DNA from: Gloeobacter morelensis MG652769 | GTDB taxonomy: Bacteria > Cyanobacteriota > Cyanobacteriia > Gloeobacterales > Gloeobacteraceae | Length of the DNA: 64,000 nt | Assembly (NCBI RefSeq): GCF_021018745.1 | Contig: NZ_CP063845.1 | Span: 4,030,001-4,094,000 of the forward strand | Direction of reading: 5' to 3' | Shown here: piece by piece, positions 1 through 64,000 of the stretch | How the letters are laid out: the number at the start of each line of letters is the position of its first letter | Numbering within the stretch: position 1 is the stretch's first letter | Position numbers and translations under genes: made by a program | Notes under the pieces: generated by a model | Database searches by the model: none | The model's input: only the letters and a program-made list of their open reading frames with translations | What the model was told of the DNA's origin: nothing

Positions 1-97
1 TTTTTTCCTGTCGCCTTCATAACAGGCGTGGGCGTTCTTGCTGTGTCAAGGTAACGAATTGGCGTGCCAATTTGCGGATAAAGATATTTCCTCCTCG

Positions 98-619
98 ATG
101 CGGGAGCGGGCTTACCTGATCGGGCTGGTGGTCGCCGGCCTGGCGGTGCTGGCCGGTCTGCATCTGTGGCGGGTCCGCCAGGAAAACCACTGGGCAGTGG
201 CCCAGGCGATGCTGGAGGAGGGCACCCGCAGGTTGCGGGCAGGTGACTTGCGAGGAGCGGAAACCGCTTTCACCCGGGCGCTCGAAGCAGACGGCGACAA
301 CGATTACCTGTACCTTCAGCGCGGTCTGACTCGGTTGGGTCTTTCCGAGTACACCGCAGCCGTTACGGACTTGAGCCGCTCCATTGCGTTGCAGCCGCGA
401 CCAATTGCCTACCTGCACCGCTGCGAAGCCCACAAGAGCGCCTTCCATTACCGGGAGGCACTCCGCGATTGCAGCGAAGCGATCCGCCGCGATCCCGGCG
501 ACTCAGCCGCCTACCGTTTGCGCGCTGCCGTCCGGCGCGCGTTGGGCGACGCGCCCGGAGCACAGCTAGACGAACAGCACTCCGCAGAACTGCTCCGGCG
601 GAGACAGCTTAAGTATTAA
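98..619 (+). CDS. Membrane-anchored tetratricopeptide-repeat (TPR) protein
   Basis: This is a 173-aa protein with an N-terminal hydrophobic helix (about residues 5-25, LIGLVVAGLAVLAGLHLW) followed by three to four TPR-like helix pairs (about residues 40-150). The repeats show the usual spaced Gly/Ala/Tyr pattern, as in GDLRGAETAFTRAL and YREALRDCSEAI. TPRs bind other proteins; the partner is unknown. The ATG at 98 is preferred because it puts the membrane anchor at the very N-terminus; an in-frame upstream ATG at 38 would add 20 residues. The last codons (K-Y-stop) lie in the sequence duplicated by the adjacent IS element, so the reading frame survived the insertion intact. Confidence 0.7.
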   Translation: MRERAYLIGLVVAGLAVLAGLHLWRVRQENHWAVAQAMLEEGTRRLRAGDLRGAETAFTRALEADGDNDYLYLQRGLTRLGLSEYTAAVTDLSRSIALQPRPIAYLHRCEAHKSAFHYREALRDCSEAIRRDPGDSAAYRLRAAVRRALGDAPGAQLDEQHSAELLRRRQLKY

Positions 620-1581
620 CGTCAGTTCGGGATAAGGAAAGGCGGTCCGCCTAGGCTGGGATTAGCACATCACAAGCCACGGACCGCTCGCTATGCCCAG
701 TCTAGAAGCGCTCTTTTGCCATGTCGATGACTTCTGCCAACGCTTCGAACCGCTCTGGCAGCAACAATTGCTCGACGATGGCCTGCGACACAGGCGACGG
801 CCACGCCGACTCTGCCTCAGCGAAATCCTGACGATTCTGATTGCTTTTCACCAATCCGCCTACCGCCACTTCAAGGCCTTCTACACCGAAATGGTCTGCG
901 CTTACTGGCGAAGCGCTTTTCCTGGACTGGTCAGCTACGCGCGCTTCGTCGAGTGGATGCCCTCTACCCTTATGCCGCTCAGTGCCTACCTGCGCCACTG
1001 TTTTGGCCCCTGCACCGGCATCAGTTTTATCGATTCGACTCCACTTGCCGTCTGCCATGTGCGCCGCGTCCACGCCCACAAAGTCTTTGTCGGTCTGGCC
1101 GCCTGGGGCAAAAGCTCGGTGGGCTGGTTTTACGGCTTCAAGCTGCACTTGGTGGTCAATGAGCGCGGCGAATTGCTGGCGATGAGCGTGACGGCTGGGA
1201 ACACTGACGATCGCAAGCCTGTGCCTGAACTGCTCAAAGACTTGCACGGCAAAGTGTTTGGCGACCGCGGCTACATCAGCAGCAAGCTTGGCAGGCAATT
1301 GCGCGAGGAGCTGGGCATGGCGCTGATCACCAAGTTGCGGCGCAAGATGACCAATCGGCTGATGGTGATGACGGACAAACTGCTGTTGCGCAAGCGCGGG
1401 ATCATCGAAGCAATCAATGACCAGTTGAAGAACATTTCGCAGATAGAGCACACCCGCCATCGCAGCGAAGTGAATTTTTTGGTGAACCTGGTGTGTGGGT
1501 TGATTGCCTACTGCCACAAACCGAACAAGCCGTCGGTGGCGTCTGATGCCGACCAGCTCAATGCTTAACCCGAACTGACGT
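619..1581 (+). mobile_element. Complete IS982-family insertion sequence, about 963 bp, with a 9-bp target duplication
   Basis: The ends are imperfect inverted repeats: ACGTCAGTTCGGGATAAG at 619-636 and its near-complement finishing at 1581. One transposase gene fills the interior. The 9-bp sequence TAAGTATTA occurs directly on both sides (610-618 and 1582-1590) and is read as the target-site duplication. Because the neighbouring bases are A/T, the duplication could also be counted as 7 or 11 bp. The element separates two convergent genes whose stop codons both lie in the duplicated sequence, so neither gene was shortened. Matching ends, an intact transposase and a perfect duplication suggest a fairly recent insertion. 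Confidence 0.9.
693..1568 (+). CDS. IS982-family transposase
   Basis: This 291-aa transposase has the size and layout of IS982-family enzymes. The DDE catalytic residues are visible as D114 in [10 protein letters not shown]191 in FGDRGYISS and E239 in [13 protein letters not shown]. The downstream stretch [22 protein letters not shown] is also typical of the family. The enzyme cuts and joins the inverted-repeat ends of its own element. The frame is complete, with no internal stop, so the element could still be mobile. It is the only gene in the element. Confidence 0.93.
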
Positions 1582-3146
1582 TAAGTATTAATGCGCACTC
1601 GACGTCCGGTGTTGATCCGCCCGGCCAGCAGACCCACAAGCGCCAGCGCTGCGCTGAGCGGCACAAACCAGTCGCCCCAGCGGACGTAAAGGGTCGTTCC
1701 CTCGAGCAGCCGGACCGGTTCGACGAAGGCCGCGTAAACGTTCCAGCCGGTGATCCGCGCGGTGCGGCCCAGCGGATCGACGACAGCACTGGTGCCGTTG
1801 TTGGAGGCGCGCACCAGATAGCGGCCGGTCTCTACCGCCCGCAGCGTGTCGAGGGCGTGGTGCTGGGGGGCCATCGCCGGGCCGTACCAGGCGTCGTTGG
1901 TCGATTGGACCAGCAGGCGTGCCCCGGCAGCCACCTGGGCGCGAAAGCCGCCTGCAAAGGCCGAGTCGAAGCAGATTCCGGCGGCGACAGGACCCACCGG
2001 TGTCTGCAGGCGTTGAGCCAGCGAGCCGGCGAACACTTCTTGTTGAACGGGGGAAAGTTTGCGCACCAGCGGCCCGATGATCGCCTTGAGGGGGATTTGC
2101 TCTCCAAAGGGCACCAGGTGGATCTTGTTGAAGGTGCTTATGGTCCGTGCGGTACCGTCGAGGGCGAACAGGGTGGTGGCCACCTGGCCGTCGGCGCGGC
2201 GCTCGAAGGCGCTGAGCAACACCGGTACCCGCCGCTTTTGGATCTCAGGGACCAGCGGCGCCGCCGGTTCCGGTTCGCGCGACCAGATAAACGGAAAGGC
2301 CGTCTCCGGGGTGAGCACCAGCTGTGCCCCGGCCGCCGCCAGTGCTTCGTAGCCGCGCACGTAAGTCTCGATGGTCGTGCGCCGACCGTCGGGTGTCCAC
2401 TTGCGCGCCTGGGCGATATTTCCCTGGATGACACCGATACGCAACGGCTCGCCTGCCGGCAGCGGTTGGGTGAGTTGCCACCATCCGTACAGTTGCACCG
2501 AGGCCACCAGGAGCGCTGCAAGGGTCGCGTAGCCCACGCGGCGCGTGCTCCAGCTCTCGGCCACCAGCACATTGACTGCGACGGCCAATCCCACCAGCAG
2601 GTGCGCGCCTCCCAGCGCAACCGTTTGCACGGCCCACAGGTCACCTGCCAGGCTCTGGGCAAGCGTCCCCCAGGGAAAGGCAGTCTCCCCCCGGCCCCAA
2701 AGCCAGTGCAATCCTACCCACAGGCCCACGGCAAAGAGCACCCGCCGCAGGCCGCTCAGGCGGGTGCGGACCACCAGGCTCGCCCAAAGCCCGATCACCC
2801 AGGCCTGACTCGCGCTCACGAACAGCCACGCCCCCAGGGCGATGCCGAGGCTGGACCACCAGTCGATCCCCAGCCAGGTGAGCGGATGAAATCCCAGCAG
2901 CCAGCGCAGCAAGATGGCGTAGTAGACCATCCCCGCCAGGGTTCCGAGCAAGAAAGCACGGGGGCGGTGCTCGGCGCGCAAGTAGACCAGAAACGGCACC
3001 AGGGCCACCCAGACGAGCACCCCCCAGCCGGTGGGCGGAGCGGCTAGACCCAGGACTGTGCCGCCACCAACCGCCGCGAGCACTCCCGCGACGGAGCGCC
3101 GCCGCTGGGCTTGCTCCCGCCGTCGGCGCAGGGCGATCCTGCTCAT
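1581..3146 (-). CDS. lnt: Apolipoprotein N-acyltransferase
   Basis: Lnt transfers the third acyl chain to the N-terminal cysteine of lipoproteins at the inner membrane. The 521-aa protein has several N-terminal membrane segments (about residues 20-225) followed by a nitrilase-like domain (about 235-500). The nitrilase triad is visible: E281 in LTPETAFPF, K341 in FNKIHLVPFGEQIP and C392 in GICFDSAF. The length matches the family. The start ATG overlaps the stop of the upstream permease gene by 4 bp (ATGA), so the two are probably translationally coupled. Its stop codon lies at the edge of the neighbouring IS element, where the target duplication recreated it. Confidence 0.92.
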   Translation of the reverse strand: MSRIALRRRREQAQRRRSVAGVLAAVGGGTVLGLAAPPTGWGVLVWVALVPFLVYLRAEHRPRAFLLGTLAGMVYYAILLRWLLGFHPLTWLGIDWWSSLGIALGAWLFVSASQAWVIGLWASLVVRTRLSGLRRVLFAVGLWVGLHWLWGRGETAFPWGTLAQSLAGDLWAVQTVALGGAHLLVGLAVAVNVLVAESWSTRRVGYATLAALLVASVQLYGWWQLTQPLPAGEPLRIGVIQGNIAQARKWTPDGRRTTIETYVRGYEALAAAGAQLVLTPETAFPFIWSREPEPAAPLVPEIQKRRVPVLLSAFERRADGQVATTLFALDGTARTISTFNKIHLVPFGEQIPLKAIIGPLVRKLSPVQQEVFAGSLAQRLQTPVGPVAAGICFDSAFAGGFRAQVAAGARLLVQSTNDAWYGPAMAPQHHALDTLRAVETGRYLVRASNNGTSAVVDPLGRTARITGWNVYAAFVEPVRLLEGTTLYVRWGDWFVPLSAALALVGLLAGRINTGRRVRINT

Positions 3147-4123
3147 CTTTGTCCTCGCCGTCCGGCGCTATCGACGAGCACAGCTGCCAGGATCACGACG
3201 CCCAGCACAATCTTTTGCAAGTACGGATCGACACCCAGCAAATTGAGACCGTTACCGAGGGTGCCGATAAACAGTGCTCCCAGCAGGCTGCCGAGTACTC
3301 CCCCCCGGCCGCCGCTCAAACTGGTGCCCCCCACTACCACCGCTGCGATCACCTCTAATTCGTAGAGTTGGCCGCTATTGGGGATTCCGGCCCCGAGCCG
3401 GGCGGCGAGCACCCCGCCTGCGAGCCCCGCGAGTAAGCCGTTGATGAGGTAGACCGCCACCAGCACCCCCTGCACCGGCACCCCAGCGAGCCAGCTCGCC
3501 TCGGCGTTGCCACCGATAGCGTAGATCTGGCGGCCGAAGACTGTGCGGGTGAGCAGAAAGTAACCTCCGGCCACCACCGCAACCAAGATAAGCACCGGCA
3601 GCGGCAGTAAGCCGAGCTGTTTTTGGCCCCAGAAGGTGAAGTCAGGGGGGAGGCCGCCGATCGACCGGCCGCCGGTGAGCAAAAAGGCGAGGCCGCGGGC
3701 GATGGTGAGACCGGCCAGGGTGACCACAAAGGGAGCCACCCGAAAGTAGGCCACCAATAAACCACTGAATAGTCCGACTCCACCGCCTACCAGGATGGCT
3801 GCGGGCATGCCGAGTCCGCCCGTTTGAGCGACCATGGCGCCGCTGACTCCGGCCAGGGCCACCACCGATCCCACCGACAGATCGATGCCGCCGGTGAGGA
3901 TCACCAGGGTCATTCCCACCGCCAGGATGCCGAAGATGGCGGTTTGCAGCGAAATGTTGATGAAGTTCTCAAGGGTAAAAAAGCCCGGGGCGATGGCGCT
4001 GAAGACGACGATCTCGATTAGTACGGCGATGGCTGGGCCGTAGGCAGTCTGGCGGGCGAGCCATTCGCGCAACCAACCTGGCAGGGTGAGGAATTTTGGG
4101 TTTTTTGACGTGCTCTCGCCCAT
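3143..4123 (-). CDS. Sugar-type ABC transporter permease (RbsC-like, BPD_transp_2)
   Basis: This is a 326-aa polytopic inner-membrane protein of the ribose/xylose/autoinducer-2 permease type. The diagnostic stretch VGMTLVILTGGIDLSVGS is present at about residues 73-90, and the C-terminal half carries GGTSLSGGRGGVLGSLLGAL, also typical of the family. Such permeases normally work with an ATPase and a periplasmic binding protein, but neither is encoded next to it. The only coupled gene is lnt, which overlaps by 4 bp downstream. The substrate cannot be told from sequence. Confidence 0.88.
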   Translation of the reverse strand: MGESTSKNPKFLTLPGWLREWLARQTAYGPAIAVLIEIVVFSAIAPGFFTLENFINISLQTAIFGILAVGMTLVILTGGIDLSVGSVVALAGVSGAMVAQTGGLGMPAAILVGGGVGLFSGLLVAYFRVAPFVVTLAGLTIARGLAFLLTGGRSIGGLPPDFTFWGQKQLGLLPLPVLILVAVVAGGYFLLTRTVFGRQIYAIGGNAEASWLAGVPVQGVLVAVYLINGLLAGLAGGVLAARLGAGIPNSGQLYELEVIAAVVVGGTSLSGGRGGVLGSLLGALFIGTLGNGLNLLGVDPYLQKIVLGVVILAAVLVDSAGRRGQR

Positions 4124-4290
4124 AGCTGTCGCTGGCTTCTCGACACAGTGTGCCAGAGAAATGCCGCTATTGCCGGAAGTTCCTACCGATGTCCGTGCTT
4201 AATCGCTTCGACCTCGCCTCCTCGGAGACATTGCGGGGAAACGTTTTTCCTCCTTACACTTGACGCCTGCTTTTGGCTTAGCCCGACAGC

Positions 4291-4386
4291 GGGTGTGCGA
4301 GAGGCGGGACCCCCTTCGCGCTTCCCCTCTCGCGCTCTCCAACCTCCCCGCCTCGCGGGGGTGCCACCCCCCCGACACCCCCCGGA
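4291..4386 (+). repeat. GC-rich interspersed repeat, copy 1
   Basis: This roughly 95-bp segment shares a long run of identical blocks with 18364-18454 and, inverted, with 50506-50596. Shared blocks include CCCCCTTCGCGCTTCCCCTC, CTCCCCGC, GCCACCCC and CGACACCCCCCGG. It lies in the 402-bp gap (4124-4525) between the permease start and the end of an Uma2 gene. I see no gene or clear promoter in the rest of that gap. It resembles a short non-autonomous or REP-like intergenic repeat rather than a coding remnant. Confidence 0.8.
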
Positions 4387-4525
4387 CTTATGGGCGCGGC
4401 TGGCGGGAGAGATAGTGGGTGGGCTTGGTTCATTTTTCTAGTGCGTGCACGCTTTGCGTGGCGACTGCGCCGAGGAAGGTGGCCGGGAAAGTCGCCAGGC
4501 GCCTGCCGATGTACCACGGTGATAC

Positions 4526-5086
4526 CTAACGAAACAACCCTTCGACCGCGCAGCGCAGACCTGGAAGCAGGGGCGAGGTCAATTCGTCGCCCGTTAAAAG
4601 CGTAGATATCAAAACCAATTGAGTGTCCTGCCGGCGAAACACCTGCACTTGTCCAGTAAAGCGATCGACGATCCAGTACTCCTCGACCCCATGAATTGAA
4701 TAGAGCTTTAGTTTTGCCTCTCGGTCGCGGCGCTCGTTGTCGATACCGGCTGAAAGCACCTCGACCACCAATTCCGGCGCACCGCTCAGGTGGCCTGCCT
4801 CGTCTTCCAGTCGTATCAGCCGCTCGCGGCTGACCCAGATAACGTCGGGGATGACGCTGTCTTCGTCGGAGAAGATGATCCCAGGGTTGACAATCGATTC
4901 TCCCGAACCGGTGGCGTCGGACCAACGGTTGAGGTGCTCGGCGATGCGCACACAAATTTGCTGATGCCTGCGGTGCGGTGCCCGGCTCACAAATAGTTCT
5001 CCGTCGATAACCTCGTAGCGGGTCCACTCGTTGCAGGGCATGACCTCCAGATCGCGTACATTCCAGCGGACACCAGCAGTACCCAT
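4526..5086 (-). CDS. Uma2-family putative nuclease (DUF820)
   Basis: This 186-aa protein has the Uma2 arrangement of the PD-(D/E)XK fold: YEVIDGELFVSRAPHRRHQ near residues 24-42, an acidic IPDVIWVS segment, then APELVVEVLS and KLKLYSIHGVEEYWIVD. Uma2 proteins are greatly expanded in cyanobacteria and their biological role is unresolved. This copy keeps the conserved Glu and Lys of the presumed active site. A perfect 30-bp palindrome lies just upstream of the start, and an interspersed repeat lies downstream. Confidence 0.88.
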   Translation of the reverse strand: MGTAGVRWNVRDLEVMPCNEWTRYEVIDGELFVSRAPHRRHQQICVRIAEHLNRWSDATGSGESIVNPGIIFSDEDSVIPDVIWVSRERLIRLEDEAGHLSGAPELVVEVLSAGIDNERRDREAKLKLYSIHGVEEYWIVDRFTGQVQVFRRQDTQLVLISTLLTGDELTSPLLPGLRCAVEGLFR

Positions 5087-5108
5087 CGCCGACTCTCCAG
5101 GGGACGGT

Positions 5109-5138
5109 TGGCACCATCTTAGGCCTAAGATGGTGCCA
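5109..5138. repeat. Perfect 30-bp palindrome between two co-oriented genes
   Basis: The left arm TGGCACCATCTTAGG is followed at once by its exact complement, centred between 5123 and 5124. It lies between the Uma2 gene start (5086) and the end of the histone-deacetylase-like gene (5181), both on the minus strand. It could be an intrinsic terminator for the upstream gene, although no T-run follows. A perfect dyad with no loop could equally be a dimeric-regulator site or a mobile-repeat remnant. Confidence 0.6.
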
Positions 5139-5180
5139 GCCTATCGCCGAGGTCACCCGGCGCTGGGTCGGCTGAACGCC

Positions 5181-6104
5181 CTATACCTGACGGGTGTGCA
5201 CCGACAAACAGGCTTCGGTGACCGCGAAAACCGATTCGGCCAATCCGTCCAGGTCGTAGCCGCCTTCGAGGCCAAAGAGCACCCGGCGAGTGCGCGCCAG
5301 GGCCTGGCGGGCAAAATCGCCGTAGTCCGAAGCCCGCAAAGCCATCTCGGCGAGCGGATCGTCGATGTGGCCGTCAAACCCGGCGCTGACGATTAATACC
5401 TCCGGGTCGAAGCGTTCGATAAATGGCCAGACCAGCGCGTCGAGCGCCTGCTGGTACTCTTTGCGAGCGCACCCGGCCAGCAGGGGCACGTTGAGGACAT
5501 TGCCCGCTGAGCCGCGCTCGTGGCTGTAGCCGGTGCCCGGGTAATGGGGCGACTGGTGCAGTGAGATATACGCCAGGCGCGGTTCTTGCCAAAGCAGTTG
5601 CTGGGTGCCGTTGCCGTGGTGCACGTCCCAGTCGAGCACCGCGACGCGCGCCCGGCCGTGCACGCGCAGCGCGTACTGGGCAGCCAGGGCGGCGTTGGCA
5701 AATAGGCAAAATCCCATTGCCTGCTCGCGCTCGGCGTGGTGGCCGGGGGGGCGGGCGAGCACCCAGGCGGGTTCGCCCGTGCGGATCACCGCATCGACGC
5801 CATCCAGCCAACCGCCTGCCGCGAGCGAAGCCACCTCGAAGCTCTCGGCGCTCACCGTCGTATCGGGATCGAGCGAACCGCCGCCGGCCCTGCAGACCTG
5901 TTCGACCGTCTCGACCAGTTCGGCGCTGTGAACCCAGAGCAACTGCTCGCGGGTGGCCCGGCGCGGCTCCTGCCAGGTAAGGGACGCAGCGAGCGGCGAG
6001 CGGCGCAGGCGCTCGACAATCGCCGCAAGCCGCTCGGGCCGCTCAGGGTGCATCGCCCCGGTGCGGTGCTCCAGAAAACGGTCGGTGTAGATGACCGGCA
6101 GCAC
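5181..6104 (-). CDS. Histone-deacetylase-family (AcuC/HdaH-like) deacetylase
   Basis: This 307-aa zinc hydrolase carries the arginase/deacetylase signatures: HPERPERL near residue 19, ARPPGHHAER (H122, H123), DWDVHHGNG with zinc ligands D160 and H162, AGFDGH with ligand D244, and LEGGYD near 279. Bacterial members deacetylate acetylated lysines, polyamines or acetoin-pathway proteins; the substrate here is unknown. The start is GTG at 6104, preceded by AAGGA four bases upstream. A TATAAT-like -10 lies on the minus strand at 6141-6146, with no good -35. Confidence 0.9.
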   Translation of the reverse strand: MLPVIYTDRFLEHRTGAMHPERPERLAAIVERLRRSPLAASLTWQEPRRATREQLLWVHSAELVETVEQVCRAGGGSLDPDTTVSAESFEVASLAAGGWLDGVDAVIRTGEPAWVLARPPGHHAEREQAMGFCLFANAALAAQYALRVHGRARVAVLDWDVHHGNGTQQLLWQEPRLAYISLHQSPHYPGTGYSHERGSAGNVLNVPLLAGCARKEYQQALDALVWPFIERFDPEVLIVSAGFDGHIDDPLAEMALRASDYGDFARQALARTRRVLFGLEGGYDLDGLAESVFAVTEACLSVHTRQV

Positions 6105-6187
6105 AGTGTCCTTACCTGGTAATTTGCAGGCTAGGACCGCATTATAACGGTCGGATCGCCGCCTGAGCCGCCTTGTCGCTGGCGGTT

Positions 6188-8989
6188 TCAGCCGCCAATC
6201 TCGAAGCGCGCCCCCACCCGAAAGGTTGTCCCCGGCGCCGGTGCGCCGTCTTGGTACTCGTACTGGGTATCGAAGATGTTGAAGACACTGCCCGTCAGGA
6301 TCACTTGTGGGGTGATCGGAAACTCGGTATTGAGATCGAGGGTGAACCAGGCCGGAACAAAGTCAAGGGAGTTGATGCGCCGTTTGCCGCCGTCGTAGCG
6401 GCCGACGAGGCTCGCGAGCATGCCCTGGTTGCGGTAGAGCAGGTTGAAGATGACGTTGTTGAAGGGGATATCCGGCACCTGGTACTGGTAGAAGTATGGA
6501 AACTGGGTGGAATTGATGCTGTCCACCGAGCCGAAGGGGCGGGCGTCGGTGTTCGTCCAACTCACCCGCAGGCGCACCTGGTCTGAGATTCCCCAGTCGC
6601 CGGTCATTTCGATGCCGGTCGCGAGTTGACCGTCCAGGTTGACTGTCTGAGTGAGAATCGGAAAGCGCTGGGGATCCTGGCCGAAGGAGCCGTCGTTGAG
6701 CACCTGCAGCGTGCCGAAGACGCCATCCAGGTAGGTGCTGAAGTAGGTGAAGCGCACCCCCAGGTTGTTGGCCGGGGTGAAGTCGAGGCCGACATCGTAC
6801 GTGACGCCCGTCTCCGGTCTCAAGTTGGGGTTGCCGAGGCTGCCCGCGCCCGCGACGTTGATGGCGCTCAGGTTCGGGGCGTTGAAGACGTAGGACCAGT
6901 TGGCCCGCAGTGAAACCGTGCGGTCGGGGGTAAAGCGAATCCCCGCCGCCGGGGTGAGCAGTTCACCGAACGCCGAATTGCTCGTGTAGCGCAAGCCGGC
7001 GTTGACTTTGAGCTGGTCGCTGAAGCTGATGTCGTCGATGAGAAAGGCCGAGTAGCGGGCGATGGCCTGATCAAAAAAGGGGATGGCACCCACCTGCTGC
7101 TGGTAGCTGCGGTCCTCGGTGAAGTTCAAACCGAAGGATAGATCCTGCCCCGGCGAGAGCTTGGTGGTGAGGGAGGTCTGCACCTCGATTTTATCGGACT
7201 GGAAGTACGGCTGGCTGGTGGCACCGGCCGTAAAGCCCCCCGGTGTGCCGGGGATGCGGCGCGGTCCGAGGGCAATTTGCAGATTGCTGTCGTAGTAGTA
7301 GGGCCGGGGTACCCAGGAATTGCCCGTCAGCCGGTAGTAGTAGGCGTAGCTATTGATCGAAGTCGTGGGGTTCACCTCGTGATCCCACAGCACTGCCACT
7401 TCGGTCTGGGCGGTGTTGGTCTGGGTGAGACCGCCCGCGGATACCGAGGCGGCCCGCTCGATGCCGTAGGCGTTACCCGGGGTGAAGGGAATGCCGCTCA
7501 AGCTGCTGCTGTAGGGAAAAACGCGCTGGCCGGAGGCGATCCAGCTGCTGGGGGTAAGGACGATATAGCGCTGGGGATCGCAAGGCAGCGGATTGCCCTG
7601 GCTGTCGAGCGGCTGGATGCGTTGCCCGGCGAAGACCGGGTTGAGGGCAGCGCTGGCGTTGCCCGCGCAGACCGCGTCGGAAAAGAGTCCCGGCCCTGAA
7701 GAGATATATTTGCGGTTTTGCTGGTTGAGGCGGGCGGTGATCCGATTGACCGGATCGGGTTTGAAGACGAGTTTGGCCGAGTAGGAGTCGCTCGCGGCCC
7801 CGGCTTCGTTGGGGGTCAGACGGCCGCTAATCTGGACGGGCGGCCCGACCTCGGGCTTGAGAAACCCGTACAGGTCGATAGGGCCGCTGTTGACCGGATC
7901 GTTGGTGCCCGCACCATTGAGGTTGAAGGAGTTGGGACCGTTGGTGCCGGCGTTGGGATAGCTGTTGGCTGAGAAGAGATTGAAGTCGATCGGTTCCGGT
8001 CGGCCGATTGAAGGGTCCGCCGGAATCGAGGTGGTCGGCAAAGCCGCGTTGGGGTTGTTGGTCGGCCCATAAAACTGGGCAGTGTTTGGAAGGGTGTAGC
8101 GAAAGGGATAGTCGTTCTGGGAAGTGACCCCGGCGTAGGTGAGATTGAAGCTGAACACGTCGTCGCCGCCGCCGTACTTGGCCACGTAGCGGTTGAAGCC
8201 GTAGCTGCCGGTCTCGTACTGCAAGGTTAATTTAGGCGGCCCTTTGGGAGTCTCGGTGATCAAATTGATCACACCGCCCACCGATCCGGAGCCGTAGCGC
8301 AGGGTCGCTCCGCCGGTGAGCACTTCGATGCGCTCTAGATCTTCGCCCTGATAGCCGAAGATGTCGCTGCGGCCGTTGGAGGAGCGCGTCAGCGACAGAC
8401 CGTCGCGCAACGCTTGAAAGCGCTGGTCGTTGAAGCCGCGCAGGTAGGTCTCGCCGATGCCGCGCACGCCGCCAAGCGACGGTGCCGCCTGAAAACCCGG
8501 CACCAGCACCAGGCTGTCGGTGACCGTCGTGGAGCCGACCGCTTTAAAATCTTCTTTTTTGACGCTGTAAACCGTGGCGGTAACGTCGCGCTGGCGCACG
8601 GCCCGCCGGGTGGCCGTCACCGAGACTTCGTCGAGAAAGTTCTCATCGTCCGCCGGTGTCTCCCCCTGGGCGGTGGCGGGCTCCCCAGCCGCCGGGGCTG
8701 CAGGGGTCGGGGCGGCTTGACTCACGACCGGTTGCGTCCAGTTCCACAGGGGCGGCTGGGTCTTGAGATCCGCTGCCTGCCCTGCTGCCATATCCAACAG
8801 CTCCCGTGCCGATTGCACCGTCAAAGCCGGGGCCGAGCGCGCCACCGCCTGGGGGGGCAGACCGGCAACTTGCCCAGCCGGAACCGCCTGTACCGGAACC
8901 CCAGCCGCGGCGATGAGTAACGCCCCAAGGCAAACTTGTCGTCCAGTTTTCAACGACAATGGACGCCATTGTTGCTCGTGTTTATGCAT
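6188..8989 (-). CDS. TonB-dependent outer-membrane receptor
   Basis: This 933-aa protein has an N-terminal export signal, a TonB-box-like/plug region starting at DEVSVTATRR, the plug motif EVLTGGATLRYGSGSVGGVINLIT, and a long beta-barrel with many alternating aromatic strands. Such receptors import ferric siderophores, cobalamin or other metal chelates. The start at 8989 has GGAG six bases upstream. It is a close paralogue of the receptor at 45451-48150. Both share an unusual pre-plug segment (AADLxxxPxLWxWTxP). The protein ends in IGG rather than an aromatic residue. No TonB, ExbB or transporter gene is adjacent. Confidence 0.93.
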   Translation of the reverse strand: MHKHEQQWRPLSLKTGRQVCLGALLIAAAGVPVQAVPAGQVAGLPPQAVARSAPALTVQSARELLDMAAGQAADLKTQPPLWNWTQPVVSQAAPTPAAPAAGEPATAQGETPADDENFLDEVSVTATRRAVRQRDVTATVYSVKKEDFKAVGSTTVTDSLVLVPGFQAAPSLGGVRGIGETYLRGFNDQRFQALRDGLSLTRSSNGRSDIFGYQGEDLERIEVLTGGATLRYGSGSVGGVINLITETPKGPPKLTLQYETGSYGFNRYVAKYGGGDDVFSFNLTYAGVTSQNDYPFRYTLPNTAQFYGPTNNPNAALPTTSIPADPSIGRPEPIDFNLFSANSYPNAGTNGPNSFNLNGAGTNDPVNSGPIDLYGFLKPEVGPPVQISGRLTPNEAGAASDSYSAKLVFKPDPVNRITARLNQQNRKYISSGPGLFSDAVCAGNASAALNPVFAGQRIQPLDSQGNPLPCDPQRYIVLTPSSWIASGQRVFPYSSSLSGIPFTPGNAYGIERAASVSAGGLTQTNTAQTEVAVLWDHEVNPTTSINSYAYYYRLTGNSWVPRPYYYDSNLQIALGPRRIPGTPGGFTAGATSQPYFQSDKIEVQTSLTTKLSPGQDLSFGLNFTEDRSYQQQVGAIPFFDQAIARYSAFLIDDISFSDQLKVNAGLRYTSNSAFGELLTPAAGIRFTPDRTVSLRANWSYVFNAPNLSAINVAGAGSLGNPNLRPETGVTYDVGLDFTPANNLGVRFTYFSTYLDGVFGTLQVLNDGSFGQDPQRFPILTQTVNLDGQLATGIEMTGDWGISDQVRLRVSWTNTDARPFGSVDSINSTQFPYFYQYQVPDIPFNNVIFNLLYRNQGMLASLVGRYDGGKRRINSLDFVPAWFTLDLNTEFPITPQVILTGSVFNIFDTQYEYQDGAPAPGTTFRVGARFEIGG

Positions 8990-9491
8990 GCTAAGCTCCT
9001 CACGAACCGTGGCCGATACTTTCGCGCATCGGCACAGATCCGCGCACCAAGTTTGGTAAAGATCTACAGTGATTTTTGGCTAAGGAATGTTTAAGACAAA
9101 CACTCTGAATAGATTTTTTTGAAGGAACTTCCACCTACTCATCAGTCAGCTTCACACCCCAAGGCGCTTTTTAAGTGACGACAGCAAGCTCTTAAACTCA
9201 GGCAGAAATATGGCCTCAGCCCCAGGAAGCTGGTAGCAACTACAGAAACAGTGGCTAAGTTTGTTGCGCAAGAAGTGCAATTGGTAGCAATCGAATCATA
9301 TTTGCCAAATATTGGGTAACCTAGATACCAAATTATTGGCCGGTTTGCTCCGATGGCGTTACCTCGTCCGTAGCGGCGCGCCGTTGTCGTTCGAAAGCAG
9401 GAATTTCATATTGGTAGAGTTGCTCTGCATCGGCAGGTTGCCTGCTTTCCCCCCGCGCAGGGGGAAAGCAGGCAACTTAACCACGTGTCGA
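8990..9491. other. 502-bp non-coding gap with one strong hairpin
   Basis: No coding frame I can support lies here. The left half, upstream of the TonB receptor, is A/T-richer than the genes around it (9068-9130) and presumably carries that gene's promoter. I could not find a convincing Fur box. The right end contains the perfect hairpin listed separately at 9437-9476. Confidence 0.5.
9437..9476 (-). terminator. Perfect 17-bp hairpin downstream of the protease gene
   Basis: GTTGCCTGCTTTCCCCC at 9437-9453 pairs exactly with 9460-9476 across a six-base loop (CGCGCA). It begins 15 bp past the stop of the protease gene at 9492 and can form on that transcript. There is no T-tract after it on the minus strand, so it may work as a stabilising or pausing structure rather than a standard intrinsic terminator. 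Confidence 0.6.
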
Positions 9492-12218
9492 CTAGCGCGG
9501 CCCGGCGATGCGCCAGTTCAGGTCGGCCACCGGGGTGAGGACCACCGACGAAGAGAAGGCGGTGCCGTTCATGATCCAGACGCTGTTGGCACCGCTGGCC
9601 TTGTTGCGCCAGAGAATGTCCGGCTTGCCGTCGCCCGAAAAGTCGGCAGCCCCGCCAATTTGCCAGTTGAGATCGCCCACAGAACTGAGGGCCACCGACG
9701 AAGAGAAGGCGGTGCCGTTCATGATCCAGACGCTGTTGGCACCGCTGGCCTTGTTGCGCCAGAGGATATCCGGCTTGCCATCGCCCGAAAAGTCGGCGGC
9801 GGCGGCGATTTCCCAGTTGAGATCGCCCACGGAGCTGATTGCCACTGACGATGAGAAAGCAGTGCCGTTCATGATCCAGACGCTGTTGGCTCCGGTAGCC
9901 TTGTTGCGCCAGAGGATATCCGGCTTGCCGTCGCCCGAAAAATCCCCCGTGCCGACGATCTGCCAGTTCGGATCGCTGACGGGGCTGATCGTCACCGTCG
10001 AAGAGAGGGCCGTGCCGTTCATGATCCAGACCGTGTTTTGGCCGGTAGCGCCGTTGCGCCAGACGATGTCGGTCTTGCCGTCGGCGGTAAAGTCGGAGGC
10101 TCCGCCGATGGTCCAGTTGCGATCGCCCACCGAAGTGAGCGCCACCGAAGAAGAGAAAGTCGTGCCGTTCATCCGCCAGACGGTGTTGGCTCCTGTTGCA
10201 CCGTTGCGCCAGAGGATATCCGCTTTGCCGTCGCCGGAGAAGTCGCCTCGCACCAGGCCGCCGGCCACCGGCGCCTGCAAAGCGCGCAAGGCCATGACGA
10301 TGCCGAAGCCGGAGTCGCGATCGACGCCTGCGGCCATGTTGTCGAGGGTGGTGGTAGTGAGGACCGAGCGCACCTGATCGAGGGTGATGGTCGGGCGCAG
10401 GGACTTGAGCAGAGCGGCGATCGCCGCGGCGTGGGGGGCGGCGGCGGAGGTGCCGAAGAAAGGGTTCAATCCACTGTTGGGAGGCAGGGTGGTGACCACC
10501 CCGTCGGCGGCGGCGATATCGGGTTTTTGGCGCACCGCCCCGCCGGTGGCCAGGACGTTGCCGGGGGTGATCGCACTGCCGTCGGCGTTGTAGAAGACGC
10601 GGCGCGGCCCGTCGGAGCTGAAATCTTCGACCGGGTTGGCTGCCCCGCCGGTGAAGGCTCCACCTGACGCCGTGGCGACAGGTACCGCCGCGACCGAGAA
10701 AGCTTTGACCGCAGCACTGTGGCCCTTAGTGCGGCCGGTGGTGCCGATAGCGAGCAACCCCCGTCCGACATTGAGATGCAAGTAGCGCGGCTCACCGTCT
10801 TCGAGCGCCACCACCAACAACTCGCCCGGGAAGACGTCGGCGGCCTCGATCGGATCTTGGGTGCCGGTTTGTTCGTCATCGGAGAAGGCTTCCACGAACT
10901 GCCCTGAAGGATCGAGGATGTACAGGTTGTAGTCGTTTGCCGAGGCACCGAGCGGGTCGGACCAGAACAAAAAGGCCGTCTCCGCAGACGAAGCGATCTG
11001 CTGGTTGACAGTGCTGCCGTTGAAGCTGTGAACAATTCCGGACTCCACACCATCAAGCAGCAAAACAAAGCCGGAATCGACGAAGTTGCCCTCCCAGACG
11101 CTCGAAGTACCGCTGGTGAGGTTGCCGGAATTACCTGCCGAAGAAAAGTAAGCGACCCCGGCGGCGGTCACTTCGTTGACGGCCTGGGCGATGGGCGCAT
11201 CTTGAAAGGGCGATTCGTTCAAGTACTCGACATCATCGACGATCACCGTACAGCCGGCATTTTTGAGAGCGATGATATTTTCAGCGAAGCCCTCAGCCGA
11301 CTCAAAGGCCGTGGCGAAGTACAGCTGTGCGCCGGGGGCGAGGTCGTGGACAATTTGCAGCATTGCCCGACCCTCGTCGGAGCCGGAGCTGCATCCAGGA
11401 TCCTCCTGCAGCACGGTGACCCCGGCGGCGGGCAGATCCCCGGAGGCGATGTCGGCCGCCGCCGCGCCCTGGCAGTTGTAGCTGTCGGAGAGCACGCCGA
11501 TTTTGATCCCGGTGCCGTTGACACCGAAGGTGCTGCGGGCAGTATCCGCCGTATGGGCCTTGTCCCCTTCAGAGGTCACCGAACCGACATTGAGCACAGG
11601 AGCGTCTTCGGGCAGGTTCTGGGCGGCCAGGCGGATCTGCTCGGGCAACAACTGCTTCACCCGCTCGATGCGGCGGGCGAGCGATAGCGAATCCTGCGGT
11701 GAGCGGGGATTGCCCTTGTTCAATTGGGCTTTGGCGGCGCGGCGAATAAATGTAACTTCGCTTAGGGCGGCCAGTTCCTCCAAGCGGGCCAGCGGCACCC
11801 AGGCGCGCACAGCACGGTAGCGCGGCACGCTCTTGCGGACGCTGCCGCCCAGCGATTCGATCTTGGCGAGCAGGGCGGGGGAGATCTGCGCTTTGACGTC
11901 GACCAGCGCTCTCTGGGCGCTGTCGCGCTCGATATCGAGGCGCAACGGACCTACCCCCTGGGCAAATGATTCGCCCCGCTGCTGCTTGAGGGCGTAGAGC
12001 AACTGCGAATCGATCTTGCGCTGGGTGGGGGTGCGGCGGGCCTTCTCGCGCATCAGCGCTTCGATCTGGCGTTTGGCGTTTTCGCCGATTTTGATCTCGC
12101 CGGTCGGAGCGGCCACTGCCGGAACGGCGGCACCGAGCAGCGCTTGCAGACACAAAGTTGCCGAAATCAGGCGGCGCACGATGCCGCCGTAGCGTTGGGT
12201 CACGGAATGATTTGCCAT
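9492..12218 (-). CDS. Secreted S8-like serine protease with C-terminal FG-GAP/VCBS repeats
   Basis: This 908-aa protein has a signal peptide (RLISATLCLQALLGAAVPAVAA), a subtilisin-like domain and five C-terminal 50-residue repeats of the FG-GAP/VCBS type (DFSGDGKPDILWRN). The catalytic Ser is in GTSAAAPHAA, the oxyanion Asn in YFSSAGNSG and the Asp in IGVLSDSY. Where classical subtilisins have His-Gly-Thr, this protein reads DEGRAML, so the usual catalytic His appears to be replaced by Glu, as in sedolisins. The start ATG at 12218 is chosen because it begins the signal peptide and has AGGA upstream. A longer frame opens at 12365. The repeats may form a beta-propeller for surface binding. Confidence 0.85.
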   Translation of the reverse strand: MANHSVTQRYGGIVRRLISATLCLQALLGAAVPAVAAPTGEIKIGENAKRQIEALMREKARRTPTQRKIDSQLLYALKQQRGESFAQGVGPLRLDIERDSAQRALVDVKAQISPALLAKIESLGGSVRKSVPRYRAVRAWVPLARLEELAALSEVTFIRRAAKAQLNKGNPRSPQDSLSLARRIERVKQLLPEQIRLAAQNLPEDAPVLNVGSVTSEGDKAHTADTARSTFGVNGTGIKIGVLSDSYNCQGAAAADIASGDLPAAGVTVLQEDPGCSSGSDEGRAMLQIVHDLAPGAQLYFATAFESAEGFAENIIALKNAGCTVIVDDVEYLNESPFQDAPIAQAVNEVTAAGVAYFSSAGNSGNLTSGTSSVWEGNFVDSGFVLLLDGVESGIVHSFNGSTVNQQIASSAETAFLFWSDPLGASANDYNLYILDPSGQFVEAFSDDEQTGTQDPIEAADVFPGELLVVALEDGEPRYLHLNVGRGLLAIGTTGRTKGHSAAVKAFSVAAVPVATASGGAFTGGAANPVEDFSSDGPRRVFYNADGSAITPGNVLATGGAVRQKPDIAAADGVVTTLPPNSGLNPFFGTSAAAPHAAAIAALLKSLRPTITLDQVRSVLTTTTLDNMAAGVDRDSGFGIVMALRALQAPVAGGLVRGDFSGDGKADILWRNGATGANTVWRMNGTTFSSSVALTSVGDRNWTIGGASDFTADGKTDIVWRNGATGQNTVWIMNGTALSSTVTISPVSDPNWQIVGTGDFSGDGKPDILWRNKATGANSVWIMNGTAFSSSVAISSVGDLNWEIAAAADFSGDGKPDILWRNKASGANSVWIMNGTAFSSSVALSSVGDLNWQIGGAADFSGDGKPDILWRNKASGANSVWIMNGTAFSSSVVLTPVADLNWRIAGPR
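9500..10250 (-). repeat. Five tandem 150-bp coding repeats
   Basis: A 150-bp unit is repeated in frame at the 3' end of the protease gene, each unit encoding about 50 residues with DFSGDGKPDILWRN, GANSVWIMNGT and VGDLNW. The two units nearest the stop are almost identical in DNA (compare 9569 with 9719 onward), while the upstream ones differ more, pointing to recent copying at the 3' end. Such near-identical units could change in copy number by recombination. Confidence 0.85.
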
Positions 12219-12449
12219 TGGAAATTTCCTGTGAGCAATAGGGAAAACAAAGGAGGTCGACGAACCCGTCCAAAGTAGGGATTTTTTGCATGGTGCCACC
12301 GCACCGGGCGCAGCGGCGATAAGCACGGTACTACCGATGGTCCGTTGGTAGATAGGGCCCACCAATACCCAATAAAGTGATTAGAACCGGTCTGACACTT
12401 TTAGATAGGCTGGTGGGGACCAAAAATTAAGCCACAGCGGCGTCGATTT

Positions 12450-14885
12450 TTAATTGAGGATGGCGCCGTCCATCAGCCGGTCGAGCCGACCGGCAAGCTC
12501 GGCGCGCAACAGTGGATGGGCGGTCAGCTCCGGATCGCGCTCAATGAGCGATTGGGCCTCGCGGCGGGCGAGTTCCAGGCTGTCCTGGTCTTCGACCAGC
12601 GACGAGAGCACCATGTCCGGCAGCCCCGATTGGCGCGTACCCATCACCTCGCCGGGGCCGCGCAGGCGCAGGTCCATCTCGGCGATCAAAAAGCCGTCGT
12701 TCGATTGTTCGAGCACCCGCAGCCGCTGCAGAGCCGATTCGGTCCTGGTGGCGCTCATCAACAGGCAAAAGCTCTGGTTCGCCCCCCGACCCACCCGGCC
12801 GCGCAACTGGTGCAACTGGGCAAGTCCGAAGCGCTCGGCGTGCTCGATGAGCATCACCGTGGCGTTGGGCACATCGACACCGACTTCGACGACGGTTGTC
12901 GAGACGAGGAGGTCGAGTTCGTGCCGCCGAAAGGCGCCGATCACCGCTTCTTTTTCCTCAGATTTGAGCCGTCCGTGCAACAGTCCCAGGCGAAATTCCG
13001 CAAAGATTTTTTCTTTGAGGCGTTCGTGCTCTTCGATGGCCGATCGCAAGTCGACTTTTTCGGATTCTTCGATGAGCGGCAGCACGATGTAGACTTGGCG
13101 GCCTTCGAGGATCTGGCGGCGGATCAGTTCATTCACCTGGGTGCGCTCGGAGGGGGTGACGACGGTGGTACGCACGGGTTTGCGCCCCGGCGGCAACTCG
13201 TCGATTTGCGAGACGTCCAGATCGCCGTGCAGCGTGAGCGCCAGGGTGCGCGGGATCGGTGTCGCGGTCATGGTGAGCAGGTCCGGGTTGCGGCCTTTGT
13301 TTTGCAAGCGGGCGCGCTGGCCGACCCCAAAGCGGTGCTGCTCGTCGATCACCACCAGGCCCAGATTGGCGAACTGCACCCCGTCTTGAATCAGGGCGTG
13401 GGTGCCCACCACCACGTTCAATTCGCCTGTGGCCAGTTGCCTGAGCACATCGCGTCGGCGGGCGGCGCGCACCGAACCGGTGACGAGTTCCACCGGCAGG
13501 TGCAGCTGCGAAAGCCAGTGCACGAGTTTTTGATAGTGCTGCTCGGCCAGGACTTCGGTGGGGGCCATCAGGGCGGTCTGGTAGCCCGACTGCAGGGCGG
13601 TGAGCATGGCGACCACCGCCACCACCGTCTTGCCGGAACCGACGTCCCCCTGGATCAGCCGATTCATCGGCTCGGGAGATTCGAGATCGGCCAGCACCTC
13701 CTCGACCACCCGCTTCTGGGCGCCCGTAAAGGCAAAGGGCAAAAGCTGATAAAACTGCTCGATCAGTTCGCCGCGGGTGCGAAAGGCGATGCCCGCACTC
13801 TGGCGCTTCTGGCGGTGACGGCGCTGCAGCAGGCCCAACTGCAAAAAGAAAAATTCGTCGAACACCAGTCGCCGCCGGGCCTGAAGCTTGTGTTCGGCGC
13901 TCTCGGGGTAATGGACCGCCCGGATCGCTCCCGGTAGGTCCAATAGACCCAGCGATGTGCGGACAGCAGCCGGTAGCGGGTCCGCGAAGGCGGTGGCGAA
14001 GGGCAATGCGGCCTTGACCGCCCGGCGCACCACCCCCGCCCCCACCCCTTCGGCGAGCGGATAGACCGGCACGATCTTGGTGAGATTCTGCAGATCCTCG
14101 CCTTCGTCCAGCACCTCCAGCTGCGGCTCCTGCAAGGTCAGCCCGGTGGTGGAGCGTTTGACCAGGCCGCTTGCGGCCACCGTCGCCCCGCGCGGGTATT
14201 GCTTCATCTGGGCTTCCTGCCAGCCGCGGTGGGTAAAGCGCGTCCCGGCAAAAAACTGCGACAGCTGCATCTGGCCGGTGCCGTCGCCCAGGGTGAGGGT
14301 AAAAATCGACAGTTTGTGGTTGCGGGGGCTCGTAAAGCAGCGGCAGCGGCGCACCTGGCCGAGTACAGTGACCATTTCGCCCGGTTGGCAGACTTTGATC
14401 GTCGTGCGGTTGCTGTAATCGAGGTAGTCGCGCGGGTAGTAGCGCAGCACCTGGCCGACGGTGGCGAGACCCAATTTTTCGAGCTGGGCTGCCAGTTTCG
14501 GCCCGATGCCCGCCAATTTGGTCACCGGCTGCTCCAGAATTGCCGCTTGCGGTGGTGGGGTAGGTCTACCGTTGGAGCGCTCCGGTGCGGGGGCTTCCAG
14601 AGAACGGCGGATCCGGTGCAAAAACCGCCGGGTCTCGGCCACCAGATGGGCTCGCGCGGCGTTTTCCAAGTCGTTGTAGCGAGCGTACCGCACCCCCAGT
14701 TCTTGCCAGCGGCGGGCTGTGTCTTTGTCCTCCAGGCCGTCGGGCACAGTGGCGAGCGTTTCGTTCAAGAATTCCGCAAAATACTGGCGGGAGCCTTTGA
14801 GGTTCACAAAGCCGCGGTCGGCCTCCGCGGCCAGGGCGCGGTGGAGACGCTGGAGCAGTTCGGCGAACGCTTCGGTGTGCGACAC
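12450..14885 (-). CDS. recG: ATP-dependent DNA helicase RecG
   Basis: RecG remodels stalled forks and branched DNA. The protein is about 811 aa, with the wedge/OB domain in the N-terminal half (VTVLGQVRRCRCF), Walker A GDVGSGKTVVA, the DEQH box VIDEQHRFGVGQR, TATPIPRTL, and the C-terminal helicase motifs VGVDVPNATVMLIE and QLRGRVGRG. The GTG at 14885 is chosen because a TACAAT -10 element lies just upstream on the minus strand (14893-14898). That would give an almost leaderless mRNA. A frame opening at 14951 would start upstream of this promoter. The protein has an N-terminal extension of about 120 residues compared with E. coli RecG. Confidence 0.93.
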   Translation of the reverse strand: MSHTEAFAELLQRLHRALAAEADRGFVNLKGSRQYFAEFLNETLATVPDGLEDKDTARRWQELGVRYARYNDLENAARAHLVAETRRFLHRIRRSLEAPAPERSNGRPTPPPQAAILEQPVTKLAGIGPKLAAQLEKLGLATVGQVLRYYPRDYLDYSNRTTIKVCQPGEMVTVLGQVRRCRCFTSPRNHKLSIFTLTLGDGTGQMQLSQFFAGTRFTHRGWQEAQMKQYPRGATVAASGLVKRSTTGLTLQEPQLEVLDEGEDLQNLTKIVPVYPLAEGVGAGVVRRAVKAALPFATAFADPLPAAVRTSLGLLDLPGAIRAVHYPESAEHKLQARRRLVFDEFFFLQLGLLQRRHRQKRQSAGIAFRTRGELIEQFYQLLPFAFTGAQKRVVEEVLADLESPEPMNRLIQGDVGSGKTVVAVVAMLTALQSGYQTALMAPTEVLAEQHYQKLVHWLSQLHLPVELVTGSVRAARRRDVLRQLATGELNVVVGTHALIQDGVQFANLGLVVIDEQHRFGVGQRARLQNKGRNPDLLTMTATPIPRTLALTLHGDLDVSQIDELPPGRKPVRTTVVTPSERTQVNELIRRQILEGRQVYIVLPLIEESEKVDLRSAIEEHERLKEKIFAEFRLGLLHGRLKSEEKEAVIGAFRRHELDLLVSTTVVEVGVDVPNATVMLIEHAERFGLAQLHQLRGRVGRGANQSFCLLMSATRTESALQRLRVLEQSNDGFLIAEMDLRLRGPGEVMGTRQSGLPDMVLSSLVEDQDSLELARREAQSLIERDPELTAHPLLRAELAGRLDRLMDGAILN

Positions 14886-14991
14886 AGCTGCTATTGTAGG
14901 ACCGCCCGGGAGAATTCGCCTGTGTGGCGCTAGATGTGGTGTGAACGACACAGCAGCAAAAGGGTGGCAGGACTTCGGCTGGAGCGTCTGG

Positions 14992-15336
14992 TCAGGCAGC
15001 TATGCGCTTGTAGTTTGCAAGATCGGCTTTGATACCAAGCCGAGCAAGCATCTCTTGCGGGTTGAGGCGCATACGCTCATGCATAGCCACAACTGCGGCC
15101 CGCGCGCGCTCAATGGCCTCCGCGCTTTCCCACTCGACGATGGTGACGAAGTTGAATTCGCCAGGGCCGGCTGACTGCTCCAATACAAAATCCTGAATGA
15201 AACCAGGTTGAGCCTTAAGCAATTCGTGGGTATTGCGAACCTGCGCCAGAAATTCGTCGCGCGCTGCATCGGGAACAACGAACTTGTCGACTCGATAGAT
15301 TCGCCGGGACAATGATGAAACGTCGTATTGGGTCAT
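14992..15336 (-). CDS. Antibiotic-biosynthesis-monooxygenase (ABM)-like small protein
   Basis: This 114-aa protein reads as a single dimeric ferredoxin-like ABM domain, with IYRVDKFVVPDAARDEFLAQV, the LKAQPGFIQDFVLEQ segment and FVTIVEWESAEAI. Members are small oxygenases or stress proteins that act on quinones, haem or polyketides; the substrate is not predictable. It stands alone between recG and mutL. The 237-bp stretch up to mutL shows no other gene. Confidence 0.7.
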   Translation of the reverse strand: MTQYDVSSLSRRIYRVDKFVVPDAARDEFLAQVRNTHELLKAQPGFIQDFVLEQSAGPGEFNFVTIVEWESAEAIERARAAVVAMHERMRLNPQEMLARLGIKADLANYKRIAA

Positions 15337-15573
15337 TTTTTGTCCTCAACGAGGGCAAGAACACTTACAATTTTGCCCGACCACTGCAACTGATGCCCCA
15401 CACCCATCGGTTGTCTGCTTAGCCCTTCGCGCGACGACAAAGCAGCTAGCGCAATCCCAGAGGCGGGGTATCGTCGATCGAAAAGAGATTGCGGCCCGTG
15501 GCCCAGTTGACGAACATCGTATCCCTGCTTCCGGCGGTTCGTTTGCGACCAAAGTCGCCATCGCCTAGCCTTG

Positions 15574-17199
15574 ATGAGCACATTGGCAAGGAGAAATTCG
15601 CCCTTGGGAGCGATCCGGCCACTGGCCGACCAGACCGTGCGCTTGCTCGCCGCGGGAGAAGTAATCGATTCGCCCGCAGCCGTGGTGCGCGAACTGGTGG
15701 ACAACAGCCTGGATGCCGGGGCGGATCGCATCCGGGTGAGCTTCTGGCCTGAATCGTGGCGGGTTCAAGTCCAGGACAACGGCCTGGGCTTCGAGGCGGA
15801 GGAATTGCCGTTGGCGGCCCGCTCCCATGCCACCAGCAAACTGGGCGCCATCGAAGATCTCTGGCGGTTGCGCACCCTGGGCTTTCGCGGCGAGGGGCTG
15901 CACAGCATCGCCGTGGTGGCGCGGCTGGAAATTCTCTCCTGCACACCTACTGCCCGCACCGCCACCCGCGCCCGCTACGACCACGAGGGCGAACTGGTCG
16001 AAGCACAGCCGGCCGGTGCCGCCCCTGGAACGGTGGTGACGGTTAGCGAACTATTCGAGTTGCAACCGGTGCGCCGCCGCTTTCTGGCGGACGCCAAAGC
16101 CCAGGTGCGCGCTGTCACTCAGCTGGTGCACCGCTACGCCCTTGCCTATCCGGGGCATCTATTCGAACTGGCGGTGGACGGCAAATTGCAGTTGCAACTG
16201 TGGCCCGCCCCCGGCCTCAAGCAGCGCGTGCTCCAACTATTGAATTCCCACGACGAGCACGACCTGCGCGAGGTACACCTGGAGCGCGACGGCCGCCGCG
16301 TTCGCCTGGCGCTCGGTTTACCTGATCGCTGCTCGCGCGCGCGCGCCGATTGGCTGCAGATCTATATCAACGGTCGCTTCGTGCGCCACGGCGAACTGGA
16401 GCAGGCGGTGCGCGCCGGATTCGAGCGCACGCTGCGTCCCGGCCGCCAGCCGGTGTGTATTGTGCAACTGACCCTTCCCCCGGACGAGGTGGACTGGAAC
16501 CGCCACCCGGCCAAGCTCGAAGTGCAACTGGCCGGGACCGCTCCTGCCTGTGAACTGGTGGTAGCGGCCATCGGCGAGGGGCTGCGCCACTTTGCCCCGA
16601 AGCCCGCCGCCGCGCTGTTGCGTCTGGCGGAGGCGCACCTACCCTACGCAGCAGAAAGCGCAGGCGGCGAGTTGTTGCTCAAAGCCCTCGCCCAACTGCA
16701 CCAGACCTATATCCTGGCCGAGTATCCCGGCGGTGTTTGTCTGGTCGAACAGCACGTCGCCCACGAGCGGGTACTGTTCGAGCAACTGGAATCCGATTGG
16801 CAGGTGGTGCCTGTGGCGCCGCCTGTGGCGCTGGAATTGTCGGCGCGTCAGGCGCATAATCTTGCGGAGCACGGTATGGAGATCGAGGCGTTCGGTGAGC
16901 GCAGCTGGCTGGTGCGCTCGGCACCGGCGGCTCTGATCGGGCGGGAGGACTGTGTGGAAGGATTGCTGGAACTGGCCGAGCAGGAGGACGCGGCTCAGAT
17001 GCGCGCCGCTCTCGCCTGCCGCACGGCCGTCCGCAACGGCACTTCGCTCTTGCCCGTCCAGATGCAGCAGTTGCTCGATCGCTGGCAGCGCACCGCCAAT
17101 CCCCACACCTGCCCCCACGGTCGTCCTATCTATATGCCCCTCACCGACGGGGAACTCGCCCGTTTCTTTCGCAGACGCTGGCATATCTGCGGTTCTTGA
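15574..17199 (+). CDS. mutL: DNA mismatch repair protein MutL
   Basis: MutL couples MutS mismatch recognition to strand processing. The 541-aa protein has the GHKL ATPase motifs: ELVDNSLDAGAD, VQDNGLGF and TLGFRGEGLHSI. The C-terminal dimerisation domain has EQHVAHERVLFE and the C-terminal motif CPHGRPI. The endonuclease motif of nicking MutLs is DQHA-x2-E-x4-E; here the Asp is Glu and the Ala is Val, although the two Glu are kept. Cleavage activity is therefore uncertain. The linker is short, making the protein smaller than most homologues. ATG at 15574 follows an in-frame TTG at 15571. Confidence 0.93.
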   Translation: MSTLARRNSPLGAIRPLADQTVRLLAAGEVIDSPAAVVRELVDNSLDAGADRIRVSFWPESWRVQVQDNGLGFEAEELPLAARSHATSKLGAIEDLWRLRTLGFRGEGLHSIAVVARLEILSCTPTARTATRARYDHEGELVEAQPAGAAPGTVVTVSELFELQPVRRRFLADAKAQVRAVTQLVHRYALAYPGHLFELAVDGKLQLQLWPAPGLKQRVLQLLNSHDEHDLREVHLERDGRRVRLALGLPDRCSRARADWLQIYINGRFVRHGELEQAVRAGFERTLRPGRQPVCIVQLTLPPDEVDWNRHPAKLEVQLAGTAPACELVVAAIGEGLRHFAPKPAAALLRLAEAHLPYAAESAGGELLLKALAQLHQTYILAEYPGGVCLVEQHVAHERVLFEQLESDWQVVPVAPPVALELSARQAHNLAEHGMEIEAFGERSWLVRSAPAALIGREDCVEGLLELAEQEDAAQMRAALACRTAVRNGTSLLPVQMQQLLDRWQRTANPHTCPHGRPIYMPLTDGELARFFRRRWHICGS

Positions 17200-17203
17200 G
17201 TGA

Positions 17204-17446
17204 TCAAAACCCCCGGTAAGCCCTTTCAAGCCGCCGAAGCACCGCCTGTCTTTCCAGGCGCAAAGACCTGCAAACCAGCGGCTGGCTGAGTTTCCAGGCC
17301 ACCACCGTCACCAGAACAATATCTGCAAAAGCTGAATCTCCTGCCAGATTTCCTTGAGAGGCCATCCAGGCTATCGACACATCCAATCCAACCGCGGCAA
17401 GGGCGACAAAAGCGACTACGGAGCGAAGATGATGAGCGCTGAACAT
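17204..17446 (-). CDS. Small membrane protein, function unknown
   Basis: This is an 80-aa frame with two hydrophobic stretches (about residues 8-28 and 40-53) and a basic C-terminus rich in Arg and Leu. It is convergent with mutL, ending four bases after the mutL stop. I recognise no family. Support is limited to its membrane-protein composition and its good fit in the gap. The 229 bp from 17447 to 17675 hold nothing else I can identify. Confidence 0.4.
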   Translation of the reverse strand: MFSAHHLRSVVAFVALAAVGLDVSIAWMASQGNLAGDSAFADIVLVTVVAWKLSQPLVCRSLRLERQAVLRRLERAYRGF

Positions 17447-17675
17447 CGGTTAGCAGAATGCTTCTGCCACCATACGCCCTGCTGCATCGGCAGGCAACAT
17501 TTTGCAACACCGGCCCCGCAAGAAGCAAACAGCAAAAGGTCCGACACTCCGCAAGCAGTTGCGACAGGCCCTGCCGCCTGATAATGATGACTGCATTCCA
17601 GTCCCTGTCGATGCTTGGCCCGCAGGCTGCACAGACTTTAGGAGTGGTGAGCTGTTGTTACGTTTGGAGAGAAGT

Positions 17676-18314
17676 ATGCAGGTGGTTTCTGTAAATGTGG
17701 GATTGCCGCGCGAGGTCGAATGGCGGAGTAGACAGGTACGTACCGGTATCTATAAAGAACCTGTAACCGGTCGCGTAGCGGTGGGTCCGCTCAACCTGAA
17801 TGGGGATGCCCAGGCGGATTTGAGCGTGCACGGGGGGGTGGACAAGGCGGTGTACGCCTATCCGGCCGAGCACTACGACTACTGGCAGCGCGAACGGCCC
17901 GGACAGGAGTTGCCCTTTGGGATGTTCGGCGAAAATCTGACCACTGCGGGGCTATCTGAGCAGGATGTACACGTGGGGGATCGCTTTCGCATCGGTAGCA
18001 GCGAAATGGTGGTCACCCAGCCGCGGCTGCCCTGCTACAAACTTGGGATTCGCTTTGCGGATCCGGGGATCGTGGCAAAGTTTCTCGAAAGTCGCCGGAC
18101 GGGTTTTTATTTTGCGGTCGAAAAGGCGGGCGAGGTGGGGGCGGGGGATGTCGTCGAGCGCCTGAATACTGATGCGCGGCAAGTCAGCATTGCCGATTTT
18201 GTGCGGCTGTACGCCACGGGCGAAGCGCAGCCGGAGCTGTTGGAGCGTTTGCTGCAAATCGATGTTCTGCCTGAGAGCTGGCGGGAGTACTTTACTCGGC
18301 GTTTTGGTGATTAA
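17676..18314 (+). CDS. MOSC-domain (YiiM-like) protein
   Basis: This 212-aa protein is like the MOSC proteins YiiM/YuaD, relatives of the molybdenum-cofactor sulfurase C-terminal domain. It has HGGVDKAVYAYPAEHYDYW, the GMFGENLTTAG motif and the conserved cysteine in PRLPCYKLG. YiiM-type proteins take part in molybdopterin-linked reductive detoxification; whether this one does is not shown. ATG at 17676 has GGAG upstream and fits the family's N-terminus. The frame could extend back to 17502, but that part is not protein-like. Confidence 0.88.
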   Translation: MQVVSVNVGLPREVEWRSRQVRTGIYKEPVTGRVAVGPLNLNGDAQADLSVHGGVDKAVYAYPAEHYDYWQRERPGQELPFGMFGENLTTAGLSEQDVHVGDRFRIGSSEMVVTQPRLPCYKLGIRFADPGIVAKFLESRRTGFYFAVEKAGEVGAGDVVERLNTDARQVSIADFVRLYATGEAQPELLERLLQIDVLPESWREYFTRRFGD

Positions 18315-18363
18315 AGCGGTGGTTTTTGCTTGAGACTTGGCGGTTGCTTAGCACGAGGGTTTG

Positions 18364-18454
18364 TGGGTGCGCGAGGAGAACCCCCTTCGCGCTTCCCCTC
18401 GCGCGCTTTCCCTTCCCCGCCTCGCGGGGCGTGCCACCCCCCGACACCCCCCGG
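18364..18454 (+). repeat. GC-rich interspersed repeat, copy 2
   Basis: This is the second copy of the repeat at 4291-4386, in the same orientation. It shares the blocks CCCCCTTCGCGCTTCCCCTC, CCCCGCCTCGCGGGG and CGACACCCCCCGG. It lies 52 bp before the start of an Uma2 gene, so it may be transcribed as part of that gene's leader. Confidence 0.8.
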
Positions 18455-18505
18455 CCCTACGGGCATCTGGACACGCTAGGATCTGCGCACAAAGGAGCCG
18501 AATCG

Positions 18506-19162
18506 ATGGGCGTGACACTGCAGCTCAGTCAAGTGCAGGTGCAACCGGGACAGCGGCTGGTGCTCGAAGAGGTGAGCTGGCAGCAGTTCGAGGACATTCT
18601 CGAAGAACTGGGGGATCACCGGGGTTCCAGGTTGACCTATAGCGAGGGGACGTTGGAGATTCGGATGCCGCTGCCGGAACACGAAAAAAACAAAGTTATT
18701 CTGGGCGATCTGGTCAAGGTGCTCTTGGACGAACTGGAAATCGATTACGTCTCCTTCGGCTCCACCACGTTCAAGCGGCGGGATCTGGCCAAGGGGTTCG
18801 AGCCGGACGATTGTTTTTACATCCGCAACTTTGCTGCGATGGTCGGCAGGCAGCGCCTCGATCTCAGGCGGGATCCGCCCCCCGAGCTCTCGATTGAAGT
18901 CGATGTCACCTCCCGCACCCAGCTCGATGTGTACTGCGCAATGGGGGTGCCTGAACTGTGGCGTCTGGAGGCGGGGCAGTTGCGCATCGACGTGCTGCGG
19001 GAGGGTGAGTATATCGAGGCGGAACAAAGCTCCACTTTCCCGGACCTGCCGCTCAAGGAAAACCTGTCCCGGTTTTTGGCCATGGCCCAGAGTGAAGGAC
19101 CGCGTCTGGCCCTCAAAACCTTCCGCCAATGGGTGCGCGAGCAAATCGCCGCTCAGGACTAA
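18506..19162 (+). CDS. Uma2-family protein with an apparently altered active site
   Basis: This 218-aa Uma2 (DUF820) protein has the core GSRLTYSEGTLEIRMPLPEHE, FEPDDCFYIRN, PPPELSIEVDVTS and YCAMGVPELWRLE. In many Uma2 proteins a Lys precedes the Leu of the KLxxY motif. Here that segment reads TQLDVY, so the catalytic Lys seems lost and the nuclease may be inactive. ATG at 18506 has a strong AAAGGAG nine bases upstream. A GC-rich interspersed repeat occupies the region just before the start. Confidence 0.85.
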   Translation: MGVTLQLSQVQVQPGQRLVLEEVSWQQFEDILEELGDHRGSRLTYSEGTLEIRMPLPEHEKNKVILGDLVKVLLDELEIDYVSFGSTTFKRRDLAKGFEPDDCFYIRNFAAMVGRQRLDLRRDPPPELSIEVDVTSRTQLDVYCAMGVPELWRLEAGQLRIDVLREGEYIEAEQSSTFPDLPLKENLSRFLAMAQSEGPRLALKTFRQWVREQIAAQD

Positions 19163-19286
19163 GCAAGCATTGCAAAACGCATTGCTAAATATTTCTAAAT
19201 TTTGGGCAGCGTGCGCCACGAAAAGGGCCGCCTTGAACCCACCTGAGATGATTGCACCGGTGCCCCGTTCACCGCGCGTGTACACG

Positions 19287-19315
19287 TTGACGGGGACCGG
19301 AGGCTCAAGTTTAAT
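19287..19315 (+). promoter_or_regulatory. Sigma70-type promoter of efp-accB
   Basis: TTGACG at 19287-19292 and TTTAAT at 19310-19315 are separated by exactly 17 bp and lie 29 bp before the efp start. It is one of the best vegetative promoter matches in the window. A ten-base inverted pair (AAAAGGGCCG near 19220 and CGGCCCTTTT near 19323) brackets it and could fold the leader. Confidence 0.65.
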
Positions 19316-19344
19316 TAGAACGGCCCTTTTACCCCGGCGTATTC

Positions 19345-19908
19345 ATGATCTCAAGCAACGATTTTCGAACCGGCACCACCATCGAACTCGATGGCCAGGT
19401 CTGGCGGGTGATCGAATTTTTGCACGTCAAACCGGGCAAGGGATCGGCCTTCGTACGTACCAAGCTCAAAAACGTCATGACCGGCAACGTCAACGAACGG
19501 ACCTTCAGAGCCGGCGAGTCGCTGCCCCAGGCGGTGGTCGAAAAGCGCGACATGCAGTTTGTCTACCCTCAAGGCGACAACGAGTACGTCTTCATGGACA
19601 TGGAATCTTATGAGCAAGAAGCGCTCACCCGCGAGGCGATCGGCGACGGCGCCAAGTATCTCAAAGAGGGCATGAGCGTCTCGATTCTCAAGTGGCAGGA
19701 GCGGGTGATCGGCGTCGATTTGCCCAACACGGTCGTCCTGCAAGTGGTCGAGACCGACCCGGGCGTCAAGGGCGACACCGCCCAGGGCGGCACCAAGCCC
19801 GCCAAAGTCGAGACCGGCGCTGAGGTCATGGTGCCTCTGTTTATCACCATTGGCGAGAAAATCAAAATCGACACCCGCGACAACTCCTACCTCGGCCGGG
19901 AAAACTGA
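19345..19908 (+). CDS. efp: Translation elongation factor P
   Basis: EF-P relieves ribosome stalling at polyproline stretches. The 187-aa protein has the three-domain length and signatures of the family: [17 protein letters not shown] at the N-terminus, [15 protein letters not shown] around the tip loop (Lys at about residue 32), and the C-terminal [14 protein letters not shown]. No Shine-Dalgarno sequence is visible before the ATG, though a strong promoter lies upstream. accB follows eight bases later, so the two form an operon, an arrangement common in cyanobacteria. Confidence 0.97.
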
Positions 19909-19916
19909 GACCGCCT

Positions 19917-20390
19917 GTGAATATCGATCTTTCCGAAATCCGCGAGCTGATCGCCATCCTCAACCAGACGGATGTGACCGAACTGACCATCGAGGCGGAG
20001 GGCTTTCGCCTGTCCATCCGCAAGGAGAGCGGCAAGACCGTCGTTCAGACTGGAGCGGGCAGCCCGCCGGCCCCGGTCGCCCCGGCGGCACCCGTGGTGA
20101 GCGAGGCACCTGCCCCACCCCCGGCGCCCCCCGCAACGCCCGCTCGACCGACGATCGACGTGGTGTCCCCGATGGTCGGCACGTTCTACCGCGCTCCATC
20201 GCCGGACGCCACTAACTTTGTGGAGGTGGGTGATGTCGTGCGCGTCGGCCAGACCGTCTGCATCATCGAGGCGATGAAGCTGATGAACACCATCGACAGC
20301 GAGGCTGCCGGCCGCGTGGTCGAGATTCTAGTCGAAAACGGCGAACCAATCGAATACGGCCAGAAGCTGATGCGCCTGGAGCCGGTCTAG
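19917..20390 (+). CDS. accB: Acetyl-CoA carboxylase biotin carboxyl carrier protein
   Basis: AccB carries the biotin that shuttles carboxyl groups in the first step of fatty-acid synthesis. The 157-aa protein has an N-terminal domain, a Pro/Ala-rich linker (about residues 48-78) and a C-terminal biotinyl domain with the EAMKLMN motif; the biotinylated Lys is K121. The start is GTG at 19917, directly behind efp in the same operon. Its 3' end overlaps the convergent gene at 20387-20641 by 4 bp. Confidence 0.97.
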   Translation: MNIDLSEIRELIAILNQTDVTELTIEAEGFRLSIRKESGKTVVQTGAGSPPAPVAPAAPVVSEAPAPPPAPPATPARPTIDVVSPMVGTFYRAPSPDATNFVEVGDVVRVGQTVCIIEAMKLMNTIDSEAAGRVVEILVENGEPIEYGQKLMRLEPV

Positions 20391-20641
20391 GAGCGCTCCT
20401 CCTCGGGCTGGGGCCGCAGTTCCGGCGGCTCAAGATTGTCGGGGTTGGCCAGGAAACCGGCTATCTCCTGCTCCAGCCGCATGATCTGTGTGGGGTCGAG
20501 TTCTTGACCGTAGCGCAGGGCAGTGATGAAGCCCTCGGAAAACAGGCGCAACTCCTCGCTGCGGTAGCGACGGCGCCACAGTTCGACCAGGGTGTCGGAC
20601 AGCCGCTGGTAGTAGCGAATGGTTTTCGGGTCTTGCAACAT
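20387..20641 (-). CDS. Conserved small cyanobacterial protein (DUF6761-like)
   Basis: This 84-aa acidic protein begins MLQDPKTIRYYQRLSDTLVELW, a pattern I associate with a cyanobacteria-restricted family (DUF6761) of similar length. It has no membrane segment or catalytic motif and its function is unknown. It is convergent with accB, overlapping its last four bases. Confidence 0.7.
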   Translation of the reverse strand: MLQDPKTIRYYQRLSDTLVELWRRRYRSEELRLFSEGFITALRYGQELDPTQIMRLEQEIAGFLANPDNLEPPELRPQPEEERS

Positions 20642-20716
20642 GGTGATTCCAGAAGATGCCGCTCACGACGATCGTTGCACCAAGCGGCACCGGCGGCAAC
20701 CGGTTGTGAACAATTT

Positions 20717-21961
20717 CTAAGGCCCATCGAGTCGGGGAGGCCAGCTGCTGCGCGCTTCGACAACCCACTCAGGCGGATACCAGCGCGAGCGCAACCGGCC
20801 CACCAGGTACAGCGAGCCGGTGACCACAACGATCTGCCCGGGTTGCCGCCGGTGCAGAGCGAGGGCGAGGGCGGCGTCCGGGTCCGGGGCCGGTTCAACG
20901 TGCTCGAACAACCCCTGGGCCTGTCGGGTCATTGCATCGAGATCCGCAGAGAGTTTGCCGGGTACTTCGAGCGGGCACAGGACCAGCGTGCGGGCCAGCC
21001 GCGAGAGAATCTTCAGCATCGGGCGGTGCAACTTGCCTGCGAGGGCGCTGAACAGGACGACCGCCGGTCTGTCGTGTAACTCGCGAACCAGATAGGCCAG
21101 CTTCTCGGGGTTGTGGGCACCATCCAGCCAAACCAGGCGCTGCACCCCCATCGGCTCCAGCCTGCCGGGCAGGCGAGCGGCCTGCGGGGGCAGGCGTGGG
21201 GCAGGCGTCCCCCGGCAAACTTCAAAAAGCGCCCCGGCCAGTGTGGCGTTGTCGACTGGTGTACAGCGCACTGGTGCTCCATGGCAGGCCGCTTCTCGAT
21301 GAATAATCTCCAGAGGCAAACCGCGGGCGGCGGTCACCACCGCTGCTGCGCTCTTGATGAGACCCGCTTTGTGCCAGGCGATGTCTGCGAGGGTCGGTCC
21401 GAGTAGCGCGACATGGTCGAAGCCCACGGTCGTAATTCCGACTGCCCGGGCTTGAAGAGCATTGACCGGGTCAAAGCGACCGCCGCAACCCACCTCGAAG
21501 ACACCTACTTGTGCTCCGTAACGCCGCATCGCCTCGGCCGCCAGCACCAGCGAGACTGCCCCATAGCGCCGCCGCAGGTGGGACGGGGGCAGCCACTCCC
21601 CCAGGTGAGGCCAGATCCATTCCACCAGTTCGGCATATTCCGCCCCGCCGATATATTGGCCATTCAGGCAGATCTTTTCGGTGGCCACCTGCAGGTAGGG
21701 CGAGGTGTGCAGGCCGACGCGCACCCCCGCCCGCTCGAAGTGGGCGGCGAGCCTGGCCGCCACCGAACCCTTGCCGCTGGTCCCCCCCACCAGTACGCAC
21801 TCCATTGCCCGATCCGGGGCACCGACCCTGTCGAGCAGGGCGCGGGTTGCCGCCACCAGTTCGCCGCCGCCCACTGCCGCCGGCTGGAGGCAAGCAGTGT
21901 CCGTCAGCAGCGATTCGAGCCGCCGGTTCGCCTCGGCGTATAGCACAAAGGAATCGGTCAA
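20717..21961 (-). CDS. folC: Folylpolyglutamate synthase / dihydrofolate synthase
   Basis: FolC adds glutamate to folates. The protein is 414 aa with the Mur-ligase-like ATP loop GGTSGKGSVAARLAAHF, the family motif SPYLQVATEKICLNG, GVFEVGCGGRFDPVNAL, HKAGLIKS and DGAHNPEKL. The TTG at 21961 is preferred because GGAG stands nine bases upstream and the start falls right after the stop of the upstream gene (TAA at 21963-21965), giving a one-base gap. An in-frame upstream ATG at 21994 would overlap that gene. Confidence 0.92.
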   Translation of the reverse strand: MTDSFVLYAEANRRLESLLTDTACLQPAAVGGGELVAATRALLDRVGAPDRAMECVLVGGTSGKGSVAARLAAHFERAGVRVGLHTSPYLQVATEKICLNGQYIGGAEYAELVEWIWPHLGEWLPPSHLRRRYGAVSLVLAAEAMRRYGAQVGVFEVGCGGRFDPVNALQARAVGITTVGFDHVALLGPTLADIAWHKAGLIKSAAAVVTAARGLPLEIIHREAACHGAPVRCTPVDNATLAGALFEVCRGTPAPRLPPQAARLPGRLEPMGVQRLVWLDGAHNPEKLAYLVRELHDRPAVVLFSALAGKLHRPMLKILSRLARTLVLCPLEVPGKLSADLDAMTRQAQGLFEHVEPAPDPDAALALALHRRQPGQIVVVTGSLYLVGRLRSRWYPPEWVVEARSSWPPRLDGP

Positions 21962-21962
21962 A

Positions 21963-22424
21963 TTAGGTCTCCTCGACGGCGCGGCTGAGGGCAAGATCCG
22001 ATTCCCAGTAGCCGAAGCAGCCTTTCTCGCTCGCGACAGCCAGAAAATGGCGCTCGCACTGCAAAGTAAGCTGCATCCAGAAGTGCATCAGTGCTTCTTC
22101 GCGCACAATCAGCGGGTAGAGCCCTTCTCCAACCACCACCTGCAGGTAGTTGTCCTCAGTAAGCAGGTTCTCGAAGCGCACCAGGCCACCGTAGCCGTGC
22201 TGGTCGATGTCCATCGCGAGCCTGCGGCCGTGTTCATCGAACTCGGGCGTGATCACCAGCCCAATTGATGGGGGCTGCTCGCTCAGCACATGGAGCCTTT
22301 CGGCGCCGTCGCGCAGCTGCTGTGCCTCGGCGGGCGAGCAATAGACGATCTCCGCCCACAGCAGCACCCCTTCGCGCCGGGCGCGCAACTCGAATTGCAG
22401 TTTCTGGGTGGCGGACGGGTGCAT
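21963..22424 (-). CDS. Conserved protein of unknown function, 153 aa
   Basis: I do not recognise the family. The 153-aa protein reads as a soluble alpha/beta protein with strands such as EGVLLWAEIVYCS and LQVVVGEGLYPLIV and no motif I can assign. It is upstream of folC in the same operon (one-base gap). It diverges from the ABC ATPase at 22503, so the 78 bp between them must hold both promoters. The ATG at 22424 has only a weak ribosome site. The same frame stays open far upstream as antisense to the ABC gene, and that part is not protein-like. Confidence 0.65.
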   Translation of the reverse strand: MHPSATQKLQFELRARREGVLLWAEIVYCSPAEAQQLRDGAERLHVLSEQPPSIGLVITPEFDEHGRRLAMDIDQHGYGGLVRFENLLTEDNYLQVVVGEGLYPLIVREEALMHFWMQLTLQCERHFLAVASEKGCFGYWESDLALSRAVEET

Positions 22425-22502
22425 GGCGGGCCGTTTCTCGGACTTTCTGGGATCTATGCTGTTTGAATTGGCCGAACATTTCCAGAAAATTCGGAGGGCC
22501 AG

Positions 22503-23591
22503 ATGGGTCAGGTGGAACTGTCCGGCGTCGGTAAGCGCTTCGAGCAGTACACAGCGCTGCAACGGATCGATCTTGACATTGCCCCCGGCGAATTGCTGGT
22601 GCTGGTGGGACCGAGCGGCTGCGGCAAATCGACCCTGCTGCGCACGATCGCGGGACTGGAGACCATCGACGCAGGCGAGATGCGCATCGGCGGCCGTCTG
22701 GTGGCCGGGGCAAAAGCCTTTGTGCCTGCCCGCGAGCGCGACGTGGCCATGGTGTTTCAAAATTATGCGCTCTACCCGCACATGAGCGTCGCCGACAACC
22801 TCGCCTTCGGTCTGCGCATGCGCGGGGTAGCCGCCAAAGAGCGCCGCCACAAAGTGCAGGAGATGGCCAAGTTGCTGGGCCTTGAAGCACTCCTGGAGCG
22901 CAAGCCCGCCCAGTTGTCGGGCGGTCAGCAGCAGCGCGTCGCGGTCGGTCGCGCCCTGGTGCGCGACCCACAGGTGTTCTTGCTGGATGAACCGCTCTCG
23001 AACCTGGACACCGAACTGCGAAACCAGACGCGCAGCGAACTGAAGCGCTTGCACCAGCGCCTTTCGACGACGATGATCTACGTCACCCACGACCAGGTGG
23101 AGGCGATGACCCTGGCGGACCGCATCGCGGTGATGGAAAAGGGCCATCTGCGGCAGGTGGGCACCCCCGAGCGGATCTACGCCGAGCCCGAAAACGTCAT
23201 GGTCGCCCAGTTTTTGGGCCACCCGCCCATGAACCTCTTCGAACTGGTGCGCTGCGAGCGGGGCTGGCTGTGGCAGGACGAAACCCTCGTCCTCCCCGAA
23301 GCCGCCCAGGCCGTGCTGGAGCACTGCCCCAATGAACGGGTCCGGCTTGGGGTTCGGCCGGAGGCCATCCATCCCCATCCGGGTGCGGCGATGCCCCAGG
23401 GACAATTCACCGTCGAACTTATCGAGCCTCTCGGAAACGAAACGATCGTGTTCGGCTCTCTTGGCGGTAGCCCGGCGAGCCTGCGCACGCCAGGCTCTGT
23501 CGATTGGCGCTGTAGCGATTCGATCCCCGTCGGTCTGGACCTTGCGGGGGCGGTGCTCTTCGACCCGGCAAGCGGCGCGCGGCTGCGCTGA
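22503..23591 (+). CDS. MalK/UgpC-type ABC transporter ATP-binding protein
   Basis: This 362-aa ATPase carries Walker A GPSGCGKSTLLRTIAGLE, the signature LSGGQQQRVAVGRALV, Walker B VFLLDEPLSNLD and the switch His in VTHDQVEAMTLAD. A C-terminal TOBE/regulatory part follows (about residues 235-362). The length and C-terminal domain fit the MalK/UgpC/MsmK group that energises carbohydrate importers. No permease or binding protein is adjacent, so it may serve distant permeases, as shared MsmK-type ATPases do. GGAGG stands five bases before the ATG. Confidence 0.92.
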   Translation: MGQVELSGVGKRFEQYTALQRIDLDIAPGELLVLVGPSGCGKSTLLRTIAGLETIDAGEMRIGGRLVAGAKAFVPARERDVAMVFQNYALYPHMSVADNLAFGLRMRGVAAKERRHKVQEMAKLLGLEALLERKPAQLSGGQQQRVAVGRALVRDPQVFLLDEPLSNLDTELRNQTRSELKRLHQRLSTTMIYVTHDQVEAMTLADRIAVMEKGHLRQVGTPERIYAEPENVMVAQFLGHPPMNLFELVRCERGWLWQDETLVLPEAAQAVLEHCPNERVRLGVRPEAIHPHPGAAMPQGQFTVELIEPLGNETIVFGSLGGSPASLRTPGSVDWRCSDSIPVGLDLAGAVLFDPASGARLR

Positions 23592-23648
23592 TCCCGGTGC
23601 GCGGGCCGCGTAAGATAAATGGGTTCCGTTGCGCAAAGGATGCGAGCG

Positions 23649-25022
23649 ATGGCCGATGTGGTGCTCATCTACCCCTACGTTCACCGCGAGGCCACCGGCC
23701 GCAAACTCTGGCTCTTTCCGCCCTTGGGTCAGGGTTTCATCGCCGCCCATCTGCGCGCGCTGGGCCACAGCGTCCGTTTTCTCGACTGCACCTTTCGGGG
23801 TATCGACTGGGCGATCGCCGAAGCGGCAGCTGAGCAACCGCTGGTGGTCGGGGTCTACTGCATGGTGACAATGCACGAGGACACCCTTGCCATTGTCCGG
23901 GCGCTGCGATCGTCATTGGGTGATCGTGCGCTGTTGGTGGCTGGAGGGCCGATGCCCTCGGGTAAGCCTCAGACGTTTTTGCCCGCCTTCGACGTGGTGA
24001 TGCGCGGCGAGGGAGAGCTGGTGTGGGAAGAGCTGGTGGCCTGCCTCAAGGACCGTCGCCCGTACAAGCAACTTGAAGGAATCTGCACCCTCGATCCGAC
24101 CGGTGCTTTGACAGGTAACACCAAAGCGCCTTTGATCCCCAAGGAGGTGCTCACCCGCCTGCCGATGCCCGCCCGGGATCTGTTTGACCACGAGCGCTAC
24201 CAGGCGTATTGGCGCTCCACCTTCGGCTATACCCAGACGCCGGTCTTCACCGCCCGGGGCTGTCCCTACGGCTGCGAGTACTGCGATCAGCCCATTTTTG
24301 GGGCGACCTACCGCGAGCATACCGTCGAGCAGGTCATGGAAGATATCGAAAATGCCCTCGCGGCCGGTTACAGCCACATCTGGTTTTCCGACGACATCTT
24401 CATGCTCAACTGGCAGCGGGCGCTCAAAATTTGCGACGAGATCCACCGGCGCGGCCTGAAATTCAAGTGGGACTGCCTGGGACGGGTGGATGTGCAGCGC
24501 AAGGTCTTCGCCCGCATGGCCGAAGCGGGCTGCGAACGGATTTTTTTTGGCATCGAGTCGGGCAGTCCCCGGGTGCTGCGGCAGATGGGCAAGCGCTTTA
24601 CCCCCGAGGATGTGCGCCAGGCGATCGAAGATGCCAACAGCGTCGGCATCCGGGCGGCGGCATTTTTTCAGGTGGGCTACCCGGGCGAGCGCACCGAGGA
24701 TATTCTGGCGACTTTGCAATTTATTCCGACCCTGCCGCTGGACTACTTGAGCTTCACGATCACCTATCCCCTGCCGGGCACCAAACTGTTCGATCGGGTA
24801 GTCTCCGAAGGCCGCCTCACTCCGGAAGAGCAGGCCGAATGGAAGCGCGCCGGCCACAATGTGCTTACCTACAAAGCCGATCATTCGCAACTGAAATTGC
24901 GCTCGGCCATCTACGCCGCCCGCGCCCGCTTTCTGGCCGAAAAGCATTTGGGCTGGCTGGGCAAAACCCTGGGACCGGCCATCACCCAGAGCGCCAGCCT
25001 CGCCATCGCCCGCATGGCCTGA
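23649..25022 (+). CDS. B12-binding-type radical SAM protein
   Basis: This 457-aa protein has an N-terminal cobalamin-binding-like domain (about residues 1-140, FPPLGQGFIAAHLRALGH) and a radical SAM domain with the cluster motif ARGCPYGCEYC (C205, C209, C212). It belongs to the BchE/HpnP-like class that performs methylations, cyclisations or rearrangements. The canonical DxHxxG of the B12 domain is not obvious. The substrate is unknown; no pathway genes are adjacent. ATG at 23649 is chosen because the protein starts there in homologous style (MADVVLIYPY) and AAAGGA lies upstream. ATGs at 23619 and 23640 are alternatives. Confidence 0.87.
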   Translation: MADVVLIYPYVHREATGRKLWLFPPLGQGFIAAHLRALGHSVRFLDCTFRGIDWAIAEAAAEQPLVVGVYCMVTMHEDTLAIVRALRSSLGDRALLVAGGPMPSGKPQTFLPAFDVVMRGEGELVWEELVACLKDRRPYKQLEGICTLDPTGALTGNTKAPLIPKEVLTRLPMPARDLFDHERYQAYWRSTFGYTQTPVFTARGCPYGCEYCDQPIFGATYREHTVEQVMEDIENALAAGYSHIWFSDDIFMLNWQRALKICDEIHRRGLKFKWDCLGRVDVQRKVFARMAEAGCERIFFGIESGSPRVLRQMGKRFTPEDVRQAIEDANSVGIRAAAFFQVGYPGERTEDILATLQFIPTLPLDYLSFTITYPLPGTKLFDRVVSEGRLTPEEQAEWKRAGHNVLTYKADHSQLKLRSAIYAARARFLAEKHLGWLGKTLGPAITQSASLAIARMA

Positions 25023-25079
25023 GCAGAATCCCATAAATTGTGCTAATATGTCCATGTGCTGCGGCCGGGAGATTCGTCC

Positions 25080-25838
25080 ATGGAAGCTTCTGCAGATGAA
25101 TTGACCGTTGACATCGACAGTCTGGTGACCGAGGACGATGCTCCTGTGGACAATCTTCCGTCCGAGAAACAGCAACGCTTGCTTACCGAGCCGCTTTACA
25201 GCTCCTGGCATCCTCAGTCCCCATTTCTTGCCGCCGCCAACGTCGGTTTGTTCTACGCGGTCCGCCGTCCGCCTCTGGTCCCTGATGTCTTCTTGAGCCT
25301 GAATGTCGAAATTGCCGAGGACTGGTGGCAGAAGCAAAACCGGTCCTATTTTTTCTGGGAGTTCGGCAAGCCCCCGGAAGTGGTGATTGAAATTGTCTCC
25401 AACACCGTCGGCAACGAGCGGGGTACCAAGCTGCCCACCTACGCCCAGATGCGCGTGCAGTTCTACGCAATCTATGACCCGCTGCAGCAGTTGGGCGGGC
25501 CGGTGCTGGAAGTTTTTGAGCTGTCCGGGTTGCGCTACGAGAGCCGACAAAGCGCCTGGTTCGAGGAGGTCGGTCTGGGATTGACCCTCTGGCAGGGCAC
25601 GTTCGAAGGCAAAGAGGACACCTGGCTGCGCTGGTGCGACCGGGACCGGCAGGTGATTGCGACCGGAGCCGAACGCGCCGAGCAAGAACGCCAGCGCGCC
25701 GAGCAGGAGCACCAACGCGCCGAGCAAGAACGCCAGCGCGCCGAGCGGGCCGAGCAGGAAGTCACCCAGGAGCGGCGGCGGGCTGAAGCGTTGGCCGAGC
25801 GGCTTAGGCAACTGGGAATCGATCCCGATGCGATCTAG
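25080..25838 (+). CDS. Uma2-family protein with C-terminal coiled coil
   Basis: This 252-aa protein has an Uma2/DUF820 domain (about residues 40-195; PPEVVIEIVSNTVG, KLPTYAQMRVQFYAIYD). A charged coiled coil follows (about 198-245), built from repeats of ERAEQERQRAEQEHQ. The Glu and Lys of the presumed nuclease site are kept. Coiled-coil tails of this kind are common on cyanobacterial Uma2 proteins and probably drive oligomerisation. The tandem 21-24-bp coding repeats in the tail could change in number by slippage without breaking the frame. Confidence 0.85.
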   Translation: MEASADELTVDIDSLVTEDDAPVDNLPSEKQQRLLTEPLYSSWHPQSPFLAAANVGLFYAVRRPPLVPDVFLSLNVEIAEDWWQKQNRSYFFWEFGKPPEVVIEIVSNTVGNERGTKLPTYAQMRVQFYAIYDPLQQLGGPVLEVFELSGLRYESRQSAWFEEVGLGLTLWQGTFEGKEDTWLRWCDRDRQVIATGAERAEQERQRAEQEHQRAEQERQRAERAEQEVTQERRRAEALAERLRQLGIDPDAI

Positions 25839-25879
25839 GTGCGAAGGGTGTCTGTTCAGAGGGCGCCCACAGGCTCGGG

Positions 25880-25885
25880 TATAAT
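25880..25885 (+). promoter_or_regulatory. Consensus -10 box upstream of the outer-membrane protein gene
   Basis: A perfect TATAAT lies 26 bases before the TTG start at 25912. The best -35 candidate is TTCAGA at 25855-25860 with a 19-bp spacer, which is weak. Confidence 0.5.
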
Positions 25886-25911
25886 GCCTCTGACCTGGCA
25901 CTGGTGAAGCT

Positions 25912-27933
25912 TTGAACCGTTGGCTTTTCGGGTTGGCGCTTGGCCTATCGCTCGTATCACTTTTGCCGGATACCGCTCGGGCACAGTTTTCCCAGACCGG
26001 CTCGCAGGTGCTTACCGACCAGCCCACTGGAGCAAGCGATCTCAAAGATCTCGAAAAACCGAGCACCGACAGTTCGTTATTACTCAACGACAACACCAGC
26101 CTCACCCTCGAATCGGTACTCCAACAGCGCAAAGTTCAACTTGAAAAACCAGTGTTCGTGCGATCGCCCATCGAAAAGGTGGATGGCCGCAGCTACGGCC
26201 TGGTGACCGCCAGCCACCTGCGCGACGGCGAACTGCAGCAGACGCAGATCGTGCGGTTATTTCAGCCGGAAGCCGGGGTCAACGACGATCTATTTACCAA
26301 CCAGTCCAGCCAGTACATCTGGGGCCTCAGCGACAACGTCGAGATGACGGTGGATCTGCAGGGGGCGAACGGCTCGGTGCCGGGCTTTCAGGGCGATTAT
26401 CTGGTAGAGCGGCGCGTCGGGGTCAACAACGGCAACATCTTTCAAGATGTCACCGTCCAGGGCAAAGTCCGCCTGGGCGAGATCCTCGGGGGCAAGACCA
26501 GTGCCGTGGCAAGTATCACCACCAGCCGCCCGCAATTTACCTTCCGGGGTATAGCCGGATCGAATCTGCCCACCGTCGAGCGGCGCCAGGACGGGCTGGT
26601 CTTCACACCCGCCCTCGAATTGCCCCTCACCTTTACCGCCTATGACGAGCGCTACGCCTTCACCGTCTCGCCGCGGCTGGTCTATTTTCCGGGCGACAAC
26701 GCCATCTATACTCCCATCAACCCGGGGGTCAACCAGAGCTTCGGCCTCACCCTCGGCCTGGGCATTGGCGGCACGTTCAAGATTTCCAACCGCTTTCACA
26801 TCCGCGGCGACGCCACGGCCATCCTGGCCGGTTCCAACACGGTCGACCGCGCCAGCGGCCTGCCCACCAAGGTGATCCCCTACAACGCTGGGGTGCGCTA
26901 TCTGGTCAATCCCCGCCTCGCCCTCGATGTGTTCGTGAGCAATACCTACGGCAACACCGGCGGGCCGGCGATGGTGGCCGTCGACAACAATACCGGCGTG
27001 GGCGTCGGCCTCACTTTTATGCAGGACCGGCTGTTCTATGTGTTTGACCTGCCGGTCAATCGCCAGTTCGCCGACACCTTCGACACCCAGGTGCCGCCGG
27101 AAGTTCGCGCTATCTATGTGCCTGCAAGCTTCGATTTGCTGGACGGCAGCACAATTGGCTCCGGACGCAACCAGATAAGCTTCATCGCGAGCACCGGCAC
27201 GTTTTCGTTCGCCTACAGAGCAGGTACCCTCAACGATTTTGAAACAGGAGTATTCGGCAACTTTGCCCCGGCGGGGCCGGACGAATCCGACGGCGGCCTG
27301 CACACCAAGCTGCGCTTTTTGCACCAACCGAGCGGCGACCCGTTCACCCTGAGCGGCGTGTTCACCCTCGGACGCACCTCCAGCCGCGCCTGCAACTTCG
27401 TCGACGGTACCCGCGACGGGTTGCAGCGGGCCCTGGACGGCCTGCCGACCGCCTGTCCGGGGGTGCCGGGCGTTACCCCGGCGGGGGACCGCGGCCCGAT
27501 CCCGCCCAATTTGATCGGTCTGGTCACCGAGAATATCGGCGAACTGTTCGTCTTTACTTTGTCGTTTCCGGCCCAATTCACCCTCAAAGAGGGCCACAGC
27601 TTCTGGATCAATCCCAAACTCGCCTACATCCAAAGAAGCGACGAGCGCTCCCCCTTGATTGGTGCGAGTCTCGGCGGTTCGGTCAGGCTGTGGCCGGGCT
27701 TCGACCTGCTCGCGCAGGTGACGCCGATGGTGCGGGGGGAGAACGCCTTCGTGGGCAATAGCCTCGCCCAACTGTTGCCCTGGCAGGCCGGGGTGCGCTT
27801 TTTGCCGGGCCTTGCGGCGTTGTCGATAGATTTGTTCGCCACCAACGCTCTGGGCCTTTCCCCCTACCAGAGCCTGAGGGTACGCGCCGACAACCAGATC
27901 TCGGTGGCCCTCGGCTTTCAATTGCCGTTCTGA
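25912..27933 (+). CDS. Outer-membrane beta-barrel protein, function unknown
   Basis: This 673-aa protein has a classic signal peptide (LFGLALGLSLVSLLPDTARA, cleavage expected before QFSQ), a polar region with FVRSPIEKVDGRSYG, and many alternating hydrophobic/aromatic strands. It ends in QISVALGFQLPF; the terminal Phe is typical of BAM-assembled outer-membrane barrels. I do not recognise a specific family. The start is TTG at 25912; a perfect TATAAT lies just upstream. It may be co-transcribed with the glycoside-hydrolase-like gene that starts 85 bp downstream. Confidence 0.75.
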   Translation: MNRWLFGLALGLSLVSLLPDTARAQFSQTGSQVLTDQPTGASDLKDLEKPSTDSSLLLNDNTSLTLESVLQQRKVQLEKPVFVRSPIEKVDGRSYGLVTASHLRDGELQQTQIVRLFQPEAGVNDDLFTNQSSQYIWGLSDNVEMTVDLQGANGSVPGFQGDYLVERRVGVNNGNIFQDVTVQGKVRLGEILGGKTSAVASITTSRPQFTFRGIAGSNLPTVERRQDGLVFTPALELPLTFTAYDERYAFTVSPRLVYFPGDNAIYTPINPGVNQSFGLTLGLGIGGTFKISNRFHIRGDATAILAGSNTVDRASGLPTKVIPYNAGVRYLVNPRLALDVFVSNTYGNTGGPAMVAVDNNTGVGVGLTFMQDRLFYVFDLPVNRQFADTFDTQVPPEVRAIYVPASFDLLDGSTIGSGRNQISFIASTGTFSFAYRAGTLNDFETGVFGNFAPAGPDESDGGLHTKLRFLHQPSGDPFTLSGVFTLGRTSSRACNFVDGTRDGLQRALDGLPTACPGVPGVTPAGDRGPIPPNLIGLVTENIGELFVFTLSFPAQFTLKEGHSFWINPKLAYIQRSDERSPLIGASLGGSVRLWPGFDLLAQVTPMVRGENAFVGNSLAQLLPWQAGVRFLPGLAALSIDLFATNALGLSPYQSLRVRADNQISVALGFQLPF

Positions 27934-28017
27934 TTCTCGGTACAATCTTGAAGCGGCAATTTTGCCTATCAAACCCGTTTGATACTTTGTTAAACTTCCT
28001 ACGTACTGGGGATCGCG

Positions 28018-30408
28018 ATGGTGTGTGGAGTCCGCCGCTGGAAAGGAATAGTGCTCGCCCTTGTGCTGTGGTTGGCGTCGGCACCGCTCATCCTGGCCGC
28101 CCAGGCCTATCCGATCGTGGTCGTCCAGCCCCCTGAGGCAGGAGCCTGGGATACGCTGCGCGGGCGCATCGAGCGGTTGAATCTGCGCTATCGTCCCCTG
28201 GCCCTCGCCGATTTGAGCCTGGAGCGGCTCGCCGAGGCCAAGGTGCTGTTTTTGCCGAATCTGACCAATCTCACCCTCGACCAGGCAAACGCCATCCAGC
28301 AGTGGGTGGACCGGGGCGGCAAGCTCATCGTCAGCGGACCGCTCGGCACCGAATCGCCCCCCGAGGTGCGCGAAGCGCTCACCAACCTGGTGGGTGCCTA
28401 CTGGATCGAACCGCTCAATATCGTCTCGCGCGCCGAGGTGCAGCTGGTTCAGCCCTGGACGAAGCTCGGCAACTCGACCAGCGCCGTGCGCGGCGGCAGC
28501 CTGGTGCGCCCCGTAGGCAGCACCGCCAACATCGCGGCTACCTGGATCGGCGGCCTGGGCAATCCGGCGGTGCTCGTCAACGAGGATGTGACCTATCTGG
28601 GCTGGCAGTGGGGGACAACTTCACCGACTTTTGACCGCGACTGGCTGGCGGCGGCGATCGAGCGCTTCTTGCCTGGGGCAGTGGGTAATCAATTTAAAGT
28701 GGCGCCGGTCGAAGCGACCGCCATGTTCAAAGAACTCGAAGGCGTCCTGGGGAGGGTCGAAAGCGCACTGCTCACCAGCGACGCGCGCTCGACGGCCCCT
28801 GAGCAGTTCCCGCCTGCCTACCGCGACGCTATCGCCCGCGCCCAGCGCACGCTCAAAGAATTGCCCGCCATGCTCAAAGACGGCCTCGACACCCAGGCGC
28901 GCGCCGCCTGGGAGGATGCCATCGAAGATCTATGGGCGCACTATCCGACCTCGCAACTGGCGGCCCTGCCGGAGGTGCGCGCCATCTGGCTCGACCGGGG
29001 CACGATCGTCAAAGCCGGTTCTGAAGAGGGACTGACCCGCATCTTCGACCGCCTGGCCCAGTCGGGGATCAACACGGTCTTCTTTGAAACCGTCAACGCG
29101 GGCTACACGATTTACCCGAGTGCCGTCGCTCCTGCCCAAAATCCGCTCATTCGAGGCTGGGATCCGCTCGCGGCGGCGGTGCGCCTGGCCCACGAGCGCA
29201 AGATGGAACTGCACGCCTGGACGTGGACGTTCGCAGCGGGCAACACGCGCCACAACGCGCTTATCGGCAAATCCCAGGACTTTCCTGGACCGGTCCTCGC
29301 CGCTCACCCCGGTTGGGCGCAAAGTGGCCGCAAGGGCAATCTGCGCCCGGCGGGCCAACCCGAGTACTGGATGGACCCGGCCAATCCGGAAGTGCGCGCC
29401 TACTTGCAGAGTCTCTACGAGGAGATCCTCACCAACTACGATGTCGACGGGTTGCAGTTCGATTACATCCGCTATCCGCTCCAAAAGAACGCCGGTCAGT
29501 ACTTCGGCTACTCCCCGGCGGCGCGCCGGAGCTTTGCCCAATTGACCGGCGTCGACCCGATCGACATCGCTCCTGAAGAAAGCTCGCTCTGGGCGCTGTG
29601 GAACCGCTTCAAAGCCGAGCAAGTGAGCAGCTTCGTCGCCGAATCCGCCGAGAAGCTGCGTCGCATCAAGCCGCGGCTCATCGTTTCGGCGGCGGTTTTT
29701 CCCAACCCTCCCGGCGAGCGGCTGCGCCTGTTGCAGCAGGACTGGGAAGCATGGGCGATCCAGGGCAACATCGACCTGCTGGTGCCGATGACCTACGCCC
29801 TCAATACCCGCCGCCTGCAGCAGCTGGTGGAGCCCACCCTCCCCGGCGTCAAAGAAGCGCCGGTGCTCATTTTGCCCAGCCTCAACCTGATGTCGCTGCC
29901 GCAGGTGCAACTGCGCGATCAACTCCAGGCGGTGCGCGATTTGCCCTCCGGGGGCTACTCGCTTTTTGCCGCTGCCCATTTGGCGGACAACCACCAGCAG
30001 ATGCTTGCCCAGGCTTCCTCCGCCTCCAATCTTCTGCCCTATCGCGACCCGCTTTCGACCGCCCTGGAGCGCTTCACAGCCCTCAAGCGCGAGTGGGATT
30101 TTTTGCTCGATCGCAAGCAAATCTGGGTGGCCGAGTACAGCCTCAGCGAATGGCGCGCCCAGAGCAAACGCACCCAGGCCGCGCTTGAAACCCTCAGCAA
30201 GCAGCCGTCGGCCGGATGGATGCGCACCGCCCGTGAGCAGGTCCTGGCGATTCGCCAGGGTCTGGGCACCTGGCTGGGCCAAGAAAAAATCCTCAGGCCC
30301 TACCGGTTGCAGACCTGGGAGAACCGCCTCGATTCGCTCGATACGCTTTTGCGCTATGCCCAGGGCCGTCTCGAGCGCCAGGTGCGCGCCGCCAGAACCG
30401 GCCGATAG
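28018..30408 (+). CDS. GHL10-type glycoside-hydrolase-like secreted protein
   Basis: This 796-aa protein has a signal peptide, an N-terminal domain (about residues 35-215) resembling class-I glutamine-amidotransferase-like folds (FLPNLTNLTLDQANAIQQWV, GGKLIVSGPLG), and a central GHL10/family-10-like barrel (about 320-600). The barrel shows VRAIWLDRG, GINTVFFETVNAGYTIYPS, LHAWTWTFAAGN, YWMDPANPEVRAYL and VDGLQFDYIRYP; the acidic D in FDYIRYP is the likely catalytic region. A helical tail follows. Such cyanobacterial proteins are thought to act on cell-surface polysaccharide. The polytopic glycosyltransferase-like gene follows after 31 bp. Confidence 0.85.
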   Translation: MVCGVRRWKGIVLALVLWLASAPLILAAQAYPIVVVQPPEAGAWDTLRGRIERLNLRYRPLALADLSLERLAEAKVLFLPNLTNLTLDQANAIQQWVDRGGKLIVSGPLGTESPPEVREALTNLVGAYWIEPLNIVSRAEVQLVQPWTKLGNSTSAVRGGSLVRPVGSTANIAATWIGGLGNPAVLVNEDVTYLGWQWGTTSPTFDRDWLAAAIERFLPGAVGNQFKVAPVEATAMFKELEGVLGRVESALLTSDARSTAPEQFPPAYRDAIARAQRTLKELPAMLKDGLDTQARAAWEDAIEDLWAHYPTSQLAALPEVRAIWLDRGTIVKAGSEEGLTRIFDRLAQSGINTVFFETVNAGYTIYPSAVAPAQNPLIRGWDPLAAAVRLAHERKMELHAWTWTFAAGNTRHNALIGKSQDFPGPVLAAHPGWAQSGRKGNLRPAGQPEYWMDPANPEVRAYLQSLYEEILTNYDVDGLQFDYIRYPLQKNAGQYFGYSPAARRSFAQLTGVDPIDIAPEESSLWALWNRFKAEQVSSFVAESAEKLRRIKPRLIVSAAVFPNPPGERLRLLQQDWEAWAIQGNIDLLVPMTYALNTRRLQQLVEPTLPGVKEAPVLILPSLNLMSLPQVQLRDQLQAVRDLPSGGYSLFAAAHLADNHQQMLAQASSASNLLPYRDPLSTALERFTALKREWDFLLDRKQIWVAEYSLSEWRAQSKRTQAALETLSKQPSAGWMRTAREQVLAIRQGLGTWLGQEKILRPYRLQTWENRLDSLDTLLRYAQGRLERQVRAARTGR

Positions 30409-30439
30409 GCTGGAAAGCGCTCCAATCGCATGAGCCGCT

Positions 30440-31804
30440 GTGCCCGCCGCACGTCTATCGAACTGGCTTGCCTTTGTCGCCGCCGCAGCTCTCTGGCTCG
30501 CTTTACAGGCGCACCGCCAGAACCTGGGCATTGCCTGGGAGGATAGCTATCACCACTGGCTGATCGCCGCCCATCTGGCGCGGACTGGTATTCTCACCGA
30601 CCCGCTCACCAGCACCAGCAACGGCTGGCTACCCGTCTATCACTGGCTGGCGGGGGGGTGGCTCGCGATCTTCGGTTGGCACAACTTGACTGCCCTGCAG
30701 ACCCTGAGCGCTTTGTTTTCAATTGCCGCAGCCGGGGTACTGGCCTGGCGGTGGGGTGTCGGTGCCGCCTGTTTGTTTTTGTTCAACCCGATCACCGTGC
30801 TGGGCGGCAGCCTGAGCGTTGCCGAACCACTCGCCGTGTTGCTCGTTGTACTGGGAGCGGTGGCCTGGCAGAAGGATGGCACCGTCATCGGCGCAGGGTG
30901 CTGGAGCCTTGTGGCCCTCACCGACAGGGGTTGCTGGCCGCTGGTACTTTTGGCTGTCGGCTGGCAAATTTTCCAGCGCCGCCCGGCCCGGCTCTCAGGG
31001 TGGGGGTGGCTCCTGCTGCCCGTCGCGGCCCTCGGCTTGGGATTGTTCCTCACCCAGGCGGAGGTTGGCCGCACCGCCGCGTGGGCCGCTGTCGATCAAG
31101 CCGCTTTGCCAAGCGCAGGCGACCGATGGCGCGAACTGGTCGCCTATTCGTGGAGACCCCTGGCGCTGCCTCTGCTTCTGGCGCTCGCCGGTACCCTTGC
31201 TGCCCGCCGCGAGGCACTCGGGCTGGGCCTGATTGCCTTCGGCTACCTCGCTACGCTCGTCGCCCTGGTGACCGGGGGAGCGCTCACCGGCAGCAGCCGC
31301 TACTATCTGGTGCTGGTGGCTTTGCTCGCGGCCCTCGCTTCGACCCGGCCTTTGCTGCGCCTGCTTCAACTGCCTGCCGTGGCGGTGCTGCTGCTTTTTA
31401 GTTTTCAGTACCTGCAACTTTGGCCGCGCTGGGTGATCCTCAACCAACCGTCGGAACTAGCCGGGCGCTGGCTTGCCAGTCACTCGTCCTCTGGAATCCT
31501 GGTCACCGACAGCCCCGTGATCGCCTACTTTAGCCGCTTGCCTCCCGAGCGGATCGCAGGCGGTAAAGTGCCTCTGCCCGCCGAAACGCGCTACATTGCA
31601 GCAATCGTTGATGGGCGCTACCGGCAAATCTATCCGCTGCTGCGAAGCTATCCCGAACTGGCCGTGGGCGCGCTCCCCGCAGGCTGGCGTCTTATCTACC
31701 AGGCGCGCCACTGGAGCGAGCGCTACGGCGGCAAACCTGTGCGCGTGTTCACCGTCGACGCGGCTCCCCACCAAGCCGCATCTGGGGGGTTGGGATCAAC
31801 GTAA
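30440..31804 (+). CDS. Polytopic membrane glycosyltransferase-like protein (GT-C type)
   Basis: This 454-aa protein has about ten hydrophobic segments (residues 5-335) and a soluble C-terminal part (about 336-454). The acidic pair in the first outer loop, GIAWEDSYHHWLIAAHLAR, resembles the catalytic loop of GT-C enzymes (ArnT/Dol-P-Man-dependent type), which use lipid-linked sugars at the membrane. The start is GTG at 30440. It follows the GHL10-like gene by 31 bp. Its last 120 or so codons (from 31413) are repeated, diverged, at 48165-48533, where they are an orphan fragment. The soluble C-terminus may therefore have been replaced by an integration event. Confidence 0.75.
   Translation: MPAARLSNWLAFVAAAALWLALQAHRQNLGIAWEDSYHHWLIAAHLARTGILTDPLTSTSNGWLPVYHWLAGGWLAIFGWHNLTALQTLSALFSIAAAGVLAWRWGVGAACLFLFNPITVLGGSLSVAEPLAVLLVVLGAVAWQKDGTVIGAGCWSLVALTDRGCWPLVLLAVGWQIFQRRPARLSGWGWLLLPVAALGLGLFLTQAEVGRTAAWAAVDQAALPSAGDRWRELVAYSWRPLALPLLLALAGTLAARREALGLGLIAFGYLATLVALVTGGALTGSSRYYLVLVALLAALASTRPLLRLLQLPAVAVLLLFSFQYLQLWPRWVILNQPSELAGRWLASHSSSGILVTDSPVIAYFSRLPPERIAGGKVPLPAETRYIAAIVDGRYRQIYPLLRSYPELAVGALPAGWRLIYQARHWSERYGGKPVRVFTVDAAPHQAASGGLGST
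31413..31804 (+). repeat. Left direct repeat of the RiPP island (3' end of the glycosyltransferase gene)
   Basis: From TGCAACTTTGGCCGCGC at 31413-31429 to the end of the gene, this segment matches 48166-48533 in the same orientation. The first 17 bp are identical; at protein level roughly two thirds of positions agree by eye (LQLWPR, PSELAG, TDSPV, PERIAGG, LLRSYP, HWS-RYG). The two copies bracket 16.7 kb holding the YcaO locus. Confidence 0.8.
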
Positions 31805-31942
31805 CGGAAACCTACACTATAGGTCATCTGTCCATGTAGGAGCAGTGGTTGAGTTCAAAGTCATCCGAAGATTCAAGCAAGGAATGGGCTCGTTGTCTGT
31901 TAACTTGAGAAGCGACGCGGAGAGCCGGGATGCAAATCTAGA

Positions 31943-32785
31943 ATGCTCATGCAAGAACTTTCGGAAGCCGAATATTTTCTCAAGAAATTTCACAGCCTGC
32001 ACCCCGGTGCGACTTCATCATCTTTTGCCCATGGCCAGACTTTGTCTGGAATCTCTTCCTATGAGCGTCTACTTCAAGTCATTCCAGAAAGTGAGCAGCC
32101 GATCACGGTGTTAGACCTTGCCTGTGGAGACGGTTTTTTGCTCCAGAAATTGGTCGAGCGTCAACAGGTGCGTCTGCGCCTTGTAGGCGTCGATTTGAGC
32201 CCGGAGGAATTGGACGCTGCCCAAGCACGCCTGGGCTCCGCTGCTGCGGTTCTGTACTGCGCCCGAGCGCAGGCGCTTCCTCTGTCGGATGCGTCGGTGG
32301 ACTTTGTGCTTTGCCACTTGGCCTTGATGCTGATGGACGGCATCTGTGAAGTCGTTGCCTCAGTGCACCGTGTTCTGAAGCCCGGAGGGGTGTTCTCTGC
32401 CGTCATCGTGGGTGAGTTTCAACGAGGCGACGCCTACGAGGCGTTCGTGCAACTGCTGAAAAATTACCTCTCAGAGGTGAATGCCCGCGGACCGCGCCTT
32501 GGAGATCCGCTGACTTTCTCCGAGCAGGGACTGCGGAGCTTGTTCTCGGCAGGCACGGGATTCGTCGAGCCGATTTGGATAGAGGACTTTGTGATCCGGC
32601 TGGATGCCCCCAGAAACAAAGTCTGGGAAATGCTCTCGCTGATGTACGACGTTGTGCTGCTTTCAGACGCAGCAAAGGCGCGACTAGAAGCTGAATTCAT
32701 CTCCGCTATGGGGATGCTGGAAAGAGCCGACGGCTCAGTGCCCTGCTCGATGGGCCTGCGTCAGATTACCTGCACTAGGCTCTAA
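31943..32785 (+). CDS. SAM-dependent class I methyltransferase
   Basis: This 280-aa protein has the Rossmann methyltransferase motifs: motif I VLDLACGDGFLLQKL, motif II LVGVDLSPEELDAAQ, motif IV VDFVLCHLALM and post-I HRVLKPGGVFSAV. It resembles Methyltransf_11/25 members that methylate small molecules or peptides. It lies at the left edge of the RiPP region, convergent with the RND gene. It may therefore tailor the peptide product, but no sequence feature proves it. The region before it (31805-31942) is visibly A/T-richer than its surroundings. Confidence 0.82.
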   Translation: MLMQELSEAEYFLKKFHSLHPGATSSSFAHGQTLSGISSYERLLQVIPESEQPITVLDLACGDGFLLQKLVERQQVRLRLVGVDLSPEELDAAQARLGSAAAVLYCARAQALPLSDASVDFVLCHLALMLMDGICEVVASVHRVLKPGGVFSAVIVGEFQRGDAYEAFVQLLKNYLSEVNARGPRLGDPLTFSEQGLRSLFSAGTGFVEPIWIEDFVIRLDAPRNKVWEMLSLMYDVVLLSDAAKARLEAEFISAMGMLERADGSVPCSMGLRQITCTRL

Positions 32786-32830
32786 ACCTTCGATGGCGAA
32801 TTTTCTAAGGACAGAAGAATTGGCCAACTG

Positions 32831-35800
32831 CTACTCTTCCTGAGCAGGAAGCGAGCGAGCGATTACCGGAAGATCCGGTTGGATATCAGCCTGGATAGCT
32901 TGACGTCGATCTTGTTGAAATGTGCGATCCAAGTGAATAAATAGCCACTGCTCGAGGTCGTCGATGTAGGTGAAGACCACTGGGACTACCACCAAGGTCA
33001 GCAGTGTCGAGGTGATCAGCCCACCCACGACTGCAATCGCCATGGGTGAGCGCGTTTCGGCCCCGGCCCCGAGCGAGAGGGCGATGGGCAGCATGCCTGC
33101 GATCATCGCGACGGTGGTCATCAGGATCGGGCGCATTCGGGTTTCGCCCGCGCTCATAATCGCCTCCAATCTCGGTCGGCCTCCCTTCATCGCCATCAGG
33201 CAGTATTCGACCAGAAGGATCGCATTTTTGGTTACCAATCCCATCAGCATCACAATGCCAATCAGGGCGTACATCCCCATCGACTTGCCCAACAGCAGCA
33301 GTCCTGCCAGGGCACCGCCCAAGGCCAAAGGTAGCGAGATCATGATGGTGAGCGGTTGCAAAAAGCCGCCAAACAACAAAACCAACACCGCGTAAACCAG
33401 CAGCACCGCCACGGCAATAGCGCCGCCAAAACCGTTGAAGACGTCTTTTTGTACCTCGGCATCGCCCGTCGCTTTCTCCCGGACACCGGCGGGTAAGTTG
33501 CGCAGGGCGGGCAACTGGTGCACTCGCGCCAAGGCCGGTCCAAGTTCGCTGCCCGGTGCCAGGTTGGCTTCAACGGTGACCTTGCGGGAGCGGTCGTAGC
33601 GCTCGATCTGGGAGATTCCCGTGTTCAGGCGAATGTCGGCGACGGCTTTCAGGGGCACCAGCTGTCCGCTACCGTTGGTGAGCTGCAGATTTTCGATCGC
33701 CTGGAGATCTTGGCGAAAGCGCGGATCGAGCAGAACGCGGATGTTGATTTGCCGACCGGGTAGATTGAACTTTGCCAGGGAGGTGGGGTTGTCCCCAAGG
33801 GTGGCCACCAAAGCGGTGCGGGCAATCGCCTCTACCGACACCCCCTGATCGGCGGCTCGGGCAAGGTTGGGAACGACGCGCAGTTCGGGCCGGGCGAGTT
33901 CGGATGCGAGATTGACGTCGGTCAGTCCTGGCACCGAGCGCATCTGATCCACCAGCAGCGAGCCGGAACGCTCGAGGGCAATCGAATCGTCGGATTGAAG
34001 GACAATTTGCAGTTCCTTGCCGCCGGTGAAACTGCTGCCCGCGAAAGACAAACGCACCCCCGGCACCTGCTCAAGCTTTTTTCTCAATTCGGCTTCGACC
34101 TGTTTTTCGTTCAACCGCCTCTGCTCTTTGGGTTTGAGGTAGATGAAGAACAGGTTCTGGTTTTTCTTGTCGCCAAAAGTGCCCACCCCACTAAAAACCC
34201 GATCGACTGCCGGATGGGCCTCCATCAGCGCGCTCATCTGCAGAGCGCTCTGACGGGTTTGCTCGATAGGCGTGCCCGGCGGCATCAGGACATACAGATT
34301 GATCTCGCCGTCATCGGCGGCATTCACCAGCGAAGTCGGTACCTGAGGCCACAGCCAGAGGCTCATGGCAAATACCCCGGCAGCCAGCACCACCGTCAAG
34401 TTCCGATGCTGCAGAGCCCTGATCAGCAGATAGTCGTAAGCGCGCACCAGCCAGCTTTTTTGCTCTGTGTGCGGCAACGGCTGCATCCAGTAAGCGGCCA
34501 TCAAGGGTGTGAGCATCCGTGCCACCAGCAGTGAAAAGAGCACCGCAGCCGCCACCGACCAGCCGAACTGCCGGAAGTACTGGCCCTGGATGCCTTCCAT
34601 GAAGGCCACCGGCAAAAACACCGCCACGATCGTCAGTGTGGTGGCGACGACCGCCAGACCGATCTCGTCGGCCGCATCCAGGGCTGCCTGGAAGGGGGAT
34701 TTGCCCATCGCCGTGTGGCGGATGATGTTTTCAATCTCGACGATGGCGTCGTCCACCAGAATACCGACCACCAGCGCCAGCGCCAGAAGCGTCATGTTGT
34801 TGAGCGTGAAGCCCGCCAGCTTCATCGCCGCGAACGTCGGGATCGCCGAGAGTGGTATAGCAAGACCCGCGATAAAAGTCGCCCGCCCATCGCGCAAGAA
34901 AAGCCAGATGACCACCACCGCCAGCGACGCTCCCAAGAGCAACGCCTCGACCGACGCGCTGTAGGATTCGCGCACAAAAGTGGCGTTAGTCCAGCTTTTG
35001 CGGATCTCGACGCCGGCGGGCAGGCTACGCGCCAGCTCGCGCATCTTCGCGTCGATGGCTTCCTCGACCGCCACCAAATTACTGCCGCTGGAGCGGATGG
35101 CTCCAAGGTAGACGACCGGCACCCGGTTCAAAAAAGCAAGGTTATCAGGATCGCTCTCGCCGTCGGTAATGCGGCCCAAGGTATCGAGGCGGGCATGACG
35201 TCCATCCCCCAGTGCGATCTGGGTAGTGCGCAGTTGCTCGACAGTACTGGCCGAGCCGAGGGTGCGGATCGCCTGCTCGGTGGTACCCACTTCCCCCCGG
35301 CCACCGGGCAGGTTGGTGTTCAGTGAGCGGATCTGCGCATCGACATCCAGGGCGGTGATCCCCAGCGCCTGCAGCCGGTTTGGATCGAGCTGCACCCGAA
35401 TTTCCCGTGTGACCCCGCCCGAGCGCCAGACCCTGGCCACCCCGGGCACCGTGAGCATGGCGCGAGTCACATCGTTGTCGGCGATCCAGCTCAACTCCTT
35501 GACCGAGCGGCTTGCGGAGAGCACTTCGTACTCGACCAGAGTCTCGGCATCTCGGCCGGCTTCTACCCGACGGATCACCGGCTGGTCGATATTCTGGGGC
35601 AATGAGGAACGAATCTTGGCAACGGCATCGCGCACATCGTTGACGGCTCGGTCAAAGTTGGTGCCAAGCAGAAACTCGATCTCGGTCGAGGAGGATCCGT
35701 CTTTAATCTGCGAGGTGATATGCCTGATGTTGCCGATGCCTGCCACCGCGTCCTCGATCTTGCGCGTCACCTGGGTCTCCAGTTCCGGCGGGGCTGCTCC

Positions 35801-35962
35801 CAACTGGGTGACGGTGACGGAGACCTTCGGCACCTGCACGTCCGGGTCGATGGCGATCGGAAGCTGGACGAAGGCAGCCACCCCAGCCACCGTCAACAGC
35901 AAGAATAAGGCGATGGTGGGCACCGGGTTGCGGATGGACCAGGCAGAAAGATTCCAGGTCAT
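32831..35962 (-). CDS. RND-family inner-membrane efflux pump (HAE1/AcrB-like)
   Basis: This 1043-aa protein has the twofold AcrB architecture: TM1 NPVPTIALFLLLTVAGV, porter domains, the proton-relay motif VVGILVDDAIVEIENI with the two conserved Asp in TM4, and a second half ending in the TM segments near VVVPVVFTYIDDLEQW. It pumps substrates out using the proton gradient. No membrane-fusion or outer-membrane channel gene is adjacent. ATG at 35962 is chosen for its AGGAG five bases upstream. A Fur/Zur-like box lies 38 bases before the start, suggesting metal-responsive expression. It is last in the precursor-ycaO-tfuA line, 88 bp after tfuA. Confidence 0.92.
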   Translation of the reverse strand: MTWNLSAWSIRNPVPTIALFLLLTVAGVAAFVQLPIAIDPDVQVPKVSVTVTQLGAAPPELETQVTRKIEDAVAGIGNIRHITSQIKDGSSSTEIEFLLGTNFDRAVNDVRDAVAKIRSSLPQNIDQPVIRRVEAGRDAETLVEYEVLSASRSVKELSWIADNDVTRAMLTVPGVARVWRSGGVTREIRVQLDPNRLQALGITALDVDAQIRSLNTNLPGGRGEVGTTEQAIRTLGSASTVEQLRTTQIALGDGRHARLDTLGRITDGESDPDNLAFLNRVPVVYLGAIRSSGSNLVAVEEAIDAKMRELARSLPAGVEIRKSWTNATFVRESYSASVEALLLGASLAVVVIWLFLRDGRATFIAGLAIPLSAIPTFAAMKLAGFTLNNMTLLALALVVGILVDDAIVEIENIIRHTAMGKSPFQAALDAADEIGLAVVATTLTIVAVFLPVAFMEGIQGQYFRQFGWSVAAAVLFSLLVARMLTPLMAAYWMQPLPHTEQKSWLVRAYDYLLIRALQHRNLTVVLAAGVFAMSLWLWPQVPTSLVNAADDGEINLYVLMPPGTPIEQTRQSALQMSALMEAHPAVDRVFSGVGTFGDKKNQNLFFIYLKPKEQRRLNEKQVEAELRKKLEQVPGVRLSFAGSSFTGGKELQIVLQSDDSIALERSGSLLVDQMRSVPGLTDVNLASELARPELRVVPNLARAADQGVSVEAIARTALVATLGDNPTSLAKFNLPGRQINIRVLLDPRFRQDLQAIENLQLTNGSGQLVPLKAVADIRLNTGISQIERYDRSRKVTVEANLAPGSELGPALARVHQLPALRNLPAGVREKATGDAEVQKDVFNGFGGAIAVAVLLVYAVLVLLFGGFLQPLTIMISLPLALGGALAGLLLLGKSMGMYALIGIVMLMGLVTKNAILLVEYCLMAMKGGRPRLEAIMSAGETRMRPILMTTVAMIAGMLPIALSLGAGAETRSPMAIAVVGGLITSTLLTLVVVPVVFTYIDDLEQWLFIHLDRTFQQDRRQAIQADIQPDLPVIARSLPAQEE

Positions 35963-35999
35963 TTCAGCTCCTGGGCCACCGACCCGTGTTTTGGTTGCA

Positions 36000-36018
36000 G
36001 AGAACAATAATCATTATC
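36000..36018 (-). promoter_or_regulatory. Fur/Zur-like operator upstream of the RND pump gene
   Basis: GAGAACAATAATCATTATC matches the classic 19-bp Fur box at 16 of 19 positions, and the inner 15 bp also fit the 7-1-7 Zur palindrome at 12 positions. It lies between the tfuA stop and the RND start, overlapping a possible -10 (TATTGT on the minus strand, with TTGAGC as -35 at 36029-36034). This predicts that the pump is derepressed on iron or zinc limitation. Confidence 0.65.
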
Positions 36019-36050
36019 ACGCAAATTCGCTCAAGATACTCAAGTGGTGC

Positions 36051-36725
36051 TCAATCGCGCTTTTGCCAGGGTCTCTCCTGGAGGAACTTCCACAAATCCC
36101 AGGACTTGATTCGGAATGGCTCAAAGTTTGCCAGCCACGTGTCGACGATGCCCGCCTCCATCTGCGGCCGGCACTCCAGGACGAGCTGCCGCAACAGTGC
36201 CAGAGTCCGGTAGCCGAACCAGAGACGCGACAAGTGCTCCACGACAGCCGCCGCCTCGCAGCGGGGGAGTCCGCCCCGGGTCACCAGGTCGTCGAGCGCG
36301 AAGCGCATGTGAATGAGCGGCTCAGTGATCGATGGGTAAGGGTGTGCCGGCCCGTGTAGGAGGGCGACCTCGTCGTCGGTGAAATCTTCGTCCTGCACGA
36401 AGCGCTCGTACACCGTGCCGTAACCGCGCATTCCCAGATCGCGCATTTCACAGGCGCGGATGGCGCCCATCGAGCAGAGCCCCCAAACCCGCCATCCCTT
36501 TTTGAGGGCTGTGCGCAGCTCGAGGTGCCCGACAGAGGGGAACTGGTGGAAGATGCCATCGACGATCACCAGATGGCCCGGGGGAGACTGGGAGGTCAAG
36601 GCTTCGACGTCGCCGCGGCGCACCGGCGGTAGACAGGTCACATCCAATCGCAGGTGTTTGAGCGGTTCGATGCCCTGCAGCGTCGGGCCGACGAAGAACG
36701 TGCACTTATTCGTGAAATCGGGCAT
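36051..36725 (-). CDS. TfuA-like protein, YcaO partner
   Basis: This 224-aa protein has the TfuA features: an N-terminal FFVGPTL segment, PPVRRGDVEAL, HLVIVDGIFHQFPSVGHLELRTAL, the WGLCSMGAIRACEMRDLGMRGYGTVYE block and DDEVALLHGPAHP. TfuA proteins act with YcaO enzymes to place sulfur into peptide backbones as thioamides. Examples are the thioviridamide and thiovarsolin pathways, trifolitoxin loci and methyl-coenzyme M reductase in archaea. Its start overlaps the end of the ycaO gene by 20 bp, so the two are translationally coupled and almost certainly act together. Confidence 0.9.
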   Translation of the reverse strand: MPDFTNKCTFFVGPTLQGIEPLKHLRLDVTCLPPVRRGDVEALTSQSPPGHLVIVDGIFHQFPSVGHLELRTALKKGWRVWGLCSMGAIRACEMRDLGMRGYGTVYERFVQDEDFTDDEVALLHGPAHPYPSITEPLIHMRFALDDLVTRGGLPRCEAAAVVEHLSRLWFGYRTLALLRQLVLECRPQMEAGIVDTWLANFEPFRIKSWDLWKFLQERPWQKRD

Positions 36726-37941
36726 AGTCCCTCAGCCTCGGTCCAATCCGTCTGGTGCTTCGGTCAAACATCTCCAGGCGAGGCACGATCAGCTTGAGCA
36801 CCTGTACCGGATCGTGCGGCTGGGTGAAGACGACCCGGCAGACATGCGCGATCCCCGCTTTCCGGATGGCGGCGACGAGCACCTCCCAGGCCGAGGACAG
36901 ATCGCAAACTTCACCAGATCGATCGCCAATCGCTTCAAAGCCAATCATTCCTTCGGGGCGTGAGACTTTGGCTGCCAGTTTTCGGCTGAAGGCCAGCTCC
37001 TGCTCGCCGTTCATCTGGGCAAGCAGCCGGTGGCGCTCGATGAGATCGTCCCGCCCGCCATGGATGAACGACAGGCGCCCCTGGACCGCTTCGCAGATAG
37101 CGCGCACCGCGGCGATCTCCTTGAAAGGGTGGCATCCGAAGCCGCCGCAAATGTAGACGGCATCGACCGGGTCCGGCTCCATGACGTAGGCGGCGAAGTA
37201 CGGCAACTCGAAGAGGTTCTCGACGTAGCGCAGCAGCAGGGTGAAACCGGCATCGCTGATCTGCTGTGCCAGGGCGGTCGGTTGCGGCGACAACGAAGCA
37301 ATGTCCACCAGTACCGAGGTGTCGTGCAGGAAACAAAATGACTGGATATCCCGTTCGATCACCTCGGCCAGTCCGTGCACGCTTGCCTCCCAGACGGAGT
37401 TGCCGGAACACAGGCCATTCGAACTCGACCCAAAATGCCTCTGCACCCCCTCTACCGCCGGGGCAGGCACGTAGACGAGTTCTGCCGGCACCAGGCATCG
37501 CGTCGAGCTGAGCAATTCCTCTGCTTCCACGCACGGCATCGGGTCATCGAGAGTAATCTGGGCGCCGATGACAGGACAAAAATCAAGAATAGCTTCCGGT
37601 CGTCTCCTGCCGTCGAGGACGTCGCGCGGTGTGGCCATCACGTAATCGACGGCCGAACGCCCATACTCGGCCATGGCAAACTCAATCGCTTCCATGTATG
37701 CCCCGACGCGCGCCTCCTCAGGACGGAGCCCTTTGCCTGCATTGACGCACAGAGAACCAGGCAGCGCCGTGGGTCGGATACTGGCAAAAACAGGAATGCC
37801 GATGCAGTCTAACCGGGTGGTGTCCGTCACGCGGGTGATCCCCAAGCGGCTTGCAAAAGCCCGCGCCCGCTGGAGAGTTTCCGCGAGCGCAGCCACGCGC
37901 AAACTCGAACTCATCCTATACAAATCTGTAGTCTCAGTCAT
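36706..37941 (-). CDS. YcaO-domain enzyme of the TfuA-linked (thioamide-forming) type
   Basis: YcaO enzymes use ATP to activate peptide-backbone amides. This 411-aa protein has the ATP/Mg-binding acidic clusters MEAIEFAMAEYG (E84, E87) and WEASVHGLAEVIERD (E186, E193, E196) and the GFGCHPFKEIAAVRAICEAVQ segment. Azoline-forming cyclodehydratases usually end in PxPxP; this protein ends in RDYARFHE. With a TfuA gene fused by overlap, that points to thioamidation instead of heterocyclisation. The substrate is very probably the repeat precursor encoded 174 bp upstream. The start at 37941 has no clear Shine-Dalgarno; an in-frame ATG at 37914 is possible. Confidence 0.9.
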   Translation of the reverse strand: MTETTDLYRMSSSLRVAALAETLQRARAFASRLGITRVTDTTRLDCIGIPVFASIRPTALPGSLCVNAGKGLRPEEARVGAYMEAIEFAMAEYGRSAVDYVMATPRDVLDGRRRPEAILDFCPVIGAQITLDDPMPCVEAEELLSSTRCLVPAELVYVPAPAVEGVQRHFGSSSNGLCSGNSVWEASVHGLAEVIERDIQSFCFLHDTSVLVDIASLSPQPTALAQQISDAGFTLLLRYVENLFELPYFAAYVMEPDPVDAVYICGGFGCHPFKEIAAVRAICEAVQGRLSFIHGGRDDLIERHRLLAQMNGEQELAFSRKLAAKVSRPEGMIGFEAIGDRSGEVCDLSSAWEVLVAAIRKAGIAHVCRVVFTQPHDPVQVLKLIVPRLEMFDRSTRRIGPRLRDYARFHE

Positions 37942-37972
37942 TTTTTAGCTTGAGGAGGTTTTCAACAAATTG

Positions 37973-38068
37973 CTAGCAAAGAGCACTGCGCAAAATGCCG
38001 GCTACTACCCGCAGCGGAGTGAATAGCCATCGCGCCATATCGCGAACGAGCTTGAGCGCAATGGCCAT
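37973..38068 (-). CDS. Possible 31-aa hydrophobic/basic peptide between precursor and ycaO
   Basis: A short frame starts with ATG at 38068 and ends with TAG at 37973-37975. It encodes a peptide beginning MAIALKLVRDMARWLFTP and ending GILRSALC, which would form an amphipathic basic helix. GAAGTGAG lies a few bases upstream as a partial ribosome site. It is co-oriented with the precursor and ycaO and fills most of the gap between them. It could be a second small peptide, an immunity or leader peptide, or simply a chance frame. Confidence 0.3.
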   Translation of the reverse strand: MAIALKLVRDMARWLFTPLRVVAGILRSALC

Positions 38069-38115
38069 ACTGCTCACTTCAAAGTCGAGTTAAATTCGTG
38101 ACGTAAGGGCTCTGC

Positions 38116-38412
38116 TCAGTTGCGAGAAGCTTCAAGGAAACCACCGCCGCTGTGGTGTGCGGAACTAACCTCTGCAAACCCGCCGCCGCTGTGGTGTGCG
38201 GCACTCGCTTCGCTGAAGCCACCACCGCTATGATGTGCGGAGCTGGCCTCTACAAACCCGCCGCCACTGTGGTGCGCAGCACTTGCACCGAGCGAGCGAA
38301 GGCCAAGCAGCTCTTCAAAAAACAGACCGGATTTCCCATCGAGTTGCAGGGAAATCGTTTGGGATGCGGCAGTACCCGGCTTCACACTATTCGGACCGTA
38401 ACAGTTAAGCAT
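38116..38412 (-). CDS. Candidate multicore RiPP precursor with four His-rich repeats
   Basis: The product is 98 aa from ATG 38412 (GGAG eleven bases upstream); an ATG at 38433 would add seven residues but has no ribosome site. An N-terminal leader of about 42 residues ends in GLFFEELLGLRSLG, the kind of amphipathic segment modifying enzymes dock on. Four tandem 13-residue units of the form [A/V]S-x-A-HHSGGGF-x-E follow, then a short ASRN tail. The repeats contain no Cys or Thr, only Ser, Gly and His. Directly downstream on the same strand are ycaO and tfuA. I infer thioamidation inside the repeats and cleavage into several small peptides. The His pairs suggest metal binding. No protease gene is in the locus. 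Confidence 0.8.
   Translation of the reverse strand: MLNCYGPNSVKPGTAASQTISLQLDGKSGLFFEELLGLRSLGASAAHHSGGGFVEASSAHHSGGGFSEASAAHHSGGGFAEVSSAHHSGGGFLEASRN
38131..38286 (-). repeat. Four in-frame 39-bp repeats coding the core peptides
   Basis: Units lie at 38248-38286, 38209-38247, 38170-38208 and 38131-38169. The AHHSGGGF octapeptide is invariant, while codons for His, Ser and Gly vary between copies (CAC/CAT, AGC/AGT, GGC/GGT/GGG). The position before AHH alternates A, S, A, S, and units 1 and 3 share codons that 2 and 4 do not. This hints that a 78-bp pair was duplicated. Silent variation with protein identity indicates selection on the peptide. Confidence 0.9.
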
Positions 38413-38473
38413 TGGCGTTTTTTCTCCAATCATGTGTTGTAGCAGACGTCACCATTTGGATCGGCCTGGCGCA

Positions 38474-38502
38474 AGACTAACCAGGTGATTTGGTGCTGTC
38501 AA
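38474..38502 (-). promoter_or_regulatory. Probable promoter of the precursor-ycaO-tfuA operon
   Basis: On the minus strand, a perfect TTGACA (38497-38502) is followed after 17 bp by TAGTCT (38474-38479), a weak -10. It lies about 60 bp before the precursor start. The weak -10 suggests dependence on an activator or regulator. Confidence 0.45.
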
Positions 38503-38543
38503 GCTGATAAAACTGACGCTTACACAGAAGGAGTTCGGTTTGA

Positions 38544-38563
38544 TATACCCCCCAGGGGGATGT
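38544..38563. promoter_or_regulatory. CsoR/InrS-like metal-sensor operator candidate
   Basis: TATACCCCCCAGGGGGATGT has the C-tract/G-tract dyad with A/T flanks recognised by CsoR/RcnR-family copper or nickel sensors, such as CsoR and cyanobacterial InrS. It lies in the 251-bp divergent region between the precursor (minus strand) and the ABC exporter genes (plus strand), where it could control either. No CsoR-family gene is in the window. The right half-site is imperfect. Confidence 0.45.
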
Positions 38564-38684
38564 CGCAAAAGCTCACATTTCGCTAAAAGTGTTGGAACGA
38601 CAATAAACTTTTTATGTTTAAGAGAAGCATTTATAGATTGGTTTTGACGCTGACGCTCCAGATGCCGATGGGGAGATATGCTCG

Positions 38685-40418
38685 ATGATGTTGCAACGCC
38701 GTCTGCTGGCTCTGACCCGGGGAGCGCGCGTTCGGCTTGCAGCGACGGCGGCGCTGGGACTGGCAGCCACAGGAACGTATATCGTCCAGGGTTTACTGAC
38801 TGCGCGAGCGGTGGACCAGATCTTGCGAACGGGCTCCTGGTCGTCGATTCTGGACAGTCTTGGTGGGATTGCAGCCTGTATCGTCCTGCGGATCGCTCTT
38901 GTGTGGCTGCGCGAGGTGAGTGCGGTGGAGGTGGCATCGGCTGTGAAACAGATGCTGCGCACGCGGCTTTTCAACCGGCTGCTGTTGCTGGGGCCGGGCT
39001 ATCTCGAAACCAGGCGTACCGGGGCGGTACAGGCAACGGTGGTAGACAGTGTGGAAGCCCTGGAAGGGTATATGGGCTACTACCTTCCGCAGGTGTGCAT
39101 CGCCCTGTGTGCCCCGGCGCTGATCGTAAGCGGACTGTTCGCCCTGGATCCGGTGGTGGGTGCGCTGACGCTCGGTTGCGTACTCGTCGCTCCTTTCGGT
39201 CCCACACTCTATGACTGGCTGCTGGGGGACTATGGCCGCCGCCACTGGCAGGCCTACAGCCGTCTGGGTGCTCAGTTCCTCGACAGCATGCAGGGGATGA
39301 CGACCCTGAAGGCGTTCAATGCGAGCGGACGCCGGGGGTTGACTTTGCAGCGCGAGGCGACGGACTTGTACCGGGCGACCATGGCACAGATGTCTTTGTC
39401 GCTGGTCGGTTCGGGTATTGCAGGCTTGGCCCTCAGTGCCGGTACGGCGCTCGCGGTCGGGGTGGGGGCGCTGCATCTGGCTGAGGGCAGCTTGAGCATT
39501 CCGGGTTTGCTGACCATTTTGTTTCTCTCAGCCGAATGCTTTCGTCCCCTGGCTGATCTCAATACGTATTGGCACCTGGGTTACAGAGGGATTTCCGCTT
39601 CCCCCGCCGTCTTTGAGCTATTGGAAGCACAGCCGGTGGTGGGCGAAGCGGCGATCTCGGGGTCGGTCGGAGCAGAATCCGGCACTCTGGCCGTTGGCTT
39701 CGAGAACGTCATATTTGCCTACACCGATGGGGAGCGTCCAGCCCTGGGTGGGCTCTCGTTTGAGGTGGGACCCGGTGAGACCGTCGCCCTGGTCGGGCGC
39801 TCGGGAGCGGGCAAATCGACGGTGGTCTCGTTGCTGTTCCGCTTTTTCGACCCGCAGAGCGGACGGATTACACTCGCCGGCCGAGATATCAGGGAGTATT
39901 CACTCGAAAGCTTGCGCAGCTTGATCGCAGTGGTACCGCAGGAGACGTACCTTTTTCACGGCACGGTAGCTGAGAACCTGCGGCTGGGTAGACGCGACGC
40001 CACACCCGCCCAACTGGAAGCGGCCGCAAGGACGGCAAACGCCCACGACTTTATTGCCGAAATGCCCGAGGGCTATCAGACCATCGTCGGTGAACGGGGA
40101 TTGAAGCTTTCCGGCGGGCAGCGCCAGCGCCTCGCGATTGCCCGGGCACTGTTGAAAGATGCTCCCCTACTGATTCTGGATGAAGCAACATCCAGCGTGG
40201 ATGCGGCCAACGAGGCGCAAATCCAGCAGGCGCTCGAACGCCTGCGCTCCGGTCGCACCACACTGGTGATTGCCCATCGGCTCTCGACGGTGGTGAATGC
40301 CGATCGCATCGTGGTACTCGAACAAGGACAGGCCGTTCAAGCAGGACGCCATCGAGACTTGCTCTCGCAGCCGGGGGCATACGCGCGATTGGTAACGGCA
40401 CAGCAAGGAACTTTATGA
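38685..40418 (+). CDS. ABC exporter half-transporter, CydD-like
   Basis: This 577-aa fusion of a six-helix type-1 exporter domain (about residues 1-315) with an ATPase domain has Walker A GRSGAGKSTVVSLLF, the signature LSGGQRQRLAIARAL, Walker B LLILDEATSSVD and the H-loop VIAHRLSTV. TLKAFNASGR and AECFRPLADL are reminiscent of CydD. It overlaps the next half-transporter by 4 bp, so the two form a heterodimer. Divergent orientation from the precursor and shared promoter region suggest export of the peptide or of a thiol/metal complex. It has no C39 peptidase domain, so it would not remove the leader. Confidence 0.9.
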   Translation: MMLQRRLLALTRGARVRLAATAALGLAATGTYIVQGLLTARAVDQILRTGSWSSILDSLGGIAACIVLRIALVWLREVSAVEVASAVKQMLRTRLFNRLLLLGPGYLETRRTGAVQATVVDSVEALEGYMGYYLPQVCIALCAPALIVSGLFALDPVVGALTLGCVLVAPFGPTLYDWLLGDYGRRHWQAYSRLGAQFLDSMQGMTTLKAFNASGRRGLTLQREATDLYRATMAQMSLSLVGSGIAGLALSAGTALAVGVGALHLAEGSLSIPGLLTILFLSAECFRPLADLNTYWHLGYRGISASPAVFELLEAQPVVGEAAISGSVGAESGTLAVGFENVIFAYTDGERPALGGLSFEVGPGETVALVGRSGAGKSTVVSLLFRFFDPQSGRITLAGRDIREYSLESLRSLIAVVPQETYLFHGTVAENLRLGRRDATPAQLEAAARTANAHDFIAEMPEGYQTIVGERGLKLSGGQRQRLAIARALLKDAPLLILDEATSSVDAANEAQIQQALERLRSGRTTLVIAHRLSTVVNADRIVVLEQGQAVQAGRHRDLLSQPGAYARLVTAQQGTL

Positions 40419-42202
40419 CACTGGAACAGGTACCGGCTCCGGAAGGGATCCAATGGGACGGCCAAACCCTCCCGCCCCGCCCGTCCGGGTTCTGGAAGCT
40501 CCTGGCGATGTTGAAGAGCCACTTTTGGCTGATGGGTCTGACCATCGCTTCTGGGATCACCAACCAGGCCATGGCGATTGCCGCCACTTGCCTCGGGGCT
40601 TATCTGGTCGGTACAGCGGTAACTGGCAGCAACGTCGAGGCGCTCGTACCCCTGCTGTGGCTTCTGGGCGGTACCGTGCTGCTGCGGGCACTGATGGCCT
40701 GGCTTGAGATGTGGCTCGCCCACGATCTGGCCTACCGCATCCTGGCCGATGTGCGCGGCGCACTGTATCGGGCACTCGAACGACTGGCGCCAAGTTATCT
40801 GCTCGATCGCCGCAGCGGGGATCTCGCTTGCTCCGTGATGTCCGACGTTGAGATGCTGGAGTGGTTTTACGCCCACACGGTGGGAACGTTTGTCGTGGCC
40901 GTGGTCGTGCCGGTCGGCGCACTGATTGCCCTGGCGACGCTGCATGGACTGCTGGTGCTCTCGTTGTTGCCGGCCCTCGTCCTGGTGGTGAGTATTCCTC
41001 TGTGGTTTGGCCGGCGTGCCTCCCGCGAAGGCAAGGCGTTGCGCCGGCAGTTGGGCGAAGTCAACGCGGAGGTCGTGGATGCGGTGCAGGGATTGCGAGA
41101 GATCGTCGCTTTCGGCCAGGGCGGGTATTTCGGCGAAAGGCTTGCCCGTCGCGACCGGGAGCTGCGCAAAAGCCAGATGGCCCACGGCGGCCGGGCTGGT
41201 CTTGAGGGTGCTCTCACCAATGGGGCGGTTTCCCTGGGTATGCTGTGCGTGCTCGCGGCGGCCGCCTACCTGGTGGCACGTGGGTCGCTCGGCTTCGCTT
41301 TTTTCCCGTTGAGTATTGTGCTTGCCGCTTACACCTTTGAGCCCGTCGTGGCGCTCACCCGAATCACTCAGAACCTCGGCGTGATTTTCGCAGCGGCAGA
41401 GCGGGTCTTCGCGGTGCTCGATGCGCCGGCTTTGGTCGAGGACAAAGTGGCAGCGCCCCCTACCGGACAGATAGTGCCCCACGTGCGATTCAATCAAGTC
41501 AGCTTCCGCTACGGTCCGGCGCTCCCCAATGCCCTGGAGAATGTCTCGTTCGAGGTGGCAGCGGGAGAAACGGTTGCTTTGGTCGGGCACTCCGGTGCGG
41601 GTAAATCCACCTGCATTCACCTGCTGCTGCGCTTTTGGGACACTACGGCCGGATCGGTCACGATCGGGGGCCATGATTTGCGCAATTTTCCGCAAGCCAC
41701 GCTGCGGGAACTGATCGCACTGGTGCCGCAAGATATTTATTTATTCAATATGAGCATCCGGGACAACATTCGCCTGGGTCGGCCCGCCGCTTGCGACGAA
41801 GAAGTCAAAGCAGCCGCCCGCCTGGCCTTGGCAGACGAATTTGTCTGCTGCTTGCCCCAGGGCTATGACACGAATGCTGGTGAGCGTGGCCTGCAATTAT
41901 CAGGTGGGCAGCGCCAGCGCATTGCCATCGCACGAGCGTTGCTCAAAAATTCACCCATCCTCGTGATGGACGAAGCAGTTTCCAACCTGGACACCGAGAA
42001 TGAACTGGCACTCCAGACAGCCATGGACCGCCTGCGCTCCGGACGGACCACGCTGGTGATTGCCCATCGGCTTTCGACCATCCGCAGCGCCGATCGGATT
42101 GTCGTCCTCCAAGCCGGACAGGTAGTCGAGACAGGAACCCACGCGCAACTGATGCGGCGTGGGGGGCGCTACGCCGAACTGCTTGCCGCGCAGCACAACT
42201 GA
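40415..42202 (+). CDS. ABC exporter half-transporter, CydC-like partner
   Basis: This 595-aa half-transporter has TM helices at about residues 35-330. Its ATPase has Walker A GHSGAGKSTCIHLLL, signature LSGGQRQRIAIARAL, Walker B ILVMDEAVSNLD and H-loop VIAHRLSTI. The start codon overlaps the stop of the first half-transporter (ATGA), which is strong evidence for a heterodimer. Walker B has Glu followed by AVSNLD, so both sites look ATPase-competent. Its end is nine bases from the convergent ABC-2 permease gene. Confidence 0.9.
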   Translation: MTLEQVPAPEGIQWDGQTLPPRPSGFWKLLAMLKSHFWLMGLTIASGITNQAMAIAATCLGAYLVGTAVTGSNVEALVPLLWLLGGTVLLRALMAWLEMWLAHDLAYRILADVRGALYRALERLAPSYLLDRRSGDLACSVMSDVEMLEWFYAHTVGTFVVAVVVPVGALIALATLHGLLVLSLLPALVLVVSIPLWFGRRASREGKALRRQLGEVNAEVVDAVQGLREIVAFGQGGYFGERLARRDRELRKSQMAHGGRAGLEGALTNGAVSLGMLCVLAAAAYLVARGSLGFAFFPLSIVLAAYTFEPVVALTRITQNLGVIFAAAERVFAVLDAPALVEDKVAAPPTGQIVPHVRFNQVSFRYGPALPNALENVSFEVAAGETVALVGHSGAGKSTCIHLLLRFWDTTAGSVTIGGHDLRNFPQATLRELIALVPQDIYLFNMSIRDNIRLGRPAACDEEVKAAARLALADEFVCCLPQGYDTNAGERGLQLSGGQRQRIAIARALLKNSPILVMDEAVSNLDTENELALQTAMDRLRSGRTTLVIAHRLSTIRSADRIVVLQAGQVVETGTHAQLMRRGGRYAELLAAQHN

Positions 42203-42211
42203 AGCGCGCCT

Positions 42212-43654
42212 CTAGCCGGTGATTGGATAGCGGCGCAAGGCTGAGAGGCCGACTAGACCAATGAGCACAGCAGGAGCAATCAACCCCAGCAGACTGCCAA
42301 GGACGCGCTCGGTGAGCGGGCCGGGAGCTTCTTCAGAGAACCTAAAGCGCTGCCGCGCTTGTAGGTCATACGTGTCGAAGTACCGCTTACCCATCGTGTC
42401 GGCGCGAAAGAACTTCTGCCAGTCGCGGTGGTAGACCTCTACCTGTCCCAGGAAGTGGCGGTAGCGGGCCACACCGGTACCGGCCAGGTCGTTGAGCGCT
42501 TCTTGGGTGACCACGGCCGGGGAGAGGTAGCGATAGCGGTCCACCCACTCCTGCTGGCGCAAAAGCTGTGCGTCGAAGCGTTCGAGCACCGGCCGGACGC
42601 GCCGGTCAACCTCCGCCTGGACGAGCGTGTAGCGGACGCCGTAATCGGTGTAGTTAAATCCGCCCTTACCCTCGGCGGCCAATTCCGGATGGTCCGCCTG
42701 GTACTTGCTCAGGAACTGGTCGCTTTGGTCGCTGGCGGCGCTGGACGCTTCGCGCAGGGACTGGATCATCTCAAGCCGCGAGGGCATCGGATCGACAGCG
42801 CTGATCGTGATGTTGACCAGGGCCGGAATCAGCATCACAAAGGCCAGCCACAGGCCCATCAAGGCGACGGCATTGGTCGCGGAACTGCCGCCCAGGGCGT
42901 TTACCGCTACCGCGGCTGCAAACCAGAAAGCTCCGTAAGATGCGACCACCAGTATCCATAATCCCAAGCGCAGGGCGGTGCCCGGTGCCCCCAGTTCGGC
43001 ACCGCCCAGAACGACCCCGGCCAGGGAAAAAACGACGGCCAGCGCCAGGACGATCAAAGCCCGAAAAGCGATTTTGCCGAGTACGAAGGTAGCGAGGGCC
43101 ACCGGCTGCGACAGCAACATCGAGAGCGTGCCCTCGTCGCGTTCCTGGGAGATGAGGTTGTAGCTCAAAGCCAGGATCAACAGCGGGTAGAGATAAACGA
43201 TCACGAAGGCCAGATCGAAGTGCCCAGCCAGCAAGTTGGTCGGGTTCTCGATCTCGTTGTTGTTGATGAAAGCCTGCTTGCTGGCGGTGGTCACCTTGAA
43301 GTAGTACGGGTAGAGATCGCTTTGACCGACCGATAGGGAGGCCAGGGGACCGGGCGGCATCACCGCGTAACGCCCCGCAAGCGAGTAGCCGACCCACCAG
43401 GCACTGGCCTGCGGAGCCTCTTTCAATGCGGCCGTCGGTCCGTGCTCAAGGGACGCCAACTGCTTACCCAGCGAGGCCAACCGTGTTGCCTCGTCCTGCC
43501 TGGCGGTCTGGATCGCCTCCTGCTGGAACTGCACCCAGGCGGCCCCGTTGTAGACCCCATAGCCAATCAGGAGCGCGAACAGGCCGACGATGGGCCAAAG
43601 GGTGCTTTGGGCAACCAGGTTGCGCCACTCGTGCTTGATAATTGGCCCTAACAT
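42212..43654 (-). CDS. ABC-2-type permease with DUF3526-like domain (second of a pair)
   Basis: This 480-aa membrane protein has an N-terminal helix (TLWPIVGLFALLIGYGVY), a large soluble loop and a block of five helices in the middle (SQERDEGTLSMLLSQPVAL is the ABC-2 hallmark). A further soluble segment and a last helix ending in RRYPI follow. Such proteins pair with a co-oriented sister permease and an ATPase and are often found beside TonB receptors. ATG at 43654 has AGGAAG upstream. It is 45 bp downstream of the sister permease gene. Confidence 0.85.
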   Translation of the reverse strand: MLGPIIKHEWRNLVAQSTLWPIVGLFALLIGYGVYNGAAWVQFQQEAIQTARQDEATRLASLGKQLASLEHGPTAALKEAPQASAWWVGYSLAGRYAVMPPGPLASLSVGQSDLYPYYFKVTTASKQAFINNNEIENPTNLLAGHFDLAFVIVYLYPLLILALSYNLISQERDEGTLSMLLSQPVALATFVLGKIAFRALIVLALAVVFSLAGVVLGGAELGAPGTALRLGLWILVVASYGAFWFAAAVAVNALGGSSATNAVALMGLWLAFVMLIPALVNITISAVDPMPSRLEMIQSLREASSAASDQSDQFLSKYQADHPELAAEGKGGFNYTDYGVRYTLVQAEVDRRVRPVLERFDAQLLRQQEWVDRYRYLSPAVVTQEALNDLAGTGVARYRHFLGQVEVYHRDWQKFFRADTMGKRYFDTYDLQARQRFRFSEEAPGPLTERVLGSLLGLIAPAVLIGLVGLSALRRYPITG

Positions 43655-43699
43655 CTGCGCTTCCTGTTCCAGTTGGCTCGACTCGACACAAAACATTCC

Positions 43700-45118
43700 T
43701 CAATCGACGCGCAGCCTGGTTGTAGCCTGAAAGGCGGCCGTCACACCGACAACCAACCAGCCCAGGGCAAAGACGATGCTCCAGGAGTAATTGGTCAGCA
43801 CCCAGCCGACCGACGGCATCCGGTAAGTAAAAGCCGGTACCTTTGCCCACGTCTCGGCACCGACCGTATCCTCCCAATTGCCCGCTTCTGTGTGGAGCAT
43901 CTCCTCGTTCATCGTCTTGATCAAACCGCGGCGGTAGCTCTCGGCCGCCCTGGCAAAATCGCGGTGCTGGGCAAAATCCGTGCCGGACAGGCCCATCGAA
44001 AGCGTCCGCACGGCCAGCAAGGGTGCGAAGAGTGCCCCCCATTGATGAACGGTGTTCTGGCGCTCGAAAGTTTGCCAGAGGGAGCCGTAGTGCTTGTCGA
44101 AAACTTTGTTGCCGTAGTTCTCGCCCTCCTGCAAGGCGATGGCATCGAAGTTGATCGGCAAATCCTCGACCCGCTTGACTCCGTACTGCTTGAGAGTCTG
44201 GGCCTTCAAAACGGCCAGGCGGGCGTCGGCGGAGTTGTGACCGGTGACGCCGTTGTCGATGTCCTGCTTGACGGCCTGAGCGAAAGCGAGGGCGGAGGGA
44301 CCGGGGTAAACGCGTCTTGCCAGATCGGCAACGGCGCGGGGTGCTACCAGGCCGTTGCCGATCCAAAAAGCGAGCAACAGCACGAGGGCCAGTTGGGAGG
44401 AGCGTACCGCGGCCGATACAGCGAGCGACAGGCCGACGAATGTGCCGAAGTAGACAAGATAACTGGCACCCATCAGCAACACGCGCACTGCACTTGTGAT
44501 CATTGCGTCCGGCCCGGCCGAGAGGGCGAGGGCGATCACGCCGAGAATCGTCGCCGGGACCAGCAGCAGCGAAAGGGCAAAGCTGGTGCCCAGGGCTTTG
44601 CCGAGGGCCAGATCCCGCCTGGGTACCCCCAGGCTCAGCACCTGCCTGAGCGTGCCCCTCTCGCGTTCATCCGCAAAAGCACCAAACGTCAACAGCACGA
44701 TGAGCAGTGGCAGCAACTGCTGCAGCACCGTAGCGGCGGTCAGCTCGCTGAAGCGCTGCACAGCGGTGGCGTCCTGGGCTGGGCGATAGCGAAAGTCGTT
44801 TTGCTTGTGCGCCTCCAGCCATACCGCCGCACCGACGTACTTCTCCACTCCCACGTCCACCGACGCGAGCGGCAGTTGAGGCCGGAAGGCATACACGCCG
44901 TAGTGAGCCGCCGAATGGGGATTTTTACGGCCCTGGGCGAGCCACTGCGCGCGGGTGATCCGTTCTGCCGCCGCCCGCTCTGTGGCGCTATCGCTGTAGT
45001 GCTTCCAACCGGCAGCCAGTGACGCCAGAAGCAGGCACCCGACGATGAGCGCCGCGAGCCGAAAGCGACCGTCGCGCACGATCTCTGTGGTCTCTTTGCG
45101 TGCGATCCGGATAATCAT
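43700..45118 (-). CDS. ABC-2-type permease with DUF3526-like domain (first of a pair)
   Basis: This 472-aa membrane protein has the same layout as its downstream neighbour: N-terminal anchor (RLAALIVGCLLLASLAAGW), soluble domain, central helices with ADERERGTLRQVLSLGV, and a soluble part before the last helix. The pair would form the membrane channel of an ABC exporter. The gene for its ATPase should be upstream, and only a deleted remnant is found there (45150-45298). The pair may be non-functional or may borrow another ATPase. Confidence 0.85.
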   Translation of the reverse strand: MIIRIARKETTEIVRDGRFRLAALIVGCLLLASLAAGWKHYSDSATERAAAERITRAQWLAQGRKNPHSAAHYGVYAFRPQLPLASVDVGVEKYVGAAVWLEAHKQNDFRYRPAQDATAVQRFSELTAATVLQQLLPLLIVLLTFGAFADERERGTLRQVLSLGVPRRDLALGKALGTSFALSLLLVPATILGVIALALSAGPDAMITSAVRVLLMGASYLVYFGTFVGLSLAVSAAVRSSQLALVLLLAFWIGNGLVAPRAVADLARRVYPGPSALAFAQAVKQDIDNGVTGHNSADARLAVLKAQTLKQYGVKRVEDLPINFDAIALQEGENYGNKVFDKHYGSLWQTFERQNTVHQWGALFAPLLAVRTLSMGLSGTDFAQHRDFARAAESYRRGLIKTMNEEMLHTEAGNWEDTVGAETWAKVPAFTYRMPSVGWVLTNYSWSIVFALGWLVVGVTAAFQATTRLRVD

Positions 45119-45149
45119 GATGCCCTTATTGAAACAATATTGTCCCGCC

Positions 45150-45298
45150 TCAGTCCCGCATATTCTCTAGATAAATACGCTCCAACTGAGCCGGATCGAT
45201 ATCTTCACAAACATGACTCACAAGCAGCCGGCCCTGTTCCGTTTGTCAAGGGCCGTTGCGCCGCTGTAGACCTTGGTGGGATCAGTTGCCTCGAACAC
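45150..45298 (-). pseudogene. Internally deleted ABC ATPase gene, N- and C-terminal ends only
   Basis: A GTG at 45298 with GGGAG six bases upstream opens VFEATDPTKVYSGATALDK, which matches the first 20 residues of ABC ATPases (TKVY...ALD). In another frame the last 32 codons read TEQGRLLVSHVCEDIDPAQL then ERIYLENMRD-stop, a typical C-terminus of ATPases paired with ABC-2 permeases. The whole middle, including Walker A, signature and Walker B, is missing. The stop is 31 bp before the permease gene at 45118, where the ATPase gene is expected. I read this as one internal deletion of several hundred bases. Confidence 0.65.
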
Positions 45299-45450
45299 AC
45301 TTGGCTCCCTGGACTTCGGCAAAATTTGGCACTGTTTGCCCACATAGCCTAATCGCCGCGGTCGGGGCAGTCCATCCGGCCCCGGGGGATATAGGGATGC
45401 GGTCACTTCCGATACTGTTAAGACTGCCGGTGGAAGGGAGTGAACGCGTC

Positions 45451-48150
45451 ATGAACACGAAGTGCGGACCCAAGCCGTGTCTATGGTTGATTGTGCCAAT
45501 CGCTCTCAGTTTCAGCTTGTCGGACACGGCGGTAACCGCACAACCAACAATGCGGACGGCAATCGCCCCACGGAGCAGCAGTGCCCAGAGCGGTGGCGAG
45601 GGGGCAAAGGCTTTGCTTCAGCCGGCAGCCGGCACCGCCGCCGACCTGGAACACCGCCCGGCCTTGTGGGATTGGACCCGGCCGCTCACCGCACCGGCCG
45701 CAATCAGCCAGGCGGGGGGAGCGACGCCGATTGCGCCTGCCGCCGCGTCTCAAGGAGCTTCCGCCCCGGGGGAGAGCGCCGATATTCTCGATGAAGTCTC
45801 GGTCACCGCCACCCGCCGCCCCACCCGGCAACGCGACACGACGGCGACGACCTATACGGTCAAAAGAGCAGATTTCCAGGTTCAAGGGGCCAGAACGGTC
45901 ACAGACGCGCTGGTGCTGATTCCCGGCTTCGAGGGGCCGCCTGCTTTGGGTGGAGTGCGCAACTCGGGGTTCAATTTCTTGCGGGGCTTCGACGACCAGC
46001 GGTTTCTAGTGCTCAGGGACGGAGTGTCGCTGCAGCGCTCCGGCAACAACCGCTCCGACATCACACGCTTCAACGTCGATGAGCTGGAAAGCATCGAGGT
46101 GGTGACCGGCGGTGCGACGCTCCGCTACGGTTCTGGAGCCGTGGGCGGTGTGATCAACTTGATTACCGAGACACCCAGGGGACTGCCGAAGTTGACCCTC
46201 GCCTACGAAGCGGGCAGCTACGGCTTCAGCCGCTACCTGGCCAAGTACGGCGGTGGCGACGACACGCTTAGCTACAACTTGCTCTTCTCGAGCCTGGTTG
46301 CCTTCAACAACTACCCTTACAGTTTCACCCTGCCCAACCAGGCGCGCTTCTATGGCCCCACGGTCAACCCGAACGCGGCGGCCTCGGGCCTCGCCTTCGA
46401 TGCGGAGGGCAACCCAATCAGCTCCTTCGGCCAGCCCAATCCCGACCCTGAGAACAGCGGCGATATCGACCTGTACGGCTACCTCAAGCCGGAGGTCGGT
46501 CCGCCCATCACCGTCAAAGGTGTCGCAGATAATGCTTTTAACGCTAACGACAGCTACGCGGGCAAGCTCGTCTTCAAGCCCGATCCCGCGAACAAACTGA
46601 CCCTAAGCCTCCACCAGCAAAATTCTAAGTTCAGCAACGACGGCCCCGGCGCTTACGGTTTTATTCCTTGTTTTGGCGGTGCTCTGCCTCCTGGAGTCAC
46701 CAACGGGACTTTGAGTTTTTCCCGCTTCTTGCCCCTCAATCCGGACGGCAGCGAATCGGCTTGCACCGTGACGCCCTACATCGTCAACACCGCGAGCGTG
46801 AATTTGGGCATCAACTCGCTGCTGGGCAACTACGCCGCTCCCTACACCACTTCGCTCGATGGAAAGGTGAACTTCCCGGCCGGCAGCGCCTACCCGAACG
46901 CAGAACCGGCCACCGGTACCCAAGTCAGCTACCGGGTCGACAACCAGACGCAGACCGAGGCCGCTTTGTTCTGGGACTACACGCTCACGCCCACCACCTC
47001 CATCAACAGCTATATCTCCTACTACCGATTGACATCCACCGCCTTCATCGCGCCGCTCTTCTTCAACACCAACTTCTTCGGAGCGGGCGAGTCGCCCTTT
47101 GCCGTCTCCCAACCGTCGCAGCCCTACAACGAGGGCAACAAACTCGAAATCCAGAGCGCACTGAACACCCAACTCACCGCCGGACAGACCCTCTCGTTTG
47201 GGATCAACTTTGTGCAGGACCGCAGCTACGCCCAGGTCGGGGGGGGTACCGGGTTCGTCGACAGCGCCATCTCGCGCACGTCCGTCTTTTTGATCGACGA
47301 CATCAGCTTTAGCGACCAGCTCAAGGCAAACCTTGGTTTTCGCTACACCTACAGCACCCAGTTCGGCAGCGTCGGCACTCCCGCAGTCGGCATCCGCTAC
47401 ACCCCAACGAACTTCCTCTCGCTGCGGGCCAACGGTTCCTACGTGTTCAACGCGCCGAGCATCGCCGACCTCACCGTTACGGGAGGCTTCCTCCTGGCAA
47501 ATCCCGGGCTGCGCCCCGAATCGGGCGTCACCTACGATGTCGGCGTCGATATTACCCCGGCGCAAAACCTGGGTGTGCAGGTCACCTATTTCAACACCTA
47601 TCTGGACGGATTCATCGGTTTTGCAGCGCTCATTCAAGATGGCAACCTGCGCTTTCAACGGCAGAACCAGAATACCCGGATTGCCTCGGGCATTGAGGTG
47701 GCAGCCAACTGGCAGCTCACCGACCAGCTGCGGCTGAGAGTCGCCTACACGAACACCGACGCCCGCAATGTCGGTGCAGTCGACAGCCTAGAGCAGTCCA
47801 CTTACCCGTATTTCTTTCAGTTTCAAGATCAGAGCATCCCGTTCAACAAAATCGCCGCCGCCTTTTCCTACGCAAATCAGGGGCTGAATGCCTCGCTGCT
47901 TTTTCGCTACGACGACGGCAAGCGGCGCGGGGTGACCGGCCTGGGAGGCTCGACCGATTTCACTCCATCCTTTGCAACCCTGGACCTCAATGTCGAAGTT
48001 CCCATTTCACAGAACTTTACTTTGACGGGCAGTGTCTTCAACTTGACCGATACGCAGTACGAGTACCTCAGCGGCATCCCGGCTCCAGGCACTACCTTTC
48101 GTGTGGGCGGCAGGATTGAATTTGGAGGGGATGCCCAGGGGAGCAATTAA
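45451..48150 (+). CDS. TonB-dependent outer-membrane receptor (RiPP-locus paralogue)
   Basis: This 899-aa receptor has a signal peptide (LIVPIALSFSLSDTAVTA), the pre-plug segment AADLEHRPALWDWTRPL, DEVSVTATRR, the plug motif EVVTGGATLRYGSGAVGGVINLIT and a long barrel. It ends in RVGGRIEFGGDAQGSN, with no aromatic final residue. It is a close paralogue of the receptor at 6188-8989. ATG at 45451 has AAGGGAG ten bases upstream. Placement at the end of the YcaO locus suggests import of the peptide's metal complex. It diverges from the permease pair. Confidence 0.92.
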   Translation: MNTKCGPKPCLWLIVPIALSFSLSDTAVTAQPTMRTAIAPRSSSAQSGGEGAKALLQPAAGTAADLEHRPALWDWTRPLTAPAAISQAGGATPIAPAAASQGASAPGESADILDEVSVTATRRPTRQRDTTATTYTVKRADFQVQGARTVTDALVLIPGFEGPPALGGVRNSGFNFLRGFDDQRFLVLRDGVSLQRSGNNRSDITRFNVDELESIEVVTGGATLRYGSGAVGGVINLITETPRGLPKLTLAYEAGSYGFSRYLAKYGGGDDTLSYNLLFSSLVAFNNYPYSFTLPNQARFYGPTVNPNAAASGLAFDAEGNPISSFGQPNPDPENSGDIDLYGYLKPEVGPPITVKGVADNAFNANDSYAGKLVFKPDPANKLTLSLHQQNSKFSNDGPGAYGFIPCFGGALPPGVTNGTLSFSRFLPLNPDGSESACTVTPYIVNTASVNLGINSLLGNYAAPYTTSLDGKVNFPAGSAYPNAEPATGTQVSYRVDNQTQTEAALFWDYTLTPTTSINSYISYYRLTSTAFIAPLFFNTNFFGAGESPFAVSQPSQPYNEGNKLEIQSALNTQLTAGQTLSFGINFVQDRSYAQVGGGTGFVDSAISRTSVFLIDDISFSDQLKANLGFRYTYSTQFGSVGTPAVGIRYTPTNFLSLRANGSYVFNAPSIADLTVTGGFLLANPGLRPESGVTYDVGVDITPAQNLGVQVTYFNTYLDGFIGFAALIQDGNLRFQRQNQNTRIASGIEVAANWQLTDQLRLRVAYTNTDARNVGAVDSLEQSTYPYFFQFQDQSIPFNKIAAAFSYANQGLNASLLFRYDDGKRRGVTGLGGSTDFTPSFATLDLNVEVPISQNFTLTGSVFNLTDTQYEYLSGIPAPGTTFRVGGRIEFGGDAQGSN

Positions 48151-48164
48151 CTGCGGATCTGTTT

Positions 48165-48533
48165 TTGCAACTTTGGCCGCGCCGGGTGGTGCTCAACCGA
48201 CCGTCCGAACTGGCCGGAGCGTGGCTTGCCTATCAGCCGTGTTCAGGCGTGCTGATTACCGACAGCCCTGTCGTCGCCTACTTCAGCCAGTGGTTCCCCG
48301 AGCGGATCGCCGGGGGTACTTTGCCCTTGCCCACCCGGACGCGCTTTATCGCGGCAATCACCGACGCGCGCTACTGGCGGATCTGTCTATTGCTCAGAAG
48401 CTATCCCCCACTGGCTGCAGGGCGGGTACCCACCGGCTGGCAACCAGTCTACGAGCCCGGGCACTGGAGTACCCGCTACGGTGCCAAGCCAATTCGCATC
48501 TTCTCGGTCACGGTGCCCAGGCCCAATGGGTGA
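48165..48533 (+). pseudogene. Orphan 3' fragment of the glycosyltransferase-like gene (right direct repeat)
   Basis: The frame beginning LQLWPRRVVLNRPSELAG matches only the last 120 or so residues of the membrane protein at 30440-31804. All its transmembrane helices are absent, so it cannot be a working copy. It begins 15 bp after the TonB receptor stop, and the first 17 bp (48166-48182) are identical to 31413-31429. It keeps an open frame, so it may be the displaced original 3' end of the gene rather than an old random remnant. Confidence 0.8.
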
Positions 48534-48691
48534 TCAAAGTCCGCTGAACACCCAAGCAAAAATTGGACGGCCTTTGAGCAGCATTCGGCCTGGAAAGGGG
48601 CAGTCTTTATCAAGGAACATACGGACAACTACCTGGGCAAAGTCTCGGCAAATTCAAATCGTTGAGATGTGCCCTTCCCCTGAGGTCAAAA

Positions 48692-50338
<1,647 letters not shown>

Positions 50339-50359
50339 AGCATGTGTCAGGCGCAAGGG

Positions 50360-50383
50360 AAAACCGGAGCCTGCTCCGGTTTT
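50360..50383 (+). terminator. Intrinsic terminator of the glycine-rich protein gene
   Basis: An 11-bp perfect inverted repeat (AAAACCGGAGC, CT, then its complement) ends in TTTT and starts 21 bp after the stop codon. Some central pairs would open to form the loop. Confidence 0.65.
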
Positions 50384-50505
50384 CAGACTCACTACCCGGC
50401 GCCTTGCACACTCGGATCTGTGCCGCAGTCGACACGCGTCGTGCAGGCCCTGGAAGCATAAGCCCAGCCCATCTACCAACTCTCCCGCCCACCATGCCGC
50501 TCAGT

Positions 50506-50596
50506 CCGGGGGGTGTCGGGGGCTGGCAGCCCCTCGACGCGGGGAGGAGGAGAGCGCGAGAGGGGAACCCGAAGGGGGTTCCACCTCTCGCGACCC
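50506..50596 (-). repeat. GC-rich interspersed repeat, copy 3 (inverted)
   Basis: On the minus strand this segment aligns with the copies at 4291 and 18364, sharing CCCCTCTCGCGCTCTCC, CCCCCGACACCCCCCGG and the GGAACCCCCTTCG block. It lies in the 419-bp gap between the glycine-rich gene and glgB. The remainder of the gap holds the terminator at 50360 and an A/T-rich stretch (50680-50757) that is probably the glgB promoter. Confidence 0.78.
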
Positions 50597-50757
50597 AGAT
50601 TGTCGTGCTGCACCAACTGCCAAAACTACCGTACCGAAAACCCGCCAGCCCCCAGGCGCTCGACAGGATCGTTTCAAAAGGTGTATTTAATTTAAGTATA
50701 AGTAATGAACCGGTTGGCGGCGTTGTCGACCGGGTGAGTCGATTTGAGAAATAATTG

Positions 50758-52962
50758 ATGAATCCAACTGTGGAGCTGCGGGCTATCGAAGCGCTGGTGA
50801 CCAATTTGCACGCCGATCCGTTTGCCATTCTCGGTCCGCACCGAGTTGAGGACGGTGGTGGCTGGGTGGTACGGACCTACCAACCGGGTGCTTCCCGAGT
50901 GGTACTGCTCGGCGAATCCGGCGAGGTGGCGATGGAGAATTATCGGCACCCGGATCTGTTTGAGTGCGCCGTGCCCACAGATCCAGGGGCCTACCGGCTG
51001 CGGGTGGAAGACGCTTGGGGCGAGCGTTTGATTGAGGATGCCTATCGCTTTCGCGGCTCGCTCTTGAGCGATCTCGACAGCCACCTGTTTGCCGAGGGCA
51101 ACCACCACCGCATCTACGAGAAATTGGGTGCCCACCCGGCCGTCTTCGAGGGGGTGGCGGGGGTTTACTTTTCGGTGTGGGCGCCCGGTGCCCGCAATGT
51201 GAGTGTGTTGGGCGACTTTAACCGCTGGGACGGCCGCTTCCACCAGATGCGCAGAGTCGAACACTCCACCGGCATCTGGGAACTGTTTATTCCCGAACTG
51301 GGCGAAGGAACAGTCTACAAATTCGAGATCAAAAACGGCTTTGGCCACATCTACGAAAAATCCGACCCCTACGCCTTTGAGCAGGAACTGCGCCCCAAGA
51401 GCGGTTCGGTGGTGGCCGATCTCGACCGCTACCGCTGGAACGACGGCGAATGGCTCAAACGGCGCGCACTCTCCAACCCGCTCAAGCAGCCGCTTGCCAT
51501 CTACGAGGTGCACCTGGGCTCCTGGATGCGGGTACCCGAGGAAGGCAACCGCTTCTTGAGTTATACCGAACTGGCGGACAGGCTCATTCCTTACATCAAG
51601 GATCTGGGCTTTACCCACATCGAACTGCTGCCGATCCTGGAGCACCCCTTCGACGGCAGTTGGGGCTACCAGGTGCTGAGCTACTACGCGCCGACATCGC
51701 GCTTCGGCACTCCCCAAGAATTTATGGCCTTTGTCGATCGCTGCCACCGGTCAGGCATCGGCGTCATCCTCGACTGGGTACCGGCCCACTTTCCCAAAGA
51801 TGGCCACGGCCTCGCTCTATTTGACGGCACACACCTCTACGAGCACGCCGATCCGCGCCAGGGTGAGCACAAAGAATGGGGCACCCTGGTCTTCAACTAC
51901 GGACGCAACGAGGTGCGCAATTTCCTGATTGCCAACGCCCTATTCTGGTTCGAGCGCTACCATATCGACGGCATCCGGGTGGATGCGGTAGCGGCGATGC
52001 TCTATCTCGACTACTCGCGCAAGAACGGCGAGTGGGTGGCCAACCGCTACGGCGGGCGCGAGAACCTCGAAGCGATCGGCTTTTTGCGCCAGCTCAATGA
52101 ACTGATTTTTCTTTACTACCCCGGGGCACTCTCGATCGCCGAGGAGTCGACCGCCTGGCCCCTGGTCACACGCCCCCCCTATCTCGGGGGCCTGGGCTTC
52201 AACCTCAAGTGGCACATGGGCTGGATGCACGACACCCTCGCCTACTTCCGCACCGATCCGCTCTTTCGCCGCTACCGGCACAACGACATCACCTTCTCGA
52301 TCACTTACACGTTCTACGAAAATTTTGTGCTCGCCCTTTCCCACGACGAAGTCGTGCACATGAAAGGCTCGATCATCGGCAAGATGCCCGGGGACGGCTG
52401 GCAAAAATTTGCCAATTTGCGGGCGCTCTTCACCTTTATGTACGGGCATCCGGGCAAGAAGACGCTGTTTATGGGCATGGAATTTGCCCAGGGCCGCGAG
52501 TGGAACGCTCACCAATCGCTCGATTGGCACCTGCTCGACCACTCCCAGCACCGGCAGATCCAGCAGTTCTTCCGCGACCTTAACCGGCTTTACGCCGGCG
52601 AGCCCGCGCTTTACGAAGAGGACTGCAACCCGGCGGGGTTTTTCTGGATCGACTGCAACGATGTGCTCAACAGCGTCTTCACCTTCGTGCGGCGCGGCAA
52701 AGACCCGAACGAACAATTGCTTTTTGTCTGCAACTTCACCCCGGCCTACCATTCTCACTACCGGGTGGGTGTACCGGAGGCGGGTTTCTGGCAAGAAATA
52801 TTCAACAGCGACTCCGGTCTCTACGGAGGCAGCAACAAAGGCAACCTCGGCGGCCTGTGGAGCGAGAACTGGGGCGTCCACGGCCAGCCTCACTCGCTGG
52901 GCCTGCAACTGCCTCCTCTGGGCTGCCTGGTCCTCAAGCGGCGCCAGGAACAGGGCAGCTAA
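50758..52962 (+). CDS. glgB: 1,4-alpha-glucan branching enzyme
   Basis: GlgB forms the alpha-1,6 branches of glycogen. The 734-aa protein has an N-terminal CBM48 region (GVYFSVWAPGARNVSVLGDFNRWDGR), the GH13 barrel with the nucleophile in GIRVDAVAAMLYLDY (about residue 409), the acid/base Glu in IAEESTAWP (about 462), and LSHDEVVHMKGS (about 529). The length is standard for the family. ATG at 50758 follows an in-frame TTG at 50755. There is no neighbouring glycogen gene in the window. Confidence 0.97.
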   Translation: MNPTVELRAIEALVTNLHADPFAILGPHRVEDGGGWVVRTYQPGASRVVLLGESGEVAMENYRHPDLFECAVPTDPGAYRLRVEDAWGERLIEDAYRFRGSLLSDLDSHLFAEGNHHRIYEKLGAHPAVFEGVAGVYFSVWAPGARNVSVLGDFNRWDGRFHQMRRVEHSTGIWELFIPELGEGTVYKFEIKNGFGHIYEKSDPYAFEQELRPKSGSVVADLDRYRWNDGEWLKRRALSNPLKQPLAIYEVHLGSWMRVPEEGNRFLSYTELADRLIPYIKDLGFTHIELLPILEHPFDGSWGYQVLSYYAPTSRFGTPQEFMAFVDRCHRSGIGVILDWVPAHFPKDGHGLALFDGTHLYEHADPRQGEHKEWGTLVFNYGRNEVRNFLIANALFWFERYHIDGIRVDAVAAMLYLDYSRKNGEWVANRYGGRENLEAIGFLRQLNELIFLYYPGALSIAEESTAWPLVTRPPYLGGLGFNLKWHMGWMHDTLAYFRTDPLFRRYRHNDITFSITYTFYENFVLALSHDEVVHMKGSIIGKMPGDGWQKFANLRALFTFMYGHPGKKTLFMGMEFAQGREWNAHQSLDWHLLDHSQHRQIQQFFRDLNRLYAGEPALYEEDCNPAGFFWIDCNDVLNSVFTFVRRGKDPNEQLLFVCNFTPAYHSHYRVGVPEAGFWQEIFNSDSGLYGGSNKGNLGGLWSENWGVHGQPHSLGLQLPPLGCLVLKRRQEQGS

Positions 52963-53078
52963 CGGTCGCGGGGCTTGTCCTCGCCGGACATGGCGCGGGC
53001 ACCCGAAAAGACCATCGCCAGGCCGCCCACCACGATCCCGGCGGCCAGCAGCACCATCACCACACTGAGCCAGTCCAC
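52959..53078 (-). CDS. Possible 39-aa single-helix membrane protein
   Basis: A short frame starts at GTG 53078 (GGGGG-C-GG just upstream) and ends at 52959. It encodes one hydrophobic helix (WLSVVMVLLAAGIVVGGLAM) with a charged C-terminal tail (SGEDKPRDR). Its stop overlaps the glgB stop by four bases, in convergent orientation. The layout is typical of real small membrane proteins, but I recognise no family. Confidence 0.4.
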   Translation of the reverse strand: MDWLSVVMVLLAAGIVVGGLAMVFSGARAMSGEDKPRDR

Positions 53079-53118
53079 GCGCCGCCCCCGAAAGCCACCC
53101 CCGCATCATAGCGGAGCT

Positions 53119-54639
53119 TCAGCTTCCCGGCCGCCGCAGCACCCTCCCCGGCCGTTTGCCCGTGACTTGGCCTCGATCGACGACCCATTCGCCGTTGACC
53201 ATGACTGCCTCGATGCCCACCGGGGGAGCAAGGGGCGCCTCGACAGTAGCCCGATCGGCGACGCGCGCCGGGTCGAAGACCACCAGATCTGCGTGAAAAC
53301 CCGGGGCAATCCGTCCCCGGTCGGTGAGTTTCAGCCGGCTTGCCGGCAGAGCGGTCATCTTGTAGATGGCTGCAGCCAAAGGCAGCACTTTTTCCTCGCG
53401 GACGTACTTGCCCAGGATGCGCGCGAAGGAACCGGCCCCGCGCGGGTGGGCGCCATTGAGTTCCCCGTCGGTGCAGAACATCGTCCAGGGAGCGGCGATA
53501 AAAGTGCGCAGGTCGTCCTCGCTCACCGAGGTGCCGATCACCCCTTCTGCGGGCTGCCCACCGCCTACGGGCTCCGTCTCGCGCACGATACGCATAAACG
53601 CCTGGGTGGGCGTTACCTTCCAGAGCCGGGCGATTTGATCGAGAGTCTTGCCTGCCAGAGCCGGTTGCGGTCCGTAGCGGACGATGCGCAGCCGCTCCGG
53701 GCCGCCGTTGTCGGCAATCGCTTTCTCCACTTTGGCGGCGTTGAAGTAATCGCGGTCAGGCACAATCACCCGCAGCGTCGACTGCCAGAACGTATAAGGG
53801 TACACATCCGCTTTGAGGTCGACACCCCGCCGGCGGGCCGCTGCGATTAGTTGCGGCACCCGTACCGTTGCCTGATGCCAGACGGGGGTGGTAGAAAGCT
53901 TGATATGGCTGATCTGCACCGGCAGCCCGGCTTGCGCCCCGATATCCACCAGTTCGGCCATCGCCTCGAAGACCGCATTGCCCTCGTCGCGCATGTGGCT
54001 GATGTAGAAACCTCCCAAGGGTGCCACCACGTTGGCCAGTTCCACCACCTCCTCGGTGGTGGCCGAAAAACCGTCCGGGTACTCCAGGCCGGTCGAGAGC
54101 CCAAAGGCCCCGACGGCCATTTCCTGCGCAAGCAAGGTGCGCATGCGCGCCAGTTCTAAAGGCGTGGAGGCCCGCAGCGCGTCGGGCTTCATCGCCTCGC
54201 GGCGCAATGTGGCATGTCCCACCATACTCGCCACATTGAGGGCGGCGGGCTGTTGGTCCAGCCTGGCAAAAAAATTGGCGAGCGGATAGTTCGACTCGCC
54301 ATCCTGGCCGACAAAGACGGTCGCGATGCCCTGGCGAATGGCTGCATCGGCGGTGGGGTTCTCGAAGATGGCACCGTCGGCGTGGCTGTGCATATCGATA
54401 AACCCGGGAGCAATAGTCAAACCGCCCAGGTTCCGCGTCCGCTCGCCCGGCCTGACCGATAGTGCCGGGGCCACCGCTGCGATCCGACCCGCTTCGACCC
54501 TGACACTGCCAGCAAAGGGCGCCCCGCCGCCGCCGTCATAGATGAGGGCATTGGTAATAAGCACGTCCTCCGCCCAAACCGGAACCGCTCCCAGCAGCAG
54601 CAGTGTGCCGATACCAACAATTTTTTCCAATCCGCTCAA
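53119..54639 (-). CDS. N-acyl-D-amino-acid deacylase (amidohydrolase superfamily)
   Basis: This 506-aa secreted enzyme has a signal peptide (IVGIGTLLLLGAVPVWA), the metal-binding APGFIDMHSHADGAIF motif, VGHATLRREAM, YISHMRDEGN and the C-terminal HADLVVFDPARVADRAT segment common to D-aminoacylases/dihydroorotase-like enzymes. These remove acyl groups from N-acyl-D-amino acids, possibly in D-amino-acid or peptidoglycan turnover. The mature protein would be periplasmic. It is not clearly in an operon with its neighbours. Confidence 0.88.
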   Translation of the reverse strand: MSGLEKIVGIGTLLLLGAVPVWAEDVLITNALIYDGGGGAPFAGSVRVEAGRIAAVAPALSVRPGERTRNLGGLTIAPGFIDMHSHADGAIFENPTADAAIRQGIATVFVGQDGESNYPLANFFARLDQQPAALNVASMVGHATLRREAMKPDALRASTPLELARMRTLLAQEMAVGAFGLSTGLEYPDGFSATTEEVVELANVVAPLGGFYISHMRDEGNAVFEAMAELVDIGAQAGLPVQISHIKLSTTPVWHQATVRVPQLIAAARRRGVDLKADVYPYTFWQSTLRVIVPDRDYFNAAKVEKAIADNGGPERLRIVRYGPQPALAGKTLDQIARLWKVTPTQAFMRIVRETEPVGGGQPAEGVIGTSVSEDDLRTFIAAPWTMFCTDGELNGAHPRGAGSFARILGKYVREEKVLPLAAAIYKMTALPASRLKLTDRGRIAPGFHADLVVFDPARVADRATVEAPLAPPVGIEAVMVNGEWVVDRGQVTGKRPGRVLRRPGS

Positions 54640-54714
54640 CGCACCCCTCGCACGCCGGAACCGCCTTATCCTACGCGAGGTACCAGGTGCCGGATGTGAC
54701 AGGTAGTACCGGCC

Positions 54715-55245
54715 CTAACTTTGTCCTATGCTCTCGCTGTAGGGGCAGAAGGTCGGGCAGCTGTCTTCGTAGCGGGGATTGTACTTACCGCAGATATAAC
54801 AGCGCGTGACCTCACTGCTGCGGTTGGCAGCACTCCGGTAGATGCGCTCTGCAAGATCGTGCAGGGGCAGATTCTTGGTGTCTACCGCCTTGGATCGCTC
54901 GATGGCATCGACGGCGGTGTAGATTTCATCGAGGCTTTTGCCCTCGCCGTAGCCGGCAAGTACCACCTGACGAAATTTGACCCGAAAGTCACGCTCTTCC
55001 TCGTCCTCCTGGTCATTGAGAAAGTCGAGGGGCAAAAATTCGAGGTCCGGAGCCTGGGCGTCGGCGTAATCGGCGATGACTTGCGCTTCCTTTGCCTCCT
55101 CGCGGGCAATGATCTCGGGGGAAACATTCGGTTGCGCTGTCTCAGTGCCACTGAGATCAAGGTCGATCTTGTCGAGATCCGGCGTGTACTTTTCGGGATT
55201 TTCCTGGGAGTCCGTTGCTTCTTTGGACTGCGGTTCGGCGCTCAT
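54715..55245 (-). CDS. Acidic protein with a C-terminal zinc ribbon, function unknown
   Basis: This 176-aa protein is acidic in its first 90 residues and ends with a CYICGKYNP...DSCPTFCPYS zinc-finger-like cluster. I do not recognise the family. The central part (RDFRVKFRQVVLAGYGEGKSLDEIYTAVDAI) looks helical. ATG at 55245 has a GA-rich ribosome site; the frame extends upstream to 55386, but that part is Arg-rich and not protein-like. Confidence 0.7.
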   Translation of the reverse strand: MSAEPQSKEATDSQENPEKYTPDLDKIDLDLSGTETAQPNVSPEIIAREEAKEAQVIADYADAQAPDLEFLPLDFLNDQEDEEERDFRVKFRQVVLAGYGEGKSLDEIYTAVDAIERSKAVDTKNLPLHDLAERIYRSAANRSSEVTRCYICGKYNPRYEDSCPTFCPYSESIGQS

Positions 55246-55467
55246 GGTTGCTCTCTTCGTCTTTGTACGCACAGTAACCCCCCTGCCATCTGGAGCGCCT
55301 CTACCCGGGGAACGACAGGCCAATACACCACGACGGGCAACTCTTCTATAGCGCAGGAAGCCAAGTTCACAGGCGACCTGGCGCATCGCCAGAGACAGCG
55401 TATACGTCGTAATTCTCGATGCTGCCGTGGAGAACCCGGCGGGGAAGTCCAGTGTCCGAGCGTTCGC

Positions 55468-56769
55468 TCAGCCATCGGGCGCTTCGAGGCCAATGGTCCT
55501 TTGCAGCTGTTCGCTGAGCACCGCCGCCGCCCGGCGGTACTGCTCGTCGGCCTCGCCGCCCCACTGCCCGGAGGCGGTGAGCTTCTGGCGCACCCCCTCC
55601 GGGATGCCCACCAGGACATCCGGGGAGATCCCTTTTTTATGGATTTCCCGGCCGGCGGGGGTCCGGTAGCGGGCGATGGTGACGTTGAGACCCGAGCCGT
55701 CCGACAGGCCGTTGATCTGCTGAATCACCCCTTTGCCAAAAGTTGGCATGCCCACCAGGGTGGCGCGGCGGTAATCTTGCAGCGCACCGGCGACGATTTC
55801 GCTGGCGGAGGCGGAGCCGCGGTCCACCAACACCACCAGCGGCAGGTCGGTGCGGGCGCGGCCGGTGGCGCGGATCGTCTCGCGCCTACCGGTGCGATCG
55901 ACCGCCGAAACGATTGCGCCTTCGGCCAGCAACAGACTGGTGACCTCGGCGGCGGCATCCACCCGGCCACCGGGGTTGTTGCGCAGATCCAAGATCCATC
56001 CCCGGGCACCCTCGCCCCCGAGGGCGTCGAGGGCGGCGCGCACTTCCTGGCCGGCCTTGGCGTTGAATTGCTGCAACTGGATGTAGCCCAGCTTGAAACC
56101 GCCCTCCTGCTGCAGCCGGGCCTTGACCACCGGCAATTCGAGGGCGGCGCGCGTCAGAGTGACGGTAAACGGCTCGCCACCCCCGCGCCGCAGCGTCAGG
56201 GTGAGCGCGGTGCCCTTTTTGCCGCGGATGCTCTGGGTGAGCGCGTCGAAGCCCCGCCCCGCCACCGGCTGATGATCAATCGCGACGATCTGGTCTTTGA
56301 CTTGGAGTCCTGCCCGGGCTGCGGGACCGTCCGGAAAAATGCGCACGATCACCGGCACCCCACTGTCCTCGACGGTACCAAGGTTCATCCCCACCCCGAT
56401 CCACTCACCGCTGGTCTGCTCCAGCTGGTTTTGATACTCGCGGGGGGTCAAAAAGCGGGTGTAGGGATCGCCGAGCTTTTTGAGCGCCGTGCGGATGGCC
56501 CGATAGGCATCATCTTTGGAGGCGTACTCGCGCCCCAACAGTTCGCTGCGCACCTGCGGCCAGTCGAGCCGATTGAAGCCCGGGTCATAAAATTCGCGCC
56601 CGACCGTCTGCCAGACTTCATCTACCAGAGCTTTAGGCGAATCCGCCAGGCGCAACGTAACAGGTGTCTCGGCGGCAGCCTGTTGGGCAAGGCTAGCCGG
56701 CATACCCGGTCCCCAGAGCACCCCCAGCCAGATCAAAAGCGGTAGCGCCCGGTGAAGCCGCTGCGCCAT
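55468..56769 (-). CDS. S41-family C-terminal processing protease (CtpA-like)
   Basis: This 433-aa periplasmic or lumenal protease has a signal peptide (LPLLIWLGVLWGPGMPASLA), a PDZ domain (about residues 95-180; GVGMNLGTVEDSGVPVIV, GLQVKDQIVAIDHQPV), and the S41 core with the catalytic Ser in DRGSASASEIVAGAL and Lys in TFGKGVIQQ. In cyanobacteria such proteases mature the D1 protein of photosystem II or trim other secreted proteins. ATG 56769 has GGGAGG seven bases upstream. Confidence 0.93.
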   Translation of the reverse strand: MAQRLHRALPLLIWLGVLWGPGMPASLAQQAAAETPVTLRLADSPKALVDEVWQTVGREFYDPGFNRLDWPQVRSELLGREYASKDDAYRAIRTALKKLGDPYTRFLTPREYQNQLEQTSGEWIGVGMNLGTVEDSGVPVIVRIFPDGPAARAGLQVKDQIVAIDHQPVAGRGFDALTQSIRGKKGTALTLTLRRGGGEPFTVTLTRAALELPVVKARLQQEGGFKLGYIQLQQFNAKAGQEVRAALDALGGEGARGWILDLRNNPGGRVDAAAEVTSLLLAEGAIVSAVDRTGRRETIRATGRARTDLPLVVLVDRGSASASEIVAGALQDYRRATLVGMPTFGKGVIQQINGLSDGSGLNVTIARYRTPAGREIHKKGISPDVLVGIPEGVRQKLTASGQWGGEADEQYRRAAAVLSEQLQRTIGLEAPDG

Positions 56770-56844
56770 GGTTTTTCCTCCCGTCTTCAAGACCGACAAC
56801 CTGTGCGAGTCGCTGCCGGCCCGGTTGTAAACGCGACGCAGTTA

Positions 56845-57858
56845 TTATCGCCCGACCCGTTCGCGCGCTTTGAGATAGACCGAGCGGATCGCCGCCACGA
56901 CCGCCTCGGGCCGCTCCAGCGAAACATAGTTGCCGCAGTCGGTTAGAACGCTCTGGTGGCTCTCGCTGGAGAGAGCCACCAGTTCTGCCTGCAGCGCCAA
57001 CCAGATGCGCCGGCTCGCTTCGATCGGAAAATCGTGGCGGTACTCGGCCGGATCGAGGTGATTGGCGGCAGTGAGCACCGCGAGGGGTAGATCCCCCAGG
57101 GAGCCCGCCGCCCGCACTTGCTCGGCACTCTCCTCAAAATGCCGGTACTCACTGTAGAGGGTGCTGCAGTAGAGCGAGCGGAAAATCCCCGCCCGGGCGG
57201 CACCTCGGTGCTCCGCAGGCAGCTTTTCGATCGTCCCTAGCCTGGGCAGAATTTCCCACCACCCGGCAAAACGGATGAGCCCGACCGGGGCGAGTAGCCG
57301 CAGCCAGCTCAACCAGTGCAAATTGCGCTCACCTACGGTGCGCAACTGCGGCAGGATACGGCTATTTTCATTCTCGTGGCTGGCGTCTACCAGCACGACC
57401 CCGGCCACCTCCCGTGGATACAGATGGGCGAACATGCGCACGTGCAGTCCTCCGAGAGAGCGGCCTACCAGGATATAGGGCCCGGCGAGCCCCGCCTTTT
57501 CAAGCAAAGCGTGCAGCTCCTCGGCCACCTGGCGGCTGGTCGGGTTTTTAAGACCGACATCGCTCCAGCCATAACCGGCCCGGTCATAACTGACGGTGCG
57601 GGTGAATTTTCCCACCTCCGCCTGTACCCGGCACCACTCCAGCGACCAGGCACCACCGCCCGCCTCCAAAATCACCGTCGGTCCGCCCGTGCCCACTTCG
57701 AGCAAATGCAGCCGGTGGCCTCCCACGTCCACCAGCCGACCCGGCGGCGGCCATTTGCGGCGATCGGCGATCGAAGCGACGGCCTGGTAGATAGCCCCAA
57801 CATCGATCGCCACAAAAATGAACAGGGCCAGATTGCCCAGCGCTTCGACAAACCCCAT
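56845..57858 (-). CDS. Alpha/beta hydrolase with N-terminal membrane segment
   Basis: This 337-aa enzyme has a hydrophobic N-terminus (FVEALGNLALFIFVAIDVG), the oxyanion-hole region VILEAGGGAWSLEW, the nucleophile elbow GRSLGGLHVRMFAH and the acid region VVLVDASHENEN. A late His would be expected near SSESHQSVLTD. The substrate is unknown. A perfect 12-bp stem with a six-base loop (56953-56982) lies within the coding sequence. The start ATG at 57858 has only a weak ribosome site. Confidence 0.87.
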   Translation of the reverse strand: MGFVEALGNLALFIFVAIDVGAIYQAVASIADRRKWPPPGRLVDVGGHRLHLLEVGTGGPTVILEAGGGAWSLEWCRVQAEVGKFTRTVSYDRAGYGWSDVGLKNPTSRQVAEELHALLEKAGLAGPYILVGRSLGGLHVRMFAHLYPREVAGVVLVDASHENENSRILPQLRTVGERNLHWLSWLRLLAPVGLIRFAGWWEILPRLGTIEKLPAEHRGAARAGIFRSLYCSTLYSEYRHFEESAEQVRAAGSLGDLPLAVLTAANHLDPAEYRHDFPIEASRRIWLALQAELVALSSESHQSVLTDCGNYVSLERPEAVVAAIRSVYLKARERVGR

Positions 57859-57973
57859 CGACTACATCGGCGGCAAGGTGCTGCTGCTGATCGTAGAAGG
57901 CTTTTGCGTCCGTGACCAGGAACTGGTGCACCCGGGCGCCGGACTGTACCCTGGAATCAGGAAGTGATGCACG

Positions 57974-58651
57974 ATGAGCCACCGGCCTTTTTTCAACCGC
58001 CGCGACGCGGGCCGGCAACTGGCGACACACCTGTGGGACTACCGCGAAGTGCCTGGCCTGCTCGTCCTTGGGCTGGCGCGCGGTGGCGTACCAGTTGCCT
58101 ATGAGGTGGCCGCCGCCCTGCGGGCCGACCTCGACGTGCTCGTCGTGCGCAAACTCGGCGTGCCGGGCCAGGAAGAACTGGCTATGGGGGCGGTCGCTGC
58201 TGGCGGAGTGCGGGTGCTCAACGAGCCTATCGTCCGCTCCTGCGGCGTCAGCGAAGCGCAAATCGCCGCGGTGGTTGCAGTCGAGGAGCGCGAACTGCAA
58301 AGGCGCGAGGTGCTCTACCGCGGCGAGCGCCCTCGCACTGCTGTCGGCCGTCGGCCGGTGATCCTCATCGATGACGGTTTGGCCACGGGCGCCACGATGC
58401 GCGCCGCCGTCGAGTCGGTGCGCACCCAACAACCCGCCCGGTTGATTGTCGCGGTACCCGTGGCTGCTCCCTCCGCCCTGATTGCCCTACAACCCCTGGT
58501 CGACAGACTGATCTGCTCCCTTGCACCGGGAAACTTTACTTCGGTCGGAGTCTGGTACGCAGATTTTTCGCAGACCTCCGACAGCGAGGTGCAGCAACTG
58601 CTCGCCAACGCTGTCCAATACCCCTCAAATGCCTCGGGACCGCCCCGGTAA
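57974..58651 (+). CDS. Phosphoribosyltransferase-like protein
   Basis: This 225-aa protein has the PRPP-binding signature VILIDDGLATGATMRAAV and the N-terminal LGLARGGVPVAYEVA loop. It matches the subfamily of predicted phosphoribosyltransferases often found near or fused to dienelactone/alpha-beta hydrolases. Here an alpha/beta hydrolase gene lies just upstream, in divergent orientation. Substrate and pathway are unknown. Confidence 0.87.
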   Translation: MSHRPFFNRRDAGRQLATHLWDYREVPGLLVLGLARGGVPVAYEVAAALRADLDVLVVRKLGVPGQEELAMGAVAAGGVRVLNEPIVRSCGVSEAQIAAVVAVEERELQRREVLYRGERPRTAVGRRPVILIDDGLATGATMRAAVESVRTQQPARLIVAVPVAAPSALIALQPLVDRLICSLAPGNFTSVGVWYADFSQTSDSEVQQLLANAVQYPSNASGPPR

Positions 58652-58837
58652 GCTGCACGAATACGTAGATCTACTTCACTAATATGGGGGGGGCTGACCG
58701 ATAAGCGTGCACCTGCTTCTTCGAGCCGCAAAAGAGAAGGTTCAAAAGATCGTTCTTTTCACGCAATTTCTTTGAGACTATCAGCAGATATTCTTATCAA
58801 TGAGGTGTACATGTCCTCTGCTGTCTTAGGAGGTAGT

Positions 58838-58870
58838 ATGCGGAGCAGGTTTTTCCGTTTGCCGTTTTAA
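58838..58870 (+). CDS. Possible 10-aa leader ORF with a strong Shine-Dalgarno
   Basis: An ATG at 58838 preceded three bases earlier by AGGAGGT, close to a perfect ribosome site, opens the peptide MRSRFFRLPF followed by TAA. It lies upstream of the dioxygenase gene. Such a strong site on so short a frame suggests a leader peptide with a regulatory role. The rest of 58652-58837 shows no gene. Confidence 0.35.
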   Translation: MRSRFFRLPF

Positions 58871-58879
58871 GGAAAGCAG

Positions 58880-58951
58880 ATGACCTGCAGGTGCATCCTG
58901 ACAACGCTTTATGAACACTCAGACTTGGATGTCGTATTGCCATGGCACTGA
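58880..58951 (+). CDS. Possible 23-aa leader ORF overlapping the dioxygenase start
   Basis: ATG 58880, with AAGGA six bases upstream, opens a 23-residue frame (MTCRCILTTL...) that ends at 58949-58951 inside the first codons of the dioxygenase gene. The overlap could couple translation, since the dioxygenase ATG has no ribosome site of its own. Confidence 0.3.
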   Translation: MTCRCILTTLYEHSDLDVVLPWH

Positions 58952-59844
58952 TAAGACGCACCCGCGACCTGATTATACGAGAAATTAATACTTTACCGTC
59001 AGCTCGTCTATCCTCTCAGTTCGCCCAGGCCCTGGCAGTGGAGATCCACCGCCAGGAACTGCCGCAATTGTCTGAAAGGCAGCGCGACTGCGTCTACGCC
59101 CTGGAGCGCGAAGGTGTCTATGTGACCCACCTTGAGGACCTTGCACTTGCTTCGACAGCAGCCATGCTGCAAGCCGCCCGGCGATGGATTCCCACCCTGA
59201 ACGACACCCAGCCCGAGATCACCGCCAAGCAAGATCTCAAGCTTGACGACGCAGCGATCTTGCATTCACCGGTGCTCTATCGGTGGGGCCTGGAGGAATC
59301 TTTGCTCAATATTGTCGAAACTTATCTTGGCTTGCCTGCGCGGTATATGGGAACGGCCTTCAGGCGCTCGACCCTGCACAGCACCCAGGTCAAAACGCGC
59401 GACTGGCATACCGACCACGAGGATCTGCGCATGGTCAAAGTGATCGTCTACTTGAGCGACGTGGACGCCCACTCCGGCCCTTTTCAGTACATCTCCAAAC
59501 GCCTGAGCGCCTACCTGCGCGATAAACTCAGCTATCGACACGGCAGGATCCCCCTCAAGACTGTGGCGTCCCTTGTGCCTGAAAGCTGCTGGCAGACCTG
59601 TCTGGGCCGCGCCGGCACCGTGGTTCTCGCCGACACGGCAACCATCTTTCACCGTGGGAAGATGCCAACCCAACGCGAGCGCCTGGCGCTTTTTTATACC
59701 TACACCTCTTGCCAGCCACTCAATTCCCATATCTGCAACGGCAGCTTCAAACCGTGGGAGCTTGAATATTTGACAGCGTCCCTCAGCCACCGACAGCAGC
59801 AGTGCTCGCTGCGGCGCTTCACCTTGCCGGAGTTGGTGGGCTGA
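58942..59844 (+). CDS. Phytanoyl-CoA-dioxygenase-like Fe(II)/2-oxoglutarate enzyme
   Basis: This 300-aa protein has the facial-triad pattern of PhyH-like non-haem iron oxygenases: H156 and D158 in DWHTDHED, H237 in TIFHRGK, and R247 in RERLALFYTY as the 2-oxoglutarate-binding Arg. The substrate is unknown. ATG 58942 has no Shine-Dalgarno and is probably coupled to the short upstream ORFs. The gene ends seven bases before the convergent MnmD-like gene. Confidence 0.8.
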   Translation: MALIRRTRDLIIREINTLPSARLSSQFAQALAVEIHRQELPQLSERQRDCVYALEREGVYVTHLEDLALASTAAMLQAARRWIPTLNDTQPEITAKQDLKLDDAAILHSPVLYRWGLEESLLNIVETYLGLPARYMGTAFRRSTLHSTQVKTRDWHTDHEDLRMVKVIVYLSDVDAHSGPFQYISKRLSAYLRDKLSYRHGRIPLKTVASLVPESCWQTCLGRAGTVVLADTATIFHRGKMPTQRERLALFYTYTSCQPLNSHICNGSFKPWELEYLTASLSHRQQQCSLRRFTLPELVG

Positions 59845-59851
59845 GGGTCGG

Positions 59852-60754
59852 CTACCGGTCGGCCCACCGTTTTTTCCAGTGCGAACTCGGCTCGAGGTTA
59901 CTGCCCTGCTGCTCCTCGCGCCGCCGCCGGTACAGAGTCGAGGCATCGTCTGTGAGGGTGGGATCGCGGTAGGGAATCGCGGCGCGTGTTTGGAGGTGTT
60001 CGAGTTCTTGAGCGGCTAGCGGCGGTAGCCCCCCGTGCCAGTTGGCGATCGTCCCTGGGCTGCGGCGGCCCACCGGTGGCGTCGAACCGACCGCAAGCCC
60101 CGCCAGGAGCAATGCCTTGCGCACCGCCGCGCCGCAGGCGTAGGTCACCAGCGTTCCGTCCGCCTGCAGTTTCTGGGAAAGCAGGCTCAAAAATTCCACT
60201 GTCCAAAGCAGCGGATCGTGTTCCGGGGCAAATGGATCTAAGTAGATGCCGTCCGCCCAGGCGGACGGCACGGCCTGGAGGGTACGACGGGCGTCACCCT
60301 CCAGGACTTGGGCCTGCAATTGCTCGGTTTGCACGGTTCCTTGGACCGCCAGCCTCCCCAGGAGCGGCTCGGCAAGCGGCCACAGGGCCAACCCTCCCAG
60401 GGCGTGGGCGGTGCGGGCGATGCCGAAATCGAGATCGAGGGCCACCAGCTCGACGCGGGCTGTGGGGCGGACCCGCCACAAGGTATCGAGCAGCGCGGCG
60501 CTGTTGTAGCCGAGGCCGTAGCAGACATCGAGCACCCGTATGGGTTCGGGTCGGTGCAACAGGCCGCTGGGGCGGACGAACTTGCCCAGCGCTTCGCGGC
60601 ACGCTCCTGTGCGGCTGTGAAACGCCCGCCCAGTTCTCGTACAGGCGAAGGTGAACGAGCCGTCCGCCGTCGGTTCAACCGACCAATTGCTTTCCATACC
60701 CACTCGCGGGTGCAGGTGTGCTGCTTGGCGCGGACCAGTTTCGGGTGACAGCAT
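59852..60754 (-). CDS. MnmD-like tRNA methyltransferase (Methyltransf_30/DUF752)
   Basis: This 300-aa protein has the MnmC/MnmD methyltransferase pattern: PTADGSFTFACTRTG, FHSRTGACREAL, VLDVCYGLGYNSAALL, EGDARRTLQ and the YLDPFAPEHDPLLWT motif seen in MnmC N-terminal domains. MnmD completes the mnm5s2U modification at the wobble base of some tRNAs. There is no FAD-oxidase half, so it is the stand-alone type. An ATG at 60697 is a plausible alternative start, since the conserved region begins there. A perfect 10-bp hairpin (60248-60269) lies in the coding sequence. Confidence 0.85.
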   Translation of the reverse strand: MLSPETGPRQAAHLHPRVGMESNWSVEPTADGSFTFACTRTGRAFHSRTGACREALGKFVRPSGLLHRPEPIRVLDVCYGLGYNSAALLDTLWRVRPTARVELVALDLDFGIARTAHALGGLALWPLAEPLLGRLAVQGTVQTEQLQAQVLEGDARRTLQAVPSAWADGIYLDPFAPEHDPLLWTVEFLSLLSQKLQADGTLVTYACGAAVRKALLLAGLAVGSTPPVGRRSPGTIANWHGGLPPLAAQELEHLQTRAAIPYRDPTLTDDASTLYRRRREEQQGSNLEPSSHWKKRWADR

Positions 60755-60810
60755 CAGTGCAAACTGCCCTTTCCCAACACTCGTATTTGCGCCCAGACCC
60801 AGCGCTGCTG

Positions 60811-61326
60811 CTAGCTGCTGCCGCTACCGCCAGCAAAGAACTCCAACCGGCCAAAGCCTAGAAAGTAGGTAAACGGGTTGGTGCCGGCGGGTTGGGCGTT
60901 GATTTCAAACAAGTACGTGCCGCCGCCGCGAGGGTTGCGCATCGTCGAAAGTTCGATGGTAACCGCCTGACCCGGGCTCACCGGCTTCTGCAGGTTCAAT
61001 CGCAGGCGCCGGCCGCTCAGGCTCTCGACTTGCAGCGGTACCGAAGTGCCCCCGCTCAACACCCGGATCTGATTTGGGTCAGGAATGCGCACGCGCCGGG
61101 GAATGCCCACGACCAGACCACCGAGGGGTTCGCCGCTGTCGGAGGGGACAGTGACGTCGAACGTATAGGTCGCGGTGTTGTACGAGGCGCTGACGTTGGT
61201 CGTCATGGCGCGGGTGAGCTTGGGCACGACGCTGAAGAAAGTCTCACCGTTGGCGACGATGGCGCTCAACGGAGCGGCGGACAACAGCAGTAGGGCGCAC
61301 GTACTCAAGGCCAAAGACAGTTTCAT
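60811..61326 (-). CDS. DUF2808-family secreted protein
   Basis: This 171-aa protein has a signal peptide (LALSTCALLLLSAAPLSA) and the DUF2808 pattern TYTFDVTVPSDSGEPLGGLVVG, PRRVRIPDPNQIRVLSGG, NPRGGGTYLFEINAQPAG and YFLGFGRLEFF. The family is cyanobacterial, about 150-200 aa, secreted and of unknown function. ATG 61326 has GGGAG eight bases upstream; the frame extends to 61353 but lacks a signal there. Confidence 0.88.
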   Translation of the reverse strand: MKLSLALSTCALLLLSAAPLSAIVANGETFFSVVPKLTRAMTTNVSASYNTATYTFDVTVPSDSGEPLGGLVVGIPRRVRIPDPNQIRVLSGGTSVPLQVESLSGRRLRLNLQKPVSPGQAVTIELSTMRNPRGGGTYLFEINAQPAGTNPFTYFLGFGRLEFFAGGSGSS

Positions 61327-61522
61327 GCAGAAAGCTCCCTGGATCCAGCACACTTACTCGTATATCCAAAGCTCGCCGCTGTCCATCCCTGCGCATGATT
61401 TGTAACACGAGATACAATGCTCCAACAGCCAGGATCCAGCTGGAGAAAGGATCCTGGCCAGGTGTCCATCCCGCGGGCAGTCTGCACAGTGCATAAACAA
61501 GCATCTATGCCAAAAAGATTAT

Positions 61523-61999
61523 CTATAGATAGGCAATCAGGCGACCGCAGACGAGGACCGCACCCCACAGCAGCAAAGAGAGGACGGCCATCGAGCGTGC
61601 CGCCGAAGGCACCTTGGTCCACTGCTCGACGGTGCGCAAGGGTCCTGCGTGCAGGAGTGCCGCGTTGGCCCCGGCCAGAGCAATCAAGGCAAGCTTGACT
61701 CGAAAGGCCGGATTGGCGGCGAGGGTTGTGGCATCGGTGACAAACAGCATCAAACCGGACAGGACTGCGGCGACAAAGCTTCTGTGCACCACCGGCAGCA
61801 GGAAACGGGCGAGGGGAGCCACCGGCAGCGCCCGGGCCAGCCCCACCAGCCGCAGATCAAAAAGGGCGACAGCGCCCACTGCCAGCACAAAAGCAGCGAT
61901 GTGGACGATCTCCACCGCCGGGTAGAGCCACACCCCCTGGCGCAGGGCGACGGCCGGGGCGGTCTGCTCCAGTTGCCGCAGCCAGGTTTCCGGAGGCAT
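61523..61999 (-). CDS. Four-helix membrane protein (DUF6644-like)
   Basis: This 158-aa protein has four hydrophobic segments (about residues 25-48, 68-90, 100-116, 135-156), a conserved EIVHIAAFVLAVGAVALFDLRLVG segment with His, and basic loops. It resembles DUF6644/DUF2214 proteins, which sit in the inner membrane and have unknown function. Its start overlaps the stop of the upstream DUF6152-like gene by one base (TGATG), so they are translationally coupled. Confidence 0.8.
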   Translation of the reverse strand: MPPETWLRQLEQTAPAVALRQGVWLYPAVEIVHIAAFVLAVGAVALFDLRLVGLARALPVAPLARFLLPVVHRSFVAAVLSGLMLFVTDATTLAANPAFRVKLALIALAGANAALLHAGPLRTVEQWTKVPSAARSMAVLSLLLWGAVLVCGRLIAYL

Positions 62000-62355
62000 C
62001 AGCGCAACTCGATGGTTTTCTCACCTACGACAATCCGCTCGGCGCGCAGTTCGTCCGGTTCGCTCCGGTGCGCGTAGCCTTCGACACGCACGCCCATGCC
62101 CGGCTGCAGATCCGCCTTCGGCAGTCCCCGGTTTTCCATGCGGGCGGGCGGAGCGAGGACCGCGAGCCAGACTTTTTCGGCGGTCTGCAGTTGGATGGTC
62201 ACGTGGGGCGATTCGTAGCGCACCGACTGCACCTTACCGCTGACATTGAGCGTCTCGGCACTGTTGTAGTTGCTCCAGCCGTGGTGGGCAAATGCGCCCG
62301 GCGCTCCGGCCAGGGCCGTCAGGGCCGCTAAGATCACAACCGTTCGCCTGGTCAT
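61999..62355 (-). CDS. DUF6152-like small secreted protein
   Basis: This 118-aa protein has a signal peptide (VVILAALTALAGAPGAFA) followed by HHGWSNYNSAETLNVSGKV, YESPHVTIQL, a PPARMENRGL loop and GMGVRVEGYAHRS. This is the pattern of DUF6152 proteins, small periplasmic OB-fold-like proteins often paired with a membrane partner of the DUF6644 type, as here. The His pair right after the cleavage site suggests metal binding, but nothing proves it. Confidence 0.82.
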   Translation of the reverse strand: MTRRTVVILAALTALAGAPGAFAHHGWSNYNSAETLNVSGKVQSVRYESPHVTIQLQTAEKVWLAVLAPPARMENRGLPKADLQPGMGVRVEGYAHRSEPDELRAERIVVGEKTIELR

Positions 62356-62462
62356 GGTTTTCTCCTAGGTTGGACCGACACCGTCAATGTGACGGCCCCC
62401 GGTCTGCGGAGGTGCCCGGCGGTGGGCGGTAGGTGGTCTGAGCGTCGTACACTAAGAAGACT

Positions 62463-63371
62463 ATGACTGCGTCCAGCTTTCAGATTGCCCTGCTTAAGGT
62501 GTTGATTGCCGTCGGTTGGTCGGACGGTGTGTTGACCGATGCCGAGCGTCGGCTCATCGGCCGGTGGATGGGCGAATTTTATGCCAGCGAGCAGCAGCGC
62601 AATTACTTGCAGTACTACCTGGAGCAGCCCACCACCCGCCAGCAGGCGGAGGATTTTAGTAAGGGGCTCATCGAGGCGGTCCACAGCGGGCGTGAGCGCG
62701 AGGAAGCGCTTACCAAGCTTCAGCAACTCGCCGCTGCCGACGAGCACCTTGACGAGGCGGAGCGCTTGTTTCTGGGGCGCGTGCGGGATCTTTTCGAGAG
62801 TACCGGCGAGCTGGGTTTATTTGCCAACCGTCTGCGCGGCTTTTTTTCGGCGCGGCCCTTCGCCGGCGGCCGTTCGAGCGACGCGCTTCTGGCGGCGCTG
62901 GAGGCGGAACTGGTGAAACTTTGGCGCGAGCGCGACTACCCGAGCGACCCCTACGTGGCTGCCTTCAAAGCCGGTGAACCGCCCACCCCCGAGCAGCGCT
63001 CACTTTTGTTCGTCGGTGCTCTGGCTGGATGCACCTGGGGGGAACTCAAACGCGAGATGCCTGACCCGCTCCCGTGCATCCGCCGCTGCCTGCGTCTGGG
63101 CGAGCCGCAGACGCGCTTTGTCACCCAGACGCTGGTTGACCCTTACGTGCAAAGCCTCGATCGCTCGCGGCTGGTGCGTGGGGTCGAAAACTACGCCGAG
63201 CGCCCGCTGGCGCTGGGATTGGTGGACATGCTTTTTTGCCTGGCGGCGGCCGACGGGTTCATCAGCGACGCCGAGACAGAAACCATCCGGGGGGTGGCCC
63301 TCGGGCTCAAAGTCACCCACCGCATGTTCATCGGCAGCAAATTGCGCTTCAGCGGCGAACAATCTGGATAG
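62463..63371 (+). CDS. TerB-like protein
   Basis: This 302-aa soluble helical protein has two TerB-like segments: N-terminal GWSDGVLTDAERRLIGRWMG with AADEHLDEAERLFLGRV, and C-terminal CLAAADGFISDAETETIRGVAL. These DG..D..E sites resemble the metal-binding loops of TerB, linked to tellurite resistance and membrane stress. No other ter gene is adjacent. The middle part (about residues 125-220) is not assigned. Confidence 0.75.
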   Translation: MTASSFQIALLKVLIAVGWSDGVLTDAERRLIGRWMGEFYASEQQRNYLQYYLEQPTTRQQAEDFSKGLIEAVHSGREREEALTKLQQLAAADEHLDEAERLFLGRVRDLFESTGELGLFANRLRGFFSARPFAGGRSSDALLAALEAELVKLWRERDYPSDPYVAAFKAGEPPTPEQRSLLFVGALAGCTWGELKREMPDPLPCIRRCLRLGEPQTRFVTQTLVDPYVQSLDRSRLVRGVENYAERPLALGLVDMLFCLAAADGFISDAETETIRGVALGLKVTHRMFIGSKLRFSGEQSG

Positions 63372-63411
63372 GTGTCAGGTACCAGGACGCACTTACTGAC
63401 GCCTGGCACCT
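63370..63411. terminator. Possible bidirectional terminator between convergent genes
   Basis: AGGTGTCAGG at 63370-63379 can pair with CCTGGCACCT at 63402-63411 (one G-T pair) around a 22-base loop. It begins at the TerB-like stop and lies before the convergent PhoD-like gene. GGTACCAGG, part of this element, is also found near 54680. Confidence 0.4.
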
Positions 63412-63420
63412 CAGACCTTG

Positions 63421-64000
63421 TTACACGGGACTGAGCATCTTCTCGTAGGCTACTTCGCCGGTGATCTTGTAGATACGGGCGGTCAAGGCGCCGCGCGCGT
63501 CGATGTCGATAGCGCCGAAGTACTGGTTGTTCGGGGGCGGCAGGTTGGGCTCCGCCGGAAGGACATTGAATTCGTAGCGCGGGCCGAAGCTCCCATCGAG
63601 GGGAAGGTCGCTGGCAGGACCGAAGGCCCCGGCGTGGATAGGACCGATCACAAATTCCCAGAAAGGATTGAAGTCCTGGTAGACCGCCCGGGCGGGATCG
63701 TAGTAGATGGCGGCCGGAAAGTGCACATCAGCAGTGATCCACACGACGTTGCGGATGTCCTCGTCTTTGATGAACTTGAGCAAATCGGCCAGTTCCTGTT
63801 CGCGGCCGAGCACCTGGCTGTTGTTCTGTGACCAGGCGTCGTAGTCGCCCTCGCCGCCGGTGACGATCGACAGCGGGTCGTGGGTGGCGATCACCTTCCA
63901 GGTAGAGCGCGAGGCTTTCAGACGCTCCTTGAGCCACTGCAATTGCTCAGGACCCAGCATGGCGAGCAACTCCGGCTGGGTGTTCCTGTCGTTGCCACCC
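63421..64000 (-). CDS. PhoD-like alkaline phosphatase, 3' part (truncated by the window edge)
   Basis: The window holds the last 190 or so residues. They match the C-terminal half of PhoD-type phosphodiesterases/phosphatases: MLGPEQLQWLKERLKAS, WKVIATHDPL, DAWSQNNSQVLGREQELADLL and IRNVVWITADVHFPAAIYYD, the last containing His for metal binding. PhoD enzymes hydrolyse phosphate esters outside the cytoplasm using Fe and Ca. The frame is open to the window edge, so the start is not visible. The gene is complete at its 3' end (stop at 63421). Confidence 0.85.
   Translation of the reverse strand, partial: GGNDRNTQPELLAMLGPEQLQWLKERLKASRSTWKVIATHDPLSIVTGGEGDYDAWSQNNSQVLGREQELADLLKFIKDEDIRNVVWITADVHFPAAIYYDPARAVYQDFNPFWEFVIGPIHAGAFGPASDLPLDGSFGPRYEFNVLPAEPNLPPPNNQYFGAIDIDARGALTARIYKITGEVAYEKMLSPV

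Follow-up and report, generated by a model that had tools for sequence, protein, structure and literature searches.

The products of three genes, a precursor, a YcaO protein and a TfuA protein, are enough for thioamidation of the repeating core of the thiovarsolins, actinobacterial peptides with an APR/GPR core that have no His and no link to metals (PMC6511847). The ycaO-tfuA pair of methanogens associated with the thioamidated glycine of McrA provides the nearest curated models and structures for both enzymes described here and a plausible parallel in its glycine thioamidation; its substrate is a large archaeal metabolic enzyme rather than a repeat precursor, and the Gloeobacter enzymes score under both equivalog cut-offs (PMC5589413). 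Bufferins and other MNIO copper RiPPs, which are small, modified and linked to metal stress (PMC12452194, PMC13097082), offer a functional parallel, but the MNIO (DUF692) acts on Cys, whereas the Gloeobacter core has no Cys and no MNIO was found among the operon genes and the neighbouring genes scanned, which sets the locus apart from the bufferins. TfuA-related clusters have been counted in Gloeobacteria (Malit 2021; PMC8120280), probably with the present one among them, which means that clusters of this type were already known; the main text of that study describes neither the precursor nor its repeats nor its regulation. The core itself is undescribed in the open-access literature, in agreement with the initial annotation, which knew of no described product that carries it.

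We analysed a 64-kb stretch of the Gloeobacter morelensis genome (the window). Its minus strand carries the proposed short ORF, which reads MLNCYGPNSVKPGTAASQTISLQLDGKSGLFFEELLGLRSLGASAAHHSGGGFVEASSAHHSGGGFSEASAAHHSGGGFAEVSSAHHSGGGFLEASRN, from an ATG at 38412 to its end at 38116, with ycaO and an overlapping tfuA directly downstream (Table 1). We place the start at this ATG because GGAGAA precedes it and because, in the sister species, a one-base indel 5' of the ATG puts a longer, 105-aa reading out of frame. The four tandem 13-residue units claimed for this ORF are spaced by exactly 39 nt, and their AHHSGGGF octapeptide is invariant within the genome. The silent codon changes reported between units are borne out: over all repeat pairs the octapeptide codons show 28 silent and 0 replacing differences, as against 9 silent and 16 replacing differences in the 5-residue spacers. 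The octapeptides are under strong purifying selection. Between the sister species they differ by four silent changes and one replacing change, Ser to Gly in repeat 4, and the precursor as a whole has a dN/dS of ~0.3, indicating that it is a translated gene. When the composition of the ORF was shuffled, only 5 of 20,000 shuffles reached any 4-mer four times. Pfam and NCBIfam scans matched the leader to neither an RRE nor a known leader family; faint matches of the precursor to the Shiga-toxin B subunit (E 0.04-0.9, with no stretch passing) were set aside as chance.

Table 1. Features of the RiPP locus and its surroundings in the window
Feature	Position	Strand	Basis or remark
HAE1-type RND permease, last gene of presumed operon	32831..36007	-	no adjoining membrane-fusion protein; start codon tentative
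TfuA	36051..36725	-	Pfam/NCBIfam models, nearest structures
YcaO, thioamidation type (predicted)	36706..37941	-	Pfam/NCBIfam models, nearest structures
Precursor peptide gene, 98 aa, leader + four 13-residue units	38116..38412	-	ORF reading and repeat analysis
Repeat 4 octapeptide AHHSGGGF	38137..38160	-	AHHGGGGF in sister species
Repeat 3 octapeptide AHHSGGGF	38176..38199	-	
Repeat 2 octapeptide AHHSGGGF	38215..38238	-	
Repeat 1 octapeptide AHHSGGGF	38254..38277	-	
Predicted leader, residues 1-42, MLNCYGPNS...LLGLRSLG	38287..38412	-	presumed boundary
Precursor Shine-Dalgarno GGAGAA	38422..38427	-	
G-tract site GATATACCCCCCAGGGGGA, putative CsoR/RcnR/InrS-family-type operator, divergent promoter	38542..38560	.	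consensus from PMC3902906
ABC exporter half 1, CydD-like, divergent from precursor	38685..40418	+	no peptidase domain
ABC exporter half 2	40415..42202	+	
ABC-2 permease with DUF3526	42212..43696	-	56% identity to a permease of the other operon with a G-tract site; no adjacent ATPase gene
Second ABC-2 permease with DUF3526	43700..45118	-	64% identical to its counterpart
TonB-dependent receptor, same lineage-specific island	45256..48150	+	putative link to the RiPP

The genes are ordered precursor, ycaO, tfuA and RND permease, with tfuA overlapping ycaO by 20 nt and the permease gene following 44 nt beyond tfuA. YcaO and TfuA match their Pfam families at 8e-60 and 2e-35, respectively, and the top NCBIfam model of each is that of McrA-glycine thioamidation. 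YcaO reaches 190 bits under this model against a cut-off of 365, and so by its score is not the equivalog; TfuA reaches 122 bits against a cut-off of 235. The SagD azoline model gives YcaO 82 bits, as opposed to 190 for the thioamidation model. By sequence, the nearest solved structure to YcaO is MJ1094 (6pe3/6peu), and the nearest to TfuA is the TfuA-domain protein 6xp8; in these comparisons the nucleotide-binding motif regions align, with the MEAIE, EVIERD and EAVQGR motifs on the YcaO side. YcaO is thus a stand-alone protein with intact ATP-binding motifs, nearest to the thioamidation enzymes, with TfuA adjacent to it and a short precursor of predicted leader and core beside it, the combination found in thioamidated RiPPs. 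Clusters for azol(in)e RiPPs (TOMMs) encode an E1-like/ocin-ThiF cyclodehydratase partner and often an FMN dehydrogenase as well. We found neither of these, nor ThiS/ThiF, nor a peptidase, among the genes scanned or inspected at 22.5-45.1 kb and 53.1-54.6 kb. Taken together, the model and structure comparisons support grouping both enzymes with those that thioamidate and not with those that form azolines. The initial annotation had likewise set the peptide apart from azole RiPPs, reasoning that the repeats contain no Cys or Thr; they indeed contain neither, and the enzymes point the same way, but the argument overlooked the Ser in the repeat, which YcaO cyclodehydratases can use. The loss of this Ser from repeat 4 in the sister species argues against Ser as the modified residue and would leave the glycines as the best candidates.

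The precursor, ycaO and tfuA occur together in two sister Gloeobacter species, and all three are missing from every other genome of the order that was searched. The search for such repeats beside ycaO-tfuA in other genomes, suggested at the outset, therefore recovered the sister species and no further genome among those searched. Neither the order genomes, the 386 cyanobacterial genomes nor the plasmids yielded a precursor homologue apart from ycaO/tfuA, the finding that would have spoken against the annotation; indeed, no precursor match was found outside its own genome among the 386 cyanobacterial genomes, and none in plasmids. AHHSGGGF-coding stretches in 20 viral contigs were judged to be chance, with one match per contig and never in tandem, and no YcaO relative was found in the viral contigs. 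TfuA is present in 7 of the 386 cyanobacterial genomes. The six besides G. morelensis have long frames of 460-560 aa; these proteins (L048-L053) are about twice the usual length, have long uncharacterised C-terminal parts and adjoin ycaO. The Gloeobacter enzymes are 38-45% identical to proteobacterial relatives and 27-35% identical to cyanobacterial ones, and this greater likeness of both to the proteobacterial proteins suggests a horizontal origin. A broad contig scan with YcaO recovered one relative only, and absence outside Cyanobacteria is thus tentative.

The RND permease is of the multidrug (HAE1) type, not CusA. Neither half of the ABC exporter has a C39 peptidase domain, and no protease was found in the cluster. 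In a third, complete Gloeobacter genome (G003), the counterparts of the two flanking genes, that at 30440-31804 and the branching enzyme gene (50755), are 1.5 kb apart, indicating that 31.9-50.4 kb is a lineage-specific block, comprising a methyltransferase, the RND permease, tfuA, ycaO, the precursor, the ABC pair, two DUF3526 permeases, the TonB receptor and a glycine-rich protein. The last of these (48662-50338) is of low complexity, with long GG-rich stretches and no Pfam family. The sole gene between the flanks in G003 is TnpB-like (L122:7986-9197). PADLOC returned no match.

We examined the divergent promoter between the precursor and the ABC exporter, and found GATATACCCCCCAGGGGGATG, from 38542, which is unique in the 64-kb window (0.01-0.02 expected). 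Sites of CsoR are G-tract pseudopalindromes with TAC/GTA flanks, for which the Streptomyces consensus is ATATACCCCTNAGGGGTATAT (PMC3902906). At the RiPP promoter, TATACCCCCCAGGGG forms a perfect left half of such a pseudopalindrome, TAC flank included; on the right, the half-site departs from the TAC...GTA of the S. lividans CsoR consensus and is degenerate. Elsewhere in the G. morelensis genome, a csoR-copZ/copA locus encodes a RicR-like CsoR (C-H-H type), CopZ and a CPC-type CopA, and copZ and copA each have a G-tract site 20-21 nt ahead of them. The copZ and copA promoters of the genus suffice to define a 12-mer consensus, ACCCYCCWGGGG, of which the 5.1-Mb genome has four copies: the two cop sites beside csoR, one at the RiPP promoter and one within an ORF. 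The background of this 12-mer in other Gloeobacterales genomes is about 1-9 matches, which puts the chance of a match in the 252-bp RiPP promoter at ~1e-4 to 5e-4, not a negligible figure. Two divergent promoters in the genome, and no other place in it, carry the longer form GATATACCCCCCNGGGGGA, which is likewise found twice in the sister species. The second of these promoters, unlinked to that of the RiPP, separates a TonB receptor from an ABC-ATPase/DUF3526/DUF3526 operon, a paralogue of the permeases on the RiPP side. Since the GATATACCCCCCNGGGGGA pattern was composed from the two sites that it then recovered, the sole independent match is in G003, where GATATGCCCCCCTGGGGGA, a copy with one mismatch, stands 50 bp ahead of a TonB receptor (L155:1501-1519 / L165:6406). 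By eye, the second locus (L153:5417-11339; C1:1524000-1542000 in the G. morelensis genome) also has a Fur-box-like GAACGAGAATCGTTGTC, and the DUF3526 permease pair of the island, which has no ATPase of its own, may borrow the one encoded at L153:8274-9017.

The genome has three DUF156 genes. We initially considered the site copper-specific, given the CsoR encoded beside copZ and copA, but this assignment is weakened by G003, which has the motif before a TonB receptor and lacks a cop-type CsoR; its sole DUF156 protein is an InrS-like C-H-C protein with an N-terminal His run. Because InrS-like C-H-C proteins are present in all four genomes, an InrS-like protein is a better regulator candidate than the copper CsoR. 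InrS is the nickel sensor of Synechocystis and also binds copper and zinc (PMC4235346), which leaves the metal between Cu and Ni. The outer flanks of the RiPP site differ from those of the copZ and copA sites, the RiPP site lies ~130 bp from either start as compared with ~20 bp for the copZ and copA sites, and the promoter block is not conserved between the sisters above the genome average. On balance, we lean slightly towards control of the precursor promoter by a metal sensor. The site would lend indirect, independent backing to the suggestion that the peptide is a metal ligand; in the open-access literature we found no paper that links TfuA-YcaO to a metal sensor.

Our best overall explanation, to which we assign a probability of about 50%, is that the locus makes a thioamidated His-pair repeat peptide under a metal sensor, for metal handling. 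A DUF156-family (CsoR/RcnR/InrS) sensor would repress the precursor promoter until metal lifts the repression; YcaO would activate backbone amides with ATP, TfuA would help to bring the sulphur, and at least one amide in each repeat would become a thioamide, with the glycines as the likeliest positions. The His pairs and thioamide sulphur may then act as ligands for a metal of soft or borderline character, Cu(I) or Ni(II), and the peptide, whole or proteolysed, could either sequester the metal as an intracellular buffer or carry it out through the divergent ABC exporter, the RND permease or both. We favour this explanation because of the selection on the octapeptide, the enzyme models and structures, the absent E1-like partner and dehydrogenase, the thiovarsolin precedent and the recurrence of the G-tract; against it stand the simplicity of the G-tract sites, their differing flanks, the ~130-bp distance, the degenerate right half, the average conservation of the promoter and the HAE1 type of the RND permease. 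Its parts differ in strength. The ORF is very probably the RiPP precursor of the adjoining YcaO-TfuA pair, and the modification is likely, judging from the enzyme sequences, to be a thioamide. Cleavage into single units is an even call, and a metal-binding function of the peptide falls a little short of one.

Several other explanations account for part of these data. The repeats may be thioamidated, cut by host peptidases to identical small peptides and exported to serve as an antibiotic or a signal, with no role for metal and with the G-tract present by chance or controlling the ABC exporter only. The gene set and the logic of a repeating core match the thiovarsolins (PMC6511847), export is represented by two systems while the operon has no transporter specific for metals, and free spacers around a fixed octapeptide are expected if the octapeptide alone is the product. 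Nevertheless, the His-pair core is preceded by a site of metal-sensor type, which turns up again at the promoters of TonB receptors and copper-efflux genes, and the cluster is without a protease; we regard a purely antibiotic or signalling product as rather unlikely. That YcaO instead turns the repeat serines into oxazolines is improbable: although the repeat has a Ser and most of the YcaO superfamily forms azolines (PMC4603692), the tandem TfuA, the absence of both a cyclodehydratase partner and a dehydrogenase from the scanned neighbouring genes, the lower score of the SagD-type model and the Gly that replaces Ser in one repeat of the sister species all argue otherwise.

The precursor might also be an unmodified His/Gly-rich metal-binding protein, and YcaO-TfuA might modify some other substrate, for example a ribosomal protein. 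Two reports describe thioamidation of non-RiPP proteins, McrA and uL16, by YcaO enzymes (PMC5589413, PMC13063428), and the motif could bind metal by itself. We give this very little weight, since the precursor adjoins ycaO-tfuA, with both present in the two carriers and jointly missing elsewhere, the tight same-strand spacing suggests a single operon, and a housekeeping substrate fails to explain a range of two species. A thioamidated metal-handling peptide remains our preferred reading.

To our knowledge, the biological roles of most TfuA-YcaO thioamide RiPPs have not been established, and a metal-sensor-type promoter site would give one of them a testable function. Metal-binding peptides of ribosomal origin are made by oxazolone/thioamide (methanobactin) and by thiooxazole (MNIO) chemistry. 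If our reading is correct, backbone thioamidation would add a third such pathway, in a very deep-branching cyanobacterial lineage. On a more speculative reading, which we hold to be somewhat less likely than not, this is a metal-induced, multi-site thioamide peptide with four His-His/thioamide-Gly sites, whose CsoR/InrS-type sensor would be shared with TonB receptors and ABC-2 transporters, and which would act as a buffer or metallophore without MNIO or MbnBC chemistry.

The closest enzyme relatives that we found are encoded in YcaO-TfuA-ThiS-ThiF-MFS clusters on plasmids of Vibrio ostreicida, Paraburkholderia megapolitana and Pantoea ananatis (L066, L067 and L068), with 38-43% identity for YcaO and 39-45% for TfuA. 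Their precursors are short, with a conserved H-x-[AS]-N-N core that recalls AHHSGGG. Homology of leader or core, suggested by eye from H-x-[AS]-N-N and H-H-S-G-G, was not upheld by profile comparison (probability 0.1), and these clusters differ in that their precursors have one core in ~50 aa and in that they include sulphur-carrier genes of their own, an MFS transporter and one additional, uncharacterised gene. The Paraburkholderia and Pantoea clusters also include a cupin gene, and the Paraburkholderia plasmid has a second ycaO-tfuA pair. With the thiovarsolins (varA-varY-varT of Streptomyces varsoviensis; PMC6511847), the Gloeobacter system has in common tandem core repeats, a stand-alone YcaO, a TfuA and the lack of a dedicated protease. 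By contrast, its precursor contains no APR and has an AHHSGGGF core behind a different leader, and the system, which is cyanobacterial, is accompanied by RND and ABC exporters and by a G-tract site of metal-sensor type. We conclude that the Gloeobacter system works like the thiovarsolins but is not a member of that family.
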